DNA of 64,000 nucleotides from Amycolatopsis thermophila (GTDB taxonomy: Bacteria; Actinomycetota; Actinomycetes; Mycobacteriales; Pseudonocardiaceae): contig NZ_JAUSUT010000001.1 of the NCBI RefSeq assembly GCF_030814215.1, positions 1 to 64,000 of the forward strand, given 5' to 3'. This document shows positions 1 through 64,000 of the stretch, in pieces. The position numbers and the translations under genes are program-made. Under the pieces are notes generated by a model that was not told the origin of the DNA, made no database searches, and saw only the letters and a list, made by a program, of their open reading frames with translations. The first letter of the stretch is position 1. Every line of letters begins with the position of its first letter.

Positions 1-378
1 GTGGTGGGCCAGGTTCGCCACCCACGCGGTGATCTCACCGTCGAGGAACACCGGCGACACCAGCACGATGTCGGGCAGGTGCGAGCCGCCGCCGGTGAAC
101 GGGTCGTTGCCGATGAAGGTGTCGCCGTCGTCGATCGTGCCCGCGGGGTAGCGGCGGGTGATCTCGTCGACGACGCCCATCAGCGAGCCCAGGTGCAGCG
201 GTGACCCGCCCTCGTCCTGCGCGAGCATCCGGCCGCGCGCGTCGAACACCGACGCGGTGCAGTCGCGGCGTTCCTTGATGTTGGTGGAGTAGGCCGCGCG
301 CACCAGCGTCTCGCCCATCTCCTCCACGATGGACGACAGCGCGGAGCCGATCACCTCGACGAGCACGGGGTCCTGCAT
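1..378 (-). CDS. Hydantoinase B/oxoprolinase family protein (N-terminal part, cut by window edge)
   Basis: The first 126 codons of a HyuB-type subunit run off the left edge of the window. The start ATG (376-378) follows a purine-rich ribosome site (GGAAGGGAAG), and the protein opens MQDPVLVEVIGSALSSIVEE. The segment ETLVRAAYSTNIKERRDC is typical of the hydantoinase B N-terminus. HyuB pairs with HyuA to form an ATP-dependent N-methylhydantoinase, 5-oxoprolinase or acetone carboxylase-like enzyme. Only 20 bp separate it from the upstream hyuA stop, so the two are co-transcribed. The substrate cannot be read from sequence. Confidence 0.9.
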   Translation of the reverse strand, partial: MQDPVLVEVIGSALSSIVEEMGETLVRAAYSTNIKERRDCTASVFDARGRMLAQDEGGSPLHLGSLMGVVDEITRRYPAGTIDDGDTFIGNDPFTGGGSHLPDIVLVSPVFLDGEITAWVANLAHH

Positions 379-398
379 GGTCTTCCCTTCCGTGGGCG

Positions 399-2444
399 TC
401 ATCGGCCCACCGTCACGACGAGGTTGCGCAGCTCGTCGACGACCGCGACGTCGCCGGGGAGCAGCAGCGTGGTGGTGTCCATCTGCTCGACCACCGCCGG
501 TCCCTCGATGCGGTGGCCGGGCCGCAGCAGCTTGCGGTCGTACACCGGGGTTGTGGTGAACCCGCCGCTTTCCGGCAGGTAGACCTCGCGGGTGGCGCGG
601 ATCGCGCCGCCGGCGTCGGCGTCGCCGCGTTCCGCGCGGTGCAGCTCGGCGCGGGCGACCTCACCGACGGCCCGCAGGCGGAAGGTGACCACCTGCACCT
701 CGTCCTCGGTGGCGGAATACCCGTACATCCGCTCGTGCTCGGCGGCGAACCGCTTGGTCAGCTGGCTGACGGTGTCGGCGGTGATCACGCCCTCGGGCAC
801 GGGGACCGGCAGCTCGTGGTTCTGGCCGGCGTAACGCATCTCGGCGAACCGTTCGGTGCGGCGGTGCTCGGCGGGCACGTTCTCCTCGGCCAGCCACGCC
901 GTCGCCGACGCCTCGAGCTCGGCGAACACCGCGGCCACCGCGGTCTCGTCGGGCGCCGTGATGCGGGTGCGCAGGAAGTCGGCGCGGATGTCGGTCATCA
1001 GCAGGCCGGCGGCGCACTGCGCGCCGGGCGTCTCCGGGACGAGCACCGTGCGCATGCCCAGCTCGCGGGCCAGGCGCACGGCGTGCAGCGGTCCGGCGCC
1101 GCCGAAGGGCACCAGGACGTAGTCGCGCGGGTCGTAGCCGCGCTGCACGGAGATGACCCGGATGGCGCGGGCCATGTTGGCGGTGATGACCCGGATGATC
1201 CCCTGCGCGGCGTCCAGGACGTCCATCCCCAGTGGATCGGCCACTGCGGACACCGCGGTGCGCGCGGCGGCGGCGTCGATCTTCATCCGGCCGTCCAGCA
1301 GGTACTCCGGGTTGAGCACCCGCAGCACGACGTTGGCGTCGGTGACGGTGGGTTCGGTGCCGCGGCCGTAGCAGGCCGGGCCGGGATCGGCGCCCGCGCT
1401 GCCGGGACCCACCTTGAGGGCGCCGCCCGCGTCGATCCACGCGATCGAACCACCGCCGGCGCCCACGGTGTGGATGTCCAGCATCGGCGCGCGCACCGGC
1501 CTGCCGTCGATCTCGGTGCCGTTGGCCGCCTTCGGGACGCCGTCCTGCACGAGCGAGACGTCCGAGGACGTGCCGCCGACGTCGAAGGTGATGATGTCCG
1601 GGAACCCGGCGGCGCGGGCGATCTCGGCCGCGCCCACGACACCGGTGCTCGGGCCGGACAGGACCATGCGCGAGGGCATCCGCTCGGCGGTTTCGAACGG
1701 GATGATGCCGCCGTTGGACTGGGTGACGTGCGGCGTCGCGCGCAGGCCCAGCTCGCTCAGGCGGCTCCGCAACCGCGCCAGGTAGCGGGCCACCACCGGG
1801 CCGAGGTAGGCGTTGACGACCACTGTGGACAGTCGCTCGTACTCGCGGAACTCGGGCAGCACGGCCGAGGACACCGAGATGTGCACGCCCGGCAGTTCCT
1901 CGGCGAGGATCCGCTCGGCCGCCCGCTCGTGCCCGGGATCGACGAAGCTGTAGAGGAAGCACACGGCGACGGCTTCCACGTTCTGCTCGCGCAGCCGCCG
2001 GGCCAGCGAACGGACCTGGTCCTCGTCGAGTGGGCGCTCGACCCGGCCGTCGTGGCGGACCCGCTCGTCCACCTCCAGCCGCAGGTCGCGGGAGACCAGC
2101 GGGGCGGGCTTGTCGGCCTGCAGGTCGTAGAGCGACGGGCGGCGGCCCCGGCCCAGTTCCAGCAGGTCGCGGAAGCCGGCGGTGGTGAGCAGGCCGGTGC
2201 GCGCGCCGCGCTCGGTGAGCAGTGCGTTGGTGCCGACCGTGGTGCCGTGGGCGAAGTAACCCACCTCGCCGAGGTCGCGTCCGCCGATCTCGTCGAGCAG
2301 CTGGGACACCCCCGCCACGATCGCCCGGCCGGGGTCGTCCGGCGTGCTGGACACCTTGCGCACGTACAGGCGCCCGGTCTGCTCGTCGAGGGCGCAGACG
2401 TCGGTGAACGTGCCACCGGTGTCGACGCCGATCCGAAGTGTCAT
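399..2444 (-). CDS. Hydantoinase A/oxoprolinase family protein (HyuA)
   Basis: A 681-residue ATPase subunit of the hydantoinase/5-oxoprolinase family, probably acting with HyuB on a cyclic amide or related carbonyl compound. The N-terminus reads MTLRIGVDTGGTFTDV, the phosphate-binding motif of the Hydant_A_N domain (about 1-180). The HyuA core (about 200-490) contains TFDVGGTSSDVSLV, the second ATPase-type motif, and GAGGGSIAW. A C-terminal hydantoinase A domain follows. Length fits the family. It is divergent from a LacI-type regulator across a 123-bp gap that holds two palindromes, so it is probably repressed by that regulator. N-methylhydantoinase, acetophenone carboxylase and oxoprolinase alternatives cannot be separated here. 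Confidence 0.93.
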   Translation of the reverse strand: MTLRIGVDTGGTFTDVCALDEQTGRLYVRKVSSTPDDPGRAIVAGVSQLLDEIGGRDLGEVGYFAHGTTVGTNALLTERGARTGLLTTAGFRDLLELGRGRRPSLYDLQADKPAPLVSRDLRLEVDERVRHDGRVERPLDEDQVRSLARRLREQNVEAVAVCFLYSFVDPGHERAAERILAEELPGVHISVSSAVLPEFREYERLSTVVVNAYLGPVVARYLARLRSRLSELGLRATPHVTQSNGGIIPFETAERMPSRMVLSGPSTGVVGAAEIARAAGFPDIITFDVGGTSSDVSLVQDGVPKAANGTEIDGRPVRAPMLDIHTVGAGGGSIAWIDAGGALKVGPGSAGADPGPACYGRGTEPTVTDANVVLRVLNPEYLLDGRMKIDAAAARTAVSAVADPLGMDVLDAAQGIIRVITANMARAIRVISVQRGYDPRDYVLVPFGGAGPLHAVRLARELGMRTVLVPETPGAQCAAGLLMTDIRADFLRTRITAPDETAVAAVFAELEASATAWLAEENVPAEHRRTERFAEMRYAGQNHELPVPVPEGVITADTVSQLTKRFAAEHERMYGYSATEDEVQVVTFRLRAVGEVARAELHRAERGDADAGGAIRATREVYLPESGGFTTTPVYDRKLLRPGHRIEGPAVVEQMDTTTLLLPGDVAVVDELRNLVVTVGR

Positions 2445-2464
2445 GTGTGGCAGCCTCGCTGGAG

Positions 2465-2478
2465 TGAGAACCTTCTCA
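2465..2478. promoter_or_regulatory. Operator-like inverted repeat, copy 1
   Basis: TGAGAA-CC-TTCTCA is a perfect 6-bp inverted repeat around two bases, 20 bp upstream of the hyuA start. An identical copy lies 26 bp away at 2491-2504. Duplicate 14-bp palindromes between a LacI-family gene and a divergent catabolic operon are typical of a LacI operator. Binding by the adjacent regulator is inferred. Confidence 0.7.
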
Positions 2479-2490
2479 GTACCTGTTGGA

Positions 2491-2504
2491 TGAGAACCTT
2501 CTCA
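2491..2504. promoter_or_regulatory. Operator-like inverted repeat, copy 2
   Basis: Second identical TGAGAA-CC-TTCTCA palindrome, 63 bp upstream of the LacI-type gene start. Centre-to-centre distance from copy 1 is 26 bp, about 2.5 helical turns. The pair could control both divergent promoters. Confidence 0.7.
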
Positions 2505-2567
2505 GCCGGTGGTAGGTTCAGTCAAGACATTCGCCGTGAACGGTTCGGTTGCTGGGGAGGCGCGCAG

Positions 2568-3626
2568 GTGACGACGCACGATGCCTCGCTGATCGACGTC
2601 GCACGGGCCGCCGGGGTGTCGACGGCGACCGCGGGGCGCGCGCTCGGCGGGTACGGGCAGGTCAGCGAACGGACGCGGGAGCGCGTGCTGGCCGCGGCGG
2701 CCGAGCTGGGGTACCGGCCGAACAGCCTGGCGCGCAGCATGGTGACCGGCAGCACGCACACGATCGGCGTGGTGGTCACCGACGTGGCGAACCCGTTCTT
2801 CGCGACCGCGTTGCGCGGCATCACCGACGTGACCTCGCCGGCCGGGTTCGAGGTGCTGCTGGCCAACACGGGCGGGCAGCTGGCGAGCGAGCAGCGGGCG
2901 GTCACCGTGATGTCGGAGAAGCGGGTGGACGGCATGATCGTCGCGGCCGCGCGGCCGGGCGAGGGGGCGCACCTGCGGCACGCGATGGACGCCGGGGTGC
3001 CGGTCGTGCTGATCGACCGGCAGGTCAGCGGTGTGCCGGACGCGGACAGCATCACGGTGGACAACGACCACGCGGCGGCCGAGGCGGTCGCGCACCTGGT
3101 CGAACTGGGGCACCGGCGGATCGGGGTCATCACCGAGGCCGGCGACCAGCTGGCGCGGGTGCGGTCGGGCACCCGGCGGCGCGGGCTGTTCCCCAGTGCC
3201 GTGCGGCTGCGCGGGTACGTGAGCGCGCTGCGGTCGGCGGGGCTGGACGTGGACGAGACGCTGGTGGCGTCCGCGCGGTACGACCGCGAGTCCGCCTACG
3301 ACGCGATGACGCGCCTGCTCGGGCTCGCCCACCCGCCGACGGCCGTGCTGTGCACCGACAACGTGCTGGCCTCCGGCGCCTACCGCGCGGTGCAGGACCG
3401 CGGGCTGCGCATGCCGGCGGAGGTGTCGCTGATCGGCTTCGACGACGAGCCGTGGACCACGCTGGTGCGGCCCGGGCTGACGATCGTCGAGCAGCCCACC
3501 TACGAGCTCGGCGCCCGCGCGGGACGGCAGCTGCTCGACCGCATCGCCGCGACGGAGGGGCCCCGGCGGCCGCAGCACATCCAGCTGCGCGCGAAGCTGG
3601 TCGCCCGCGGCTCGACGGTGCCCTAG
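2568..3626 (+). CDS. LacI family transcriptional regulator
   Basis: A 352-residue LacI/GalR-type repressor. The start is GTG at 2568 because a GGGGAGG ribosome site sits 7 bp upstream; the reading frame is open far upstream only because it runs antisense to hyuA. The N-terminal HTH reads IDVARAAGVSTATAGRALGG, followed by the hinge helix region ELGYRPNSLARSM. The periplasmic-binding-protein-like effector domain (about 65-350) contains the family signatures IGVVVTDVANPFF and LIGFDDEPWTTLVRPGLT. It is divergent from hyuAB and faces two identical palindromes, so it most likely represses hyuAB and itself. The inducer is unknown. Confidence 0.93.
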   Translation: MTTHDASLIDVARAAGVSTATAGRALGGYGQVSERTRERVLAAAAELGYRPNSLARSMVTGSTHTIGVVVTDVANPFFATALRGITDVTSPAGFEVLLANTGGQLASEQRAVTVMSEKRVDGMIVAAARPGEGAHLRHAMDAGVPVVLIDRQVSGVPDADSITVDNDHAAAEAVAHLVELGHRRIGVITEAGDQLARVRSGTRRRGLFPSAVRLRGYVSALRSAGLDVDETLVASARYDRESAYDAMTRLLGLAHPPTAVLCTDNVLASGAYRAVQDRGLRMPAEVSLIGFDDEPWTTLVRPGLTIVEQPTYELGARAGRQLLDRIAATEGPRRPQHIQLRAKLVARGSTVP

Positions 3627-3636
3627 GCCGGGCTGG

Positions 3637-3765
3637 TCAGGCCTCCTCCCCCGGCCCGGAGGGCGTGCGGTCCTCCGGCAGGGACTCGTCCTCCTCGCCG
3701 AGGCCCTCGTCCTGCTCGGTGGCCGGCTTGGCCTCGTCGAGGTCCTCGGGTCGCGGATCGGTCAT
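3637..3765 (-). CDS. Small acidic hypothetical protein (42 aa)
   Basis: A 42-residue, highly acidic protein (MTDPRPEDLDEAKPATEQ... ending GPGEEA). Its ATG overlaps the stop of the DsbA-like gene in an ATGA junction, which suggests translational coupling. It has no cysteine, membrane segment or recognised domain and is probably intrinsically disordered. The overlap and clean stop support it being a gene, but no function can be assigned. Confidence 0.5.
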   Translation of the reverse strand: MTDPRPEDLDEAKPATEQDEGLGEEDESLPEDRTPSGPGEEA

Positions 3766-4451
3766 CGGAACGCACCTCCGTCCTTCGCGGCGCGCTTCAC
3801 CAGGTCGGCGAACACGCCGGGCTCGTCGCGGTCGACCACCGGGAAACCGGCGCCCTGCTCCCCCACCCAGTGCAGCTCGATCCCGGGGTTGTGCACGTCG
3901 TGGCCGTCCGGCAGGAACAGGTGCGGACTGCCCTGCACCAACTCCCGGTTCGCGCGGTAGTCGCGCATCATCTCGCCGCGGGCGCGGCCGTCGTCGAGCG
4001 ACGCGGCGAGCGCGCCGGCGTCGACGTGGGCGCATCCACGAGCGATGTCGAGGATCTCGTGGTGCAGCGAGACGCACCGGCTGTCCCGGAACAGCGCCCT
4101 GCGCAACGCGAGGTCGAGCTCCTCCGCGGCCCGCATGGACTGCCGCTTCGCCGCGTGCACCGCCTCGTTGGCCGGCAGGGTGGTGACCGGCCAGTCCGAC
4201 GGGTCGCCCTGCCACGTGGTCCAGCCGAAGTCCGGTTCCAGCGCTCCCGCCACCGGGATCTCCGAGTCCAGGAACCGCTTCGGGATCGGGACGCGGTTCA
4301 CGTCCTCCAGCAGGAACAACCGGTGGTCCAGCCGCACGTCGAGGCCGAGTTCGTCACGCGCCCGCAGCAACCGCACGATCGCGACGGTCGACCAGGCGCA
4401 CGCGACGTCGGTGTAGACGACGATGGTGCCCTCACGCGCCGGAACGCTCAT
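3762..4451 (-). CDS. DsbA family (thioredoxin-fold) oxidoreductase-like protein
   Basis: A 229-residue protein of the DsbA/FrnE superfamily. The N-terminal beta-strand and active-site region reads IVVYTDVACAWSTVAIVRLL, so the usual CxxC is replaced by CAWS, with one cysteine only. Single-cysteine members include glutathione or mycothiol S-transferase-like and isomerase-like enzymes. An all-helical insertion follows, and the conserved strand near the C-terminus carries GSPHLFLPDG where DsbA-fold proteins have the cis-proline loop. No signal peptide is visible, so it is cytosolic. It overlaps the 42-aa acidic gene downstream. Substrate unknown. Confidence 0.8.
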   Translation of the reverse strand: MSVPAREGTIVVYTDVACAWSTVAIVRLLRARDELGLDVRLDHRLFLLEDVNRVPIPKRFLDSEIPVAGALEPDFGWTTWQGDPSDWPVTTLPANEAVHAAKRQSMRAAEELDLALRRALFRDSRCVSLHHEILDIARGCAHVDAGALAASLDDGRARGEMMRDYRANRELVQGSPHLFLPDGHDVHNPGIELHWVGEQGAGFPVVDRDEPGVFADLVKRAAKDGGAFR

Positions 4452-4574
4452 ACCGGCGACATACCCATCCGCGGCCGGCGTACCCGTCCCGCCTCGCCGG
4501 CGGGCTGGAGGAGTGGTCGTGCGCGGTCAGGGAGCAGGTGGCGGGGTTGTGCCGGGGCGGTCGGCGATGCTCGT

Positions 4575-6143
4575 CTAGCCCCGGTCGCGGCCGTGGCCGT
4601 GCCCCCGGCCCGGGTGGTCGTCCTTGCCGTCCTGGCCGCCCTTGTCGTCGCCGCCCGGCTTCTGGTCGGCGACGGTCGGGGAGGGGGTGGGGGACGGCGG
4701 CGGGGGCGGCGGAGTGCTCGTGGTGCTGGACAGGACGGTGTCGCTGTCGATGAGCGGCGCCGGGGCGGCGTGGATGAGCCCGAGCCGGTGCGGTTCGGTC
4801 ACGACCCGGCCGTCGGCGAGGGTGTAGGCGATGGTCACGGTCACCGTGTTGTCCGCGACCACTTCGGGCGCCGCGGTCACCGTGAGTGCGGTGATGCCGG
4901 ACCAGTACGCGCGGTAGGCGTCCTGGCCCTGCGCCTGCATCCGGGGGCCGAGGTGGGTCCAGGCGTTGTCCGGCCGGTCCGGCAGCAGGGCGTAGTACTC
5001 GCTCACCGTCCGGGTCAGTGACGCCGCGTCCAGCGCCGCGGCGGGCGCGGGCGGCTGAGCCGGCGCCGGTTCGTCGGGCGTGAGCTGCGTGAACAGCACC
5101 ACGACCGCGATCAGCGCGACCGCCACGGCCGCCACCGGCAGCAGGAACCGCCGCCACGTCCGGGGCGCCTCCGCCACCGGTCGGTTGTCCAGGCGTGTCC
5201 CGGCCGGCGCGCCGGCCCCGACCGGGGTGACCGGCACCGTCGGGGAGGACGGCGTGACGACCGGCTGCGTGCGCGCACGCGCGGGGTTGAGCGCGCGCGG
5301 CGGCACCGGCTGCCCGTCGGCCACCGCCTGGAGAGCGGTGGTGACCTGCACGGTGCCGGGCCGCTGTGCGGGATCGGACCGCAGCATCGCCATCAGGACC
5401 GGGGCGAGCGGACCGGCCAGCTCCGGCGGTGCCACCTCACCCGCCGCCACCCGGTGCAGCAGCGCGATCGAGTTGTCGTCCTCGCCGAACGGCGGCACGC
5501 CCTCGACCGCCGCGTAGAGGGTCGCGCCGAGGGAGAACACGTCGGAGTCGGGCGCCGGTTCCCCTCCCCTGGCGATCTCGGGCGCCAGGTAGGCGGGCGT
5601 CCCGGCGACCACGCCGGCCTGGGTGAGGGCGACGTCGCCGGTCGCGCGGGAGATGCCGAAGTCGGCGATCTTGACAGTGCCGTCCTCGCCGACGAGCAGG
5701 TTCCCGGGTTTGACGTCGCGGTGCACGATGCCCGCGGCGTGCGCGGCGGCCAGTGCCGACGCGGCCTGCGCCCCGATCCGGGCGACGGCCGCGGGCTCGA
5801 GCGGCCCCTGCTCGGCGACGACCGCAGCGAGGCTGCGCGAGGGCAAGTACTCCATCACCAGCACGGGCAGGCCGTTGTGCTCGGCGACGTCGTGCACCGT
5901 CACCGCGTGCGGGTGCCGGAGCCGGGCCGCGATCCGCCCCTCGCGCATGATGCGTTCCCGCGCCTCGTCGCTGTGCGCGGGCCCGGGCCACAGCTGCTTG
6001 ACCGCGACCGGCCGTTCGAGCCGTTCGTCGAGCGCGAGCCAGACGACACCCATCGCCCCGGCGCCCAGCCGGCTGCGCAGCCGGTACCTCCCGGCGAGGA
6101 GCCCGCCGGCGCCGTCCACGGTCAGCCCGTCCGTAGTCGTCAC
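4575..6143 (-). CDS. Serine/threonine protein kinase (PknB-like, membrane-anchored)
   Basis: A 522-residue Hanks-type kinase. The domain spans about 16-275: glycine loop LGAGAMGVVWLA, invariant lysine in PVAVKQLW, catalytic loop HRDVKPGNLLV, DFGIS at the metal site and the APE region TPAYLAPEIARGG. A Pro/Thr/Val-rich juxtamembrane linker leads to one transmembrane helix (about 325-345, RRFLLPVAAVAVALIAVVVLF in the sequence). A roughly 150-residue outside segment resembles the NTF2-like tail of actinobacterial kinases and ends in a Pro/Gly/Lys/His-rich stretch. It is not in an obvious operon. The sensed signal and targets are unknown. Confidence 0.93.
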   Translation of the reverse strand: MTTTDGLTVDGAGGLLAGRYRLRSRLGAGAMGVVWLALDERLERPVAVKQLWPGPAHSDEARERIMREGRIAARLRHPHAVTVHDVAEHNGLPVLVMEYLPSRSLAAVVAEQGPLEPAAVARIGAQAASALAAAHAAGIVHRDVKPGNLLVGEDGTVKIADFGISRATGDVALTQAGVVAGTPAYLAPEIARGGEPAPDSDVFSLGATLYAAVEGVPPFGEDDNSIALLHRVAAGEVAPPELAGPLAPVLMAMLRSDPAQRPGTVQVTTALQAVADGQPVPPRALNPARARTQPVVTPSSPTVPVTPVGAGAPAGTRLDNRPVAEAPRTWRRFLLPVAAVAVALIAVVVLFTQLTPDEPAPAQPPAPAAALDAASLTRTVSEYYALLPDRPDNAWTHLGPRMQAQGQDAYRAYWSGITALTVTAAPEVVADNTVTVTIAYTLADGRVVTEPHRLGLIHAAPAPLIDSDTVLSSTTSTPPPPPPSPTPSPTVADQKPGGDDKGGQDGKDDHPGRGHGHGRDRG

Positions 6144-6152
6144 CCGGACAGG

Positions 6153-6740
6153 TTACGGATCCGACGGCTCCGGTACGAGAGCGGGCAGGCGCCACACCAT
6201 CAGCGCCGACCACACCAGGTGCGTCAGCAGCGGCGCCCGGACGCCCCCGCTGGCTTCGCGTTGCCACGCGAACAACGCGCCCATCACCGCCGATGCCGCC
6301 ACCAGCGCGGGGTTGCGGGTGGCGCCGGTGACGAGGACGTAGAGCGCGGTCGACCGGACGGGACCGACGGCCTCGTGGACGGCGCCGCGGAAGAAGACCT
6401 CCTCGGCCGCGCCGTTCGCCAGTGTGGTCAGCAGCACCGCGCCGCGGTTACCCGCCGTGGCATACCGAACGACTTTGCGTAAGGCCCGGCGCAGCGGCGG
6501 GACGCGGCGCGCGACCTCCACGCCCGTCCGGAACAGCGCGAACGCCCCGGCACCTGACGCCAGCGGGGCCAGGACCGGGCCGTGCGCGGACGGTCTGCAC
6601 CGGGCGAGACCACCGGCGAACCAGATGGCCGCGGTGGCCCCGGTCGCCGCGAAGAACGACGGCGATCCCGGCTCGCGCGACAGCGACCAGCCCAGCATCC
6701 CGGCGCCGGACGCGGCCGTCAGCCCCAGCGCCGGTGTCAC
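6153..6740 (-). CDS. CPBP family intramembrane metalloprotease
   Basis: A 195-residue membrane protein starting at GTG 6740, overlapping the stop of the upstream oxidoreductase in a GTGA junction. It has several hydrophobic helices and the CPBP (CAAX protease / Abi) signature: AAEEVFFRG in the middle, and LLTHLVWSALMV near the C-terminus giving the second conserved histidine. Family members are glutamate/histidine zinc proteases in the membrane, linked to prenyl-protein processing or bacteriocin immunity. Here it is coupled to a nucleotide-sugar-type reductase and the role is unknown. Confidence 0.85.
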   Translation of the reverse strand: MTPALGLTAASGAGMLGWSLSREPGSPSFFAATGATAAIWFAGGLARCRPSAHGPVLAPLASGAGAFALFRTGVEVARRVPPLRRALRKVVRYATAGNRGAVLLTTLANGAAEEVFFRGAVHEAVGPVRSTALYVLVTGATRNPALVAASAVMGALFAWQREASGGVRAPLLTHLVWSALMVWRLPALVPEPSDP

Positions 6741-7627
6741 CGCGGAACCCGTTCGGCCGCCCGCTCGCGCAGCGCGGCGACCACCGCGGCGTCGAACCCC
6801 ATCGGCTCGAACGGCACGACTTCGCGCAGGCTGTGGTCGCGCACCACGACCTCGTTGATCATCGAGCCGACGAGCGAGCGGCCGGTGGCGGCGTCGACGT
6901 CGGTCACCAGCGACAGCCACAGCGCCGACAACCGCGGTGACAGCAGCGGGACCGGCACGATCAGCCGGTGCCTGCCCTCGATGCCGGCGACGCGGCGCAG
7001 CATGTCGCCGTAGGCGAGGACGTCCCCACCACCGGCTTCGAACACCCGTCCCGGCGGCACGTCCAGCAGGGCGACCAGGTAGCGGACGACGTCGGCCAGC
7101 GCGATCGGCTGCGTCCGCGTGTGCACCCAGCGCGGGGTGACCATCGCCGGCAGGTGCTCCACGAGCTGCCGGGTGATCTCCCACGAGATCCCGCCGTGGC
7201 CGATGACGATCCCGGCGCGCAGCGCGGTGACCGGCACGCCCGCCTCCCCGAGCAGGCCTTCGACCTGGCGTCGGCTGCGCAGGTGGGGCGAGAGGTCGTC
7301 GGCGTCGTCGCCCAGCCCGCCGAGGTAGACGATCCGGGTCAGCCCGGCGCGGGCGGCGGCCCGGCCGAACGAGCGCGCGGCGTCGGCGTCGCGGCGCTCG
7401 AAGTCCGGCTCGCCCAGGGAGTGCACGAGGTAGTACGCCGCGTCGGCGCCGGCGAGGGCCTGGTCGAGGGACCCGGCGTCGTGCACGTCGCCGTGGACGG
7501 GTTCGCCCGCCCCGGCGTAGTCGTCCGGATGGCGCGTCATCGCGGCGACGTCGTGCCCGGCGCCGGTGAGCGCCGGGCACAGGCGCCGCCCGACGAACCC
7601 CGATGCCCCCGCTACCAGCACCCGCAT
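6737..7627 (-). CDS. NAD(P)-binding atypical SDR (NmrA/UDP-sugar epimerase-like)
   Basis: A 296-residue Rossmann protein. The start chosen is ATG 7627 because AGAGGAG lies 7 bp upstream. The N-terminus MRVLVAGASGFVGRRLCPAL carries the GxxGxxG dinucleotide motif of extended and atypical SDRs. The middle contains YLVHSLGEPDFERRD and RIVYLGGLGDD, as in the DUF2867-associated or YbjT-like NAD(P)H-binding proteins. No YxxxK is apparent, so it may be a non-catalytic or quinone-reductase-like member. Translationally coupled to the CPBP gene downstream. Confidence 0.82.
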   Translation of the reverse strand: MRVLVAGASGFVGRRLCPALTGAGHDVAAMTRHPDDYAGAGEPVHGDVHDAGSLDQALAGADAAYYLVHSLGEPDFERRDADAARSFGRAAARAGLTRIVYLGGLGDDADDLSPHLRSRRQVEGLLGEAGVPVTALRAGIVIGHGGISWEITRQLVEHLPAMVTPRWVHTRTQPIALADVVRYLVALLDVPPGRVFEAGGGDVLAYGDMLRRVAGIEGRHRLIVPVPLLSPRLSALWLSLVTDVDAATGRSLVGSMINEVVVRDHSLREVVPFEPMGFDAAVVAALRERAAERVPR

Positions 7628-7712
7628 GACGGCTCCTCTGAATCGATGCACGATCGAGGCATGGGATGACGGTAGTCGACGCGGGGCCGGTGTGCATCGT
7701 GGAGCTATCTTA

Positions 7713-7731
7713 GCGGTGATATTCTTACCGC
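7713..7731. promoter_or_regulatory. Imperfect 19-bp palindrome upstream of the MarR gene
   Basis: GCGGTgATATTcTtACCGC has arms GCGGT/ACCGC with further partial symmetry inside, 21 bp before the MarR-type start codon. The preceding bases add CTTA, which is also repeated within the site. MarR proteins usually bind 16-20 bp palindromes overlapping their own promoter, so this is a candidate autoregulatory operator. Confidence 0.5.
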
Positions 7732-7752
7732 AGAGATTTTCGAGGGGGTGGG

Positions 7753-8289
7753 ATGGCCAAGCGCGACAAGCCGCAGCCGGACGCGGTCGACCTGATGCTC
7801 GCCGAGTGGCGCCGCGAGACGCCGGAGATCGACGCCTCGCCGCTGGCGATCTTCGGCCGTCTGCACCGGGCGTTCGACGGGTACACGGTGCAGCTGAACC
7901 GGGTCTTCGGCCGGTACGGCATCAACATCTCCGCGTTCGGGATCCTGGCCGCGTTGCGGCGGGTGGGCGCGCCGTACCGGCGGACGGCGGGTGAGCTGGC
8001 GGACGCGAACCTGCTGACCACGGGCGGGATCACGCAGCGGGTCGACAAGCTGGCGGCCGCGGGGCTGGTCTACCGCGACCGCGACGCCGACGACCGCCGT
8101 ATCGTCTACATCGGACTGACCGAGGACGGCCTGGCGCTGACGGACAAGGTCGCCGAGGTGCATTTCGCGAACGAGAACCGGATGCTCGCGGGTCTGACGA
8201 AGACCGAGCGCACGCAGCTGGCGCAGCTGCTGAGCAGGCTCGAGCACTCGATCCGGCTGGCCGAGCTCGCCGATCGCGCCGAGTCGTAG
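7753..8289 (+). CDS. MarR family transcriptional regulator
   Basis: A 178-residue winged-helix regulator with a GAGGGGGTGGG ribosome site before ATG 7753. The DNA-binding part includes RRTAGELADANLLTTGGITQ (helix-turn-helix) followed by the wing DRDADDRRIVYIGLTEDGLA, the MarR hallmark D-x-R-D-x-R-x3-V-x-L-T-x-x-G. Flanking helices form the dimer interface. It lies upstream of the aldehyde dehydrogenase and the 10-20 kb catabolic operon. It is the nearest regulator able to act on the CTTAG-N2-CTAAG sites there, but that link is inferred. Such regulators usually respond to a phenolic or aromatic acid ligand. Confidence 0.93.
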   Translation: MAKRDKPQPDAVDLMLAEWRRETPEIDASPLAIFGRLHRAFDGYTVQLNRVFGRYGINISAFGILAALRRVGAPYRRTAGELADANLLTTGGITQRVDKLAAAGLVYRDRDADDRRIVYIGLTEDGLALTDKVAEVHFANENRMLAGLTKTERTQLAQLLSRLEHSIRLAELADRAES

Positions 8290-8346
8290 GGAACCGATCG
8301 GCGGTCCGACGAGGCGGCGGTCCTGTTCGGCACGATCGACCACGCG

Positions 8347-8586
8347 ATGCTGGCGGCGGGCGAGATCGACACCGGTTTCGCGCCGTTCGCGCTCTCGGCG
8401 GCCGACGACGGCGGGCGGGTCGCGACGCGGTTCGTCGACGGCGAGGAGGACTTCACGGGGGTCGCCTTCGCGCAGCGGTACGCGCGCCAGGACGACCATC
8501 TCGAACCGGCCGGGAACCCGCTGCTGCTCCAGCACCGTCCGGAGCCGCCGATCCCGCCGGCGGCACCCCGGCCGGCCGCCGGCTGA
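8347..8586 (+). CDS. Doubtful small ORF in the 336-bp gap after the MarR gene
   Basis: The gap between the MarR stop (8287-8289) and the aldehyde dehydrogenase end (8626) contains one open stretch of about 99 codons in the same frame as MarR, continuing directly past its TAG stop. Its first ATG (8347) would give 79 residues (MLAAGEIDTGFAPFALSAAD...). No ribosome site and no recognised domain are seen. It may be a remnant of a longer protein, a rarely read-through tail, or simply non-coding high-GC DNA. No terminator hairpin was evident here. Confidence 0.2.
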   Translation: MLAAGEIDTGFAPFALSAADDGGRVATRFVDGEEDFTGVAFAQRYARQDDHLEPAGNPLLLQHRPEPPIPPAAPRPAAG

Positions 8587-8625
8587 CCCGGGCAGTGGGG
8601 GACGACGCGCCACCGGCGCCACAGG

Positions 8626-10074
8626 TCAGCCGGCCCAGGGCAACGGCCCCTCGTCCAACCCCCAGTACACGCTCTTCTGCCGCATGTACCCGAGGATCCC
8701 GTCCCGGCCCTTGTCCACCCCGAGCCCGCTCTCCTTCATCCCGGAAAACGGCGTCGAGATGCTGAACTGCTTGTAGGTGTTGATCCACACCGTCCCGGCC
8801 TCGACCCGCCGCGCGATCCGCCACGCCCGCCGGTAGTCGGCCGTCCAGATCCCGCAGGCGAGCCCGTAGACGCTGTCGTTGGCCTGCCGGACCAGGTCGT
8901 CCTCATCCACGTAGGGCAACAGCACCCCCACTGGCCCGAAGATCTCCTCCTGGCAGGTCTTCGACGTGTTCGGCAAGCCCTCCAGCAGCGTCGGCGGGTA
9001 GTAGGCGCCGGCCGACGAGGGCACCGCTCCCCCGCACAACACCCGCGCCCCCTCCTCCCGGGCCCGGTCCACCAGCGCCGCCACCCGGTCCCGGTGCGCG
9101 AACGTCACCAGCGGCGCCACCTGCGTGTCCCCCGCCACGCCCGGCCCCAGCCGCAGCCGCGAAGCCCCCGCCACCAGCAGGTCCCGGAACTCGTCGTACC
9201 GGGCGGCCGGCAGGAAGATCCGCGAGCCCGCGATGCAGCTCTGCCCGGTCGAGGAAAAGATCCCGTACAGGATCCCGGCCACCGCCTGCTCCGCCGAGGC
9301 GTCCGGGCACACGATCGTCGGTGACTTCCCACCCAGTTCCATCGTCACCGGCATGATCTTCTCCGCCGCGATGCGCCCGATGGCCCGCCCGGTCGACGTT
9401 CCCCCGGTGAACGCGACCTTGCCGACCAGCGGGTGCCGTACCAGCGCATCCCCCACCACCGAACCCGACCCGGGTAGCACGGACAACAGCGGGGCAGGCA
9501 CCCCCGCCTCCAGCACCAGCCGCGCCAGCGCGAGTGACACCAATGGCGTCGCTTCGGCGGGCTTGAGCAGTACCCCGTTCCCGGCCGCCAGCGCGGGCGC
9601 GATCTTCTGGGCGTCACTGGCGATCGGCGAGTTCCACGGCGTGATCGCGCCGACGACCCCGATCGGCTCGTACACCGACATCGTCAGGTACGGCCCGCGC
9701 TGCGGGGTCAGCGCGGTCTCCATGGTCTCCAGCGCCGCCGCGTAGAACCGGAACGTCGCCGCGGCACTGGCCACCAGCGCCCGCGTCTCCCGCAGGGCCT
9801 TGCCGGTGTTGCGCGTCTGCAGCAACGCCAGCTCGTCCGCGTCCCGCTCGATCAGGTCCCCGACCCGCATGAGCACCCGTGCCCGTTCGTGCGGCAGCAG
9901 CGCCGCCCACTCGGGCACCGCGGCCGCCTGCGCCGCATCGTCGACGTCACGCGCCGACGCCGCGTGCACGACCGCGAGCGGTTCCCCGGTCGCCGGGTCA
10001 ACGCACTCCAGCGGGGCGCCACCGCCCCGCCGCCACCGCCCGGCCACCAGGATTTCGTCCGCGGGCACTGTCAT
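8626..10074 (-). CDS. Aldehyde dehydrogenase family protein
   Basis: A 482-residue NAD(P)+-dependent aldehyde dehydrogenase of full family length. Key residues are visible: N148 in TPWNSP, K171 in LLKPAE, the glycine motif FTGGTSTGRAIG (about 222-233), E246 in MELGGKSP and the nucleophile C280 in STGQSCIAGSR. C-terminal EIFGPV matches the family. It is divergent from the cupin-led aromatic operon, across a gap with three identical-type palindromes, so it is probably co-regulated. It may oxidise an aldehyde intermediate, such as a semialdehyde from ring cleavage or formaldehyde/benzaldehyde released by the oxygenase. Substrate not provable. Confidence 0.93.
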   Translation of the reverse strand: MTVPADEILVAGRWRRGGGAPLECVDPATGEPLAVVHAASARDVDDAAQAAAVPEWAALLPHERARVLMRVGDLIERDADELALLQTRNTGKALRETRALVASAAATFRFYAAALETMETALTPQRGPYLTMSVYEPIGVVGAITPWNSPIASDAQKIAPALAAGNGVLLKPAEATPLVSLALARLVLEAGVPAPLLSVLPGSGSVVGDALVRHPLVGKVAFTGGTSTGRAIGRIAAEKIMPVTMELGGKSPTIVCPDASAEQAVAGILYGIFSSTGQSCIAGSRIFLPAARYDEFRDLLVAGASRLRLGPGVAGDTQVAPLVTFAHRDRVAALVDRAREEGARVLCGGAVPSSAGAYYPPTLLEGLPNTSKTCQEEIFGPVGVLLPYVDEDDLVRQANDSVYGLACGIWTADYRRAWRIARRVEAGTVWINTYKQFSISTPFSGMKESGLGVDKGRDGILGYMRQKSVYWGLDEGPLPWAG

Positions 10075-10107
10075 CGAGCCACCTCCACGTGTCCAGGACC
10101 GGCAGAA

Positions 10108-10125
10108 TAGCTTAGCCCTAAGCTA
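10108..10125. promoter_or_regulatory. Palindrome TAGCTTAG-CC-CTAAGCTA (site 1 of 3)
   Basis: Perfect 8-bp inverted repeat around CC, 33 bp upstream of the aldehyde dehydrogenase start on the minus strand. It contains the CTTAG-N2-CTAAG core that occurs twice more before the cupin gene. Candidate operator for the ALDH promoter. Confidence 0.75.
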
Positions 10126-10166
10126 ATTAGAAGACGTGAACGGCACGAATCCGGGGCGCCAGAAAA

Positions 10167-10178
10167 CTTAGCGCTAAG
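10167..10178. promoter_or_regulatory. Palindrome CTTAG-CG-CTAAG (site 2 of 3)
   Basis: Perfect 12-bp palindrome in the ALDH/cupin divergent region, 56 bp (centre to centre) from site 1 and 59 bp from site 3. Same core as both; candidate operator. Confidence 0.72.
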
Positions 10179-10225
10179 GGTTGTCGTCACCCGGGAGGCG
10201 GTGCTACAAACACTTCCCAAGTTCC

Positions 10226-10237
10226 CTTAGAGCTAAG
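10226..10237. promoter_or_regulatory. Palindrome CTTAG-AG-CTAAG (site 3 of 3)
   Basis: Third CTTAG-N2-CTAAG copy, ending 16 bp before the cupin start codon and just upstream of its AAGGAGA ribosome site. A bound repressor here would block transcription or initiation of the whole operon. Confidence 0.72.
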
Positions 10238-10253
10238 ACATCAAGGAGATCCC

Positions 10254-10763
10254 GTGACGACCACGCAAGCCGGCCTCGAGGAACTGATCGACTCCTGCAT
10301 CGCGACCCGCGAGTCGCGCTACGAGGACTGGGACACCCTCGGCTTCCAGGCCAAGGCGGGCGAGCAGTTCCGCCGGGCGCAGGTCCGCTACATCGGCTCC
10401 GGCGCCACCGGCAACCACGACACCGACAACCGCATCCTGCCCTCGGAGCACTTCACCTTCTCCAACATGCGCCTGCCGGCCGGCGCGATCGGCCCGGAGC
10501 ACACGCACCACGACGTGGAAGAGGTCTTCTTCGTCCTGGAGGGCACCCTCGAGGTGACCGTCCACGACGTCGAGGACGGCACCAAGACCGCCAGCCGCGT
10601 GCTGGGCTACCGCGACCTGATCCGCGTGCCCGCCGGGGTGCCGCGCAGCCTGCGCAACATCGGCGAGGGTGACGCCCTGTTCGCCGTGATCATCGGCGCG
10701 CAGAAGCCGCAGTTGCCGACCTACCCGCCGACCTCGCCGATGCACGGCGTGACCCGCGGCTGA
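10254..10763 (+). CDS. Cupin domain-containing protein
   Basis: A 169-residue single-domain cupin starting at GTG 10254 after AAGGAGA. Metal-site motif 1 is GPEHTHHDVEEVFFVLEGTLEV (given as positions about 81-102, with the His-x-His and Glu ligands) and motif 2 is RVPAGVPRSLRNIG near 126-139. Such cupins act as dioxygenases, isomerases or simple binding proteins. As first gene of an aromatic-degradation operon it may process a ring-cleavage or side-chain product. Exact reaction unknown. Confidence 0.88.
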   Translation: MTTTQAGLEELIDSCIATRESRYEDWDTLGFQAKAGEQFRRAQVRYIGSGATGNHDTDNRILPSEHFTFSNMRLPAGAIGPEHTHHDVEEVFFVLEGTLEVTVHDVEDGTKTASRVLGYRDLIRVPAGVPRSLRNIGEGDALFAVIIGAQKPQLPTYPPTSPMHGVTRG

Positions 10764-10766
10764 GCC

Positions 10767-11702
10767 ATGACCCGGACGGTACGAGTTCACCAGAGCACCT
10801 GGCTGGCCGACGGGGTCGTGGGCGTCGAGCTGCGCGACCCCGCCGGGGCGGCCCTGCCGGCCTGGGAGCCGGGCGCGCACCTGTCGCTGCACCTGCCCAA
10901 CGGGCTGGTCCGGGAGTACTCGCTGTGCGGCGACCCGGCGGACGGGCACAGCTGGACCGTGGCCGTCCTGCGGGAACCGTCGTCGCGCGGTGGCAGCGCC
11001 TGGGTGCACGAACGCCTCACCCCCGGCACGGTGATCGAGGTCGACGGGCCGCGCAACAACTTCGCGCTGGAGGACGCGCCGCGGCACCTGCTCATCGCCG
11101 GTGGCATCGGAATCACACCGTTGCTGGCGATGGCGAACGCCCTGCAGCAGCGCGACTCCGCCTGGTCGATGCTCTACTGTGGACGTTCTCGGTCGGGCAT
11201 GGCCTTCCTCGGCGACCTGCCCCCGGACCGGGTGCGCGTGCACGCCGACGACGAGCGCGGCGGCCCGCCGGACCTCGCGTCCGAGCTGGCCGGCCTCGAG
11301 CCGGGCACGCTCGTCTACTGCTGCGGCCCGGAACCGCTGATCGCCGCGGTCGAGGCCGCACTCCCGGACACCGCGATGCTGCGCGTGGAGCGGTTCCGCG
11401 CCCCCACCGCCGCGCCGGCCGCCGCCGACGAGGGCTTCGACGTGGTGTGCGGCGGTTCCGGGCGGCGGATCCCGGTGCCGGCCGGGGTGTCCATCCTGGA
11501 CGCGCTCGCCGGCGCCGGGGTGGCCGTGCCGAACTCCTGCCGTGAAGGCGTGTGCGGCACCTGCGAGACCAAGGTGCTGTCCGGGGAACCGGAGCACCGC
11601 GACTTCCTGCTGAGCGATGACGAGAAGGCGGCCGGCGGCTCGATGCTCATCTGCGTGTCGCGCAGCCGGTCGGCCGAGCTCGTCCTGGACGTGGAGGACT
11701 GA
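10767..11702 (+). CDS. PDR/VanB-type oxidoreductase (FMN/NAD reductase with C-terminal 2Fe-2S ferredoxin)
   Basis: A 311-residue class IA oxygenase reductase. Order: flavin-binding barrel (about 1-105, REYSLCG at 49-55 as the flavin motif), NAD-binding domain (about 106-212, AGGIGITPLL at 111-120 and YCCGPEP at 184-190), then plant-type 2Fe-2S ferredoxin (about 225-311) with C258, C263, C266 and C296. This order is typical of phthalate dioxygenase reductase and VanB. It lies two genes before the Rieske oxygenase, so it very likely passes electrons from NAD(P)H to it. Confidence 0.95.
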   Translation: MTRTVRVHQSTWLADGVVGVELRDPAGAALPAWEPGAHLSLHLPNGLVREYSLCGDPADGHSWTVAVLREPSSRGGSAWVHERLTPGTVIEVDGPRNNFALEDAPRHLLIAGGIGITPLLAMANALQQRDSAWSMLYCGRSRSGMAFLGDLPPDRVRVHADDERGGPPDLASELAGLEPGTLVYCCGPEPLIAAVEAALPDTAMLRVERFRAPTAAPAAADEGFDVVCGGSGRRIPVPAGVSILDALAGAGVAVPNSCREGVCGTCETKVLSGEPEHRDFLLSDDEKAAGGSMLICVSRSRSAELVLDVED

Positions 11703-11705
11703 GCC

Positions 11706-11897
11706 ATGCCTTCCAGCTACGAGAACGCGTTCGGCGACGAACTCGAGGCGATCTACGGCCGCGGCGTGCACGACCTGCCCGGGGTCGTGGCCGCCCTCAA
11801 CGCCTCCGGGGTGCGCCCCGCCGGCGGCGAGGACTGGACCGAGCCGTCGTTCACCGCCGAACTGGCCCGCCTGAGCGGAACGGAGAACCACTCGTGA
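11706..11897 (+). CDS. Small recombinase-like helix-turn-helix protein (63 aa)
   Basis: A 63-residue protein between the reductase and the Rieske oxygenase. Its stop overlaps the oxygenase GTG start in a GTGA junction, so it is translated with it. The body VVAALNASGVRPAGGEDWTE plus the following SFTAELARL resembles the part of serine-recombinase domains with the pattern LN-x2-G-(V)-x-T-x6-W-(T/S). No catalytic recombinase domain is attached, so DNA cutting is not expected. Possibly an oxygenase accessory or assembly peptide, or a small regulator. The family assignment is from memory of this pattern and is moderate. Confidence 0.7.
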   Translation: MPSSYENAFGDELEAIYGRGVHDLPGVVAALNASGVRPAGGEDWTEPSFTAELARLSGTENHS

Positions 11898-12937
11898 ACC
11901 CCTTGCACACCACGGAGGGCCTGCTGCGGTTCGGGCTGCGGGACCGCTGGTACCCGCTGTGCCCGTCGGAGCACGTGCGCACCGGCGAGCTGGTCCGGAT
12001 CGACCGCGCGGGCGAGCAGCTGCTGCTGTGGCGCGACGCCGCGGGCACCGTGCACGTCCAGGAGGACCGCTGCCCGCACCGCGGCGCCCGGCTGTCGCAG
12101 GGCGTGCACATGGGCGACCGGATCGCCTGCAACTACCATGGCGTGCAGGTCGACGCGGAGGGCACCGTGGTGTCCGTACCGGGCAGCCCGGGCTGCGCGC
12201 TGGAGGGCCGCCGCGTGCTGCGGACGTTCCCGGCTCAGGAGCACGCGGGCGCCGTCTTCGCGTGGTTCGGTGTCGACGAGTCGGCCCCACCGGCCACGCT
12301 GGAGGTCCCGGCGCCGATCGCGGGCGGGGCGTGGTCGCGGTTCCTGTGCTACGTCGAGTGGAATGCGCCGTACCTGTACTCGCTGGACAACCTGCTCGAC
12401 CCGATGCACGGCGCCTTCCTGCACCGCAACAGCCACACGATGTTCGCCGGCAAGCGCGAGGCGGTGTTCCAGATCCGTGTCACCGACACCGGATTCGTGT
12501 TCGAGAAGACCGACCAGCGCGGCGTCAACTTCGACTGGGTCGAGTTCACCCACGGGGGCGCCGACTGGGTCACCCTCGAGATCCCGTACCCGGACACGGC
12601 CGGGCCGGGCGGGCCGTTCACCATCGTCGCCGGGCTGTGCGCGATCTCGGAGAACCGGCACGCCGGGTTCTTCTGGCGCTGCCGCGAGGTTTCCGGCTGG
12701 GAGCGGGACAGCTGGCGCTTCCTCTACCGCAACCGGCTGGAGGCGCGGCACTACGCCGTGCTGGAGCAGGACCGCGAGATGGCCGAGGCGATGCCCGCCG
12801 ACGCGTGGGACCGGGAGAACCTCTACCAGCACGACATCGCCCTGGTCCGGATGCGCCGCCTGCTGAAGGCGGAAGCCGCGAAACAGGCGGCCCGCCTCAC
12901 CGAGCCCGCGACCGCAGCGCCGGTCCCGGTCGCCTGA
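11894..12937 (+). CDS. Rieske 2Fe-2S aromatic ring-hydroxylating oxygenase, alpha subunit (phthalate/vanillate type)
   Basis: A 347-residue oxygenase of the short class IA type that works without a beta subunit. The Rieske centre is C60-P-H62 and C79-x2-H82 (CPHRGA and CNYHGV). The mononuclear iron site is D169-x2-H172-x4-H177 in NLLDPMHGAFLH. The start GTG overlaps the preceding small gene by 4 bp. It receives electrons from the reductase encoded at 10767. Relatives do O-demethylation, ring dihydroxylation or monooxygenation of aromatic acids. The following extradiol dioxygenase implies that the product is or leads to a catechol-type diol. Confidence 0.95.
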   Translation: MNPLHTTEGLLRFGLRDRWYPLCPSEHVRTGELVRIDRAGEQLLLWRDAAGTVHVQEDRCPHRGARLSQGVHMGDRIACNYHGVQVDAEGTVVSVPGSPGCALEGRRVLRTFPAQEHAGAVFAWFGVDESAPPATLEVPAPIAGGAWSRFLCYVEWNAPYLYSLDNLLDPMHGAFLHRNSHTMFAGKREAVFQIRVTDTGFVFEKTDQRGVNFDWVEFTHGGADWVTLEIPYPDTAGPGGPFTIVAGLCAISENRHAGFFWRCREVSGWERDSWRFLYRNRLEARHYAVLEQDREMAEAMPADAWDRENLYQHDIALVRMRRLLKAEAAKQAARLTEPATAAPVPVA

Positions 12938-12958
12938 CAACTTCCCTTGGAGGACACC

Positions 12959-13882
12959 ATGTCCGAACCCGTCGTCCGGTTGCGGGCGCTGCGGTCGGTC
13001 ACCCTGCGCTCCACCGCGTGCGCCGACGCGGGCGAGTTCTACCGCGAGGTGTGGGGACTGCGGCAGGTCGAGCAGGACACCGGCGCGGTGTGGCTGCGCG
13101 GCACGAGCAGCGAGCACCACGTGCTGCAGCTGCAGCAGGCCGAGCGGAACGCGCTCGGCAAGGTCGCGTTCGCCGTGGCCACGCCGCGGGAGATCGACGA
13201 GGCCGCGAGCCGCCTGGTCGCGCAGGGCATCCCGCTGGTGACCGAGCCCGGCAAGCTCGACCAGGTCGGCGGCGGGTACGGTCTGCGGTTCGCCGACCCC
13301 GAGGGCCGGCTGGTCGAGTTGTCCGCGGACGTGTGGGCCGTGACCCCGGACGATCCCGACGGCCACCCCGCGGTGCCGCGGAAGCTGGCGCACGTGGTGC
13401 TCAACACCGTCGACATCGACGCGGCCTGCCAGTTCTACACCCGCGTGCTCGGCATGCGGATCTCCGACTGGTCCGAGCACCAGATGGCGTTCCTGCGCTG
13501 CAACGCCGACCACCACGTGATCGCGTTCAACCAGGCGCCGTTCACGTCGGTCAACCACGTCGCCTACGAGATGGCCTCGATCGACCACTTCATGCGCGGC
13601 ATCGGACGACTGCGGCACCACGGCATCACGCCGCTGTGGGGTCCGGGGCGGCACGGGCCGGGCAGCAACACCTTCGGCTACTTCGCCGACCCGGCCGGGC
13701 TGGTGTGCGAGTACACCTCCGAGGTCGAGCAGGTCGTCGAGGACGCGTGGCTGTGCCGGGTCTGGCGGCGCACCCCGGAGCTGTCCGACCTGTGGGGCAC
13801 CGCGGGACCGCCGTCGAAGGACGTGCGCGCCCACATGGCCGGCGTGCCCGACCCGGGCTACTCCGCGTGGTGGCGGGGATGA
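12959..13882 (+). CDS. Extradiol ring-cleavage dioxygenase-like VOC family protein
   Basis: A 307-residue type I extradiol dioxygenase with two vicinal-oxygen-chelate modules (about 8-130 and 140-290). Start is ATG 12959 after TTGGAGGACACC. Iron-ligand region candidates in the second module are KLAHVVLN (His), SVNHVAYE (His) and LVCEYTSE (Glu), in the order H-H-E of the family. It would cleave a catechol next to the hydroxyls (meta cleavage). It sits directly after the Rieske gene and before a C-C hydrolase, the standard order of steps. Ring substrate unknown. Confidence 0.9.
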   Translation: MSEPVVRLRALRSVTLRSTACADAGEFYREVWGLRQVEQDTGAVWLRGTSSEHHVLQLQQAERNALGKVAFAVATPREIDEAASRLVAQGIPLVTEPGKLDQVGGGYGLRFADPEGRLVELSADVWAVTPDDPDGHPAVPRKLAHVVLNTVDIDAACQFYTRVLGMRISDWSEHQMAFLRCNADHHVIAFNQAPFTSVNHVAYEMASIDHFMRGIGRLRHHGITPLWGPGRHGPGSNTFGYFADPAGLVCEYTSEVEQVVEDAWLCRVWRRTPELSDLWGTAGPPSKDVRAHMAGVPDPGYSAWWRG

Positions 13883-14655
13883 GGGCCGGGGTGATCGGCG
13901 CGGGCTCGATCGGCGGCGTGGTCGCCCGCGCGCTGCGCGACGGGGGCGTGCCGGGTGCCACGCTGTCCGGTGTCGTGGATCCGGCCGGCCCGGCGGACCT
14001 CCCCGTGGTGCGGCCGGACGAGCTGCTGTCCACTTCGGACCTGGTGGTCGAGGCGGCCGGGCAGCGGGCGCTCGCGGAGCTGGGGCCGCGGGTGCTGGCC
14101 GCGGGGCTCGACCTCCTGGTCGTGTCCGTCGGAGCGCTCGCCGACGACGCCCTGCTGGAGACGTTGCTGTCTGCCGGCCCAGGTGAGCTGCACCTGTCCA
14201 CCGGCGCGATCGGCGGGCTCGACCTGCTGCGCGCGGCGGCCCGGATGGCGCCGCTGGCGCGGGTGACGATCGAGACGACCAAGCTGGCCGCGAACCTGGT
14301 GCAGCCGTGGATGACGGCGGCCGAGGCGGAGCGGCTGCGGACGACCGAGGTGCCGGTCGAGCTCCTGCGCGGCGCGGCGCGGGAGGTGACCGCCGCGTTC
14401 CCGAAGTCGGCGAACGTGGCGGCGTCGGTCGCGCTGGCCGCGGGAAGCTGGGACGTCGTGGAGGCCGCGGTGATCGCCGATCCCGCCGCCACCGTGACCT
14501 CCCACGTCATCACCGCCGAGGGACCGGCCGGGTCGTACCGGTTCGAGATCCGCAACCGGCCCTCGCCGGTGACGCCGACGAGCAGCGAAGTCGTGCCGCA
14601 CGCCGTGCTCAGCGCGCTCGCCGCGCTGGCCGAGCCGAGGGTGGTGTTCCGGTGA
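13879..14655 (+). CDS. Aspartate dehydrogenase domain-containing NAD(P)-binding protein
   Basis: A 258-residue protein that starts at ATG 13879 inside the previous stop (ATGA). The N-terminus MRAGVIGAGSIGGVVARAL is a Rossmann GxGxxG. The C-terminal half (GAIGGLDLLRAA, TTKLAANL, FPKSANVAASVALA, VTSHVI) is the DUF108/aspartate dehydrogenase fold. True members convert aspartate to oxaloacetate for NAD biosynthesis, but no nadA/nadC is nearby. Its place inside a meta-cleavage operon suggests a different amino or oxo-acid step, for example on a nitrogen-containing or semialdehyde ring-cleavage product. Confidence 0.85.
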   Translation: MRAGVIGAGSIGGVVARALRDGGVPGATLSGVVDPAGPADLPVVRPDELLSTSDLVVEAAGQRALAELGPRVLAAGLDLLVVSVGALADDALLETLLSAGPGELHLSTGAIGGLDLLRAAARMAPLARVTIETTKLAANLVQPWMTAAEAERLRTTEVPVELLRGAAREVTAAFPKSANVAASVALAAGSWDVVEAAVIADPAATVTSHVITAEGPAGSYRFEIRNRPSPVTPTSSEVVPHAVLSALAALAEPRVVFR

Positions 14656-15365
14656 GCCCCGTGCTGTTGCTCCACGGCATCGGGGGGTCGAGTGCCTCGT
14701 TCGAGTCGCAGGTGAACGTCCTGTCCGAGCGGCACCGGGTGGTCGCGTGGGACGCGCCCGGCTACGGCGAGTCGCCGGATCCCGAGCGGGCGGACATCGG
14801 CTGGTACGCCGGGCAAGCGGCGCGCGTCTTCGGCGAGCCCGCGCACGTGGTGGGCGTGTCGTGGGGCGGGGTCATCGCGACCCGGCTCGCGCTGGACCAC
14901 CCCGTGCTGTCGCTGACGCTGGCCGATTCGACGCGCGGTTCCGGGACGAGTCCCGAGGCCGCGGCGCGGATGCGGGCTCGGGTGGACGAGCTGGCCGAGG
15001 TGGGCCCCGCAGAGTTCGCCCGACGGCGGGCGCCGCGTCTCAGCGCGGACCCGGCCACCCGCGCGAAGGTCGAGGCGACGATGGCGCGGGTACGCCTGAA
15101 CGGGTACCGGGCGGCGGCGGAGTCGATGGCGACCACCGACCACGGTCCGGTGCTCGGCCAGATCTCGGTGCCCACGCTGGTCGTGGTCGGCTCCGCCGAC
15201 CAGGTGACCGGAGTCGAGGAAGGCCGGTTGCTGGCACGGGAAATCCCCGGAGCCCGCCTGCGGGTGATCGGCGGCGGGCACGCGGCGAACCAGGAGTGCC
15301 CGGACGAGTTCAACGAAGTCCTGCTGGAGTTCCTGTCCGAAGTGGAGGCTTCCCGATGCGGCTGA
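14652..15365 (+). CDS. Alpha/beta hydrolase (meta-cleavage product hydrolase-like)
   Basis: A 237-residue alpha/beta hydrolase with GTG start overlapping the previous stop. Seen: oxyanion motif LLHGIGGSSASFE, nucleophile elbow GVSWGG (Ser), acid in VVGSADQVTG (Asp) and catalytic His in GGGHAANQE. The length is slightly short for MhpC/BphD (about 280) because of a reduced lid. The context after an extradiol dioxygenase supports hydrolysis of a C-C bond in the ring-fission product or of an enol-lactone. Confidence 0.9.
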   Translation: MSPVLLLHGIGGSSASFESQVNVLSERHRVVAWDAPGYGESPDPERADIGWYAGQAARVFGEPAHVVGVSWGGVIATRLALDHPVLSLTLADSTRGSGTSPEAAARMRARVDELAEVGPAEFARRRAPRLSADPATRAKVEATMARVRLNGYRAAAESMATTDHGPVLGQISVPTLVVVGSADQVTGVEEGRLLAREIPGARLRVIGGGHAANQECPDEFNEVLLEFLSEVEASRCG

Positions 15366-16090
15366 TCGTGGTGACCGGCGCCGGGCGCGGGCTCGGCTGG
15401 GCGATCGCCGACGCACTGGGGGCCGCCGGCGCGCAGGTGGTCGTGGCCGAGCGCGATCCGCGGCGGGCGGCCCGCGGGGTCGCCGAGCTCGCGGAGCGCG
15501 GGCGGACCGTGCACCGCGTCGACACCGACGTCGCCGAGCCCGATTCGGTGGCGCGGCTGGCCGAGCGGGTCGCCGAGATCGGGCCGCTGCACGGCCTGGT
15601 CAACAACGCGGCGATGGCCGACGGGGTGGGGGGCAAGCACTTCGCCGACCTGGAGGTCGACGCGTGGGACCGGCTCATGACGGTCAACGCCCGCGGCCCG
15701 TGGCTGGTCGCCCGCGCGCTGTACCCGCAGCTGGCGGCCACCGGCGGGCGGATCGTGAACATCGCCTCCGACGTCGCGCTGTTCGGACCACCGCGCCTGG
15801 TGCACTACGTGTCGTCGAAGGGCGCGGTGATCGCGATGACGCGTGCGATGGCCCGCGACGCCGGCCCGGACGGGGTGACGGTGAACGCCGTCGCGCCGGG
15901 GCTGACCGAGGTCGAGGCCACCCAGCGCGTGCCCCGCGAACGGCACCGGCTCTACGCGGACAACCGGGCGCTGTCCCGCCCCCAGCAGCCGGACGACGTG
16001 GTCGGCGCGGTGGAGTTCCTGCTCTCCGACGCGGCCGCCTACATCACCGGGCAAACGTTGGTCGTCGACGGCGGATTCGTCTGCCACTAG
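15356..16090 (+). CDS. SDR family NAD(P)-dependent oxidoreductase (canonical)
   Basis: A 244-residue classical short-chain dehydrogenase. Motifs are VTGAGRGLG, LVNNAAM, catalytic Ser in NIASDVALF and YVSSK. The C-terminus LVVDGGFVC is typical. The ATG at 15356 overlaps the end of the hydrolase gene by 10 bp. Probably oxidises a dihydrodiol or alcohol intermediate, or reduces a keto intermediate, of the pathway. Compare the adjacent SDR, which lacks the catalytic residues. Confidence 0.92.
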   Translation: MRLIVVTGAGRGLGWAIADALGAAGAQVVVAERDPRRAARGVAELAERGRTVHRVDTDVAEPDSVARLAERVAEIGPLHGLVNNAAMADGVGGKHFADLEVDAWDRLMTVNARGPWLVARALYPQLAATGGRIVNIASDVALFGPPRLVHYVSSKGAVIAMTRAMARDAGPDGVTVNAVAPGLTEVEATQRVPRERHRLYADNRALSRPQQPDDVVGAVEFLLSDAAAYITGQTLVVDGGFVCH

Positions 16091-16099
16091 GAGCTTGTG

Positions 16100-16879
16100 A
16101 TGGACCTCGGACTTTCCGGGCGGGCGGTCGTCGTGACCGGTGCCAGCTCCGGCGTCGGACTGGCCACCGCGGCGATGCTGCTCGCGGAGGGCGCGCACGT
16201 CGCCGCGTGTGCCCGCGACGTCGTGCGCCTGGACACGGCGCTGGCCGGCCTGCCCCGCGCAGCGAGCGCACGGTTGCACACCGCCGCGTGCGACGTCCTC
16301 GACGCCGACGACGTGCGCCGGTTCGTGACCGGCGCCGGCGAAGCGTTCGGCGGGCTGGACGGCGTGGTCAACAACGCCGGCCGCTCGCTGATGGCGCGGC
16401 TGGCCGAGACCAGCGACGAGCAGTGGCGCGACGAACTGCACCTCAAGGTGTTCTCGGTGCTGCACGTCGTGCGCGCCGCCCAGCCGTGGCTGCGGCCCGG
16501 TGCGGCGGTGGTCAACGTCAACGCGATCCTGTCCCGCCAGCCCGAACCGAAGCTCGCCGCGACCTCCGCGGCGCGGGCGGCGTTGCTGAACCTGTCCAAG
16601 ACGCTGGCCGCGGAGCTGGCGCCGGAGGTCCGGGTCAACTCGGTGTGCCTCGGGCTGGTGGACACCGGGCAGTGGCGGCGCCGGTACGAGCAGAGCGGCA
16701 CGTCCCTGGCGTGGGAGGAGTGGACCCGCGAGCTGGCCGACGACCGCGGCATCCCGCTCGGCCGGCTGGGCACCGCCGACGAGGTCGCCTTCCCGATCGT
16801 GGCGCTGCTGTCGCCGCGAGCTTCCTACATCACCGGCTCCGCCCTCGACGTCGGTGGCGGCGTCGCCCGGTACGTCTAG
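16100..16879 (+). CDS. SDR family protein with altered catalytic site
   Basis: A 259-residue SDR. ATG 16100 is preferred over GTG 16097 because AGGAG (16089-16093) is better spaced. NAD(P) motif VTGASSGVG and VVNNAGRS are intact. Where classical SDRs have YxxxK the sequence is LAATSAARAALLNLSKTLA: the aligned Tyr is Thr and the Lys is Arg. The segment LGLVDTGQWRRRYEQ matches a distinct SDR subgroup I recall from Rieske-type clusters that also has SAAR. Either a different proton relay is used or it is non-catalytic. Confidence 0.9.
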   Translation: MDLGLSGRAVVVTGASSGVGLATAAMLLAEGAHVAACARDVVRLDTALAGLPRAASARLHTAACDVLDADDVRRFVTGAGEAFGGLDGVVNNAGRSLMARLAETSDEQWRDELHLKVFSVLHVVRAAQPWLRPGAAVVNVNAILSRQPEPKLAATSAARAALLNLSKTLAAELAPEVRVNSVCLGLVDTGQWRRRYEQSGTSLAWEEWTRELADDRGIPLGRLGTADEVAFPIVALLSPRASYITGSALDVGGGVARYV

Positions 16880-16940
16880 GGAAATTCAGATGAGTACGGC
16901 TTGCCCAGCGGCGCGAGCTGCCCAGGCGGAAGGAAAGAGT

Positions 16941-18563
16941 GTGAAACACGGTAACGGCGGGGACCTGCTCGCCCAGATCCTGGTCGACAACGGTGTGGAC
17001 ACCGCGTTCGGCATCGTCAGCGTCCACAACCTGCCGCTGGTGGAGGCGATCGCGGGGCGGCTGCGGTTCGTGCCGGTGCGGCACGAGGCCGCGGCGGTCA
17101 ACGCGGCCGACGGCTACGCGCGGGCCCGGGGCGGGCTGGGCGTGGCGATCACCAGCACCGGCACCGGGGCGGGCAACGCGGCGGGTTCGCTCGTGGAAGC
17201 CCTGACGGCGGGCAGCCGCGTGCTGCACGTGACCGGGCAGATCGACTCGCCCTACCTCGGCCGAGGACGCGGGGTGATCCACGAGACCCGCGACCAGCTG
17301 GGCATGCTCACCGCGGTGTCCAAGCACGCCGCGTCGATCACCTCGGTGGCGGACGCGGAGGACGTGCTCCGGGACGCGATCCGGCGCGCGGTTTCGCTCC
17401 CGTGTGGACCGTCCAGTGTGGAGTGGCCGATCGATCTGCAGTACGCGCGGCACTCGTTCGGCACCCGGGGACCGGAGCGTGCCGCGCCCGTGCCGGCGCC
17501 GGACGACGCGGCGGTCGCCCGGGCGGCCGAGCTGATCGCCTCGGCGCGACGCCCGGTGATCTGGGCGGGCGGTGGCGCGGTGGACGCTCGCGACGAGGTG
17601 CGCGCGCTGGCCGAGCGGCTGCCCGCGCCCGTGTTCACCAGCAACTCCGGGCGGGGCACGCTGCCGGAGGACCACGACCTGGTGGTCGGCAACTTCGCCA
17701 CGAGCCCGGCGGCGGCGGACCTGCTCGCCGACGCGGACCTGCTGATCTCGATCGGCACGCACTTCCGGTCGAACGAGACCCGGCACTACCACCTGGAGCT
17801 GCCGTCGGCGCACATCCAGATCGACGTCGACCCCGCGGCCCTGGGGCGCGTTCACCCCGTGACGGTGGGCATCGCCGGGGACGCGGCGACCGTGCTGCGG
17901 CAGCTGCCCGCGGCGACGGGCGAGGTGGCGTGGCGGTCGCGGGCGATCACCACGCGGCGGGCGGTCCGGTCGCACCTGCGGGAAGCGATCGGCCCGTACC
18001 GCGAGATCTGCGACGCGCTGCGCGCGGGTCTGCCGCGGGAGTCGGTGATCGCGCGGGACGTGACGATCCCGTCCAGCCAGTGGGGCAACCGGCTGCTGGA
18101 CATCCACGATCCGCGCACCAACCTGTTCCCGGTCGGCGGCGGGATCGGTCAGGGACTGGCGACCGGCATCGGCGCCGCGATCGCGACCCCGGACGCGCCG
18201 ACGCTGGTCATGGCCGGCGACGGCGGGCTGGCCGTGCACCTGGGCGAGCTGGGCACGCTCGCGCAGGAGAAGCCGTGGCTGGTGCTGGTGGTGTTCAACG
18301 ACGGCGGGTACGGCGTGCTGCGGAACATGCAGGACCACCACGGCGGGTCGCGTGCCGGGGTCGACCTGTACACCCCGGACTTCTCGCGGCTCGCGCAGTC
18401 GCTGGACCTGCCCTACCAGCTGGTGAGCAGGCCGTCGCTGTTCGCGGAGGCGCTGGGCAAGGCCGTCGCCGAGCACGGCCCGTCGATGATCGAAGTGGAC
18501 GTAACCGCGCTCGACCCCGCGCCGCGCCCGTTCGTGCCTCCCGTTCCGGTGCCCGCCGCGTGA
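16941..18563 (+). CDS. Thiamine diphosphate-dependent enzyme (acetolactate synthase / benzoylformate decarboxylase-like)
   Basis: About 540 residues. GTG 16941 is chosen because GGAAGGAAAG precedes it and the conserved domain starts right after; ATG 16890 would add 17 unusual residues and has a weaker site. Domains: N-terminal pyrimidine-binding (catalytic Glu in VRHEAAAVNAADGYAR), central Rossmann-like domain, C-terminal diphosphate-binding domain with MAGDGGLAVHLGELGTLA and the following NDGGYG. Members decarboxylate 2-keto acids and may form C-C bonds. In this operon it could decarboxylate an aromatic or ring-fission 2-keto acid. It is not a biosynthetic IlvB pair, as no small subunit is nearby. 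Confidence 0.9.
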   Translation: MKHGNGGDLLAQILVDNGVDTAFGIVSVHNLPLVEAIAGRLRFVPVRHEAAAVNAADGYARARGGLGVAITSTGTGAGNAAGSLVEALTAGSRVLHVTGQIDSPYLGRGRGVIHETRDQLGMLTAVSKHAASITSVADAEDVLRDAIRRAVSLPCGPSSVEWPIDLQYARHSFGTRGPERAAPVPAPDDAAVARAAELIASARRPVIWAGGGAVDARDEVRALAERLPAPVFTSNSGRGTLPEDHDLVVGNFATSPAAADLLADADLLISIGTHFRSNETRHYHLELPSAHIQIDVDPAALGRVHPVTVGIAGDAATVLRQLPAATGEVAWRSRAITTRRAVRSHLREAIGPYREICDALRAGLPRESVIARDVTIPSSQWGNRLLDIHDPRTNLFPVGGGIGQGLATGIGAAIATPDAPTLVMAGDGGLAVHLGELGTLAQEKPWLVLVVFNDGGYGVLRNMQDHHGGSRAGVDLYTPDFSRLAQSLDLPYQLVSRPSLFAEALGKAVAEHGPSMIEVDVTALDPAPRPFVPPVPVPAA

Positions 18564-18597
18564 CACCCCTCCCGGCCGACGACGCCCAGGAGCACCC

Positions 18598-19191
18598 ATG
18601 ACCCACCCGACGACCGGCCACCACCACGGCCACGCTCCCGCGAACCGGCGACGGCGGATTCTGAAGACCGCCGCGCCGCTGCTCGTGCGCGTTCCCGCCG
18701 CACGCGCCCGTCGTGCGGTGATCCTCCTGCACGACGAGCGCGGGCTCACCGAGGCGGCCGAGGCCGGCTGCCGCGCGCTCGCCGGCTGCGGCTACCTCGC
18801 CGTGGCCCCGCTGCTCTACTACGACACCGGCGGCCGGATCTTCCCCGACGGCAACTTCGCCGCCCTCGAACCCGGCGACCTCGCCGCCGACGTCGCCGGC
18901 GCCCTCGGCCACCTCGACCGCCGCCTCGGGCTGTCGCCCCGCGCGACCGCCGTCGCCGGTCTCGGTCAGGGTGCGCACCTCGCCGCATGGGCCGCCGCGG
19001 AACACGGCCTGCCCGCGTTCGGCGTCGAACCGCGCGAGGGTCCCTGGCCCGCGCTCCCCGCGCTGCCGGTGCTCACCGGCGGCCTGGGCGCGTCCTGGCT
19101 GTCCCTGCGTGACGAAGCCGGCACGTGGGACGAAGCAGTGCGATTCCTCGATTCAGCCCGCACACTATTGCCCGACGAGGAGACCGAATGA
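18598..19191 (+). CDS. Dienelactone hydrolase-like protein lacking the usual nucleophile
   Basis: A 197-residue alpha/beta-hydrolase-like protein after a CAGGAG ribosome site. The N-terminal region is His/Arg-rich. AVILLHDERGLTEAAEAGCR resembles the DLH strand and conserved Glu loop (HEIFGLN). The nucleophile elbow, normally GxCxGG, reads GLGQGAHLAAWA, so Cys is replaced by Gly. The C-terminal part is shortened and no clear catalytic His is seen. It may be a decayed or non-catalytic member, or a remote family. Its stop overlaps the MFS start (ATGA). Confidence 0.65.
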   Translation: MTHPTTGHHHGHAPANRRRRILKTAAPLLVRVPAARARRAVILLHDERGLTEAAEAGCRALAGCGYLAVAPLLYYDTGGRIFPDGNFAALEPGDLAADVAGALGHLDRRLGLSPRATAVAGLGQGAHLAAWAAAEHGLPAFGVEPREGPWPALPALPVLTGGLGASWLSLRDEAGTWDEAVRFLDSARTLLPDEETE

Positions 19192-20564
19192 GCATCGACG
19201 CGACCCCCGCAACGACGCAGGGTGACATAGCGGCCCGCCTGGAGCGGCTGCCGATGTCGCGCTGGCAGATCACCGTCCGGCTGCTGATCGGCGTCGTGAC
19301 GTTCTTCGAGGCGTTCGACCAGCTGCTGATCGCCTACACGCTGCCGGTGCTGTCCCGCGAATGGAACCTCTCGGCGGCGACGAGCACGGCCGCGCTCACG
19401 ATCGGCTCGGTCGGCATGCTGCTGGGCGCCCTGGTGTCCGGCTGGGCCGCCGACCGCGTCGGACGCGTCCGCGTCATCGCGCTCTGCGTCGGCATCAGCG
19501 CGTTGTGCAGCGTCGGCATGGCGGCGTTCGACTCGCTCACGCCGTTCCTCGTCCTGCGGTTCGTGCAGGGCCTGGCGATCGGCGGCGAGGTCCCGACCGC
19601 CGCGGCCTACATCAGCGAGATCACCCGCGCCCACAAGCGCGGCCGGTTCGTGCTGCTCTACGAGGTGGTGTTCCCGGCCGGGCTCGCGGTGAGCGCGCTG
19701 GTCGCCGCGTGGCTGATCCCGCTGTGGGGCTGGCGTTCGCTGTACCTGCTGGCCGCGGTCCCCGGCCTGATGGCGTTCGTGATCGTGCGCGCGGTGCCGG
19801 AGTCGCCGCGCTGGCTCGCCTCGCGCGGCAAGTTCGGCAAGGCCGCCGCGGCGATGGCCGTGATGGAAATGCGCATCCAGCGCTCGACGGGCGAACCGCT
19901 GCCCGCACCCGCTCCCGCCGCCCCGGTGACCCCGCCCGAGAAGGGCAACGCCCTGCGCGACCTGTTCGCCGGCCGCTACCGCCGCCGCACGCTGACGGTG
20001 TGGACGATCTGGTTCGTCGGCTACCTCGCCAACTACGGCATCACGTCCTGGCTGCCGACGATCTACCGCGGTGTGTTCCACCTGCCGCTGGGCCAGGCGC
20101 TCTGGTACAGCACCGCGACCTCGGGCGCCGGGCTCGTCGGCTGCGTGCTCGCCGCGCTGGTGATCGACCGCGTGGGCCGCCGCGTGGTGCTGGCCGCCGG
20201 GCTCGGTGCGACCACCGCGATGCTGGTGGCGCTGGGCGCGCTCGGCGCCGGGTCGCCGGTGCAGATGCTGGTGTGGTCGTCGCTGGCGGCGGTGTTCAAC
20301 TTCGCCGTCAACATCAGCCTGTACCTGTACACGCCGGAGCTGTACCCGACGCGCAGCCGCGCGCTGGGCTGCAGCCTGGGTGGCGTGATGAACCGGCTGG
20401 GCCTGATCCTCGGGCCGATCCTGGTCGGCGCGGTCTACGCCGGCGGCACCGCGCTGGGTTCGGTGTTCCTGCTGATCAGCGGGATCACACTGGTGGGCAC
20501 GATCGTCGCGGCGGTCTTCGCGGAGGAGACGCGCGGCCGCACGCTGGAGGAGATCGCGCCCTGA
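19188..20564 (+). CDS. MFS transporter (aromatic acid / sugar porter type)
   Basis: A 458-residue major facilitator with about 12 transmembrane helices. Start ATG 19188 overlaps the previous stop. Signature motifs of the aromatic-acid:H+ symporter and sugar porter groups are present: EAFDQLLIAYTLP in helix 1, GWAADRVGRVRVI (motif A), RFVQGLAIGGEVPTAAAYISE in helix 4, VPESPRWLASRGKFGKA before the central loop, and YTPELYPTRSRALG in helix 10. Last gene of the catabolic operon; probably imports the aromatic substrate. Confidence 0.93.
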   Translation: MSIDATPATTQGDIAARLERLPMSRWQITVRLLIGVVTFFEAFDQLLIAYTLPVLSREWNLSAATSTAALTIGSVGMLLGALVSGWAADRVGRVRVIALCVGISALCSVGMAAFDSLTPFLVLRFVQGLAIGGEVPTAAAYISEITRAHKRGRFVLLYEVVFPAGLAVSALVAAWLIPLWGWRSLYLLAAVPGLMAFVIVRAVPESPRWLASRGKFGKAAAAMAVMEMRIQRSTGEPLPAPAPAAPVTPPEKGNALRDLFAGRYRRRTLTVWTIWFVGYLANYGITSWLPTIYRGVFHLPLGQALWYSTATSGAGLVGCVLAALVIDRVGRRVVLAAGLGATTAMLVALGALGAGSPVQMLVWSSLAAVFNFAVNISLYLYTPELYPTRSRALGCSLGGVMNRLGLILGPILVGAVYAGGTALGSVFLLISGITLVGTIVAAVFAEETRGRTLEEIAP

Positions 20565-20579
20565 CGAGGGTGGACGTGG

Positions 20580-20622
20580 CGCCTCCTCGGTGCCCATCAT
20601 GGAACCCGGCACCGAGGAGGCG
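20580..20622. terminator. 15-bp perfect hairpin between the MFS and GNAT genes
   Basis: Positions 20580-20594 and 20608-20622 form a perfect 15-bp inverted repeat with a 13-nt loop (CATCATGGAACCC). There is no U-tract. It starts 15 bp after the MFS stop and could end the catabolic operon. Its right arm contains GAGGAGG, the ribosome site for the GNAT gene at 20627, so it could also mask translation of that gene. Confidence 0.65.
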
Positions 20623-20626
20623 GGCG

Positions 20627-21043
20627 ATGGCGCTCACCTGGGTCAAGGAGGAGTCCCCGCGGTGGGACGCGGCCAAGCGCGCCGCGTTCGGGGACCGCCC
20701 GGAGGTGTTCGGGCTCGAACCACGGGACGGCCAGCTGCTCGCCGACGAGTGGTGGGCCGCCCGCGACGGCGACGAGGTCGTCGGCTGGGGCCGGCTGGAC
20801 AGCGCGTGGGGCGACGCGGAGATCCTCGTCGTGGTCCGGCCGGAACGGCGCGGGCGGGGCGTCGGGGCGTTCGTGCTGGAGCACCTGGAGCGGGAGGCCG
20901 CGCGGGAGGGCCTGAACTACGTCTACAACAGCGTGCGGACGACCGAGCCGGGTGACGCGGCGGGCTGGCTGCGGCGGCACGGCTTCACCGAGAACCCGCC
21001 CGGTCAGCTGCGAAAACGCGTGCGCGCCGGTGTTTCACGCTAG
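20627..21043 (+). CDS. GNAT family N-acetyltransferase
   Basis: A 138-residue acetyltransferase. ATG 20627 follows GAGGAGG. The acetyl-CoA loop is VVVRPERRGRGVGAFVLEHL (R-x2-G-x-G) and the C-terminal Y-x5-V-x6-GDAAGWLRRHGF fits motif B. The acceptor is unknown. Its ribosome site lies in the arm of a strong hairpin shared with the end of the upstream operon. Confidence 0.88.
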   Translation: MALTWVKEESPRWDAAKRAAFGDRPEVFGLEPRDGQLLADEWWAARDGDEVVGWGRLDSAWGDAEILVVVRPERRGRGVGAFVLEHLEREAAREGLNYVYNSVRTTEPGDAAGWLRRHGFTENPPGQLRKRVRAGVSR

Positions 21044-21052
21044 GTTCGGCCC

Positions 21053-21982
21053 ATGGCCAAGGACTCGGCGGTGGAGCTGGAGGTCGGGGACCGCACGGTG
21101 CGGATCTCGCACCCGGACCGGGTCTACTTCCCGGCGCGGGGCGAGACGAAGCTCGACCTCGCGCGGTACTACCTGTCCGTCGGCGACGGGATCGTGCGCG
21201 CGCTGCGGGAACGGCCGTGCATGCTGCACCGCTTCCCGTCCGGCGTCAGTGGCGACAAGGTGCACCAGAAACGGGTCCCCGCGGGGGCGCCGCCGTGGCT
21301 GGAGACCGTGCGCGTGCACTTCCCGCGCTACCACCGCCACGCCGACGAGCTGTGCGTGACCGAGCTGGCGCACGTGATCTGGGCGGTGCAGATGAGCACG
21401 GTGGAGTTCCACCCGTGGAACTCGCGGCGCGCGGACACCGAGAAACCCGACGAGTGGCGCATCGACCTCGATCCCGGCCCGGCGGCGGACTTCGCGACGG
21501 TGCGGCGGGTGGCCCACGTCGCGCACGAGGTCCTCGACGAGCTCGGCGCGACCGGGTGGCCCAAGACCTCGGGCGGCAGCGGACTGCACATCTACGTGCG
21601 CGTCGAGCCGCGGTGGGGGTTCACCGAGGTGCGCCGGGCGGCGCTGGCGTTCGCGCGCGAGGTGGAGCGCCGGGCTCCCGACGACGCGACGACGACCTGG
21701 TGGCGCAAGGACCGCGACCCGGCGCTGGTGTTCGTCGACTACAACCAGAACGCGCGCGACCACACGATCGCCAGCGCCTACTCGGTCCGGGGCGTTCCCG
21801 GGGCGACCGTGTCCACGCCGGTCACGTGGGACGAGATCGACGACGTCGAACCGGGCGACTGCACGATCGCGACGGTCCCCGCCCGGTTCGCCCAGCTCGG
21901 CGACCTGCACGCCGGCATCGACGACACCGCGTACCCCCTGGAAACCCTGCTCGAGTGGGCCGACCGCGACGGCCTGGAGTAA
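21053..21982 (+). CDS. LigD-type DNA polymerase/primase domain protein (stand-alone)
   Basis: A 309-residue archaeo-eukaryotic-primase-like polymerase of the bacterial NHEJ LigD family. Seen: ISHPDRVYFP at the N-terminus, VEFHPWNSRR, the metal-binding DLDPGP, the GGSGLHIYVR motif, and FVDYNQNARDHTIASAYSVR near the C-terminus. It contains no ligase or phosphoesterase domain, and no ku gene is in the window. Such separate Pol enzymes fill gaps or add ribonucleotides during end joining. It starts 10 bp after the GNAT gene and may be co-transcribed. Confidence 0.93.
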   Translation: MAKDSAVELEVGDRTVRISHPDRVYFPARGETKLDLARYYLSVGDGIVRALRERPCMLHRFPSGVSGDKVHQKRVPAGAPPWLETVRVHFPRYHRHADELCVTELAHVIWAVQMSTVEFHPWNSRRADTEKPDEWRIDLDPGPAADFATVRRVAHVAHEVLDELGATGWPKTSGGSGLHIYVRVEPRWGFTEVRRAALAFAREVERRAPDDATTTWWRKDRDPALVFVDYNQNARDHTIASAYSVRGVPGATVSTPVTWDEIDDVEPGDCTIATVPARFAQLGDLHAGIDDTAYPLETLLEWADRDGLE

Positions 21983-22022
21983 CCCCGGCTCCCGGGGCTC
22001 GCCGGCGGGGTTGCGTGTGGCG

Positions 22023-22048
22023 GGATAACGATCACTCGGACGGGGTAC
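22023..22048 (+). promoter_or_regulatory. Possible stress-sigma (SigB-like) promoter for csbD
   Basis: GGAT, 16 bases, then GGGTAC, 27 bp before the CsbD start codon. This matches the actinobacterial SigB-type pattern GNNT-N14-16-GGGTAC. CsbD in Bacillus is a SigB-regulon protein, which makes the reading plausible. Based on motif only. Confidence 0.45.
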
Positions 22049-22074
22049 ACCCATGCCTCCAGGAAGGAGCGGAC

Positions 22075-22260
22075 ATGAGCGACTCGGACAAGGCCGAGAA
22101 CAAGGCCGAAGAGCTGAAGGGCAAGGCCAAGGAGACCCTGGGCAAGGCCACCGACAACGAGCAGTGGGAGAGCGAAGGCAAGGGCGACCAGGGCAAGGCC
22201 GACGTCAAGCAGGCCGGCGAGAAGGTCAAGGACGCGGCGAAGGACGTGTTCGACCGCTGA
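22075..22260 (+). CDS. CsbD family stress protein
   Basis: A 61-residue, Lys/Glu-rich hydrophilic protein after AAGGAG. The pattern NKAEELKGKAKETLGKATDN and then GKGDQGKADVKQAGEKVKD is the CsbD repeat. These abundant small proteins are linked to general stress and are largely disordered or helical. A SigB-like promoter motif lies upstream. Confidence 0.92.
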   Translation: MSDSDKAENKAEELKGKAKETLGKATDNEQWESEGKGDQGKADVKQAGEKVKDAAKDVFDR

Positions 22261-22289
22261 TCCGCCTGTGGCACCTGCCACAACCCGGT

Positions 22290-22323
22290 GTACGCATTGC
22301 GACCTCAAGTTCAGCATGCGTAC
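22290..22323. repeat. Inverted repeat GTACGCAT / ATGCGTAC abutting the benE-type start
   Basis: GTACGCAT at 22290-22297 and its exact reverse complement at 22316-22323, 18 bp apart, with the right arm touching the ATG at 22324. No ribosome site is visible between them, so the transporter may be leaderless or start at GTG 22288. Could be an operator or an RNA hairpin at the start site. Confidence 0.5.
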
Positions 22324-23565
22324 ATGCCATCCACTCTCGACGAGAAGACGCGCACGCCGCGGTTCGAGCGGCCGGAACTCCCGGTCGCCGGGCCGCGGCG
22401 GCTGCGTGCCGACCTCACCGGCACCACCCTGACCAACGGCGTGATCGGCCTGGTGTTCTCCGCGACCGGGCCGATCGCGGTCATCCTCGCCGTGGGCGTG
22501 CGGGGCGGACTGTCCCCCGCGCAGCTGGCGTCGTGGATCTTCGGGGTCTTCTTCCTCAACGGGATCCTGACCGTGCTCGCGTCGTGGCTGTACCGGCGGC
22601 CGCTGGCGTTCTTCTGGACGATCCCCGGCACGGTCGTCGTCGGCGGGTCGCTGACCCACCTCGCGTGGGCCGAGGTGCTCGGCGCGTTCGTGGTCACCGC
22701 GCTGCTGATCCTGCTGATCGGCCTGACCGGCTGGGTCCGCGCGGTGATGGCCGCGCTGCCGATGCCGATCGTGATGGCGATGGTCGCGGGCGTGTTCCTC
22801 AAGTTCGGGCTGGACCTGGTGACCTCGATCGGGGTGGACCCGGCGGTCGCGGTTCCGATGGTCGTGGTGTTCGTGCTGCTGTTGGCGGTTCCCGCGGCCG
22901 GGAAGCGGATGCCGCCGATCCTCGGGGCACTCCTGGCCGGCGTGATCGCGGTGGCGGCCTCCGGCCGGTTCTCACCCAGCGGCACCGGCTGGCTGGCCGA
23001 ACCGCTGCTGCAGGCGCCCCGGTTCTCCTGGCCGGCGCTGCTGGAACTGGTGGTGCCGCTCGCGGTCACGGTGCTCGTCGTGCAGAACGGGCAGGGCGTC
23101 GCCGTGCTCAAGCAGGCGGGACACGAGCCGCCCACCAACGTCGCCACGGTCCTATGCGGACTGTGGTCGCTGCCCGCCGCGGCGGTGGGTGCGGTGTCGA
23201 CGTGCCTGACCGGGCCGACGAACGCGCTGCTGGTGGCGTCCGGTGAACGCCACCGCCAGTACACCGCGGGCATCGTGTGCGGTCTCGGCGCGATCGTCAC
23301 CGGCCTGTTCGCACCGGCGTTCGTGCGCCTGATGCTCGCCACACCACCGGCGTTCGTCGCGGTGCTCGGCGGGCTGGCGATGCTGCGGGCCCTGCAAGGC
23401 GCCTTCGTGACGGCGTTCCGGACGAGCTTCACACTCGGCGCGCTGGTGGCGTTCCTGGTGACCGTGTCGGGCGTGCAGCCGCTCGGGATCAGCTCCGCGT
23501 TCTGGGGGCTGGTCGCCGGGCTCGCGGTCTCGTTCCTGCTGGAGCGCGCCGACTTCCGCTCATGA
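22324..23565 (+). CDS. Benzoate/H(+) symporter BenE family transporter
   Basis: A 413-residue BenE-type permease with about 12 hydrophobic helices. ATG 22324 (MPSTLDEKT) is chosen; GTG 22288 would add 12 residues. Typical segments: NGVIGLVFSATGPIAVILAV, IPGTVVVGGSL, ALPMPIVMAMVAGVFLKFGL, LVVQNGQGVAVLKQAGHEPP and GLWSLPAAAVGAVSTCLTGP. The family imports benzoate, which would feed the ben/cat genes 11 kb downstream. It is not in that operon. Its 3' end overlaps the convergent ArsR gene by 6 bp. Confidence 0.9.
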   Translation: MPSTLDEKTRTPRFERPELPVAGPRRLRADLTGTTLTNGVIGLVFSATGPIAVILAVGVRGGLSPAQLASWIFGVFFLNGILTVLASWLYRRPLAFFWTIPGTVVVGGSLTHLAWAEVLGAFVVTALLILLIGLTGWVRAVMAALPMPIVMAMVAGVFLKFGLDLVTSIGVDPAVAVPMVVVFVLLLAVPAAGKRMPPILGALLAGVIAVAASGRFSPSGTGWLAEPLLQAPRFSWPALLELVVPLAVTVLVVQNGQGVAVLKQAGHEPPTNVATVLCGLWSLPAAAVGAVSTCLTGPTNALLVASGERHRQYTAGIVCGLGAIVTGLFAPAFVRLMLATPPAFVAVLGGLAMLRALQGAFVTAFRTSFTLGALVAFLVTVSGVQPLGISSAFWGLVAGLAVSFLLERADFRS

Positions 23566-23931
23566 CGCGCGCGGGCGGTGCGGCTCGGGGTGGCCGGACC
23601 CGGCCGGGAGGTCCCGGTCGACGTGGTCGGCGTGGTACAGGGCCTGGGCCAGCAGCCGGCGCACGTGGTCGTCGGCCGCGGAGTAGTAGACGAAGGTTCC
23701 CTCGCGGCGGCCCTTGACCAGGCCGGCCAGCCGCAGTTTCGCGAGGTGCTGCGACACCGCCGTCGGGGTCGCCCCGGCGAGTTCGGCCAGGCACGCCACC
23801 GACGATTCGCCCTGCAGCAGCGCCCACAGCACCCTGATCCGGGTCGGGTCGGCCAGCAGGCGGAACGACTCGGCGGCCAGGTGCACCTGCTCGTCGTTGG
23901 GCATGTCGAACTCCGGCAGCGAACTGTGCAT
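23560..23931 (-). CDS. ArsR family metalloregulator
   Basis: A 123-residue winged-helix repressor (ArsR/SmtB). HTH region SFRLLADPTRIRVLWALLQG then VACLAELAGATPTAVSQHLA, wing VKGRREGTFVYYSAADDHV. The C-terminal helix carries ALYHADHVDRD, with the His/Asp arrangement of the alpha-5 metal site seen in CzrA/NmtR-like sensors for Zn, Co or Ni, and the tail is His-rich. Divergent from a cation-diffusion-facilitator gene, which it very likely represses until metal is high. Confidence 0.92.
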   Translation of the reverse strand: MHSSLPEFDMPNDEQVHLAAESFRLLADPTRIRVLWALLQGESSVACLAELAGATPTAVSQHLAKLRLAGLVKGRREGTFVYYSAADDHVRRLLAQALYHADHVDRDLPAGSGHPEPHRPRAS

Positions 23932-23947
23932 CCACGTACCCTACTAC

Positions 23948-23971
23948 CTGCGTACCTTCATGTATACGCAG
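23948..23971. promoter_or_regulatory. Probable ArsR operator: CTGCGTA-N10-TACGCAG
   Basis: A perfect 7-bp inverted repeat with a 10-bp spacer in the 62-bp gap between the divergent arsR-type and cation-efflux genes. Position between both starts fits a shared metalloregulator operator. Confidence 0.75.
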
Positions 23972-23993
23972 ATAGGCTGGTACTGTTCCCGCC

Positions 23994-24944
23994 ATGACGA
24001 CGCGACTGTGGCACCGGATCCGCCACGTCCTCACCCCGCACCACCACGACAGCGCCGAGCGCTGGGACGACGCGCTCGAGACCAGCCGGTCCGGGGTCCG
24101 CGCCCTGACCTGGTCCTTCGCCGCGCTGTTCGCCACCGCGCTGGTGCAGTTGGCCCTGGTGCTGCTCACGGACTCGGTGGCGCTGCTGGGCGACACGATC
24201 CACAACTTCGCCGACGCGCTGACCGCGCTGCCGCTGGGGCTCGCGTTCCTGCTCGGCCGCAAGGCCGCGACCCGGCGCTACACCTACGGTCTCGGTCGAG
24301 CCGAGGACCTCGCCGGCGTGGTCGTGGTCCTGATCATCGCCGCGTCCGCCGCGTTCGCCGCCTGGGAGGCGGTCGGCCGCCTGCTCGACCCGCGGCCGGT
24401 GGAACACCTGTGGGTCGTCGCGCTCGCCGGGGTCGTCGGGTTCGCCGGCAACGAGCTCGTCGCGCGTTACCGCATCACCGTGGGCCGCCGGATCGGCTCC
24501 GCCGCGCTCGTAGCCGACGGCCTGCACGCCCGCACCGACGGCTTCACCTCACTGGCCGTCGTCCTCGGCGCCCTCGGTGTCGCGCTCGGCTTCCCCGCCG
24601 CCGACCCGGTCGTCGGCCTCGTCATCACCGTCGCCATCCTGTTCGTCCTGCGCGACGCCGCTCGCGAGGTGTTCCGCCGCCTCATGGACGGCGTCGAGCC
24701 CGCGATCGTCGACCGGGCCGAACGGACCGCCCGCGCCGTGCCCGGCGTGCAGGACGTCGCGGACCTGCGGATGCGCTGGATCGGCCACACCCTGCACGCC
24801 GAGCTCGCCATCCGCGTCGAGGCCACCCTCACCGTCGACGAGGCGCACCGGCTCGCCCACGAGGTCGAACACGAGCTCCGCCGGGCGACCCCGCGCCTCG
24901 CGGCCGCCGTCATCCACACCGAGCCCGCGGCGGTCCGCTCATGA
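23994..24944 (+). CDS. Cation diffusion facilitator (Zn/Co/Ni efflux) transporter
   Basis: A 316-residue CDF exporter with about 6 transmembrane helices and a C-terminal cytosolic metal-binding domain (about 225-310). Helix 2 has DTIHNFAD and helix 5 has DGLHARTD, giving the paired H/D transport site (HxxxD twice) of the Zn-type CDF group. An N-terminal His cluster (TPHHHDS) is present. It is divergent from ArsR and shares a palindromic operator, so it is a metal-inducible efflux pump. Confidence 0.93.
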   Translation: MTTRLWHRIRHVLTPHHHDSAERWDDALETSRSGVRALTWSFAALFATALVQLALVLLTDSVALLGDTIHNFADALTALPLGLAFLLGRKAATRRYTYGLGRAEDLAGVVVVLIIAASAAFAAWEAVGRLLDPRPVEHLWVVALAGVVGFAGNELVARYRITVGRRIGSAALVADGLHARTDGFTSLAVVLGALGVALGFPAADPVVGLVITVAILFVLRDAAREVFRRLMDGVEPAIVDRAERTARAVPGVQDVADLRMRWIGHTLHAELAIRVEATLTVDEAHRLAHEVEHELRRATPRLAAAVIHTEPAAVRS

Positions 24945-27554
24945 CCCGTCACCGGGGGAACGGCGCCGCGCGGCCAGCTCCGCGCGGGACCGGATGCCGA
25001 GCTTGGCGTAGATCCGGGTGAGGTGGTATTGCACCGTCTTGGTGGACAGGAACAGCTCCGCCGCGACCTCCCGGTTGGACAGTCCACTCGCGACCAGCTG
25101 GGACACCGCCTCCTCCTGGGGCGTCAGCTCGTCGAACCCGCGGTCGCCGCGCGGGGCGTGCACGCCGCCGGCCTTGAGCTCGCGGTCGCAGCGCGCCACG
25201 TAGGTGGCGGCTCCCAGTGCCGCGAACGCGTCGCGCGCCGTGGTGAACACGGTGTCCGCCTCGCGGCGTTTACCCGCGCGGCGCAGGATCTGGCCGTAGG
25301 CGAAGTTCACCCGCGCCAGGTCGTAGCGCAGCGGCAGGTCCTCCAGCAGGCCGACGGCCTCGTCGAACGCCGCCCGCGCGCCGTCCAGGTCGCCCCGCGT
25401 GCCCCGGAGCCGGCCGCGGGCGGCGCCCAGCCGGGCCCGCGCCGACGCCCGGTCCCGCTGTGCCGCGAGCCGCTCGTGCGGCACCAGGAACGCGTCCGCC
25501 TCGGCAGTCTTGCCCTCCAGGACCAGCGCGTGCGCGTACATCTCCGCCCACGGCCAGTACCCCGGCTCGTCGATGCTCCCGCCCGCCCACGGCAGGGTGA
25601 GCGGGCGCAGCGCGCGCAGCACGCCGGCCGAATCGGCGCGGGCTTCGGCGATCTGGGCGCGCGCCAGGCACGACGGCACGCGCATGATCTCGTAGTCCTG
25701 CGGCCCGGCGTCGGCGCGGCGCAACGCTTCCTCGGCCCGGTCCCAGTCGCCGCGCAGCGCGTGCACGGCGACCGTGGTCCACGCCAGCAGCGGTCCGGCC
25801 AGCACGATGCCGGAGCGGTCCAGCAGTGGCTCGGCCTCCGCGACCGTGCGCAGCGCGTCGTCCCACTCCCCCGTCACGAACTGCGCCCGCGCCAGCCAGC
25901 CCCGCGCCCACAGCGAGATCCGCGTCGAACCGCCCAGGAACGTGGTGGGCACCGAGATCTCCAGGTCGGTGCGCGCCTCGTCGATCGCGTCGACCATCAG
26001 GTTCAGCCAGCCCCGGCCCATCAGGATCCGCTGCGCCTGCGCGCCGTGCTGCACGCGTTCGGCCAGCGCGTCGTAGCCGGCCAGCGCCTCGTCCGCGCGC
26101 CCGCTGCCGGCCAGGCCCAGACCCCGGATCGCCGCCGCCTCGACCGCCGCCGGCGCGTCCGGCCGCACCAGCGAGATCGCGCGGTCGGCCCAGCGCACCA
26201 TGTCCCCGGCCTGGCACCGGGACAGCGAGTGCAGCACGTAACGCTGGCAGATCAGAGCCGCCACCTCGGGCTCCCGCTCGGCGTTGACCAGGTCCCAGGC
26301 CCGGCCGAGACGGGTTTCCGCCTCGGCGGCGCGGCCGCGCACGATCGCCAGGTAGCCGAGGACGGCGTTGCGCAGCGGCGTCTCCCGCAGGCTCTCCACC
26401 GCCGGGACCAGGGCGGCCGCGGCGAACGCGTCGCCGGCGCCGATCAAGGCGTCCACCGCCCGGGTGAGCCGGCTTTCACGCAGCAGCCGGTCGTCGGTGA
26501 GGCGGCTGGCGTCGGACAGCAGCGACGCCGCCACACCCCAGGCACCTTCGGCGGCGCGTTCCGCGGCCAGTTCGTCGAGCCGGTCGGCGACCGCGGCGTC
26601 CGGCACCGGCGAGGCGGCGACGAGCAGGTGCATGCGCCGGACCGGGTCGTCGATGAGGTCCGCGGCACGCCGGTGCGCGTCCGCCGCGGCGGCCGGGCCC
26701 ATGGCGGCGAGCACCGCGGCGCGCACCATCTCGTCCGGCGGGCCGGCCTCGGTCAGCCCGCGCGGGGCGAAGGCGACCAGCCCCGCGGCGCACGCCTCGT
26801 CGAGCAGGGGCAGCACGTCGGTGCCGATCCCGGCGAGCGACGCGGCGTCCCGCACCGCGGTGCCGGCCCCGAGCACGGCGAACGCCTCGGCCAGCCGCCG
26901 CGCCTCCGCGGAACAGGAATCCAGGCCCTCGCGCACCCGTGCGGCGACGGCGGCGGGTGCGGGCAGGTCGGGGTCGAACCGCGCCCACGTCGAGGGCGGC
27001 ACCTCGGCGAGCAACTGCACGATGTGACGCGGGATGCCGCCGGTGTGCCGCCAGAGCCGTTCGGCCATCGAGGGGTGCAGCAGGACGCCGTGCGCGGCGG
27101 CGAGTTCACCGACCTCGGGCGCGGTGAGGGGTTCCAGGCGGATCGTGGTGGTCGCGGCGCGGTGCAGCAGTTCCAGCGTCGCCGCCGGGACGTGCGGATC
27201 CCCGCTCACGCAGGTGGCGACGACGAGTGGTCCGGATTCCCCGTGCCGGACCGCGGACACCAGTGCCCGCAACGATTCCGCGTCCGCCCACTGTGCATCG
27301 TCCACAATAGCCACTTCCGGCTCGCCGCCGAGCTGGCCGAGCACGCCGCCGCCGCGGCCGGTTTCCCACGGCACCCCGGTCGCGCGCCGCAGCCCGGAGC
27401 CGTGCCGCGCGGCGAACTCGTCGGCCAGCGCGGTGCGCCCGACCCCGGCCGGGCCCGTGACCAGCACGAACGCCGGCTCGTCCCGGGCCGCGGCGTTGTC
27501 CAGGACGGCGAGCGCGGCGGCGCGGGCGATCAGCTGCGGGCGACGGTGGACCAC
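24939..27554 (-). CDS. LuxR family (LAL/MalT-type) ATPase regulator
   Basis: An 871-residue large ATP-binding LuxR regulator, starting at GTG 27554. N-terminal AAA/NTPase with Walker A GPAGVGRTAL (about 35-44) and Walker B VAIVDDAQW; a long TPR-like helical middle; C-terminal LuxR HTH LTPQEEAVSQLVASGLSNRE and then STKTVQYHLTRIYAKLGI (about 810-862). It ends convergently with the CDF gene (6-bp overlap). It is followed at its start side, 32 bp away, by the end of the glpK-hemerythrin gene, also on the minus strand, so read-through from that gene is possible. Target genes unknown. Confidence 0.93.
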   Translation of the reverse strand: MVHRRPQLIARAAALAVLDNAAARDEPAFVLVTGPAGVGRTALADEFAARHGSGLRRATGVPWETGRGGGVLGQLGGEPEVAIVDDAQWADAESLRALVSAVRHGESGPLVVATCVSGDPHVPAATLELLHRAATTTIRLEPLTAPEVGELAAAHGVLLHPSMAERLWRHTGGIPRHIVQLLAEVPPSTWARFDPDLPAPAAVAARVREGLDSCSAEARRLAEAFAVLGAGTAVRDAASLAGIGTDVLPLLDEACAAGLVAFAPRGLTEAGPPDEMVRAAVLAAMGPAAAADAHRRAADLIDDPVRRMHLLVAASPVPDAAVADRLDELAAERAAEGAWGVAASLLSDASRLTDDRLLRESRLTRAVDALIGAGDAFAAAALVPAVESLRETPLRNAVLGYLAIVRGRAAEAETRLGRAWDLVNAEREPEVAALICQRYVLHSLSRCQAGDMVRWADRAISLVRPDAPAAVEAAAIRGLGLAGSGRADEALAGYDALAERVQHGAQAQRILMGRGWLNLMVDAIDEARTDLEISVPTTFLGGSTRISLWARGWLARAQFVTGEWDDALRTVAEAEPLLDRSGIVLAGPLLAWTTVAVHALRGDWDRAEEALRRADAGPQDYEIMRVPSCLARAQIAEARADSAGVLRALRPLTLPWAGGSIDEPGYWPWAEMYAHALVLEGKTAEADAFLVPHERLAAQRDRASARARLGAARGRLRGTRGDLDGARAAFDEAVGLLEDLPLRYDLARVNFAYGQILRRAGKRREADTVFTTARDAFAALGAATYVARCDRELKAGGVHAPRGDRGFDELTPQEEAVSQLVASGLSNREVAAELFLSTKTVQYHLTRIYAKLGIRSRAELAARRRSPGDGS

Positions 27555-27586
27555 ACGGCCACTCTAGGCCGACGCCACCCGCGCAC

Positions 27587-29527
27587 TCACAGCTGAACCC
27601 CGCCCCGCGGATCCGGGCCGCCGGCACGGGCCCGCTCCAGGCGCCGCGCGCGCTCGGCGGCGAACGCCCTGCCCAGGCCGAGCCGCTCGGCGGGGGACAC
27701 GGTGCGCCGCAGCTCGTTGAGCAGCCCCCGCTCCTCGCCGCGGATGTGCTCGTCCACGGCGTTCTCCAGGCGCAGCAACGCCTTCTCCCCCTCCGGCCCG
27801 GGCTCGGTGATCGCCCGGACGTCGGCGGAGACGTCCGGGCCGGGCTCGGACGGGTGGAGCACGCGCTCGGTCGCCGCGGCGTGCGCGGTCAGCAGCGCGG
27901 CCAGCTCGGCCGTCAGCAAATCCCGGTCCGCCTGCTCGTCCCGCAACCCGCGGAACAGCTCTTCGAGGCGGCGGTGGTCGGCCTGGACCAGTTCCGTCAC
28001 GTCCGATCCCGGCGTCGCGGCGGGGGCCGGGCGGGTCCAGCCGAAGGTCAGCGCCACCGCCTGCCGCCACTGCGCGTACTCCCGCTCGCGCCGCGCCAGG
28101 TCCATCTCGGGCAGCCACTGGGCCGCGCGGTGCCAGTTGCGCCGCAACCCCTCCAGGTCCGGCCAGTACCCCACCGACAGCCCCGCCGCGTAGGCAGCGC
28201 CCAGCGACACCGTCTCGGCGACCATGGGCCGGACCACCGGCACGTCGAGGACGTCGGCGACGAACTGCATGAGCAGGTTGTCCGCGGTCATCCCGCCGTC
28301 CACCCGCAGGGTCGACAGCGCGAGGCCGGAGTCGGCGTTCATCGCCTCGACCACCTCGCGGGTCTGCCAGCCGGTGGCCTCCAGCACGGCCCTGGCGAGG
28401 TGCCCCTTGGTGATGTAGGACGTCAGCCCCGCGATCACCCCGCGCGCCTCGCTGTGCCAGTGCGGGGCGAACAGGCCCGAGAAGGCGGGCACGATGTAGC
28501 ACCCGCCGTTGTCGGAGACCGTGCGCGCCAGCGTCTCGATCTCCGGCGCGCTGCTGATCAGCCCGAGCCCGTCGCGGAACCACTGCACCAGCGACCCGGT
28601 CACCGCGATCGAGCCCTCGAGCGCGTACACCGCGGGTTCGTCGCCGATCCGGAAGCCGACCGTGGTGAGCATGCCGTGGGTGGACAGCACCGGCGTGGTG
28701 CCGGTGTTGAGCAGCAGGAAGCTGCCGGTGCCGTAGGTGCACTTCGCCTCGCCCGGCGCGAAGCAGGTCTGGCCGAACAGCGCCGCCTGCTGGTCGCCGA
28801 GCGCGGCGGCGATGTCGATGCCCGGCACCACGCGGGAGGTCGTGCCGTACACCTCGGTCGAGGAGCGGATCTCGGGCAGCATCACGCGCGGCACGTCGAA
28901 GAACTCGAGCAGCTCGTCGTCCCAGGACAACGTGCGCAGGTTCATCAGCATCGTGCGGGAGGCGTTGGTGACGTCGGTGACGTGCACCCCGCCGTCGGGT
29001 CCGCCGGTGAGGTTCCAGATCAGCCAGGTCTCGATCGTGCCGAACAGCACCTCGCCGCGCTCGGCCCGCTCCCGCAGCCCCGGGGTGTGCTCCAGCTGCC
29101 AGCGCAGGCGCGGCGCGGAGAAGTACGTGGCCAGCGGCAGCCCGCACAACCGGCGGACCCGGTCCGCGCCCGGCTCGCGGGCCAGCTGGTCGACCATCCC
29201 GTCGGTGCGGGTGTCCTGCCAGACGATCGCGCGGCCGACCGGGACGCCGGTCCGGCGGTCCCACAGCACGGTCGTCTCGCGCTGGTTGGCGATGCCCAGA
29301 GCGGCGACCTGCCCGGCCTCGATCCCCGCGTCGGACAGCGCCTGCGGGACCACCCGGCCGAGGTTGCGCCAGATCTCGACGGCGTCGTGCTCGACCCAGC
29401 CCGGTCGCGGGAAGTGCTGCTGGTGCTCGCGCTGGGCCACCGAGACCAGGCGCCCACGGGCGTCGAACAGGATGCACCGGGTCGACGTCGTGCCCTGGTC
29501 GATCGCCATCACGTAGCGCTGCACCAT
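27587..29527 (-). CDS. Glycerol kinase fused to a C-terminal hemerythrin-like (HHE) domain
   Basis: A 646-residue protein in one uninterrupted frame; ATG 29527 follows GAGGAGG. Residues 1-497 are a complete FGGY glycerol kinase: [34 protein letters not shown] with catalytic D245, [23 protein letters not shown]. After a short Pro/Ala linker (498-508), residues 509-625 form a four-helix hemerythrin-like domain: DH518RRLEEL, TAH549AAATE554, DEH594IRGEE. Normal GlpK is about 500 residues and lacks this part. The HHE domain suggests a di-iron oxygen, redox or NO sensor controlling the kinase. A second, standard GlpK lies at 31296. The IclR gene ends 16 bp before its start. Confidence 0.88.
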
Positions 29528-29543
29528 GCGGGCGGCCTCCTCG

Positions 29544-30308
29544 TCACCGGGATGCGACGAGGTCGCGGGACACCGCCCGGGCCGCGTCGCGGACGTAGGC
29601 GAGCAGCCGCGGTTTCGGGCTCCCGCCGGGTTCGCAGATCCGGTCCTCCGCGCCGGACACGCCGATCGCCCCGACCACGATGCCACCGTGGCCGCGGATG
29701 GGCGCGGCGATCCCGGCCTCGCCGGGGACCAGTTCACCGCGCTCGCCGGCCCAGCCCGCCCGGCGGACCTCGGCGAGCGCGTGTTTGATCGCCGCCGGGG
29801 TGACCAGCGTCCGGCGCGTGTAGGACTCCGGCTCGCCGGAGCGCCACGACGCCGCCAGCGCCGCGTCGTAGGCCAGCAGGACCTTGCCCAGCGCGGTCGC
29901 GTGCGGCGGCAGCAGGGCGCCGACGTCGAGGGTCTGCGGGGTGTCGTCCGGGCGGAAGACGTGGTGCACGACCAGCACCCGCCCGTCCAGCGGCGCGCCG
30001 ATGCGCACCGTCTCCCCGCTGCGGGCCGCCAGCGCGTCGGCCCAGTTGATGGCCCGCGAGCGCAGCTCGTTCACGTCGAGGTAGCTGGTGCCCAGGTGCA
30101 GCAGCGCGGCGCCGAGCTGGTACTTGCCGGTGTCGCGGTCCTGCTCGACGAACCCGACGCCGGCCAGCGTGCGGAGGATGCCGTGCGCGGTGCCCTTCGC
30201 CAGCTCCAGCGACTCGGCGATCTCGGCCACCCCCAGCCGCCCGGAGCCGCGCGCCAGCAGCCGCAGCATCGCGGCGGCGCGCTCGATGGACTGGATGGGA
30301 CCCGGCAC
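29544..30308 (-). CDS. IclR family transcriptional regulator (GylR-like)
   Basis: A 254-residue IclR regulator. GTG 30308 ([18 protein letters not shown]) is the usual family start; an upstream start would read through the operator. Winged HTH at 8-70 ([20 protein letters not shown]), effector domain about 85-245 ending in [12 protein letters not shown]. Context (glpK fusion 16 bp downstream, glpF-glpK-glpD divergent) matches GylR, the glycerol-operon repressor of streptomycetes, which responds to glycerol-3-phosphate. A perfect palindrome lies 27 bp upstream of its start. Confidence 0.92.
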
Positions 30309-30335
30309 AGGCGGGACCCTAACCGACCGGCGGCC

Positions 30336-30352
30336 GTTCGACAATGTCGAAC
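30336..30352. promoter_or_regulatory. Probable IclR/GylR operator, perfect copy
   Basis: GTTCGAC-AAT-GTCGAAC, a perfect 7-bp inverted repeat with 3-bp centre, in the divergent region between the IclR gene and glpF. A related site follows 30 bp away. Confidence 0.75.
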
Positions 30353-30365
30353 CGCGCCCCGGAGT

Positions 30366-30382
30366 GTTCGACAATGCTGACC
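30366..30382. promoter_or_regulatory. Probable IclR/GylR operator, degenerate copy
   Basis: GTTCGAC-AAT-GCTGACC: the left arm and centre are identical to the 30336 site, the right arm is degenerate. Spacing start to start is 30 bp, about three helical turns, as for paired dimers on one face. Confidence 0.6.
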
Positions 30383-30461
30383 GCGGCGCGTTGCCCCGGT
30401 CTCACCCGCGGTCGTAGCTTCGGCGGACCAAGGGGGGAAACGGTCCTTTGTGGAGGAAGCA

Positions 30462-31277
30462 ATGACGCGAAGCCTCAAGGCGCGCGGGCTCGGTGGCGAA
30501 CTCGCCGCCGAGTTCGTGGGCACGATGATCCTCATCCTGTTCGGGTGCGGGGTGGTGGCGCAGGTCGCGGCCGCCGGTATCGGGGACCACGACAGCATCG
30601 CCTGGGCCTGGGGACTCGGCGTGACGCTCGGCGTCTACGTCGCCTCGCGGGTCAGCGGCGCCCACCTCAACCCCGCGGTCACCGTCGCGCTGGCCGTGTT
30701 CCAGGGGTTCTCCTGGCGCAAGGTGGCCCCCTACGCACTGGCCCAGACCGCCGGTGCGTTCATCGCCGCGCTGCTCGTGCGCTGGAACTACACCGAGGTC
30801 CTGCACGCCGCGGACCCGGGGCTGACGATCAAGACCCAGGGCGTGTTCTCGACGCTGCCGGGCAACGGCACGCTGCCGGTGGGCGACTGGGGCGCCTTCC
30901 GCGACCAGGTGATCGGCACCGCGATCCTGGCCCTGGTCATCTTCGCCATCACCGACCTGCGCAACACCGCGCCCGCGGCGAACCTCGGCCCGGTCGTGGT
31001 CGGATTCCTGGTGGTCGCGATCGGCATGGCTTGGGGCACGAACGCCGGTTACGCGATCAACCCGGCCCGCGACTTCGGCCCGCGCCTGGCGTCCTGGCTC
31101 ACCGGCTACGACACCGCGTGGAACGACCAGTACGGCAACCCGTACTGGTGGGTCCCGATCGTCGCCCCGCTGATCGGCGCCGTGATCGGCGGCGGCATCT
31201 ACAAGTACTTCATCAGCCGCCACCTGCCCCGCAGCGAGGACATCGGCCCCGCCAAGGCCCTCGAGCCGTCCGCCTGA
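30462..31277 (+). CDS. glpF: Glycerol uptake facilitator (aquaporin GlpF)
   Basis: A 271-residue MIP channel. ATG 30462 after GGAGGAAG. The two NPA boxes are SGAHLNPAVTVA and GYAINPARDFGPR; the Asp after the second NPAR marks an aquaglyceroporin. Six transmembrane helices plus two half-helices fit. First gene of the glpF-glpK-glpD operon, transcribed away from the IclR regulator. Confidence 0.95.
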   Translation: MTRSLKARGLGGELAAEFVGTMILILFGCGVVAQVAAAGIGDHDSIAWAWGLGVTLGVYVASRVSGAHLNPAVTVALAVFQGFSWRKVAPYALAQTAGAFIAALLVRWNYTEVLHAADPGLTIKTQGVFSTLPGNGTLPVGDWGAFRDQVIGTAILALVIFAITDLRNTAPAANLGPVVVGFLVVAIGMAWGTNAGYAINPARDFGPRLASWLTGYDTAWNDQYGNPYWWVPIVAPLIGAVIGGGIYKYFISRHLPRSEDIGPAKALEPSA

Positions 31278-31295
31278 GTTCACGAAGGAGTGACC

Positions 31296-32807
31296 ATGCC
31301 CGATTTCGTCGGTGCCGTCGACCAGGGCACGACCAGCACCCGATTCATGATCTTCGACCACGGCGGCAACGAGATCGCCCGCCACCAGCTCGAGCACGAG
31401 CAGATCCTGCCCCGGCCGGGCTGGGTGGAGCACAACCCGACCGAGATCTGGGAGCGCACCCGCGCCGTGATCGCGAGCGCGCTGACCAAGGCGAACCTGA
31501 CGGCCGGCGATCTCGCCGCGCTGGGCATCACCAACCAGCGCGAGACCACCGTGGTGTGGAACCGCCGCACCGGCCGCCCCTACACGAACGCGATCGTGTG
31601 GCAGGACACCCGCACCGACCGGATCGCCTCCGCGCTCGAACGCGGCGGCCAGGGTGACGTCATCCGGCGCAAGGCGGGCCTCCCCCCGGCGACCTACTTC
31701 TCCGGCGGGAAGCTGCAGTGGATCCTGGAGAACGTCGACGGCGTCCGCGCCGACGCCGAGAACGGGGACGCGCTGTTCGGCACCACCGACAGCTGGCTCA
31801 TCTGGAACCTCACCGGCGGCACCGACGGCGGGGTGCACGTCACCGACGTCACCAACGCCTCCCGCACCATGCTGATGGACCTGGAGACGCTGGACTGGGA
31901 CGACGAGCTGCTGTCGTTCTTCGGCATCCCCCGGCGCATGCTGCCGGAGATCAAGTCGTCCTCGGTCCACTTCGGCACCACCCGCTCCGACGGCCCGCTC
32001 GGCGGCGAGATCGCGATCACCGGTGTGCTGGGCGACCAGCAGGCGGCCACCGTCGGCCAGGTGTGCTTCCGCCCCGGCTCGGCCAAGAACACCTACGGCA
32101 CGGGCAACTTCCTGCTGCTCAACACCGGGCACGAGCTGGTGCGCTCGAAGCACGGGCTGCTGACCACGCTGTGCTACCGCTTCGGCGACGACAAGCCGGT
32201 GTACGCGCTGGAGGGTTCGATCGCCGTCACCGGGTCGGCCGTGCAGTGGCTGCGCGACCAGCTGGGCATCATCAGCGGCGCGTCGCAGAGCGAGACGCTG
32301 GCCCGGCAGGTCGACGACAACGGCGGCATCTACTTCGTCCCCGCGTTCTCCGGCCTGTTCGCGCCGTACTGGCGTTCCGACGCGCGCGGCGCGATCGTCG
32401 GCCTGACCCGCGCCACCACCAACGCCCACCTGGCGCGGGCGACCCTGGAGTCGATCTGCTACCAGACGCGCGACGTCGTGGAGGCGATGCAGAACGACTC
32501 CGGCGTCCCGCTCGACGTGCTGCGCGTGGACGGCGGGGTCACCGCGAACGAGCTGTGCATGCAGCTGCAGGCGGACATCCTCGGCGTGCCGGTGTCCCGG
32601 CCGGTCGTCGCCGAGACCACCGCGCTCGGGGCCGCCTACGCGGCCGGGCTGGCCGTCGGGTTCTGGCGGTCGACCGACGAGCTGGAGCAGAACTGGAACG
32701 AGGACCGGCGCTGGGAGCCGTCGTGGAGCGACGCCCAGCGCGCCGAGGGGTACGCCGGCTGGCAGAAGGCCGTCGGACGCACCCTCGACTGGGTCGACGT
32801 CGAATAA
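31296..32807 (+). CDS. glpK: Glycerol kinase GlpK (standard)
   Basis: A 503-residue FGGY kinase forming glycerol-3-phosphate with ATP. ATG 31296 follows GAAGGAG. Motifs: [42 protein letters not shown] (catalytic Asp), [14 protein letters not shown] and [10 protein letters not shown]. It ends after WVDVE with no extra domain, unlike the paralogue at 27587-29527. The gene is 18 bp after glpF and 19 bp before glpD, in one operon. Confidence 0.96.
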
Positions 32808-32826
32808 CGATCGCAAGGAGAAAGCC

Positions 32827-34515
32827 GTGCCCCAACCCCTGTCCCCCGCCTACCGCGGTGACGCCCTGCGGCGCCTGGCCAACGAAGAGTTCGACGTGCT
32901 CGTCGTCGGCGGCGGCGTGACCGGCGCCGGCGCCGCCCTGGACGCCGCCTCGCGGGGGCTGTCCGTCGCGCTGGTGGAGGCCCGCGACCTCGCCGCCGGC
33001 ACGTCGAGCCGGTCGAGCAAGCTGATCCACGGCGGGCTGCGGTACCTGGAGCAGCTGGACTTCAAGCTGGTGCGGGAGGCGCTGCGCGAGCGCGCTCTGC
33101 TGTTGCGCACGCTCGCGCCGCACCTGGTGCGCCCGGTGAAGTTCCTGGTCCCGCTCAAGCACCGGGTGTGGGAGCGCGGCTACATCGGCGCGGGGGTCAC
33201 GTTGTACGACACGCTCGGCGGGGCGCGGGCGCTGCCGCGGCACCGGCACCTGAGCCGGCGCCGCGCGTTCGAGGTGGCGCCCGGCCTCGCCGAGGACGCG
33301 CTGATCGGCGCGATCCAGTACTACGACGCGCAGGTCGACGACGCCCGGCACACGATGATGATCGCGCGCACGGCCGCGGACCAGGGCGCCGCGGTGGTGA
33401 CGCGCGTGCGGGTCACCTCGCTGGCCCGGGACGGCGAGCGGGTCACCGGCGCGACCGTGGTCGACCGCGAGAGCGGCGCGGAGATCACGGTGCGGGCCCG
33501 CAGCGTGATCTCCGCGACCGGCGTGTGGAGCGACGACATCGCCGAGGCGGCGGGCATTCCGGCGCCGTTCCACGTGCGCGCCTCCAAGGGCATCCACCTG
33601 GTGGTGCCGCGCGCGAAGATCGACCTGGACACCGGGTTGATCCTGCGCACCGAGAAGAGCGTGCTGTTCGTGATCCCGTGGGGCCCGCACTGGATCGTCG
33701 GGACCACCGACACCGAGTGGGACCTGGACCGGGAGCACCCGGCGGCCAGCCGCGCGGACGTGGACTACGTGCTCGACCACGTCAACGCCGTGCTGCGCGA
33801 GCCGCTCACGCACGACGACATCGAAGGTGTCTACGCCGGGCTGCGGCCGTTGCTGGCGGCCAAGGCGACCGCGACCACCAAGCTGTCGCGGGAGCACGCG
33901 GTGGCGCACCCGGTGCCCGGTCTGGTGGTGGTGGCCGGTGGCAAGTACACGACGTACCGCGTGATGGCGGCCGACGCGGTCGACGCGGCGATGTCCGATG
34001 TGGACCGCCCGGCGCCGCCGTCGTGGACCGACCGGCTGCCGATCGTCGGCGCGCGGGGGTACGAGAAGGCCTACGCCGGCCGGCACGAGCTGGCGCGGCG
34101 CGCCGGATTGCCGGTGTCGCGGATCGAGCACCTGCTCGGCCGGTACGGCACCGCCGTCGACGAGGTCCTGGCGCTGACCGCGCAGCAGCCCGAGCTGGCC
34201 GGGGAGATCCCGGGCGCGCCGGAGTACCTCAAGGCGGAGGCGGTGTACGCCGTGACGCACGAAGGCGCGCTGCACCTGGAGGACGTGCTGACGCGGCGGA
34301 CCCGGATCTCGATCGAGCAGCGGGACCGCGGGCTGGCCGCGGCGCCGGTGGTGGCGGATCTGATGGCCCCGCTGCTGGGGTGGTCGGCCTCGCGGCGGGA
34401 CCGCGAAGTGGCCCACTACCGGGCCCGGGTGGACGCGGAGCGCGCGGCGCAGGAGGCCCCGGACGACGCGACGGCGAACGAGAGCCGCCTGGCCGTGCCC
34501 GCCCTGCTGGGCTGA
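32827..34515 (+). CDS. glpD: Glycerol-3-phosphate dehydrogenase GlpD (FAD-dependent)
   Basis: A 562-residue aerobic G3P dehydrogenase, GTG start after AAGGAGAAAG. FAD Rossmann motif VLVVGGGVTGAGAALDAASRG (near 22-42), substrate region TSSRSSKLIHGGLRYLEQ, ISATGVWSDD, and the GlpD helical cap (about 400-545). It feeds electrons into the quinone pool while making dihydroxyacetone phosphate. Last gene of the operon; a strong hairpin follows. Confidence 0.95.
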   Translation: MPQPLSPAYRGDALRRLANEEFDVLVVGGGVTGAGAALDAASRGLSVALVEARDLAAGTSSRSSKLIHGGLRYLEQLDFKLVREALRERALLLRTLAPHLVRPVKFLVPLKHRVWERGYIGAGVTLYDTLGGARALPRHRHLSRRRAFEVAPGLAEDALIGAIQYYDAQVDDARHTMMIARTAADQGAAVVTRVRVTSLARDGERVTGATVVDRESGAEITVRARSVISATGVWSDDIAEAAGIPAPFHVRASKGIHLVVPRAKIDLDTGLILRTEKSVLFVIPWGPHWIVGTTDTEWDLDREHPAASRADVDYVLDHVNAVLREPLTHDDIEGVYAGLRPLLAAKATATTKLSREHAVAHPVPGLVVVAGGKYTTYRVMAADAVDAAMSDVDRPAPPSWTDRLPIVGARGYEKAYAGRHELARRAGLPVSRIEHLLGRYGTAVDEVLALTAQQPELAGEIPGAPEYLKAEAVYAVTHEGALHLEDVLTRRTRISIEQRDRGLAAAPVVADLMAPLLGWSASRRDREVAHYRARVDAERAAQEAPDDATANESRLAVPALLG

Positions 34516-34521
34516 CACCGC

Positions 34522-34561
34522 GCCCCGGGTGATCTCCCTGAGGGGTGGGATCACCCGGGGC
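34522..34561. terminator. Bidirectional hairpin terminator between glpD and the benCD fusion
   Basis: GCCCCGGGTGATC at 34522-34534 pairs perfectly with GATCACCCGGGGC at 34549-34561 (13-bp stem, 14-nt loop). No U-tract, as is common in actinomycetes. Located between two convergent genes, so it could serve both. Confidence 0.8.
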
Positions 34562-34571
34562 ACCGGGGGTG

Positions 34572-37238
34572 TCAGCCGAGGTCGCCGCCCGCCACCGGCA
34601 GGACTGTGCCGGTGATGTAGGCGGCCTCGTCGGAGGCGAGGAACGTGATCGCGGCGGCCTGCTCGTCGAGCGTGCCGTAGCGCTTCATCAGCGACGAGTT
34701 CACCGTCTGGTCGATGTGGGCCTGGAACCAGGCCCGCTCCTGCTCGGTCTCCAGGGCCGAACCGCCGCGGCTGATCCGGCGCGGTGGCGCTTCGGTGCCA
34801 CCGGGTGCGGTCGCCACCACCCGGATTCCCGTGCCGGCGTATTCGAACGCCAGCGAGGCCGTGATGGCGTTGATCCCGCCCTTCGCCGCCGAGTACGGGA
34901 TGCGGTGGATCCCGCGGGTCGCGGCCGACGACACGTTCACGATCACCCCGTGCCCCCGCGCGGCCATCGACGGCAGCGCGGCGCGGCACGAGTACAGCGT
35001 CGTCATCAGCGACCGCCGGATCTCGGCGTCGATCTGCGCCGGCGTGAACTCGGTGAACGGCTTGAACCAGATCGCCCCGCCCACGTTGTTGACCAGCACG
35101 TCGATCCGGCCGTACCGGGCGATCGCCGCCTCGGTCACCGCCTGCGCGCCCTCCCACGTCTCCAGGTCGGCGAGCACCGGCAGGGCCTCGCCGGTCAGCT
35201 CGTCCGCCACACCGGTGACCAGGTCCGACCGGTCGGCCAGGACGACGGTGCCGCCCTCGGCGCTGATCCGGCGCGCGACCCGCTCGCCGATGCCCTGCGC
35301 GGCACCGGTCACCACCACGACCTTGCCGTCGAACCGGCCGGGGCTGAGGAACCTCGGCCGCCGGGCGGCCTTCGCGTCGTCCATCGCCCGGCGCATCGTG
35401 ATCTTCGACCGCTCGGCGTGCTCGGCGACCAGGCGGCGCGCGGTCTGCCGGTCGCCCGCCTCGAACGCGGCCACGATGTCCAGGTGGTCCTGGGTGCACC
35501 GGGGGTGGCACCAGGTGGCGTCGCGCAGCGTCTCCTCCATGTGCCCCTTCACGCCGAGCGCGCGGTAGGCCTGGAGCAGGTGCTCGTTGCCGGTCTGGGT
35601 GAACAGGTAGTCGTGGAACGCGGCGTTGGTCTCGGTGTACGCGGCGGCGTCGACGAACCGGTCACCGTCCACATAGGGCACGCATGCCTCGGCCAGCAGC
35701 CGGTACCCGGCGAGCTGCCGCGAGGTGAGCCGGCCGATCGTGATCTCCACCGCGCCGAGCTCAAGGGCCTGCCGCGCCTCGAACACGGCATCCGACTCGT
35801 GCACCGACGGGTGCTCCTCGCCGATCTCGTAGCACCCGGGCCCGGTGAGCGGGGCGATTTCGGCGGGCGGCAGCATCTCCTGGCCCGCGATGGAGCGGGC
35901 CGCCACGGGAGCCGCCGTGTCGCCCGGGTCGAGCGCCCCGCCGGTTCCACCGGGCCAGACGGCCTGACCGGCGATGGTGCGCTTGGTCTGTCCGTCGTCG
36001 GCGACCGGGCCCGTCCCGCGCAGCGGTTCGATTTCGGTGGCCGGGAAGACGGTCTGCCCGGCCACGGCCCGGCCCGCCCCCGCCGGTTCCGGCGAAGGGG
36101 ACGAAGCCGGATCGGCGGGGGCGGCCGGGACCTCCGGCGCGGCGGGCGCCGGGGCCAGGACAACCGGAGCCGGCTCGGGTTCCGGCGGGGCGTCGGGCTC
36201 GGGGGCGGCCTCCGTCTCCACCGCGGACGGCGCGGCGGAGAGCGCGAACTTCTCGTAGTAGAACCCCGCGGGCTCCACCCCGGCGTCGGCGAAGTGCTTG
36301 CGCACCGCCTCGACCATCGGGGGCGGGCCGCACAGGTACACGGCCACGTCGCCGCCGTGCAGGTGCTCGTCGCGGATCAGGGCGGTCACGTAGCCCTTGT
36401 TCGGCGCCGTGCTGTCCGGGTCGGCGACGCAGTAGTCCCAGGTCAGCCCCTCGACCTGGTCGGCCAGCCCGGCGAGGGTGTCCAGCTCGACCAGGTCGTC
36501 GTCGGTGGTGACGCCGTAGATCAGGTGCGCCGGGCGGGCCGACCCGCAGGCCCGCATCGCGCGCACGATCGACAGGATCGGAGCCAGCCCGGTCCCGCCG
36601 GCGAGCAGCAGCACGGGCCGGTCGGCCTCGCGCAGGAAGAAGCTGCCGTTCGGACCGGTGAACGTCAGCGCGTCCCCCGGCGCGGCGCGCCCGGTCAGGT
36701 AGTCCGACATCACGCCGCCCGGCGTGATCTTCACCAGGAACGTCAGCTGCTTGTCGTCCGGCGCGTTGCTGAACGAGTACGACCGCGTCTGCCCGGTGCC
36801 GGGCACCTCGATGTTGACGTACTGCCCGGGCAGGAACGCGAGCTTGTCCCGGTCCGGCGTTTCCACGGTCAGGGCGAACGTGGTCGGCGACAACCGGTCC
36901 AGCGCGGTGATCGTGCCGGTGTACGTCGCCGCCTGCGTCTTCGCCACCGCCGACGTGCTGGCGATCTGCAGCACCAGGTCGGAGCGGGGCTTCATGCTGC
37001 ACGGCAGGACGTACCCGCGCGCCGCCTCGTCGTCGGACAGGGCGTCGGAGATGTAGGTGCCGCCGTCGTACTCACCGGACTCGCAGAACGCCTTGCACGT
37101 CCCGCACGCACCGTCGCGGCAGTCCAGCGGGATGTTGATGCGCTGCCGGTACGACGCGTCGGCGACCGTCTGGTCCGGCTCGCACGTGATGAAGCGGGTG
37201 ACTCCGTCCTCGAAGGACAGTGCGACCTGGTGGGTCAT
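34572..37238 (-). CDS. benC: Fusion: benzoate dioxygenase reductase (BenC) + GntR-type FCD domain + cis-diol dehydrogenase (BenD)
   Basis: One 888-residue frame; ATG 37238 after GAGGAGG (GTG 37241 is too close). Residues 1-95: 2Fe-2S ferredoxin (C40, C45, C48, C80). 105-332: FAD/NAD reductase (RSYSFS 152, GGTGLAP 214, CGPPPM 303). 335-468: Pro/Ala-rich linker with three IAGQ-like repeats. About 480-612: FCD ligand-binding domain as in GntR regulators (FEARQALELGAVEI, AAFHDYLF with H542, ..CTQDHLDIVAAFEAGDR with H585, AEH607) but with no winged HTH. 635-888: SDR with TGAAQGIG 644-651, S770, Y782-x3-K786, matching BenD. It should pass electrons to BenAB and oxidise the benzoate cis-diol to catechol plus CO2. 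The FCD may sense an aromatic acid. Confidence 0.9.
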   Translation of the reverse strand: MTHQVALSFEDGVTRFITCEPDQTVADASYRQRINIPLDCRDGACGTCKAFCESGEYDGGTYISDALSDDEAARGYVLPCSMKPRSDLVLQIASTSAVAKTQAATYTGTITALDRLSPTTFALTVETPDRDKLAFLPGQYVNIEVPGTGQTRSYSFSNAPDDKQLTFLVKITPGGVMSDYLTGRAAPGDALTFTGPNGSFFLREADRPVLLLAGGTGLAPILSIVRAMRACGSARPAHLIYGVTTDDDLVELDTLAGLADQVEGLTWDYCVADPDSTAPNKGYVTALIRDEHLHGGDVAVYLCGPPPMVEAVRKHFADAGVEPAGFYYEKFALSAAPSAVETEAAPEPDAPPEPEPAPVVLAPAPAAPEVPAAPADPASSPSPEPAGAGRAVAGQTVFPATEIEPLRGTGPVADDGQTKRTIAGQAVWPGGTGGALDPGDTAAPVAARSIAGQEMLPPAEIAPLTGPGCYEIGEEHPSVHESDAVFEARQALELGAVEITIGRLTSRQLAGYRLLAEACVPYVDGDRFVDAAAYTETNAAFHDYLFTQTGNEHLLQAYRALGVKGHMEETLRDATWCHPRCTQDHLDIVAAFEAGDRQTARRLVAEHAERSKITMRRAMDDAKAARRPRFLSPGRFDGKVVVVTGAAQGIGERVARRISAEGGTVVLADRSDLVTGVADELTGEALPVLADLETWEGAQAVTEAAIARYGRIDVLVNNVGGAIWFKPFTEFTPAQIDAEIRRSLMTTLYSCRAALPSMAARGHGVIVNVSSAATRGIHRIPYSAAKGGINAITASLAFEYAGTGIRVVATAPGGTEAPPRRISRGGSALETEQERAWFQAHIDQTVNSSLMKRYGTLDEQAAAITFLASDEAAYITGTVLPVAGGDLG

Positions 37239-37247
37239 CACGCCTCC

Positions 37248-37760
37248 TCAGATGTGGTAGACGTCGACGACGTGGTGGATGTAGTCGTTCTTCAGGATCA
37301 CGGTCTTGCGGCGGATCAGGGGTGACTCGCCGGAGAAGTCGATCGTGTAGAACGACGTCCCGTAGTACGGGTCGACCGTCTTGTACCGGAAGTACATGGT
37401 GTGCCAGTTGAACCGCACGTCCACGATGTCGCCGCGCCGCTCGATCAGCTCGACGTTGGTGATGTTGTGGCTGGTGCGCGGTTCCGGGATCGACGTGGCG
37501 CTGGAGCGCTCGGTGCGGATCCGGAACACCCGGTCCTCCAGCCCGCCCTTGTTCGGGTAGTAGATGAGCGAGATCTGGCTCTGCGGGTCCTCGGTCAGCA
37601 GGTCGTCGTCGCCCCAGGAGGGCATCCAGAAGACGACGTCGTCGGCGTAGCAGTCCAGCCACCGCTCGAACTCGCGGTCGTCGAGGTAGCGCGCCTCGCG
37701 GTAGAGGAACTGCTCGATGTCGGTCTGGGTGATGGTCTTCGTGCCCGTGGTGACGCTCAC
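37248..37760 (-). CDS. benB: Benzoate 1,2-dioxygenase, small subunit BenB
   Basis: A 170-residue beta subunit of a ring-hydroxylating dioxygenase (NTF2-like fold). GTG 37760 overlaps the benA stop (GTGA). Family features: [44 protein letters not shown], and [10 protein letters not shown] at the end. It is structural in the alpha3beta3 oxygenase. The fused BenC-FCD-BenD gene begins 9 bp after its stop. Confidence 0.95.
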
Positions 37761-39106
37761 TTGTCCGCTCCGATCGCCTTGAGCAGGGTCTCCCGCCAGT
37801 AGCCGTGCTGCACCGGGTACAGCCCCTCGTCCTCGTTCTTCCGCCCCGCCGAGATGACGCCCTTCATGTCCAGGGCCTCGGCGACCTCGTCCGGCCCGGT
37901 CACCCAGTGCTCGGCGCCGCGGCTCATGTCGTTCCATGGTGCGGCGGTGGCGCGGAAGGTCAGCTGGCAGGAGCGGAACTCCTCCAGGTCGTCCGGGGTG
38001 GCCATGCCGGAGGCGTTGAAGAAGTCCTCGTACTGCCGGATCCGCCAGGCGCGCGCGTCCGCGCTCTCCCCCTTGGGCGCGATGCAGTAGATCGTCACCT
38101 CGGTCTTGTCCGGCGCGATCGGCCGGAAGTGCCGGATCTGCGTGGAGAACTGGTCCATCAGGTACACGTTGGGATACAGGCACAGGTTGCGGGACCCCTT
38201 GACCATGAACTCGCCCTTGGCGTCGCCGTACCGCTCCTTCAGCTCGTCCATCCGGTTCCACAGTGGACGATCCTGCGGGTTGCCCGCCCACGTCCACAGG
38301 CACAGGTGGCCGTGCGGGAAGGACCAGTAGCCACCGCCGGACTTGCCCCAGCTGCCGGCGTCGAGCGTCTTGGTGTCGTTCGTGGACTCACCGGTGTTGC
38401 GGCGCGCGGTGGTGGCCGCGTAGTTCCAGTGCGTCGCGGTCACGTGGTAGCCGTCGGCACCGTTCTCCGCCTGCACCTTCCAGTTCCCGTCGTAGGTGTA
38501 GGTGGACGCGCCGCGCAGCACCTCCAGCCCCTCCGGGGACTGGTCGACGAGCATGTCGATGATCTTCGTGGTGTCGCCCAGGTGCTCGGTCAGCGGCAGC
38601 ACGTCGGCGTTGAGGCTGCCGAACAGGAAGCCGCGGTAGCTGTCGAAGCGCGCGACCCTGGTCATGTCGTGCGAGCCGCCGGTGTTGAACGACTCCGGGT
38701 AGCCGGCGCCGTCGGGGTCCTTGACCTTGAGCAGCGTGCCGTCGTTGCGGAACGTCCAGCCGTGGAAGGGACACGTCAGCGTCATCCGGTTGTCGGTCTT
38801 GCGGCGGCAGACCATCGCGCCGCGGTGCGCGCACGCGTTGATCAGGCAGTGCAGCTCCCCGTCGCGGTCGCGCGTGATGACCACCGGCTGACGGCCGATG
38901 TAGGTGGTGAAGTAGTCCCCCGGGTTCGGCAGCTGGCTCTCGTGGGCGAGGTAGATCCAGTTGCCCTCGAAGATGTGCTTCATCTCGAGTTCGAAGATCT
39001 CCTCGTCGGTGAAGATCCGGCGGTTGGCCCGGTAGATCCCGGCGTCGCGGTCCTCGATGACGGCGTCGGCGAGGACGGCCGACAGGTGGTCCAGGGTCTC
39101 GGTCAT
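37757..39106 (-). CDS. benA: Benzoate 1,2-dioxygenase, large subunit BenA
   Basis: A 449-residue alpha subunit. Rieske centre C92-A-H94 and C112-x2-H115 (CAHRGA, CPFHG). Mononuclear iron H221 and H226 with D218 in [14 protein letters not shown]. Length and sequence fit BenA/XylX; it dihydroxylates benzoate to the 1,2-cis-diol. ATG 39106 follows a GGGAG site. First gene of the benAB-CD operon, divergent from a LysR regulator with a clear LysR box in the promoter. Confidence 0.95.
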
Positions 39107-39217
39107 GGAAACTCCCAACGGCCTCAAGCGGCACTGCTCGGCTCTGCGTGTTCCCCTGACCATGACAAGCCGTGGCACCAGTCACACCGGGCGATTACCT
39201 AGTCCTGACCCAGGGTG

Positions 39218-39245
39218 GTATTAATCGACGGCATCGATCAATCAA
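39218..39245 (-). promoter_or_regulatory. Predicted benA promoter (-35 TTGATT, 16 bp, -10 TAATAC)
   Basis: On the minus strand, TTGATT (39245-39240), 16 bases, then TAATAC (39223-39218). The spacer is occupied almost entirely by the LysR-type palindrome at 39224-39238. The transcript would have a leader of roughly 100 nt before benA. Confidence 0.6.
39224..39238. promoter_or_regulatory. LysR-type box ATCGA-CGGCA-TCGAT
   Basis: A perfect 5-bp inverted repeat that fits both T-N11-A and ATC-N9-GAT, the classic LTTR consensus, in the 222-bp gap between benA and the LysR gene. Its position inside the predicted benA promoter spacer suggests direct control of polymerase binding. Confidence 0.75.
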
Positions 39246-39259
39246 GCCAAAATCGCTCC

Positions 39260-39289
39260 TTGTCTTGACTCAATATCCGTACCTACGGT
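39260..39289 (+). promoter_or_regulatory. Possible promoter for the lysR-catB-catA-catC operon
   Basis: TTGTCT (39260-39265), 18 bases, TACGGT (39284-39289), pointing toward the LysR gene at 39329. The -10 is weak. Motif-only prediction. Confidence 0.35.
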
Positions 39290-39328
39290 GAATCAATAGC
39301 CCGGCGAGGAGCAGGAAGGAGGCCGGCG

Positions 39329-40237
39329 ATGGAGCTGCGTCACCTGCGGTACTTCACCGCGGTGGCCGACACCTGCCACTTCGGGAAGGCGGCCGAGCGC
39401 CTGCACATGGCGCAGCCCGCCCTGTCGCACGCGATCCGGCAGCTGGAGGCCGAGCTGGGCGCGCCGCTGTTCACCCGCACCACGCGGCAGGTCCGGCTCA
39501 CCCCGGCGGGTGAGTTCCTGCTGGGTGAGGCGCAGCGGGTGCTGGACGCGGTCGAGGACAGCGTCCGCGGGGTGCGCCGCATCGCCGACGGCCGTCTCGG
39601 CCTGGTACGGGTGGGGTTCACCGGCACCTCGGCGTTCTCGCACCTGCCGCGCATCGCCCGTGCGGTGAAGGCGACCCTGCCCGGGGTCGCCGTCGAGGTC
39701 CACGCGGACCTGCTCACGCCCGCCCAGTGCGACGGCCTGCGCGACGGCGACCTGGACCTGGGCGTGCTGCGCCCGCCGGCCCGCGGCGACGACATCCACC
39801 TGCACACCCTCGAGGCCGAGCCGCTGATCCTCGCCGTCCCCGCCGACCACCGCCTGGCGGTCGAGCCGGTGGTGTCGATGGCGGACCTGCGCACCGAGGG
39901 GTTCATCACCTACGCCAGCAAGGACTCCGTCGTCAACGACGCCGTCCTGCGCAGCTGCCAGGCCGCCGGGTTCAGCCCGCACCGCGAGCACGAGGCGGCC
40001 GGCACCGCCGTGCTGCTCGCGCTGGTCGCCGGTGGTCTCGGCATCGCGGTGCTGCCCGCGTCGGCGCGCGCTCTGCCGCTGGCCGGGGTCGTGTTCCGCG
40101 ACCTCGCCGACGCCGGCACCGTCGAACTCGCCCTGGCCTGGCGCCACGACAACGACTCCCCGCTCGTCCGGTCGGTGCTCGAGGTCCTCGAGGCCGCACT
40201 CGCCCCGCAAGCACACGTACCCGAGGTCAGCCGATGA
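39329..40237 (+). CDS. LysR family regulator (CatR/BenM-like)
   Basis: A 302-residue LTTR. ATG 39329 after AAGGAGG. N-terminal HTH MELRHLRYFTAVADTCHFGK then AAERLHMAQPALSHAIRQLE; effector domain about 90-295 with VRVGFTGTSAFSHLPRI. BenM/CatM/CatR relatives bind cis,cis-muconate and, for BenM, benzoate. Divergent from benA and translationally overlapping catB (ATGA), so it most likely activates both the ben and cat genes. Confidence 0.93.
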   Translation: MELRHLRYFTAVADTCHFGKAAERLHMAQPALSHAIRQLEAELGAPLFTRTTRQVRLTPAGEFLLGEAQRVLDAVEDSVRGVRRIADGRLGLVRVGFTGTSAFSHLPRIARAVKATLPGVAVEVHADLLTPAQCDGLRDGDLDLGVLRPPARGDDIHLHTLEAEPLILAVPADHRLAVEPVVSMADLRTEGFITYASKDSVVNDAVLRSCQAAGFSPHREHEAAGTAVLLALVAGGLGIAVLPASARALPLAGVVFRDLADAGTVELALAWRHDNDSPLVRSVLEVLEAALAPQAHVPEVSR

Positions 40238-41337
40238 AGATCACGCGCGTGGAGGCGATCCCGTTCGCCATCCCGTACCGCAAACCGCTCAAGTTCGCCT
40301 CCGGCGAGGTGCACGTCGCCGAGCACGTGCTGGTGCGGGTGCACACCGACGACGGGATCGTCGGCGTGGCCGAGGCGCCGCCGCGGCCGTTCACCTACGG
40401 CGAGACCCAGGACGGGATCATCGCCGTGATCGAGAAGATCTTCGCGCCCCAGGTGGTCGGCCTGAGCCTGCTGGAGCGCGAGACCATGGCGACCCGCCTC
40501 GCCCGCACCGTCGGCAACCCGGCGGCCAAGGCGGCGATCGACATGGCCGTGTGGGACGCGCTGGGCCGGACGCTGGACGTGCAGGTCACCGAGCTGCTCG
40601 GCGGCTACACCGACCGGATGCGCGTGTCGCACATGCTCGGGTTCGACGAGCCGGCGGCGATGGTCGCCGAGGCGCAGCGCATGCGCGACGAGCACGGCAT
40701 CACCACGTTCAAGGTCAAGGTCGGGCGCCGCCCGGTCGGCCTGGACACCGCCGTCGTGCGGGCCCTGCGCGAGGGTCTGGGCGACGCCGTGGAGCTCTAC
40801 GTCGACGGCAACCGCGGCTGGACCGCCGCGGAGTCGGCGATGGCGATGAAGGAGATGTCCGACCTCGGGCTGCTGTTCGCCGAGGAACTGTGCCCGGCCG
40901 ACGACGTGCTGGGCAGGCGGTGGCTGGTGTCCCAGGTCGACGTCCCCTTCATCGCCGACGAGTCGGCCGTCACCCCGGCCGACGTGACCCGCGAGATCCT
41001 CGGTGGCTCGGCCACCGCGATCAGCATCAAGTGCGCCCGCACCGGGTTCACGCACTCGCAGCGGGTGCACCACCTGGCCGAGGGCCTGGGCCTGGAGGTC
41101 GTGATGGGCAACCAGATCGACGGCCAGCTCGGGTCCATCTGCACCGTCGCGTTCGGCGCGTCCTACCGGCTCACCTCGCGCCGGGCCGGGGAGCTGTCGA
41201 ACTTCCTCGACATGAGCGACGACCTGCTCACCGAACCGCTCCAGATCCGGGACGGCGAGCTGGCCATCCGGCCCGGTGCCGGGCTCGGGGTCGAGATCGA
41301 CCCGGAGAAGCTCGACCGCTACCGCCAGGACAACTGA
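40234..41337 (+). CDS. catB: Muconate cycloisomerase CatB
   Basis: A 367-residue enolase-superfamily enzyme converting cis,cis-muconate to muconolactone. N-terminal capping domain then barrel: FKVKVGRRP (catalytic lysine region), metal ligands in YVDGNRGW (Asp), FAEELCPADD (Glu), FIADESAVTP (Asp) and SIKCARTGF (Lys). ATG 40234 overlaps the LysR stop. Followed by catA and catC, giving the order catR-type, catB, catA, catC as in Rhodococcus-like actinomycetes. Confidence 0.94.
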   Translation: MKITRVEAIPFAIPYRKPLKFASGEVHVAEHVLVRVHTDDGIVGVAEAPPRPFTYGETQDGIIAVIEKIFAPQVVGLSLLERETMATRLARTVGNPAAKAAIDMAVWDALGRTLDVQVTELLGGYTDRMRVSHMLGFDEPAAMVAEAQRMRDEHGITTFKVKVGRRPVGLDTAVVRALREGLGDAVELYVDGNRGWTAAESAMAMKEMSDLGLLFAEELCPADDVLGRRWLVSQVDVPFIADESAVTPADVTREILGGSATAISIKCARTGFTHSQRVHHLAEGLGLEVVMGNQIDGQLGSICTVAFGASYRLTSRRAGELSNFLDMSDDLLTEPLQIRDGELAIRPGAGLGVEIDPEKLDRYRQDN

Positions 41338-41372
41338 ACACTTCCCGGAATCACGGAATCAAGGAGGATCCC

Positions 41373-42218
41373 ATGACCGCCACCCCCCACGCCCCCGCGG
41401 CCGCCGAGTCGGGCGCCAGCGCCACCCAGCGGTTCAAGGCGGACAAGTTCGCCGCCGTGGCCGACACCCCGAAGGAGCGGGTGTCGACGCTGGCGCGCGA
41501 GGTGATCGAGGCCGTCCACGAGACGATCCGCAAGCACAAGGTCACCTACGACGAGTACAACGCGCTGAAAGCGTGGCTGATCCAGGTCGGCGAGGACGGC
41601 GAGTGGCCGCTGTTCCTCGACGTGTGGGTCGAGCACGTCGTCGAGGACGTCGCCACCTCCCACCGCAAGGGCAACAAGGGCACCATCGAGGGCCCGTACT
41701 ACGTGCCCGGCGCGCCCGAGCAGGGCTCGCGCGGCTCGGTCCCGATGCGCGAGAACGAGGGCGGCACCCCGCTGGTGTGGACCGGCAAGGTCACCTCGGT
41801 CGACGGCACCCCGCTCAAGGACGCGAAGATCGAGCTGTGGCACGCCGACTCCGACGGCCTGTACTCGCAGTTCGCGCCCGGCATCCCCGAGTGGAACCTG
41901 CGCGGCACCTTCTCGGTCGAGGAGGACGGCTCGTTCGAGATCCACACCGTGCGGCCCGCGCCGTACCAGATCCCGACCGACGGGGCTTGCGGCAAGCTGA
42001 TCGCCGCCGCCGGCTGGCACGCCTGGCGTCCGGCGCACCTGCACGTGAAGGTGTCGGCACCGGGCCACGAGCTGCTGACCGCGCAGCTGTACTTCCCCGG
42101 CGACGAGCACAACGACGACGACATCGCCTCGGCGGTGAAGCCGGAACTGCTGCTCGACCCGAAGCCGGCCGACGGTGGCGAGACCGTGTCGTACGGTTTC
42201 GTGCTGGACCCCGCCTGA
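41373..42218 (+). CDS. catA: Catechol 1,2-dioxygenase CatA
   Basis: A 281-residue intradiol dioxygenase, ATG after AAGGAGGATCCC. N-terminal helical dimer domain (about 20-100), then the beta-sandwich with Fe(III) ligands Y164 (DGLYSQF), Y198 (PAPYQIP), H222 and H224 (RPAHLH). Conserved GPYYVPGAP at 108-116. It opens catechol to cis,cis-muconate. Actinobacterial length; located between catB and catC. Confidence 0.96.
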   Translation: MTATPHAPAAAESGASATQRFKADKFAAVADTPKERVSTLAREVIEAVHETIRKHKVTYDEYNALKAWLIQVGEDGEWPLFLDVWVEHVVEDVATSHRKGNKGTIEGPYYVPGAPEQGSRGSVPMRENEGGTPLVWTGKVTSVDGTPLKDAKIELWHADSDGLYSQFAPGIPEWNLRGTFSVEEDGSFEIHTVRPAPYQIPTDGACGKLIAAAGWHAWRPAHLHVKVSAPGHELLTAQLYFPGDEHNDDDIASAVKPELLLDPKPADGGETVSYGFVLDPA

Positions 42219-42242
42219 TCTTTCGTTCTGGAGGACTCACCC

Positions 42243-42518
42243 ATGTTGTTCCACGTCCGGATGGATGTGCACCTGCCCGAGACGCTCGACCCCGCGGAGC
42301 GGGCGGACATCGTCGCGCGGGAGAAGGCATACAGCCAGAAACTGCAGCGGGCCGGGAAGTGGCCCCACCTGTGGCGCATCGTGGGTGAGTACTCCAACAT
42401 CTCGATCTTCGACGTCGAGTCGAACGACGAGTTGCACGAGCTGATTTCGGGGTTGCCGTTGTTCCCGTACATGGACATCCGGGTGATGCCCTTGGCGACT
42501 CATCCTTCCAAGATCTGA
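42243..42518 (+). CDS. catC: Muconolactone delta-isomerase CatC
   Basis: A 91-residue protein with the CatC start MLFHVRMDVHLPETLDPAER, and the motif WPHLWRIVGEYSNISIFDVES, ending in FPYMDIRVMPLATHPS. It isomerises muconolactone to beta-ketoadipate enol-lactone. Last gene of the cat operon, 24 bp after catA, with a hairpin following. Confidence 0.96.
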   Translation: MLFHVRMDVHLPETLDPAERADIVAREKAYSQKLQRAGKWPHLWRIVGEYSNISIFDVESNDELHELISGLPLFPYMDIRVMPLATHPSKI

Positions 42519-42531
42519 GCAGTGCGGCCGG

Positions 42532-42563
42532 GGCCGGGGCGCTGGCGCGTCCCGACCCCGGCC
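42532..42563 (+). terminator. Hairpin after catC
   Basis: GGCCGGGG (42532-42539) and CCCCGGCC (42556-42563), an 8-bp perfect GC stem with 16-nt loop, starting 14 bp after the catC stop. No U-tract. The rest of the 123-bp gap before the convergent M14 gene shows nothing else. Confidence 0.6.
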
Positions 42564-42641
42564 TCCCGGACGATCAGCCCGGCGGCGTCGATCCACCGCA
42601 GCCATCAGGCATCGCCCCAGCTCCCCGCTTCGAAGCACACG

Positions 42642-44060
42642 CTAGATCTCCGCCGGGCGCGCCACGTGCGCGGCCGCCGCCACCACCGCCCCGTACTGCG
42701 TGGCCACCAGGTGGCGGATCGGGATCGTCCGGTAGTCACCGATCGCAGCGTCCCCGGCCAGCCACTCCCCGTGCCGCGACGCGACCCGCTCGCGGGCCGC
42801 GCGCACCGTGGGCCGCGTGTTGCCCACCGCCAGCTCCCCGTCCAAGGCGCGCAACAGGATCCCGCCGTAGCGCAGCCGGAAGCTGTGCGTGTCCTCGGCC
42901 AGTGACGCGACCTCGGCGACCGTCGCCTCGCGGTCGGTGTCCGGCTGGGCGCTGCGCCGGCGGGCACTGCGCCCCGCGGCGGCCATCATTCCCGCGAACG
43001 ACCGGCTGGCCCGCCAGAACGGCGAGTCCGGCACCATCAGCTCCGGCGTGACCGCGGTGATCGTCTCCGCCATCAGCGACGACAGGTCCGTCAGGGCCTG
43101 CGCGTGAGCGGCGAGCGCGGAGGCGTACCCGGTGCCGGCCGGGCCGTCGTCGTCGGCCGCTTCCGAGGTCCAGTACGGCAGTTCGGTGACCAGGGTCAGC
43201 GCGCCGTACCGGCCGGCGTAGGACGCGGTGCTGTCGCCCGCCGCGTTCGTCCACGGCTCGCCTTGCCCGGTCAGGTAGTCGTACGCGCCGCGGATCGACG
43301 AACCCTGGAAGATCGCGTCGTCGAGCCGCACGATGTAGGGCGCCTCGGGCTCGCCGCGGTCCAGCGGGAGGCCCACGTGCCCGGGCACCTCCTGCAGGAT
43401 CCGGTGCAGCGCCGGCTCGGCACGGCTGAGGTAGTAGTAGACGCCGCCGAGTTCCCCGTTGTGCAGCGAGCACACCAGGTCGGGGCGGTCGGAGTCGATC
43501 AGCCGCATCAGGGCCTGCGTCTCCGGCAGGGCCGCGTCGAAGTAGGCGTCCTTGTAGTCCAGCGGGAAGGTCCACTCGACCTGGTCCGGGCCGGCCGGGC
43601 GGTAGAAGTGCCGCGCGTAGTGCTCACGGGTGAACGGCCCGGCCAGCCAGCCCTCGTTGAGCCGCAGCCCGTCCGGGTCGATGCAGGCGATGATCCGCCA
43701 GCGGTGCCGCAGCCGGGCCCGCAACCCCGGGTCGGCGCACAGCCGGCTCGCCAGGTGCAGCGCGGTCAGCCCGCCGATCGGCTCGTTCGGGTGCGGCAAC
43801 CCGAACACCAGAGCCGTCGGGTCGCCGGGCTCACCGTCGACGGTCAGGCACAGCAGCGGCTCGCCGTGCCGGGACGTGCCGACGCGCTGCAACGTCGTGA
43901 TCTCGCGGTACCCCGCCGCCAGCGTCCGCAGCCCGCGGTTCAGCTCGTCGACCCCCGCGAACGCCCGGTGGTCCCCCACCCCGTCGATCTCCTTGACCAG
44001 CCATTCCGGCAGCGGCACGGATCCCCTCCTCGTCTCCGGGTGCTCGTCGGTCCAGTTCAC
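42642..44060 (-). CDS. M14 family zinc carboxypeptidase-like protein
   Basis: A 472-residue protein with an N-terminal M14 peptidase domain (about 40-330). Zinc ligands HPNEP (His, Glu) and the later His in VCSLHNGE are present; the catalytic Glu region TLVTELPYW near 295 fits. It has no signal peptide, so it is cytosolic. The roughly 140-residue C-terminal helical part is unassigned. Substrate could be a peptide, amide or murein fragment. Convergent with catC; no operon partner. Confidence 0.82.
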   Translation of the reverse strand: MNWTDEHPETRRGSVPLPEWLVKEIDGVGDHRAFAGVDELNRGLRTLAAGYREITTLQRVGTSRHGEPLLCLTVDGEPGDPTALVFGLPHPNEPIGGLTALHLASRLCADPGLRARLRHRWRIIACIDPDGLRLNEGWLAGPFTREHYARHFYRPAGPDQVEWTFPLDYKDAYFDAALPETQALMRLIDSDRPDLVCSLHNGELGGVYYYLSRAEPALHRILQEVPGHVGLPLDRGEPEAPYIVRLDDAIFQGSSIRGAYDYLTGQGEPWTNAAGDSTASYAGRYGALTLVTELPYWTSEAADDDGPAGTGYASALAAHAQALTDLSSLMAETITAVTPELMVPDSPFWRASRSFAGMMAAAGRSARRRSAQPDTDREATVAEVASLAEDTHSFRLRYGGILLRALDGELAVGNTRPTVRAARERVASRHGEWLAGDAAIGDYRTIPIRHLVATQYGAVVAAAAHVARPAEI

Positions 44061-44423
44061 CCGGATACGCCGCGGAAAGCGAGGGCCGAGCAGGCGAACG
44101 CCGTCCCCCGGACGGTAACAAACACCCGGCGGCCGCCGGGGCGTACCTGCGTGAACCGGCTCGACGAGGTTCAGGACCGGTACTCGCCCAGCCCCGGCAG
44201 GACCTCCGCGTCACCGTCCACTCCGGACAGACGGTCGCCGCGCACGGGGCCCGGCGCCGCCCGGGCACGGCAGCGGCACGGCCGGCGGCAGTTTCGGCAT
44301 CGCCTCGATCGCCCGAACCAGCACCGTCGGCCTCGGATTCACCCGAATGGCGCAGTCCGTTGCTGTATCAGGGCGCGCCCCGCGCGCGTCCTCGTAACAA
44401 GACCTCCCTCGGGACGGTGGGCT
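44061..44423. other. 363-bp intergenic region with a 16-bp GC palindrome
   Basis: Upstream region of both the M14 gene (minus) and the lipoprotein gene (plus). It contains CCCGGCGGCCGCCGGG at 44125-44140, a perfect palindrome with no loop that is not terminator-like in position. No convincing ORF, tRNA or promoter pair was recognised. Confidence 0.4.
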
Positions 44424-44918
44424 ATGCGACGGTTCCCCAGTGTGTTGCTGATCGGCGCGGCCAGTGCCGCGGTGGTGGCGTGCGGCGCGAAGTCGCCGAT
44501 CCCCGGAGAAGCGCCGGGGGACAGTTCGGTCGAGGTCACCAGCACCGCGACGGGCGGAACGGGTGGCGGGCCGGCGCCGGGCACCACCGGCCGGGGCACG
44601 ACGAAGGGTGCGGCGCCCGGCGTGCCCGGCAGCCCGATCGACTACGACAGCACGGTCCGGGTCGCCGGCCCGGAAAGCGCGCAGCGCGCCATCCGCAACG
44701 AACTCGCGAGGATCTGCGGCCCGGGCCGGTGCGGGGTGACCGTGCGGATCGTCGGGTCGGGCAAGTGCGTGCCCGACATCTCACCGGACCCGGTCCGCCC
44801 GGGCGGGACGATCACCATCACGGCCGGACCCTGTGACCAGACCGGGGAAACCGGCACGGAGGGGTCCACTTCGGAGGAATCGTCGTCCGCCGGTGAGACC
44901 ACCGAGTCCGGTGGCTAG
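44424..44918 (+). CDS. Secreted lipoprotein, hypothetical
   Basis: A 164-residue protein with a lipoprotein signal: MRRFPSVLLIGAASAAVVAC, lipobox VVAC, Cys20 as the lipidated residue. Then a Ser/Thr/Gly/Pro-rich low-complexity stretch, a small folded part (about 75-140) with three conserved-looking cysteines (ICGPGRCGV, GKCVPDI, AGPCDQT) and a Ser/Glu-rich tail. Function unknown. It overlaps the following membrane-protein start by 8 bp, so they are coupled. Confidence 0.8.
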   Translation: MRRFPSVLLIGAASAAVVACGAKSPIPGEAPGDSSVEVTSTATGGTGGGPAPGTTGRGTTKGAAPGVPGSPIDYDSTVRVAGPESAQRAIRNELARICGPGRCGVTVRIVGSGKCVPDISPDPVRPGGTITITAGPCDQTGETGTEGSTSEESSSAGETTESGG

Positions 44919-45795
44919 GACCCGGCTGTCGCCACCCCGTCCCCGGGCGCAGCCGCAGACCGGCCCGGCCAGGGCGCTGCGCGTGGTCGCCACGCTCGCC
45001 GCGAACGCCACGCTGCTCACCGGGCTGCTCTACTACTTCGGGTTCCTGACCACGCAGGTGTTCTTCAGCTACTTCCGCGTGCACTACACGCTGCTGGGGC
45101 AGACGACGCCGGAGATCCTCGCGCGCGGTGTGGACGGGTTGCTGCTGCCGGTCGCCGAGATCGCCGCCGCGGTGTTCCTGCTGCTCGGCCTGATCCGCTT
45201 CCTGCACTTCCGGTTGTCCCGGCGGGCCTGGCAGGCACTCCTGCGCCGGGCGACGCCGGTGGCCGCGGTGCTGGGGGCGGCGCTGCTGGCGGTGACGATC
45301 GCGATCGCGCTGGACCCGGTGCCCTACCGGCGGTTCACCGCGCTGCCCGGTCTCGGGTTCGCGCTGGCCGTCGTGCTGCTGATCTTCGCCTGGCGCCGGT
45401 GGACGTCACCGGCCGGCAGCGCGCTGGGCGTGGCGGAATGGCTGGTCGCCTACGCGCTGGTGACGTTCGGGCTGTTCTGGGCGGCGGCCGACTACGCCGG
45501 CCAGGTCGGCGTGCGCCGCGCCTTCGAGACCGAGCAGGCGCTGGCCGCGCGCCCCGCGGCGGTCCTGTTCAGCACCCAGGAGCTGAACCTCCCGGGCGAG
45601 GTCCACTGCCCCGCCGCGGACGGGTCGTTCCAGTACCGCTACCCCGGGCTGAAGCTGTTGCTCCAGTCGGGCGGCCAGTACGTCCTCGTCCCGGACGGCT
45701 GGCAGCGCACCGGAGCCCCGACGTACCTCCTCCCCCGGACGAACACGGTGTGGCTGGAGTTCGGCCCGCCGGGCACCCCCGCGGCCGGATGCTGA
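44911..45795 (+). CDS. Multi-pass membrane protein, hypothetical
   Basis: About 294 residues, with GTG 44911 chosen for its overlap with the lipoprotein gene; GTG/ATG further upstream (44833) lies inside that gene. Four or five hydrophobic helices follow a Pro/Arg-rich start (ALRVVATLAANATLLTGLLY; LLLPVAEIAAAVFLLLGLI; VAAVLGAALLAVTIAIAL; GLGFALAVVLLIFAW; VAYALVTFGLFWAAADY), then a soluble C-terminal part of about 90 residues. No family recognised. Possibly works with the lipoprotein at the cell surface. Confidence 0.75.
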   Translation: MARTRLSPPRPRAQPQTGPARALRVVATLAANATLLTGLLYYFGFLTTQVFFSYFRVHYTLLGQTTPEILARGVDGLLLPVAEIAAAVFLLLGLIRFLHFRLSRRAWQALLRRATPVAAVLGAALLAVTIAIALDPVPYRRFTALPGLGFALAVVLLIFAWRRWTSPAGSALGVAEWLVAYALVTFGLFWAAADYAGQVGVRRAFETEQALAARPAAVLFSTQELNLPGEVHCPAADGSFQYRYPGLKLLLQSGGQYVLVPDGWQRTGAPTYLLPRTNTVWLEFGPPGTPAAGC

Positions 45796-45799
45796 GCCG

Positions 45800-47365
45800 T
45801 CAACCGATCCTCCGCTCCTGCCCGGCCCAGTACGGCGCGCGCAGCGACTTCTTGTCGACCTTGCCGGAGGCGTTCAGGGGCAGCGCGGACACGAAGTCCA
45901 CGCTCTTCGGCGCCCACACGCTTCCCTTGCGTTCCTTCACCAGATCGATCAGCTCACCTGCGGCGACGTCGCAGCCCGGCTTCGGGACGACGACCGCCTT
46001 GACCGCCTCGCCCCACTTCGGGTCGGGCACGCCGAACACCGCGCAGTGCGCCACGGCGGGATGTTGCGTCAGGACGTCCTCGACCTGCCGGGGGAAGACG
46101 TTGAACCCGCCGGAGACGATCATGTCCTTCTTGCGGTCGACGAGGTAGAGGTACCCGTCGTCGTCGAGATAACCGATGTCGCCCGAGTGCACCCAGCCGC
46201 CCCTGATCGCCTCGCTGTCGAGGGCGGGATTGAGGTAACCGACCATCTGCCCCTCCTGCCGGGTGCAGACCTCCCCCACGTCACCGACCGGCAGGACGCG
46301 GTCGGACGCGTCCTGGATGCTCATTTCGACGTGGAACATCGGACGCCCCGCCGACGCCAGCCGGGCGAGTTCCTCGGGCGTGCCCGACCGGTGGTCCTCC
46401 TTCCGCAGTGTCGTCATGAACCCCGGTTCATGACCCGCGTAGGTCTGCACGAAGATCGGACCGAGCGCGGCCAGCGCTTGGCGAAGGCGTTCGGGCGCGA
46501 TCGGCGACCCGGCGTAGATCACCGTGCGCAGCGAGGACAGATCAGCCGCGGCGAGCCGTGGATGGTCGAGCAGCAGGTACAACGCGGTCGGTACCACCGC
46601 CGTCGCCGTGACCCGCTCCTTCGCGACGGCGTCGAGCAGCAGGTCGATGTCCAGGGTGGGCAGCATGACGTTCGTCCCACCACGGATGAAGGTCGGCAAC
46701 ACGAACGCGCCGGTGAAGTGAGTGAGGGGTGCTCCGTGGGCGAACACCTCGCCGGGCCGGGTGTCGGCGATCTCCATGCCCGCGGTCACGATGTAGTGCG
46801 ACCAGGCGTCGTGGGTGTAGATGACACCCTTCGGCGTGCCCGTCGTGCCGGAGGTGAAGGCGACGTAGGCCAGGTCGTGCGGGCCGGGCTCGGGCACCGG
46901 CGTCTCCGCGGGCGCCGCGCTGAAGACCAGCCCGTAGTCGGACGTTTCCGCCTGCGCCTCATCTTCGCCGAGCCGGATGTACCGGTGGAGGCCGGGCAGG
47001 CGGTGACGGAACTTGGCGACCACGGGATCGAACCGGGCGTGGTAGATCAGGGTCGAGGCGCCCGACTGCTCGAGGAAGAAGGCCAGATCTTCGGCCGAGG
47101 CGCGGGCCGGCATCTGCACCATCGCGGCGCCGGCCTTCCAGATGCCGTGTTGCGTGGGGATGAACTCGAGGCAGTTCGGCATCAGCAGGCCCACCCGGTC
47201 ACCCTTCCGCACACCGAGTTCATGCAGGCCGTTGCCGACCCGGTCGGTCCACTCCCGCAACTCCCGGTAACGGAGCCGCCGGGCGCCGTCCACGATCGCC
47301 ACCCGGTCCGGGTAGTAGGCGCAGGCGCGGTCCAGGACGCCAGGCAGCGTGCCCCACAACGACAT
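45800..47365 (-). CDS. Acyl-CoA synthetase / AMP-dependent ligase
   Basis: A 521-residue adenylate-forming enzyme. P-loop-like motif YVAFTSGTTGTPKGVIYTH, A8 region HSGDIGYLDDDGYLYLVDRKKD, and the C-terminal catalytic lysine in NASGKVDKKSL. The A5 motif reads QTYAGHEPG rather than the usual YGxTE. Its start overlaps the stop of the nitronate monooxygenase gene (ATGA). Probably activates a carboxylic acid; the substrate is unknown. Possibly linked to the importer or to the ACP/KASIII cluster. Confidence 0.93.
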   Translation of the reverse strand: MSLWGTLPGVLDRACAYYPDRVAIVDGARRLRYRELREWTDRVGNGLHELGVRKGDRVGLLMPNCLEFIPTQHGIWKAGAAMVQMPARASAEDLAFFLEQSGASTLIYHARFDPVVAKFRHRLPGLHRYIRLGEDEAQAETSDYGLVFSAAPAETPVPEPGPHDLAYVAFTSGTTGTPKGVIYTHDAWSHYIVTAGMEIADTRPGEVFAHGAPLTHFTGAFVLPTFIRGGTNVMLPTLDIDLLLDAVAKERVTATAVVPTALYLLLDHPRLAAADLSSLRTVIYAGSPIAPERLRQALAALGPIFVQTYAGHEPGFMTTLRKEDHRSGTPEELARLASAGRPMFHVEMSIQDASDRVLPVGDVGEVCTRQEGQMVGYLNPALDSEAIRGGWVHSGDIGYLDDDGYLYLVDRKKDMIVSGGFNVFPRQVEDVLTQHPAVAHCAVFGVPDPKWGEAVKAVVVPKPGCDVAAGELIDLVKERKGSVWAPKSVDFVSALPLNASGKVDKKSLRAPYWAGQERRIG

Positions 47366-48315
47366 CAGAACTCCTTTCCGGCCGGGCAGGCCTCGGCGAG
47401 GGAATCAAGGGGTACCGCTCGATGGGCCGTGTGGTACTCGGCCCGGGTCGACTCGACCAACTCGGCGACACTCTGCACGCGGCGGACACCGTGGGCGGTG
47501 TGTCCCGCGGCCCAGGCCCGGGGCGGGTCCACCAGGGATCGGAAGTCGAAAGTGGCCGGGTGCTCCCCGCTCCCACCGCTGCCCGCCGCCGCGAACGACC
47601 CGGCCAGGAAGTTCGCCGGCAACCCACTGGGTCCGCGGGACAGCACGATGTCATCGAGCGAGGCCTCGACGAGAGCGCGCCGGTAGTCGTCACCGGCGAG
47701 GCTCTCCTCGGTCGCGATGAACCGCGTGCCCATGTAGGCCAGGTCCGCCCCGAGCATCCGCGCGGCGAACAGCGCGACACCGTCGCTCACGCCTCCGGCG
47801 AGGACCACTGGTCCGTCGTAGCCCTCCCGGACCGCGCGCACGAACGCGAACGGGTTGTTCCAGCCGGTCTGGCCGCCGGCTCCCGCCGAGAGCAGCACCA
47901 GCCCGTCGGCACCGGCAGCGAGGGCCCGGTCCACGTGCCGCATCGTGGCGACGTCGGCGAACACGAGCGCTCCGGCGTCGTGCAGCGGCTGGATCACCGG
48001 TTCCGGGGAACCGACGCTCGTGATGACGACTTCTACGCGGTGGCGGACGAGGCAGGCCACGTCGTCCGCCAACCGGGGGTTCGACCGGTGAACGACGAGA
48101 TTGGGCGCCACCGGCGCGGCGGCCGCCGGGAGGACCTCGCGCATCCTCGTCAGCCAGTGGCCGAGCTGCGCGGGACTCCTCGCGTTGTGGGTGGGGAACG
48201 ACCCGACCACCCCGTGCCGGCAGGCGGCGATGACGAGGTCGGGACCCGAGACGGCCGTCATGGGCGCCGCGATCAACGGAAGGCGCAACCGTGCGGTCCA
48301 GGAGGAAGGAAGCAT
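47365..48315 (-). CDS. Nitronate monooxygenase (2-nitropropane dioxygenase-like, FMN)
   Basis: A 316-residue TIM-barrel flavoprotein. ATG 48315 is used, with GGAGA upstream; TTG 48336 is possible. N-terminal LPLIAAPMTAVSGPDLVIAA, VITSVGSPEPV, AGADGLVLLSAGAGGQTG, VLAGGVSDG and GADLAYMGTRFIATEES match the family's FMN site. Class members oxidise alkyl nitronates or act as enoyl reductases. Operon with the acyl-CoA ligase, divergent from the ABC importer. Confidence 0.92.
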   Translation of the reverse strand: MLPSSWTARLRLPLIAAPMTAVSGPDLVIAACRHGVVGSFPTHNARSPAQLGHWLTRMREVLPAAAAPVAPNLVVHRSNPRLADDVACLVRHRVEVVITSVGSPEPVIQPLHDAGALVFADVATMRHVDRALAAGADGLVLLSAGAGGQTGWNNPFAFVRAVREGYDGPVVLAGGVSDGVALFAARMLGADLAYMGTRFIATEESLAGDDYRRALVEASLDDIVLSRGPSGLPANFLAGSFAAAGSGGSGEHPATFDFRSLVDPPRAWAAGHTAHGVRRVQSVAELVESTRAEYHTAHRAVPLDSLAEACPAGKEF

Positions 48316-48438
48316 GCAGTTTTCTCCGAGCAACAAATGACCGGCGGGAAACAGTTCGGCGAATTAGACAAAAGAAGACGAGCGCGACCGAGAATGCGTC
48401 ACACCGCTCCCTGCCGCGTCCGTGAGCACCACTGGCTA

Positions 48439-48454
48439 TCTAACGCCCGATAAG
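48439..48454. promoter_or_regulatory. Operator-like site TCTAACGCCCGATAAG
   Basis: Shares TATCTA-N2-GC-N-CG-N-TA with the palindrome at 48749-48764 and has TATC/GATA symmetry. It lies 124 bp upstream of the nitronate monooxygenase gene. Possible second binding site of the same (TetR-type) regulator. Confidence 0.35.
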
Positions 48455-48706
48455 TAGGGCACGCGCGGGCGGGTTTGTCAAGTTCGCCTTCCGGACAACC
48501 GCTGTCGGCGAGCCGAACCAGTTGAACCTTTGACCATTCAGGACTGAAACTTCCTTGTACACCACGCATTTCCGCCTCAGATGGCGCCATCGAAGGGCCT
48601 ACAACAGACGGGAGCGTGATACCGAAGCGTTACCGCGACAAGGCGCTCGCGGACTTCGCCGCCTCACCCCAACGGGTGGTAACTCGGCCATGCTCGCCCC
48701 GAGGAC

Positions 48707-48734
48707 TTGTCTGGAATGCAAACCCGTGTATCTT
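48707..48734 (+). promoter_or_regulatory. Predicted promoter of the ABC importer operon
   Basis: TTGTCT (48707-48712), 16 bases, TATCTT (48729-48734), 60 bp before the permease start. A palindrome starts 15 bp downstream of the -10. Confidence 0.55.
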
Positions 48735-48748
48735 TCCCGTCAATCCTA

Positions 48749-48764
48749 TCTAGTGCTCGCTAGA
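48749..48764. promoter_or_regulatory. TetR-like operator TCTAGTG-CT-CGCTAGA
   Basis: Inverted repeat with 7-bp arms and one mismatch, just downstream of the predicted -10 and 30 bp before the permease ATG, a classic repressor position. The TetR gene at the end of the operon (55877) is the likely binder. Confidence 0.6.
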
Positions 48765-48793
48765 CAACCCGCGCCTCGGACAATGGAGCGACG

Positions 48794-49792
48794 ATGAGCG
48801 CAGTTCTCTCGGGGTTACGATCGTCATTCACGAACAAAATTTCCCAGGAACAGATAGTCCTGTTCGTGGTCGTGGCCCTCTTCGTGGTGTTCAGCCTGAC
48901 CCTCGACGGGTTCCTCAACGTCAGCAACCTCGTCAACCTGGTCCGCAGCGTCTCCTCGCTGGGGATCTTCGGCGTGGCGATGGCCGTCGTGGTGATCGCC
49001 AGAGGCATGGACCTCTCGCTGATCGCCTCGATGGGCGTGGCCACCGCGGTGGCGATCCAGCTGATGCGGACACCGGTCAGCACGCCGGTCGCGCTGCTGG
49101 CCGGTCTCGGCATCGTCGTCATCATGGGCCTGCTGAACGGGTTCCTGATCGCGTTCGTCGAGATCCCGGCGCTCTTCGCGACACTGGCCTCCGGGTTGCT
49201 GGTCTACGGCCTCGCCCGGACGACCATCCTGGACGGACTGATCGCGGAGCTGCCCGGAGACCGCCGGTTCGTCCTGGCGCTCGGACAGGGCACGGTGCTC
49301 GGGATACCGGTCCCCATCATCGTGTTCGCCGTCGTCGCCGTCCTCGCCCAGCTGCTGCTCACCCGCACCCGGTCGGGTCGCTTCATCTACGCGCACGGGG
49401 ACAACGCCGGCGCGGCAGCGATCACCGGTATCGCCGTCCGCCCGCTGACCATCGTCGAGTACACCGCCAGCGCCGCGATCGGGTTCGTCGGCGGGCTGGT
49501 CACGGCCGGCGCGGTCGGCGGACTCAACACGCAGGTCATCGACGGCTCGTTGATCTACGACGTGCTGCTCGTCGTCGTGGTCGGCGGCATCAGCCTGGTC
49601 GGCGGCCGGGGCAGCGTGCTCAGCGTCGTCGTCGGCACCGCGCTGATCGGCGTGATGCTCAACGGCATGACGATCCTGAACATGAACACCCACGAGCAGG
49701 ACATCATCAAGGGTCTGATCCTGCTGGCGGCGCTCGTGCTGGACAACCGGCTGCACCCACGCGACGAGGAGACCGTCCGCCAGGGCGACTGA
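48794..49792 (+). CDS. Ribose/sugar-type ABC transporter permease (RbsC family)
   Basis: A 332-residue permease of the BPD_transp_2 family with 8-10 helices. Signatures are VVVIARGMDLSLIASMGVAT, LNGFLIAFVEIPALFATLAS, AITGIAVRPLTIVEYTASA and GGISLVGGRGSVLSVVVGT. First gene of the importer operon (permease, binding protein, permease fusion, lactonase-like, ATPase). Confidence 0.93.
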   Translation: MSAVLSGLRSSFTNKISQEQIVLFVVVALFVVFSLTLDGFLNVSNLVNLVRSVSSLGIFGVAMAVVVIARGMDLSLIASMGVATAVAIQLMRTPVSTPVALLAGLGIVVIMGLLNGFLIAFVEIPALFATLASGLLVYGLARTTILDGLIAELPGDRRFVLALGQGTVLGIPVPIIVFAVVAVLAQLLLTRTRSGRFIYAHGDNAGAAAITGIAVRPLTIVEYTASAAIGFVGGLVTAGAVGGLNTQVIDGSLIYDVLLVVVVGGISLVGGRGSVLSVVVGTALIGVMLNGMTILNMNTHEQDIIKGLILLAALVLDNRLHPRDEETVRQGD

Positions 49793-49839
49793 CGCCCCGC
49801 ACATCCCGGAATTTCCACAAAGGACAAGGAGGTCCTCCC

Positions 49840-50916
49840 ATGCGTCCAATTCGTACCCGCGCCTTGCGCGCTCTCGCACTCGGCGCGGCCGCGACACTGA
49901 TCGCGACCGGCTGTTCCACCGGCACCAGGGCGAATTCGGCGTCGACGAGCAGCGGCCAGATTCCGCCGACCGCGTCGGCGGGCGAGCTCCGCGACCACGC
50001 CCTGCAGAGCATCGAGGGCAAGACGGTGGCCTTCGTCCCGGTGGGACTGGGCACTCCGCTGATGGAGGAGTGGAACCGGCAGATGGAGACCGGTTTCAAG
50101 GCCGCCGGCATGAACTACGTCCTGCGCGATCCCAACTGGGACACCGCGAAACAGGCCGAAGCGGTGCAGTCGCTGATCAACGAGAAACCGGCCGTGCTGG
50201 TGGTGCACAACTTCGACGTCCAGATCCTGGCCAAGCTCATCCAGCAGGCGCAGCAGGCGGGGATCTACGTCATCCAGATCAACATGGTCTCCAACTACAA
50301 GTCCGACGCGTTCGTCGGCGCCGACACCATCGACCTCGGCCGTCGCATCGCGACCGACATCGTTGGCCAGTGCGGGGCGAACACGCCCACCTCGCACGAA
50401 GTGCAGATCGTCCAGGGCGACGCGACCTCCGGCTTCACCCTGGACGTCATGGCGGGCGCCAAGGAGATCTTCGACCAGCACCCGGAGATCAAGATCGTGT
50501 CCACCCAGGCCGCGAACTGGGACCGCACCAAAGCGCACGACATCACGGCGACGGTGATCCAGCAGCACCCGAACCTGTGCGCCAGCTGGGGATTCTGGGA
50601 CCAGATGCAGTACGGCTCGGCGGCGGCGATCAAGGAGGCCGGCAAGCTCGGCCAGGTCAAGGTGTTCACCTCCGACCACAGCTCCATCGCCTGCGAGGGC
50701 ATCCGAGACGGGATGTTCTACCAGTCCTACGGCTACTCCGTGCCCACGCAGGGCAAGGACATCGTCGCCATCTCCAAGTACCTCCTGCAGTCCGGTCAGG
50801 CGCCGGGCACCGCGCGCATCGCCGACTACACGCCCCTGGTCAAGATCGACCGGACCAACTGGAACCAGCCGAACATGTGTTACGACGGCAAGAGCGACGG
50901 GCTCACCGTTTCCTGA
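49840..50916 (+). CDS. Sugar-type ABC transporter substrate-binding lipoprotein
   Basis: A 358-residue type I periplasmic-binding protein (Peripla_BP_4). Signal MRPIRTRALRALALGAAATL followed by IATGCSTG: lipobox IATGC. Domain about 60-330 with FVPVGLGTPLMEEWNRQMET, WDTAKQAEAVQSLINEKPAV and FGADTIDLGRR-like elements. Binds the imported ligand outside the membrane. Ligand not known; ribose/xylose-class proteins also bind autoinducers, polyols and aromatic glycosides. Confidence 0.93.
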   Translation: MRPIRTRALRALALGAAATLIATGCSTGTRANSASTSSGQIPPTASAGELRDHALQSIEGKTVAFVPVGLGTPLMEEWNRQMETGFKAAGMNYVLRDPNWDTAKQAEAVQSLINEKPAVLVVHNFDVQILAKLIQQAQQAGIYVIQINMVSNYKSDAFVGADTIDLGRRIATDIVGQCGANTPTSHEVQIVQGDATSGFTLDVMAGAKEIFDQHPEIKIVSTQAANWDRTKAHDITATVIQQHPNLCASWGFWDQMQYGSAAAIKEAGKLGQVKVFTSDHSSIACEGIRDGMFYQSYGYSVPTQGKDIVAISKYLLQSGQAPGTARIADYTPLVKIDRTNWNQPNMCYDGKSDGLTVS

Positions 50917-50943
50917 CCAGCCCGGCACCGAGAGGGACCCGCC

Positions 50944-53145
50944 ATGACGGCAAGTACGGAAGTCCGGCCCACCTCTGCCCGGCGCCGGCCTCCAGAGCGC
51001 AACGTCCTGGAGAACGAGAACTTCGGCACCCGGCTCCGGCACCTGCGGTACCGGTTCTCCCTGCAGCAACTGTTCGCCGAGCTCTTCGAGAAGAGGTGGA
51101 TGGAACCGGCCATCCCCCTGGCCATCCTGGTCGGCGTGATCATCTTCTTCTCGATCGCCGCACCGGGCTTCGCCACGAGCGCGAACCTGTTGTCGTCGGC
51201 GGCCGAGCTCGCCGAGATCTCCCTCGTCTGCCTCGGCATGGCGATCGTGATGATCTCCGGCGGGATCGACCTGTCCGTCGGCTCGATGTTCGGCCTGTGC
51301 AACATCGTCGTCCTCCTGCTGATCACCGTCGTGGGTGTTCCCGTCGTGCCGGCGATCCTGCTGACCATCATGGCCGGGGCGGTGCTGGGATCGATCAACG
51401 GTTCGATCGTCGCCTACCTCAAGGCGAGGCCGTTCCTCACCACGCTCGTCACGCTGATCATCTTCCGGGGCGTCCTCAACCTGCTCGACCTGCACTACTC
51501 GGCGCAGACCGCGACCGTTTTCCTGATGGACCCGGTCTGGGACTGGTTCAGCACCGGCAAGGTAGCGGGAATCCCGTTCAGCTTCGTCACGCTGCTCGTC
51601 GTGCTCGTCGCGGGACACATCCTGCTCAGCAGGTCGAGGCTGGGATGGCACGTGACCGCCGTCGGCGCGAGCCGTCGCGCCGCGCGGCACGCCGGCATCC
51701 GGGTGGAACGGGTCCTGCTGCTGGGTTACGTGTTCTCCGGCGCCCTGTGCGCCCTGGCCGGTGTCTTCTACGCCGCGCGCCTCGGCAGCGCCAGCGCCCG
51801 GGTCGGCGAGGGGATGGAACTCAGCGTCCTGACCGCGGTGATCCTCGGCGGCATCAGCCTGTCCGGCGGCAAGGGAACGGTGTGGCGGGCGTTCATCGGC
51901 GCGGCCACGATCACCCTGCTGGGCAAGGGGCTGCTCCTGATGGACGTCGGCGGCGAGGTCCTGCAGACGACGCTCGCCGTCGTGCTGATCCTCGCCGTCG
52001 GGATCGATACGAAGTGGGGCAAGAACCGCGGCAAGGCGATCCAGAAGACCTACGTCAACCCGACGCTCGTCGAGTACGGGCCCCCTCCGGACGTCCGGCC
52101 GGGCTCGGGCACGCCGTACGAGATCAACGACCGCCTTGGCGACGCCGAGGAGATCGGTCTCGGCGAGGTCGAGGGCCCCGAGGACGTCATCCTCGACGAC
52201 CAGGGCCGGATCTACTGCGGCACCCGGCAGGGCTGGATCCTGCGGTTCTCCGGGGAGGACTACCGCGATCGCGAGGTGTTCGCGCGCATCGGCGGGCACC
52301 CGCTGGGCCTGGCCTTCGACTCCGCGGGCAACCTGATCGTGTGCGTCGGCGGCATGGGCCTGTACTCGGTCTCACCCGATGGCAAGCACCGCAAGCTCTC
52401 CGACGAGACCAGCCGGACGTGGACGCGGCTGCGCGACGACTCGAGGCTGCGCCTGCCCGACGACCTGGACATCACGCCGGACGGCAAGATCTACTTCAGC
52501 GAGGCCACCAACAGGTTCGAGATGGCCGACTGGGTTCTCGACGGGATCGAGGGGCGGCCCAACGGGCGCCTCCTGTGCTACGACCCGGCCACCGGCAAGA
52601 CCCGGACCGTGGTGCCGGACCTCGTCTTCCCCAACGGCGTGTGCTGCGCCCACGACGGCGAGTCGGTGCTCATCGCCCAGACCTGGCTGTGCCGCATCCT
52701 GCGGTACTGGCACAGCGGTCCGAAGAAGGGCCGGCTCGAGGTGTTCATGGACAACTTCCCCGGCTACGTCGACAACATCAACCGGGCCTCCGGCGGGGCC
52801 TACTGGGTCGCGATCTGCGGGATGCGCTCCCCCGCCTACGACCTCGCGATGCGCATGCCGAAGTTCCGCCGCCGCATGATGAAGCGCATCTCGCGCGACG
52901 AATGGCTCTACCCGAGCATGAACCACGGCTGCGTGGTGCGGGTGTCGGAGCAGGGCGAGGTGCTCGACACCTACTGGGACCCGGGCGGGAAGAAGCACTC
53001 CACCATCACGTCGATGCGCGAGCACGACGGCTACCTGTACATCGGCGGGCTGGAGAACAACCGCATCGGCCGCATCAAGGTGCGCGATCTGCCCGAGGCG
53101 GCCTCCGGTGAGGCACGCGAGACGCGCCACGCGTCGGTGAGCTGA
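50944..53145 (+). CDS. Fusion: ABC permease (RbsC-type) + strictosidine synthase-like beta-propeller
   Basis: A 733-residue protein in one frame. Residues 1-365: full permease with FSIAAPGFATSANLLSSAAE, MISGGIDLSVGSM and the cytosolic loop GASRRAARHAGIRVERVLLL that contacts the ATPase. After KWGKNRGKAIQKTYVNP, residues 395-725 form a six-bladed SMP-30/strictosidine-synthase-like propeller: GPEDVILDDQGRIYCGTRQG, DDLDITPDGKIYFSEATNRF, FPNGVCCAHDGESVLIAQTW, FMDNFPGYVDNINR. The topology would place this domain in the cytosol, where it could bind or hydrolyse the imported lactone or glycoside. A free paralogue follows. Confidence 0.9.
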   Translation: MTASTEVRPTSARRRPPERNVLENENFGTRLRHLRYRFSLQQLFAELFEKRWMEPAIPLAILVGVIIFFSIAAPGFATSANLLSSAAELAEISLVCLGMAIVMISGGIDLSVGSMFGLCNIVVLLLITVVGVPVVPAILLTIMAGAVLGSINGSIVAYLKARPFLTTLVTLIIFRGVLNLLDLHYSAQTATVFLMDPVWDWFSTGKVAGIPFSFVTLLVVLVAGHILLSRSRLGWHVTAVGASRRAARHAGIRVERVLLLGYVFSGALCALAGVFYAARLGSASARVGEGMELSVLTAVILGGISLSGGKGTVWRAFIGAATITLLGKGLLLMDVGGEVLQTTLAVVLILAVGIDTKWGKNRGKAIQKTYVNPTLVEYGPPPDVRPGSGTPYEINDRLGDAEEIGLGEVEGPEDVILDDQGRIYCGTRQGWILRFSGEDYRDREVFARIGGHPLGLAFDSAGNLIVCVGGMGLYSVSPDGKHRKLSDETSRTWTRLRDDSRLRLPDDLDITPDGKIYFSEATNRFEMADWVLDGIEGRPNGRLLCYDPATGKTRTVVPDLVFPNGVCCAHDGESVLIAQTWLCRILRYWHSGPKKGRLEVFMDNFPGYVDNINRASGGAYWVAICGMRSPAYDLAMRMPKFRRRMMKRISRDEWLYPSMNHGCVVRVSEQGEVLDTYWDPGGKKHSTITSMREHDGYLYIGGLENNRIGRIKVRDLPEAASGEARETRHASVS

Positions 53146-53154
53146 GGAGGAACC

Positions 53155-54276
53155 ATGCCACGAGTGGAAGCGTGGGAACTGGTCAAGGAGTTCCTGTTCC
53201 CCGGCCGGTCCGGTGCGCGGGCGATCCCGCCCCTGGACGGCGGGCTGACCCCGAACGACGCGCTGGAGCGCATCGAGGAGTCGATCGACGAACTGCCCGA
53301 GCCCGACGACGTGGTGCGCGATGTGTTCGGATCGCTCTACGTCACCACGGCCGACAAGGTGGTGCGGCGGTTCGGCCTGAACTTCGCCCACCACGAGATC
53401 ACCGCGACCGTGCCGGGCGATGCCGGCGCGATCGCTCTCGACCACGAGGGCGGGCTGCTGGTGTGCGTGGCGGGTCTCGGGCTGGTGCGCATCGATCAGG
53501 GCGGCGGCACCGAGGTCCTCGTCGACGCCGATGCCGACGGCGTGCCCACCCACTGCCTGACCGATGTCGCGGTGGCCGGCGACGGGACGATCTACGTCAC
53601 CGACGGGTCGCTGCGCCACCACGGCGGCGACTGGGTGCGCGACCTGATGGAGCAGAACGCCCTGGGCCGGCTCCTGCGGTACGACCCGCGGACCCGCCGG
53701 ACCACGGTGCTGGCCCGCGGGCTCGCCCACCCCAGCGGGCTCACGCTCACCGCGGACGAGGACGCGCTCGTCGTCAGCGAGGCGTGGTCGCACCGGCTGG
53801 TGCGGTACCCGCTTCCGGATCCCGGCCGGCCGGAGGTGCTCCGGGACAACCTGCCCGGCTACCCGGGGCGGATCAGCCGCGCCTCCGGCGGCGGGTACTG
53901 GCTCGCGTTGTTCGCGCTGCGCACCCAGCTGGTCGAGTTCGTGCTCACCCAGCGCGACTACGTCGAGGAGATGATGCGCACGATCGAACCCGACCTGTGG
54001 ATCCGCCCCGCGCTGCGCGGCCTCGACTCGGGCCTGGAACCGCTGCAGGGCGGTCAGATCCGCAAGCTCGGTGTGATCAAGCCATGGGCGCCACCCCGGT
54101 CCTACGGCCTGGTGACCCGGCTGGACCCGGACGGTTACCCGGTCCGCAGCATGCACAGCCGTGGCGGCGGGCGGCGGCACGGGGTGACGTCGGTGAAGCA
54201 GTACGGCGACCGGTTGTTCATCGCGGTCCGCGGTGGCGACGAGGTCCTGATCACGAGGGCGGGTGACGCGCGATGA
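53155..54276 (+). CDS. SMP-30 / strictosidine synthase-like protein (free paralogue)
   Basis: A 373-residue beta-propeller, 9 bp after the permease fusion. Matching blades: GAIALDHEGGLLVCVAGLGL, LTDVAVAGDGTIYVTDGSLR, ARGLAHPSGLTLTADEDALV, VLRDNLPGYPGRISRASGGG. No signal peptide, so cytosolic. Members hydrolyse lactones or condense/cleave aromatic substrates; the catalytic metal ligands are not certain here. Its stop overlaps the ATPase start (ATGA). Confidence 0.88.
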   Translation: MPRVEAWELVKEFLFPGRSGARAIPPLDGGLTPNDALERIEESIDELPEPDDVVRDVFGSLYVTTADKVVRRFGLNFAHHEITATVPGDAGAIALDHEGGLLVCVAGLGLVRIDQGGGTEVLVDADADGVPTHCLTDVAVAGDGTIYVTDGSLRHHGGDWVRDLMEQNALGRLLRYDPRTRRTTVLARGLAHPSGLTLTADEDALVVSEAWSHRLVRYPLPDPGRPEVLRDNLPGYPGRISRASGGGYWLALFALRTQLVEFVLTQRDYVEEMMRTIEPDLWIRPALRGLDSGLEPLQGGQIRKLGVIKPWAPPRSYGLVTRLDPDGYPVRSMHSRGGGRRHGVTSVKQYGDRLFIAVRGGDEVLITRAGDAR

Positions 54277-55820
54277 GCCGGTCCCTGGTGGAGCAGCTCG
54301 ACATCGATCCGGCCGACAGCGACACGCTGCTCGTGGACATGGCGAAGGTGACCAAGACCTACCGCGGGGTGCACGCCATCCACGAGGTCGACTTCGACCT
54401 GCGCGCCGGCGAGGTGCACGCGCTCGTCGGGGAGAACGGCGCGGGCAAGTCGACGCTGTGCAAGATCCTCGCCGGCGCCGTGCAGCACTCGAGCGGAGTG
54501 GTGCGCATCGGCGGGGAGGAGGTCTCGTTCCGGCGCCCGTACGAGGCCCTCGACCACGGCATCGCGATGGTGTACCAGGAGACGAGCCTGGTGCCGACGA
54601 TGACGGCGGCGCAGAACATCGAACTCGGCCACGAGAAGCTGCTGACCCGGTTCCGCTCGCTGAACATCGGCGCCCAGCAGCTGCTGCAGTCGATGAACTT
54701 CCACGTCGACCCGACGGCGTACGTGTCCAACCTCGGCGCGGCCAAGAAGCAGATGGTCGAGATCGCGCGTGCACTGCGGACGGGTGCCCGGATCGTCATC
54801 TTCGACGAGCCGACCGCGAGCCTCACCCCGGAGGAGACCCTGCACCTGTTCAACGTGATCGAGGATCTCCGGGCCGCCGGGCTGGGCATCATCTACGTGT
54901 CCCATGCGCTGGAGGAATCGCTCGCCATCGCCAACCGCGTCACGGTGCTGCGCGACGGCAAGCGGGTGGCCTGCCTGGACGCGAAGCAGACCTCGCGGGA
55001 CGAGATCGTGAGGTACATGGTGGGCCGGTCGCTCGACGGGGCCGCGCGGAACCGCCCCGCCGCGCGCGAGGGCGATGTCCGGCGCCGCCGGGTGCTGGAG
55101 GTCGAGAACCTGATCCTCGGCAACGTCGTGAAGAACATGTCCTTCTCCGCCTACGCCGGTGAGGTGCTCGGCATCGCCGGGCTGATCGGCAGCGGCCGGA
55201 CGGAGACGGCGAAGATCATCACGGGCGCGCTGAAGCGCAACCGGATCCACGGTGGCCGGGTGCTGCTCAACGGCAAGCCGGTCCGTTACCGGGTGCCGAA
55301 GCAGGCCATCGACGACGGGATCGTGTACATCACCGAGGACCGCAAGCTCGACGGGTTCTTCGAGACGATGACCGTGGCCGACAACATCTACCTCGGCTAC
55401 CTCGCGTCGCGCCGGGGCCGGCGGCAGTGGCTGCTGTCCGGGTCGCAGCGCAGGCACATCGCCGACGAGTGGTCGAAGAAGCTGCGCATCAAGGCGATCA
55501 ACGCGGACGCGAAGATCATCGAGCTGTCCGGCGGGAACCAGCAGAAGGTGGTGGTCGGCAAGTCGCTGGTCGCCGAGCCCGAGGTGGTCATCTTCGACGA
55601 GCCGACCCGCGGCGTCGACGTCGGCGCGATCGACGAGATCCACCACCTGATCCGGACGCTCGCCGACGAGGGCAAAGCCGTGATCGTCATATCCTCCTAC
55701 CTGCCGGAAATCCTCGCCGTGTCCGATCGCATCCTGGTCACCAGGTTCGGCCGGGCCGTCGCGGAGTTCAGCCGCGCGGAGGCCACGCAGGAGAAGATCA
55801 TGTACGCCGCGATCTACTGA
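54273..55820 (+). CDS. Sugar-type ABC transporter ATP-binding protein (RbsA-like, two NBDs)
   Basis: A 515-residue double ATPase. First NBD: Walker A ALVGENGAGKSTLCKILAGA, signature NLGAAKKQMVEIARAL, Walker B IVIFDEPTASL. Second NBD has a degenerate Walker A (GIAGLIGSGRTETAKIITGA) and signature ELSGGNQQKVVVGKSL with Walker B VVIFDEPTRGVD, as usual in RbsA. Powers the importer with the two permeases. Confidence 0.95.
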   Translation: MSRSLVEQLDIDPADSDTLLVDMAKVTKTYRGVHAIHEVDFDLRAGEVHALVGENGAGKSTLCKILAGAVQHSSGVVRIGGEEVSFRRPYEALDHGIAMVYQETSLVPTMTAAQNIELGHEKLLTRFRSLNIGAQQLLQSMNFHVDPTAYVSNLGAAKKQMVEIARALRTGARIVIFDEPTASLTPEETLHLFNVIEDLRAAGLGIIYVSHALEESLAIANRVTVLRDGKRVACLDAKQTSRDEIVRYMVGRSLDGAARNRPAAREGDVRRRRVLEVENLILGNVVKNMSFSAYAGEVLGIAGLIGSGRTETAKIITGALKRNRIHGGRVLLNGKPVRYRVPKQAIDDGIVYITEDRKLDGFFETMTVADNIYLGYLASRRGRRQWLLSGSQRRHIADEWSKKLRIKAINADAKIIELSGGNQQKVVVGKSLVAEPEVVIFDEPTRGVDVGAIDEIHHLIRTLADEGKAVIVISSYLPEILAVSDRILVTRFGRAVAEFSRAEATQEKIMYAAIY

Positions 55821-55876
55821 GGCGGGGCGTAACCTTGGCAGGCACCGGGAAACGGACGAAAGTCGGGTAGACAGGC

Positions 55877-56545
55877 GTGAAAGCAGCAGCGAGGAAGACC
55901 CATCCGGAGCGGGGCGCGCGGGAGGACTGGCGCACCTTCGAGCCACTCGACCTGACCCCCCTGCTGGTCGCGGCGCTCGAAGCCTTCTACGAGCGCGGCT
56001 TCTACGGCACCTCGGTGCGGGACATCGCGCGCCGGGTCGGCCAGACCGTGCCCTCGCTCTACTACCACCACGAGAACAAGGAGGGCGTGTTCGTCGCGTT
56101 GCTCGAGAAGGGCACGCGCGAGGTGGCGTGGCGGGCGAGGGCGGCTGTGGAGGACGGCGGCGACCGGCCGGAGCAGCAGTTCGTCAACATGATCGAGGCC
56201 GTGGTCCTCTACATGACGCACCGAGTCCAACTCGCCACCCTCGACGTCGAACTGCGGTACCTGTCGGCGCCGAACCGCAGGCACTACGCGGCGATCCGCA
56301 AGGAGGTCGAGGACCTCCTGGTCCGGGTCGTCACGGACGGGACGTTGCAGGGGGTCTTCAGGGTGACCCGGCCCGCCGAGACGGCGCGCGCCCTGCTCGG
56401 CATGTGCCAGTCCATCGCCCGCTGGTACCACCCCACCGGACCGATGCAGCCCGAGGAGGTCGCCCAGCGTTACATCGACATCGCCTTGATGACCGTGGGG
56501 GTCCACCAGCGGCCCAAGCACCTGAAGGGCGTCTCCGGCCGGTGA
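55877..56545 (+). CDS. TetR family transcriptional regulator
   Basis: A 222-residue TetR regulator, GTG 55877. HTH AFYERGFYGTSVRDIARRVG then QTVPSLYYHHENKEGVFVAL; C-terminal ligand domain resembles the TetR_C_33/KstR2-like group (VVLYMTHRVQLATLDVELRY, NRRHYAAIRKEVEDL). It is 56 bp after the ABC operon and is a candidate for the CTAG-type palindromes at 48.4-48.8 kb. KstR2-like relatives bind acyl-CoA esters, which fits the adjacent acyl-CoA ligase. Confidence 0.92.
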   Translation: MKAAARKTHPERGAREDWRTFEPLDLTPLLVAALEAFYERGFYGTSVRDIARRVGQTVPSLYYHHENKEGVFVALLEKGTREVAWRARAAVEDGGDRPEQQFVNMIEAVVLYMTHRVQLATLDVELRYLSAPNRRHYAAIRKEVEDLLVRVVTDGTLQGVFRVTRPAETARALLGMCQSIARWYHPTGPMQPEEVAQRYIDIALMTVGVHQRPKHLKGVSGR

Positions 56546-56566
56546 CGACACCGGCCGGAGACCCGG

Positions 56567-56797
56567 TCAGCTGCGCGAGTCCGCCAGCTCGAGGACCTGG
56601 TCGAGGGTCAATTCCATCGAATCGATGTCGTCCTGCAACGGCACGTTCCACTCGTCCTGCAGATTCATGAACAACTCGGCGACGGCGAGCGAATCCAGTC
56701 CCAGCTCCGCCAGCGTGACGCCGGGACTGATCTGCTCCGGGTCGGCGGAGAACTTCTCGACGAGGGTGCGAGTCAGCTGCTGATAGCGGTCGGTCAT
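56567..56797 (-). CDS. Acyl carrier protein
   Basis: A 76-residue ACP. Phosphopantetheine site S36 in LAELGLDSLAVAELFMNLQD. ATG 56797 gives better spacing from GAGAGG than ATG 56800. Helix II reads LGLDSL rather than the DSLD more usual for FabC. Last gene of the mini-cluster, carrying the acyl chain for the two KASIII enzymes. Confidence 0.93.
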   Translation of the reverse strand: MTDRYQQLTRTLVEKFSADPEQISPGVTLAELGLDSLAVAELFMNLQDEWNVPLQDDIDSMELTLDQVLELADSRS

Positions 56798-56820
56798 CAT
56801 GTCCTCTCTTCGAACCGTGT

Positions 56821-57912
56821 TCAAGCCAGGGTCGTGGCCCGGCGTGCCGGGGCCGCGGGTATCGGCGCCCCGGCGGAGTGCGGAGCGAGGCTGTAGGGCA
56901 TGGCCGCGGGGAACCGCAGCGTCGCCGAGCCCCACGTGTAGCCGGCGCCGAACGCGGCCAGAAGGGTGCGATCGCCCGGACGGGCGGCGCCGCGGACCGC
57001 CGCGTCAGCGATCGCCAGGGGAATGGACGCCGCCGCCGTGTTCCCCAGGTCGCGGAGGTTGCCCTGCTGACGGTCCGGTGGCAGGCCCAGGTGCTCGGCG
57101 ACGCTGTCCAGGATCCGCTGGTTCGCCTGGTGGCCGATGAACACGTCGACGTCGTCGACCGACCACCCGGCCCCAGCCAGAGCGTCACGTGCGGTTGCCG
57201 TCATCCGTCGCACGGCGTTGGTGTAGAGCGCACGCCCGTTCATCCTGACGTACAACTCCTCGGCCGGGCCCTGGCCCATCCGGAACGGTGATCGGGAACC
57301 TCCGACCGGCACGTGCAAGACCTTCAGGCCGGTGCCGTCACTCCCGAGCCGGACTGACTCGAGCGCGCCCGGTTCGCCGTGCACCGTGGGAGCCACCACG
57401 GCAGCCCCGGCTCCGTCGCCGAACAGGATGGCCGTGTCCCGGTCGTGCGGATCGATCAGCGTCGTCGTGTACGTCTCGGCGGCGATCACGAGAACATGCC
57501 GATAGGCTCCGGCGACCACCAGTGCATGGGCGAGTGAGAGCGCATACACGAACCCCGAGCACGCCGCGGACACGTCCACGGCCGCGACGTCCTTGAGACC
57601 GAGGCGCTGCGCGATGTGGGGCGCGGTCGACGGGCACCGGTGATCGGGTGTGGTCGTCGCCAGGATCACCATGTCCGGCCGCACGTCGCCTCCGGTCGCG
57701 AACCGGGCCGACGCGAGTGCCGCGGCGCCCGCAGCCGCGCCCAGGTCTCCGGTGCTCGTGCACTCGTCCGCCATGCGCCGGGCGCTGATTCCGGTCCTTG
57801 TTCTGATCCAGTCGTCACTCGAATCGAGGCCGTTCTCGCGGATCAACCTCTCGTTGGACACGATGTCGGGCGGAAGGCTCAGCCCCAGCCCGACCAGGCC
57901 GGCAGTCGTCAT
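56821..57912 (-). CDS. Beta-ketoacyl-ACP synthase III family protein (copy A)
   Basis: A 363-residue KASIII. Catalytic Cys in DVSAACSGFVYAL, His in VFIGHQANQRI, Asn in RDLGNTAAASI: complete Cys-His-Asn triad. GDGAGAAVV and C-terminal FGAGYTWGSATLRF are typical, followed by a roughly 25-residue tail. ATG 57912 overlaps the stop of copy B. It either starts a chain on the ACP or transfers an acyl group. Confidence 0.94.
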   Translation of the reverse strand: MTTAGLVGLGLSLPPDIVSNERLIRENGLDSSDDWIRTRTGISARRMADECTSTGDLGAAAGAAALASARFATGGDVRPDMVILATTTPDHRCPSTAPHIAQRLGLKDVAAVDVSAACSGFVYALSLAHALVVAGAYRHVLVIAAETYTTTLIDPHDRDTAILFGDGAGAAVVAPTVHGEPGALESVRLGSDGTGLKVLHVPVGGSRSPFRMGQGPAEELYVRMNGRALYTNAVRRMTATARDALAGAGWSVDDVDVFIGHQANQRILDSVAEHLGLPPDRQQGNLRDLGNTAAASIPLAIADAAVRGAARPGDRTLLAAFGAGYTWGSATLRFPAAMPYSLAPHSAGAPIPAAPARRATTLA

Positions 57913-58943
57913 CACAGGTTCTCCTTCGTGGCGTCCAGCAACTTCACACCCGGCGCCCAAGTCAGCAACGCGCCACCAAACGTCATGCCGGCCCCGAAGG
58001 CGACGAGGATGACGCGGGAACCCGGCTGCAGGAGATCCCGTGCTACCGCCTCCGCGATCGCGTAGGGCGTACATCCCGAACCGATGTTGCCGATCCGGTC
58101 GGCCACGACGATGAGCCTGCCCGGATCGACACCGTGCTCGGCGGCGACAGCCTTCAACAGCACGGGATTGGCTTGGTGACAGGCGAAGGCATCGATGTCG
58201 CCGAGCTTCAGGTCGTGGTCGTCGAGCAAGCCGTAGAGCAACTGTGGGAACCGGGACCGGAAGAACTGAGTGACGGCACGGCCGTCCATGCGGATCGTGT
58301 GCTCACGACGCTCCACTGTGGATGTGCTGGCCGGCAGCCGGCTGCCACCCCCGGGCACGATCACCGCGTCCGCGAGCGCACTTTCGGTGCCCAGGCGGAT
58401 GTCGTCGAAACCCGTCCCCTCCGGGACCGGCCCGAGCACCGCCGCCGCGGCTCCGTCACCGAAGATGACGGCTGTGGCGCGGTCATCCGGGTCCAGGAAC
58501 CGGGAGAACACCTCGACGCCGATGACGACCGCGTAACCGCTTCCTGGCTTGTCACGCAACCAGTCCCGCGCGATCTTGACGGCGAACAGCCAGCCGGCAC
58601 ACGCGCCGTTCACGTCGAAGGACACGGCGTCGGCGGCGCCGAGCGCGGCCTGGACCCGGCACGCGGTCGCGGGGCTGGGCTCGTCCGCGGTTGTGGTGGC
58701 CACCACGAGCAGGTCCACCTGCGCGGCGTCCAGACCAGCAGCCGACAACGCCGCCTCGGCGGCGGGAGCCGCCAGGTCCGACGCCGCTTCCCCGGGTGCG
58801 GCGACGAACCGGCTCAGCACCCCCGTCCGGCGCCCGACCCACTCCGCGTTCACCCCCGGAGTACGTGCGGCGACGTCCTCGTTCGTCCGCATCTCGCTGG
58901 GCAGGTACCTGCCCAAGCCGATGATCCCCACGTCAGTGCTCAT
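57912..58943 (-). CDS. Beta-ketoacyl-ACP synthase III family protein (copy B)
   Basis: A 343-residue KASIII-like protein diverging from copy A. Catalytic Cys in FDVNGACAGWLFA, His in AFACHQANPVLL, Asn in RIGNIGSGCTPYAI. The triad is kept. Differences around the acyl pocket suggest a different substrate from copy A. ATG overlaps the enoyl-CoA hydratase stop (ATGA). Confidence 0.93.
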   Translation of the reverse strand: MSTDVGIIGLGRYLPSEMRTNEDVAARTPGVNAEWVGRRTGVLSRFVAAPGEAASDLAAPAAEAALSAAGLDAAQVDLLVVATTTADEPSPATACRVQAALGAADAVSFDVNGACAGWLFAVKIARDWLRDKPGSGYAVVIGVEVFSRFLDPDDRATAVIFGDGAAAAVLGPVPEGTGFDDIRLGTESALADAVIVPGGGSRLPASTSTVERREHTIRMDGRAVTQFFRSRFPQLLYGLLDDHDLKLGDIDAFACHQANPVLLKAVAAEHGVDPGRLIVVADRIGNIGSGCTPYAIAEAVARDLLQPGSRVILVAFGAGMTFGGALLTWAPGVKLLDATKENL

Positions 58944-59722
58944 GACCGCCCGCCTTTTCCGCTACCGGTCCCGAAGCGCGCTCGCCCCGGTCCGTGGTCC
59001 AGGAAGCTGCGCATGCCGATGGCCCGGTCGGGTGCCCGGAACGACTCGACGAAGTTCGCCAGTTCGGCGCCGAGACCGTCGTCCTGGCCGAACTCGAGCG
59101 CGGCCTTCGCCGCGCGAAGTGCCGTCGCCGAGCTGTGCTCGTAGCGGGCAGCCCAGCGCCTGGCCTCCGCGAGCACCTCGCCGTCGGCCGTCACCACGTC
59201 CACGAGCCCGATGTCCCTGGCCTCCTTCGCCTCGAGCGACCGTCCGGAGTAGACGATCTCCTTGGCCCTGGGCAGGCCGACCAGGGCAGGCAGGCGCTGG
59301 GTGCCGCCGCCGGTGGGGATGACACCCAACAGGATCTCCGGCAACCCGATCAGGGAGCCCTCGGCGCAGACCCGGAAATCAGCGGCGAGCGCGAGTTCGC
59401 AGCCTCCGCCGACCGCGGCGCCCCGGATCGCCGCGATCACCGGAACCGGGATGTGGACCACCGACATCACGGCGTCCTGCATCGCCCTGGCGTGCTGGGG
59501 CACGTCCTCATCGGTGAGCTGTTCCAGCTCGCGGATGTCGGCGCCGGCGGAAAAGACCGCCGGACCGCCGTACAACACGACAGCCTTGATCTCCGGTCGT
59601 GTGGCCACGTCCTCGGCCGCCGCGCGCAACGAGTTCAGCAGTTCCAGGTTCAGGACGTTGAGCGGCGGCCGGTCCATGCGGATCGTGGCCATCGCGCCTT
59701 CCCACTCCACCTCGACGTGCAC
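58940..59722 (-). CDS. Enoyl-CoA hydratase/isomerase family protein
   Basis: A 260-residue crotonase, GTG 59722 after AGGAGGGAG. Oxyanion-hole segments FSAGADIRELEQLTDED and IRGAAVGGGCELALAADFRV; acid/base glutamates in GLPEILLGVIPTGGGTQRLP. It would hydrate or isomerise an enoyl-CoA or enoyl-ACP intermediate. Coupled to copy B KASIII downstream. Confidence 0.93.
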   Translation of the reverse strand: MHVEVEWEGAMATIRMDRPPLNVLNLELLNSLRAAAEDVATRPEIKAVVLYGGPAVFSAGADIRELEQLTDEDVPQHARAMQDAVMSVVHIPVPVIAAIRGAAVGGGCELALAADFRVCAEGSLIGLPEILLGVIPTGGGTQRLPALVGLPRAKEIVYSGRSLEAKEARDIGLVDVVTADGEVLAEARRWAARYEHSSATALRAAKAALEFGQDDGLGAELANFVESFRAPDRAIGMRSFLDHGPGRARFGTGSGKGGRS

Positions 59723-59751
59723 GGTGCACTCCCTCCTGTCGATTCGCTTCG

Positions 59752-60564
59752 TCACGACCACAACAGACCGCCGTTGACCTCGAGGACGTGACCGTTGACG
59801 TACGACCCTTCGCCGCTCGCCAGGAACACCGCCGCGGCTGCGACCTCCGATGGTTCCCCCGGTCGCCCGGACACCATCGTGCGCTCGTACCTCGACCGCA
59901 GCCGCTCGTCGTCGCGCAGGGGCTCGTACATGCCGGTGTTGACGAACCCGGGTGCGATGCAGTTGGCGAGGATGCCCTTCTTCGCGAGCTCGACGGCGGA
60001 CGCCCGCGTGAACATTTCGAGCGCCGCCTTCGAGGCGGAATAGGCGGCGGCGCCCGGCGCGACGCGCGACGACATACCGGCCGAGATGTTGATGATCCGC
60101 CCGCCCCCGGCCGCTTCCATGCAGGGCACCACGTACTTGGTGCAATAGAAGGCACCGGTGAGGTTGGTGTCCAGTACTTCTCGCCAGTCGCGTTCGGCGA
60201 GATCGGCGATCTTGCCGCTGCGGCTGACCCCCGCGTTGGAAACCAGGATGTCGACCCGGCCGAACCGCCGCATCACGCGCTCCATGAGCGATCGGACCGA
60301 ATCCGCCGAGCAGACGTCGACCGTCTCGACGCGCACGCGATCGCCGTGCCTCCCGTCCAGTCCGGCGAGAGGAACCGCCCGCCTGGCCGCGCAGACAACG
60401 GTCGCGTCCTCGTCGAGAAAGGCGGTGGCCATCGCGAGACCCAACCCACGGGTGCCGCCGGTCACCACCGCGACCTTGCCGGCGAGCCTGCCCTCCGTGG
60501 CCCGATGCCCGGACCCCGGCGCCGCACCGGCCGGCGCGAACGCCGTGCCACTGTCACTGATCAC
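59752..60564 (-). CDS. SDR family oxidoreductase (FabG-like)
   Basis: A 270-residue classical SDR. GTG 60564 follows GGAGG with good spacing; it gives a roughly 25-residue N-terminal extension before the Rossmann motif VTGGTRGLG. ILVSNAGVSRSG, catalytic Ser in NISAGMSSR, YSASK and VLEVNGGLLW complete the signature. Probably the beta-ketoacyl reductase step for products of the KASIII enzymes. Confidence 0.93.
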   Translation of the reverse strand: MISDSGTAFAPAGAAPGSGHRATEGRLAGKVAVVTGGTRGLGLAMATAFLDEDATVVCAARRAVPLAGLDGRHGDRVRVETVDVCSADSVRSLMERVMRRFGRVDILVSNAGVSRSGKIADLAERDWREVLDTNLTGAFYCTKYVVPCMEAAGGGRIINISAGMSSRVAPGAAAYSASKAALEMFTRASAVELAKKGILANCIAPGFVNTGMYEPLRDDERLRSRYERTMVSGRPGEPSEVAAAAVFLASGEGSYVNGHVLEVNGGLLWS

Positions 60565-60566
60565 GA

Positions 60567-61019
60567 TCAACCTCCGTGTTTCGCCATCGATGCTGCCGGG
60601 GAGCCGGCCACCGCACACTCCCGGTAGGCTCCGAAATGAGTGCGTTCGTTTTCGCTGAGCCGGCGAGGTGTGCCGTACCTCAGATCGAGCGGGACGAGAT
60701 CGGCCTCACCCTCGACGTAGACCTGGGCGTGATCGCGGACCACATGGGCGAACCGCACAATCGCCGCCTTCATGTCCGTGACCCAGGTTTCGACGACGAT
60801 CGGCTCAGCGCGGTAGCACAGCGGCCTGAGGTAGGACATGGACTGCCGGGTGACGACACTGCCACTGGCCAGATCCTGCGCCTCGTACCGCGGCAGCAAA
60901 CGGTGGATCAGCTCGAGCCGGGATTCTTCGAGGTAGCGCAGGTAGGAGATGTCGGCAACGTGTCCACGGGTGTCCAGATCGGACCAGCGCATCGGGCAGA
61001 ACTGGACGAACCTGGTCAT
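60567..61019 (-). CDS. Acyl-CoA/ACP thioesterase (4HBT hot-dog fold)
   Basis: A 150-residue hot-dog thioesterase: MRWSDLDTRGHVADISYLRYLEE carries the catalytic Asp of the 4HBT family (D-x-D-x2-G-H-V), and SYLRPLCYRAEPIVVETWV the second strand set. It probably releases the product from ACP or CoA. Start ATG 61019 overlaps the stop of the upstream unknown gene (ATGA), and it ends 2 bp before the SDR start. Confidence 0.92.
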   Translation of the reverse strand: MTRFVQFCPMRWSDLDTRGHVADISYLRYLEESRLELIHRLLPRYEAQDLASGSVVTRQSMSYLRPLCYRAEPIVVETWVTDMKAAIVRFAHVVRDHAQVYVEGEADLVPLDLRYGTPRRLSENERTHFGAYRECAVAGSPAASMAKHGG

Positions 61020-61915
61020 GGTTCCACCGCCGCACCGGCGCCTCGCACCCGTCGCCCCGGCGGCCACTCCCGTCCGGAGCGCAGATCGTCGATCAGGCTG
61101 GTCGTGGCGCGACCAGCCGTGGCGTTCCCCCGGCGGCGCGGATAGTCGGGCCACGTGGCCAACCAGGACCGCGGAATTCCTGACCGCCGGAGCACGCCGG
61201 GCAGAGCGTGATGGCACTGCACGTCACCCACGTCGCGTGCCCCGGCCGCACCCGCACGGTAGAGATCGCCCGAGCGGGCCATCGTCGCCCGCATGTCCTG
61301 CTCGAACTCCGCGCGGGCGCCGGCTTCGGCGAGCAGCGGTGCCGCTGCCAGCCTCCACTGACCGAATTGCCGCGACTGTCCACGCTCGACCAGCACGATC
61401 GCCCGCCGCCAGCAAGGGTCGCTGACGGCGACGAGCTGCGACCGGGCCAGGACCACCAGAGCGGCTGACAGGACGAGCCCCCGGGCGATCACCGACGACC
61501 AGCTCTGGTCGGAAGTCCGGAACAGACCACTCGGCCACCAGTCCCGAGGCGGGCGGCGGGTCAGCCGCACCCGGTCAGGTGCCACGCCGTCGCGGCAGAC
61601 AACCGTCATCTCCTCTGCGTGAGCCAGATTGTTCTCGCTGATGGAATCGAGGACGCGAGCCCTTGCCGGGCGCGCGTCGTGCTGCTGCCTCCACGCCACG
61701 AACGCCATCAGGCACAAGTCGTCCACCAGAGCGGTCCAGATCTCCACCGACCCGTCGTCGGGCCGTGAATCCGCGGGGAACGAGTGGCCTGATCGCCGTC
61801 CGTGGACCGAGTCCACGGAACCGACTTTCACGAAGATCCTCTCCGCGTCGGAGGCCAGGCTGATCCGCCTCGTACTTCCGTGGTAACGGGCGAGATCCGC
61901 ATGACCCCATGCCAC
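61016..61915 (-). CDS. Unknown protein, first gene of the ACP/KASIII cluster
   Basis: A 299-residue protein that I do not recognise. It is basic and tryptophan-containing, with no signal peptide and one weak hydrophobic stretch (VIARGLVLSAALVVLARSQL). It overlaps the thioesterase start by 4 bp (ATGA), so it is almost certainly translated as part of the operon. Motif-like parts: EIWTALVDDLCLMAFVAWRQ, ISENNLAHAEEMTVVCRDG, LTRRPPRDWWPSGLF. Could be a tailoring enzyme or a regulator; no function assigned. Confidence 0.7.
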   Translation of the reverse strand: MAWGHADLARYHGSTRRISLASDAERIFVKVGSVDSVHGRRSGHSFPADSRPDDGSVEIWTALVDDLCLMAFVAWRQQHDARPARARVLDSISENNLAHAEEMTVVCRDGVAPDRVRLTRRPPRDWWPSGLFRTSDQSWSSVIARGLVLSAALVVLARSQLVAVSDPCWRRAIVLVERGQSRQFGQWRLAAAPLLAEAGARAEFEQDMRATMARSGDLYRAGAAGARDVGDVQCHHALPGVLRRSGIPRSWLATWPDYPRRRGNATAGRATTSLIDDLRSGREWPPGRRVRGAGAAVEP

Positions 61916-61974
61916 CTACGTCATCCATGTAAGCGGCGATCAACTCCGCACGCCAGCGTTGGCACGCGCCAGGC

Positions 61975-61991
61975 TGTTGAACGTGTTGAAC
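61975..61991 (+). repeat. Tandem direct repeat TGTTGAAC-G-TGTTGAAC
   Basis: Two exact 8-bp copies with 9-bp period in the 160-bp divergent region before the XRE-TPR gene; they could form an activator site. The second copy TTGAAC could also be a -35. Confidence 0.45.
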
Positions 61992-62021
61992 CTCCGCACG
62001 GTTCGCCGCAGTGCTGTTTGG

Positions 62022-62049
62022 CCCCTGCCCCGCACGACGGGGACAGGGG
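62022..62049 (+). repeat. Hairpin in the leader of the XRE-TPR gene
   Basis: CCCCTG-CCCCG / CGGGG-A-CAGGGG: an 11-bp stem with a one-base bulge and 5-nt loop, ending 26 nt before the ATG. May be an attenuator, operator or leader structure. Confidence 0.5.
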
Positions 62050-62075
62050 TATGAAGCCTGTGGGAGGCCGTAGGA

Positions 62076-63434
62076 ATGCCACGTGATCCGAACGAGAAGT
62101 TGCGCAGGCTGCTCGCCGTGGCCGATTGGACGCGGGACGGCCTGGCGCGGGCGGTCAACGCCGTGGCCGCCGAATCGGGACGGACGCTCACGTACGACCG
62201 GACCTCCGTTTCACACTGGCTCCGGGGGTCTCTGCCGCGGGGAGACACCCCGCTCTACATCGCCGAAGCCTTGTCCCGGAAGCTGGGGCGGATCGTGACC
62301 CCGGACGAGGCTGGTTTCCCCGGACATCACGGGAACGGTGACGGACATCGCGGCACCGGGCCCGGCGCGCTCGCGGCGCTTCGCAAGCTCGCTCGGGAAG
62401 ACCTCTCCTCGCTCTGGTCCGATGTTCCGCGGAAACGGCTCTACCGGCGAGCCGACCTCGACGTGGCCCCCTGGCCGGGAACCGCGCCTTCAGCCTCGCC
62501 GTCCCCTCCGGAGCCGCCACCGACATCAGCGGCCGAGGCGCTGGCGGTGATGACCACCGCGTTCGAATCAGCGGACCGGCGGTTCGGCGGCGGCCACGCA
62601 CGCGGCGCGCTGGTGGCGTATCTGGCAGTGGACGTCGTGGAGGCTGCTCGTCACGCACCACCGGGAACCCCTCGGCGAGCGGTGTGGTCGGCGGCTGCCC
62701 GATCCTGTGATCTGGCCGGGTTCATGTCCTTCGACAGCAACCTCCACGGGCTCGCACTGGCCTACTTCCGCATCGCCCTGCGCCTGGCCGTCGAGGCGGC
62801 GGATCGCAACACCTATGCCGCGGTTCTGCGCAACATCAGCCTGCAGGCGTGGAACCTGAACGACGCCGCGAGCGCGGCACGCATCGCCGAACTGGCTCTC
62901 GTCACCGCACAGCACAGCATGCCGGGACACCAGCTGGCGGAACTCCTCGGGCACGTGGCCGTCATGCGTGCGGCGCTGAACCAGCAGGCCGGAGCCCGGC
63001 AGGCGATGGACACCGCCGAGGACCTCGTGACCGCATCCGGGCTCGAGAGCGCCACCCTCAGCTACCAGCGCGGAGTGGTCCTGGAGTACTCCGGCGAACT
63101 CGCCAAGGCACAGCACGCCCTCACCGTTTCGCTGAACCAGCGCACTTCGTCAGAGCGTCGATCTCGGGCGCTGACGAGTGCACGGCTCGCCGGCCTGCGG
63201 CTGCGGACGGGACAGGTGGAGAAGGCCCGCGAGGCGATCCGCAGCCTTCTGGACGACCACGCCGGGTTGACCTCGGCCCGGGTGGATTCCGCCCTCGAGG
63301 AGCTGAACCGGCACCTCACGCGCTTCCGGCGCCACCGGTCGTCGAACCTGCTGCTGCTCGAAGTGCGGGAGCGCCTTCGTCCTCCGACGACTTTCCCACC
63401 GGGGGGTGGACGTGACGACGCTGTCCAGGACTGA
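62076..63434 (+). CDS. XRE-like regulator with C-terminal TPR-like repeats
   Basis: A 452-residue protein after GGGAGG...TAGGA. N-terminal HTH (about 5-75) reads RRLLAVADWTRDGLARAVNA then RTSVSHWLRGSLPR; a Pro/Ser-rich linker (about 130-150) and then a helical repeat domain (about 160-440): ALAYFRIALRLAVEAADRNT, NDAASAARIAELALVTAQHS, ELAKAQHALTVSLNQ. This architecture is common in actinomycete pathway or development regulators. Divergent from the ACP/KASIII operon, so it is a candidate regulator of that cluster. Confidence 0.85.
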   Translation: MPRDPNEKLRRLLAVADWTRDGLARAVNAVAAESGRTLTYDRTSVSHWLRGSLPRGDTPLYIAEALSRKLGRIVTPDEAGFPGHHGNGDGHRGTGPGALAALRKLAREDLSSLWSDVPRKRLYRRADLDVAPWPGTAPSASPSPPEPPPTSAAEALAVMTTAFESADRRFGGGHARGALVAYLAVDVVEAARHAPPGTPRRAVWSAAARSCDLAGFMSFDSNLHGLALAYFRIALRLAVEAADRNTYAAVLRNISLQAWNLNDAASAARIAELALVTAQHSMPGHQLAELLGHVAVMRAALNQQAGARQAMDTAEDLVTASGLESATLSYQRGVVLEYSGELAKAQHALTVSLNQRTSSERRSRALTSARLAGLRLRTGQVEKAREAIRSLLDDHAGLTSARVDSALEELNRHLTRFRRHRSSNLLLLEVRERLRPPTTFPPGGGRDDAVQD

Positions 63435-63753
63435 TCTCGCGGCGGTCATCACCCTCATCGACGAACACGCCGACAAACGGCTATCGGTTCCGGAGCTCGC
63501 GCGGTACGCCCGCGTGAGCGTGCGGTGGCTGCAGCGCCGTTTCCAGGAGGAGTTCGGCCTTTCGCCGGGCACCTACATCCGGCTCACCCGGCTGCGGCGG
63601 ATCCACGACGACCTCCTCGCCGCCGATCCGGAGTCCGGATGCACCGTGGAGGCGGTCACGAGCCGTTGGGGCGTGCGGCACAGCGGTCGCTTCGCCGCTT
63701 GGTACCGCAGTCACTACGACGAACTGCCCTCGGTCACTCTGAATCGGCGGTGA
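63412..63753 (+). CDS. Small AraC-type helix-turn-helix protein
   Basis: About 113 residues; GTG 63412 has a GGGGTGG ribosome site (GTG 63406 is an alternative). Nearly the whole protein is an HTH_18/AraC double HTH: IDEHADKRLSVPELARYARV, SVRWLQRRFQEEFGLSPGTY, and the second helix pair ESGCTVEAVTSRWGVRHSGR-FAAWYRSHYDELPS. There is no ligand domain. Starts 23 bp inside the end of the XRE gene's reading frame, so they are coupled. Confidence 0.88.
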   Translation: MTTLSRTDLAAVITLIDEHADKRLSVPELARYARVSVRWLQRRFQEEFGLSPGTYIRLTRLRRIHDDLLAADPESGCTVEAVTSRWGVRHSGRFAAWYRSHYDELPSVTLNRR

Positions 63754-64000
63754 CCCGGCGGCGGCTCGCCCGGCCGGGGCTGTCACCCCGCCGGCGCCAC
63801 GGGCCCGGTGGTCGGCTCGGGCTGCCTCCTCGAGCGCCCTGTCGGGCAGGTGCAGCACCACGGCCAGCCATGCCCGCCAGTAGGCTCGCGGCACCCGTTT
63901 GCCGCGCTCCCACCGCGCGACCTGCTCCCGCGTGATCGCGGAGTTTCCCGACACGCTCAGCAGCTCGTCCGCGAGCCGGTACTGGCTGTACCCCAGACGT
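63481..64000 (-). CDS. XRE-family HTH protein, cut by the right edge; C-terminal tail overlaps the AraC gene
   Basis: The frame enters from the edge with LGYSQYRLADELLSVSGNSA, then ITREQVARWERGKRVPRAYW, a clear XRE HTH (Q-x-L-A-x3-G...V-x-x-W-E-x-G). It stays open to a stop at 63481, running antisense through 273 bp of the AraC-type gene. The part after about 63780 looks non-conserved, so the real protein may end through a sequence error or truly overlap. Start is outside the window. Confidence 0.6.
   Translation of the reverse strand, partial: RLGYSQYRLADELLSVSGNSAITREQVARWERGKRVPRAYWRAWLAVVLHLPDRALEEAARADHRARGAGGVTAPAGRAAAGSPPIQSDRGQFVVVTAVPSGEATAVPHAPTARDRLHGASGLRIGGEEVVVDPPQPGEPDVGARRKAELLLETALQPPHAHAGVPRELRNR

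Follow-up and report, generated by a model that had tools for sequence, protein, structure and literature searches.

What would the ligand-binding domain of a transcriptional regulator do inside an enzyme, lodged between an oxygenase reductase and a dehydrogenase? The question is raised by one gene of the window (the whole stretch of 64,000 nucleotides of Amycolatopsis thermophila that was analysed), in which BenC, an FCD domain and BenD follow one another in a single polypeptide. The reading that we tentatively favour, at a little under an even chance, is that a regulator's ligand-binding domain was captured by the reductase, where it would respond to a carboxylate by adjusting electron delivery, and that the fusion to BenD came later.

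One frame for a reductase, an FCD domain and a dehydrogenase

The gene and its surroundings are laid out as follows.

34572..37238, minus strand: whole gene, BenC-linker-FCD-BenD, 888 aa plus stop (open reading frame, Pfam, NCBIfam)
36243..37232, minus strand: BenC reductase, residues 3-332, with [2Fe-2S], FAD and NAD domains (NF040810)
35808..36233, minus strand: linker, residues 336-477, Pro/Ala-rich and predicted to be mostly disordered (pLDDT, dN/dS)
35412..35786, minus strand: FCD domain, residues 485-609, with N538, H542, H585 and H607 (PF07729, fold)
34575..35336, minus strand: BenD short-chain dehydrogenase, residues 635-888 (NF040811)
37248..37751, minus strand: benB, ring-hydroxylating beta subunit, directly upstream of the fused gene (Ring_hydroxyl_B, 157.5 bits; start chosen by us)
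37757..39106, minus strand: benA, Rieske alpha subunit (Pfam Rieske and Ring_hydroxyl_A; start chosen by us)
39329..40237, plus strand: divergent LysR-type regulator (Pfam LysR_substrate and HTH_1)

The gene order is thus benA, benB and then the fused gene; beyond them lie the LysR gene, which is a candidate for the transcriptional control of the ben cluster, a muconate-lactonizing-type enzyme and a catechol-type dioxygenase. Elsewhere in the window, a glycerol kinase frame with FGGY_N and FGGY_C (Pfam; 27587-29737, minus strand) has a C-terminal stretch that is weakly hemerythrin-like (21.4 bits against a cut-off of 25.3), and a second glycerol kinase is found at 31290-32807 on the plus strand.

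As the original prediction had it, the fused gene is one uninterrupted open reading frame, of 888 codons plus a stop. AGGAGG lies 4 bases 5' of its start ATG. The species genomes were scanned with the full protein as query and the best 80 of 207 confirmed places were kept. BenC, linker/FCD and BenD share one stop-free frame in all 80 of these best 80 of 207 loci, which rules out a frameshift or a sequencing artefact; since the query was the full protein, this sample leans toward the full architecture. At one locus (L123, genome G240) the fused frame measures 1394 codons from stop to stop, which leaves room for about 500 residues ahead of BenC.

The reductase part is made of Fer2, FAD_binding_6 and NAD_binding_1 (Pfam) and reaches 488.9 bits against the BenC equivalog NF040810 (cut-off 430), and the dehydrogenase part reaches 416.1 bits against the BenD equivalog NF040811 (cut-off 380). 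Both enzymes look intact, because C40, C45, C48 and C80 of BenC, which we take to be the iron-sulfur ligands, and Y782 and K786 of BenD, presumably the SDR active site, are unchanged across a 48-row alignment. A separate BenD might also be produced from an internal start, for which the candidate is an ATG found 14 codons 5' of PGRF in 68 of the 79 loci with the PGRF pattern; this ATG falls inside the last FCD helix, and no strong ribosome site is seen at it in the window.

Between the two enzymes, residues 485-609 match FCD (PF07729) at 56.7 bits against a cut-off of 24.3, where the domain had been placed at about 480-612. It has the all-helical FCD fold, with likeness to the GntR-type regulators 3c7j, McbR (4p9f), TM0439, DhdR and VanR Atu1419; the score and the fold matches together rule out a chance match. 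Ahead of the domain the winged helix is indeed missing, as had been claimed: no helix-turn-helix family, PF00392 included, appears in the 888-aa protein among Pfam matches to E 1. The His-rich site that had been read from the sequence is likewise confirmed. It takes the (D/N)-H-H-H form as N538/H542/H585/H607, residues that we assume to bind a metal, and the N-H-H-H quartet is kept in 80/80 fused loci (best 80 of 207). A CHPxC before H585 was considered as an extra metal site and set aside: both cysteines occur in 74/80 loci (best 80 of 207), and the motif is absent from a BenC-FCD protein without fused BenD (L116). Over five pairs, dN/dS is 0.10-0.19 for FCD, 0.18-0.20 for BenC and 0.47-0.56 for the linker, and the constraint on FCD is thus about that on BenC.

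The whole-protein structure model has a pTM of 0.49 and therefore tells nothing about domain packing. In the predicted layout, about 145 mostly disordered residues separate BenC from FCD (pLDDT is mostly below 50 over residues 332-477), and FCD abuts BenD.

Reductases that carry the FCD domain

How widely BenC homologues carry FCD, with or without BenD, had been raised with the original prediction, and both forms are found. In a class sample of 394 genomes, the window's included, BenC exceeds the family cut-off in 13: 11 are fused, one is a BenC-FCD with a separate BenD (L116) and one is without FCD (L124), and the next below the cut-off (L125) has no FCD match. An FCD profile (A3) gives the window 287.7 bits in its own genome, the next FCD reaching 42.8 among 38 FCD matches. 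At E 1e-14 this profile finds 16 of the 394 class genomes (11 fused, one BenC-FCD, three flavin reductase-FCD and one stand-alone) and 9 of 396 in a phylum sample that overlaps the first in genomes (three fused, one BenC-FCD, three flavin reductase-FCD and two plain GntR). One actinobacterial family of 197 genomes was searched with A3 because a member (G002) already showed BenC-FCD. There, 26 genomes match, 24 of them with BenC-FCD frames of 515-787 aa stop to stop, and BenD lies nearby in a separate frame in 24/24 of these loci; of the other two genomes, one has two flavin reductase-FCD frames and one an ordinary GntR at 60 bits.

A linker-FCD query also matched five Paraburkholderia plasmid records. 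Two of the five proteins were read, each 929 aa long: a BenC-type reductase is followed by FCD and then by a P450 that has the customary Cys motif. Pfam gives 61.9 bits for FCD and 74.4 bits for p450 in one of them.

5068-7857, plus strand: Paraburkholderia plasmid BenC-FCD-P450, L142 (sequence read)
4984-7773, plus strand: Paraburkholderia plasmid BenC-FCD-P450, L143 (sequence read)

The one annotated Paraburkholderia record shows no benA or benB beside the gene, and the protein is possibly a self-sufficient P450 with a sensor domain. Across these sequences FCD goes with the reductase and not with BenD, in three C-terminal contexts: none, BenD and P450. That FCD is a part of BenD is ruled out, as it occurs without fused BenD (the 24/24 family loci) and with P450. 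Four further BenC-like frames (L126-L129, 843-921 aa in the available stretches) were tried as FCD fusions and rejected for lack of a match to the window FCD or BenD. They are AntC-like reductases in one long frame with an added C-terminal part; in L126, the one put through Pfam, Fer2/FAD/NAD is followed by a C-terminal FAD-dependent oxidoreductase part.

The second kind of carrier is a flavin reductase, to which most of the nearest other FCDs that were found belong, in eight proteins (L169, L171, L185-L187 and L196-L198, of which L187 and L197 are classed by sequence likeness). Six of the eight were put through Pfam (regions L172, L173, L192, L193, L201 and L203), which places flavin reductase and FCD over cut-off in 6/6, and the GntR helix over cut-off in three, below it in two and absent in L203. 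A related stand-alone gene accompanies one flavin reductase gene.

1465-1956, plus strand: L188, FCD gene of 164 aa that stands alone, has no helix-turn-helix and follows directly on a flavin reductase gene (852-1391)

Four of the eight flavin-reductase FCDs (L171 and L185-L187), and L188 as well, have a broken site, so metal sensing is not general; the site is intact in L169 and, judged by eye, in L196-L198.

A gene of flavin-monooxygenase type adjoins the reductase in seven of nine flavin-reductase clusters: StyA-type at L173, luciferase-like at L192, L193, L194 (tblastn only) and L195, and HpaB at L201 and L202. L172 has an acyl-CoA-dehydrogenase-like candidate 4.6 kb off and a ring-cleavage-type dioxygenase, and no monooxygenase was recognised near L203 with five queries and a reading of the starts of the longer open frames. 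The luciferase-like family also holds F420-dependent dehydrogenases and reductases, which are not oxygenases, and for this reason four of the seven neighbours are putative oxygenases.

The FCD tree has 62 rows. One of its clades (97/92) unites 29 reductase-linked FCDs with two ordinary GntR regulators (L199, L200) and contains the BenC-type (20 rows, 97/92) and the fused proteins (10 rows, 100/98); these bootstrap values are not fully settled. The fused BenC-FCD-BenD proteins are a well-supported group within the BenC-FCD types. A clade of reductase-linked FCDs alone is neither demonstrated nor rejected (p-AU 0.294). Within the BenC tree, L124 (genome G345), which lacks FCD, is nested in the fused clade (100/100) and pairs with L025 (94/97). 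L124 has neither FCD nor BenD fusion; benC and benD are kept, BenD in another frame, and the end of its BenC holds one copy, IAGQLVF, of the linker motif described below. Because L124 sits inside the fused clade, loss of FCD and fission of BenD is the simplest reading, and the locus is a natural deletion of FCD. From the trees and the architectures we infer the order regulator, then reductase-borne FCD, then BenD fusion.

Possible roles of the FCD domain

According to the reading that we favour, FCD would derive from a GntR-type regulator, as its ligand-binding half, and would have been captured by the reductase that supplies an oxygenase system with electrons. A metal in the N538/H542/H585/H607 site would bind a carboxylate of the pathway, possibly benzoate, its cis-diol or muconate, and binding would alter the position or the activity of BenC, perhaps its reduction or its docking. 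NADH would then be spent mainly with substrate present. In the actinobacterial branch FCD would also have come to serve as a joint with BenD, and there the complex may be kept close to BenAB by the flexible linker and its AGQ repeats. Ligand and gating are proposed by analogy with AbHpaC, a reductase compared below; given this analogy, and given that two FCD-bearing flavin reductases adjoin HpaB genes, the FCD of BenC may bind a pathway carboxylate. The reductase-borne FCD in three contexts, its kin on flavin reductases, the site kept in 80/80 loci (best 80 of 207) and the low dN/dS would all be consistent with sensing. Against it stand the broken sites in the flavin-reductase kin, the disordered linker of about 145 residues, the loss of FCD in L124 and the two plain GntR regulators inside the clade, to which one can add that sensing at the level of DNA is already available through the LysR gene. 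The sensor gating electron flow that had originally been proposed thus gains a comparative basis, since FCD of this type is carried by the reductases of several oxygenase settings, some with BenD and some without it; its allostery and its ligand stay conjectural.

The main rival, which we consider rather unlikely, is that FCD is only a folding or oligomer interface that holds together reductase, dehydrogenase and perhaps BenAB and passes on the cis-diol, with no ligand role. The linker bears directly on it, through a repeated motif of consensus R-x-[IVL]-A-G-Q-x-[LVIM]-[FLW]-P, present three times in the linker of the window protein (motif matches).

36042..36071, minus strand: linker motif copy 1, RAVAGQTVFP, residues 390-399
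35952..35981, minus strand: linker motif copy 2, RTIAGQAVWP, residues 420-429
35868..35897, minus strand: linker motif copy 3, RSIAGQEMLP, residues 448-457

Counted over 76 of the 80 fused loci (best 80 of 207; the four without anchor were dropped), the linkers hold 195 copies, with none in one linker, one in 8, two in 17, three in 47 and four in 3. Two to four copies are therefore found in 67/76 linkers, against a maximum of two in 1520 shuffled controls (none in 1387, one in 131, two in 2). The stretch that separates the NAD domain from FCD measures about 170 residues in the window protein, 70 residues in L116 and 38 residues in the P450 fusion, and no AGQ motif was seen in the linkers of the latter two when their sequences were read. 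A scan of the collected loci gave two matches outside fused linkers, namely the L124 BenC tail and one in L140, which we take for chance. We think that the motif is a docking motif, perhaps for BenAB, and the linker does look like a docking tether, one copy of which L124 retains despite having lost FCD. The predicted position of FCD, abutting BenD and preceded by a long flexible linker, would also suit an interface, as does the title 'dimerization domain' of the PdhR FCD part (5tpm). However, BenC-FCD occurs with a separate BenD and with P450, so the origin of FCD does not lie in joining BenC to BenD, and a mere interface leaves the invariant quartet unexplained. For the same reason, channelling of the cis-diol, a role also suggested in the original prediction, cannot explain why FCD joined BenC; it may apply to the fused branch, where FCD is predicted to abut BenD.

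That FCD stems from a single fusion of a regulator gene and has stayed on as an insert that is neutral or does no more than stabilise is improbable: one lineage (L124) did lose FCD and keep the pathway genes, but the dN/dS of FCD is near or below that of BenC and well apart from that of the linker, and the domain is retained in three architectures. More improbable still is that FCD senses metal or iron status, and not an aromatic acid, to adjust electron flow into the iron-dependent dioxygenase, given that none of our results suggests metal as the signal and that the metal of FCD regulators usually helps to bind an organic acid, even if the conserved four-residue site and the Zn-bound FCD of TM0439 (3sxk) among the structure matches would fit. 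The ben genes of Rhodococcus also rise with Fe3+, a transcript effect (PMC11858498, in the part of the text available).

Returning to the sensing reading in its broadest form, we find it plausible, somewhat short of an even chance, that a branch of FCD domains was repeatedly taken from GntR regulators as an allosteric gate on the reductases of unrelated oxygenases, linking NADH use to substrate for a Rieske dioxygenase, a cytochrome P450 and HpaB-, luciferase- and StyA-type monooxygenases, with BenC-FCD-BenD as its most elaborate form. Oxygenases whose reductases turn over in the absence of substrate squander NADH and produce reactive oxygen, and FCD may tune the timing of electron supply to such oxygen-using enzymes. 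AbHpaC is the one regulator-derived reductase gate known in detail; if FCD acts likewise on several unrelated reductases, this would be a general route from gene regulator to enzyme regulator, and self-sufficient oxygenases could be equipped with existing sensor parts. The proposal can be tested directly on the forms described here: a flavin reductase joined to an entire GntR-like regulator, BenC-FCD, BenC-FCD-BenD, BenC-FCD-P450 and one secondary loss.

Comparison with known systems

The bare fact of the fusion is not new, since a BenC-BenD fusion with FCD was stated in 2019 for the ben operon of Gordonia alkanivorans YC-RL2 (PMC6362181); that report concerns one genome, and the portion of its text available to us holds no survey, kinship, site conservation or mechanism. 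Neither this publication nor the linker repeat had entered the original prediction. In Rhodococcus sp. TG-1 the benC product is named 'FCD domain-containing protein', with benD listed as a separate gene and the domain passing without comment in the accessible text (PMC11858498). In Rhodococcus ruber Chol-4 benC is named reductase component/diol dehydrogenase, a name that suggests a fusion, although a benD is also listed and FCD is not mentioned in the excerpt seen (PMC6498646). The annotated benABC and diol dehydrogenase genes of the proteobacterial pWW53, Rhizobium sp. SL42 and Roseomonas mucosa have the same gene order, but BenD is a separate gene and their BenC proteins, of only 336, 341 and 347 aa, cannot accommodate an FCD. 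The GntR-type FCD regulators named above share the fold and the (D/N)-H-H-H site; unlike them, the window FCD has no winged helix and is fused between two enzymes.

The closest functional parallel is the 4-HPA 3-hydroxylase reductase AbHpaC of A. baumannii, also an oxygenase-system reductase with a regulator-derived C-terminal domain, which in this case senses the substrate: a MarR-type domain binds 4-HPA, upon which self-inhibition is lifted and flavin reduction rises 30-fold or more, a control that the review, as far as its text was available, calls uncommon except for AbHpaC (PMC10816480). AbHpaC differs from the window protein in that its domain is MarR-type and not FCD, that it is a flavin reductase releasing reduced flavin and not a ferredoxin-type reductase, and that it has no BenD. 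Conversely, Pfam finds no flavin reductase domain (PF01613) in the window protein, and Pfam and fold find no MarR-type C-terminal domain, the domain present being FCD. The two FCD-bearing flavin reductases beside HpaB genes thus neighbour the kind of oxygenase that AbHpaC serves. In the open-licence literature we found no statement that FCD goes with the reductase and not with BenD and recognised nothing of the wider reductase-FCD pattern, and the word 'GntR' is absent from the main text of a review of two-component FAD monooxygenases (PMC6165268). The known kind, then, is the reductase with a regulator-derived sensor domain, and the wider reductase-FCD pattern is a variant of it that our searches of open-licence papers did not bring up.
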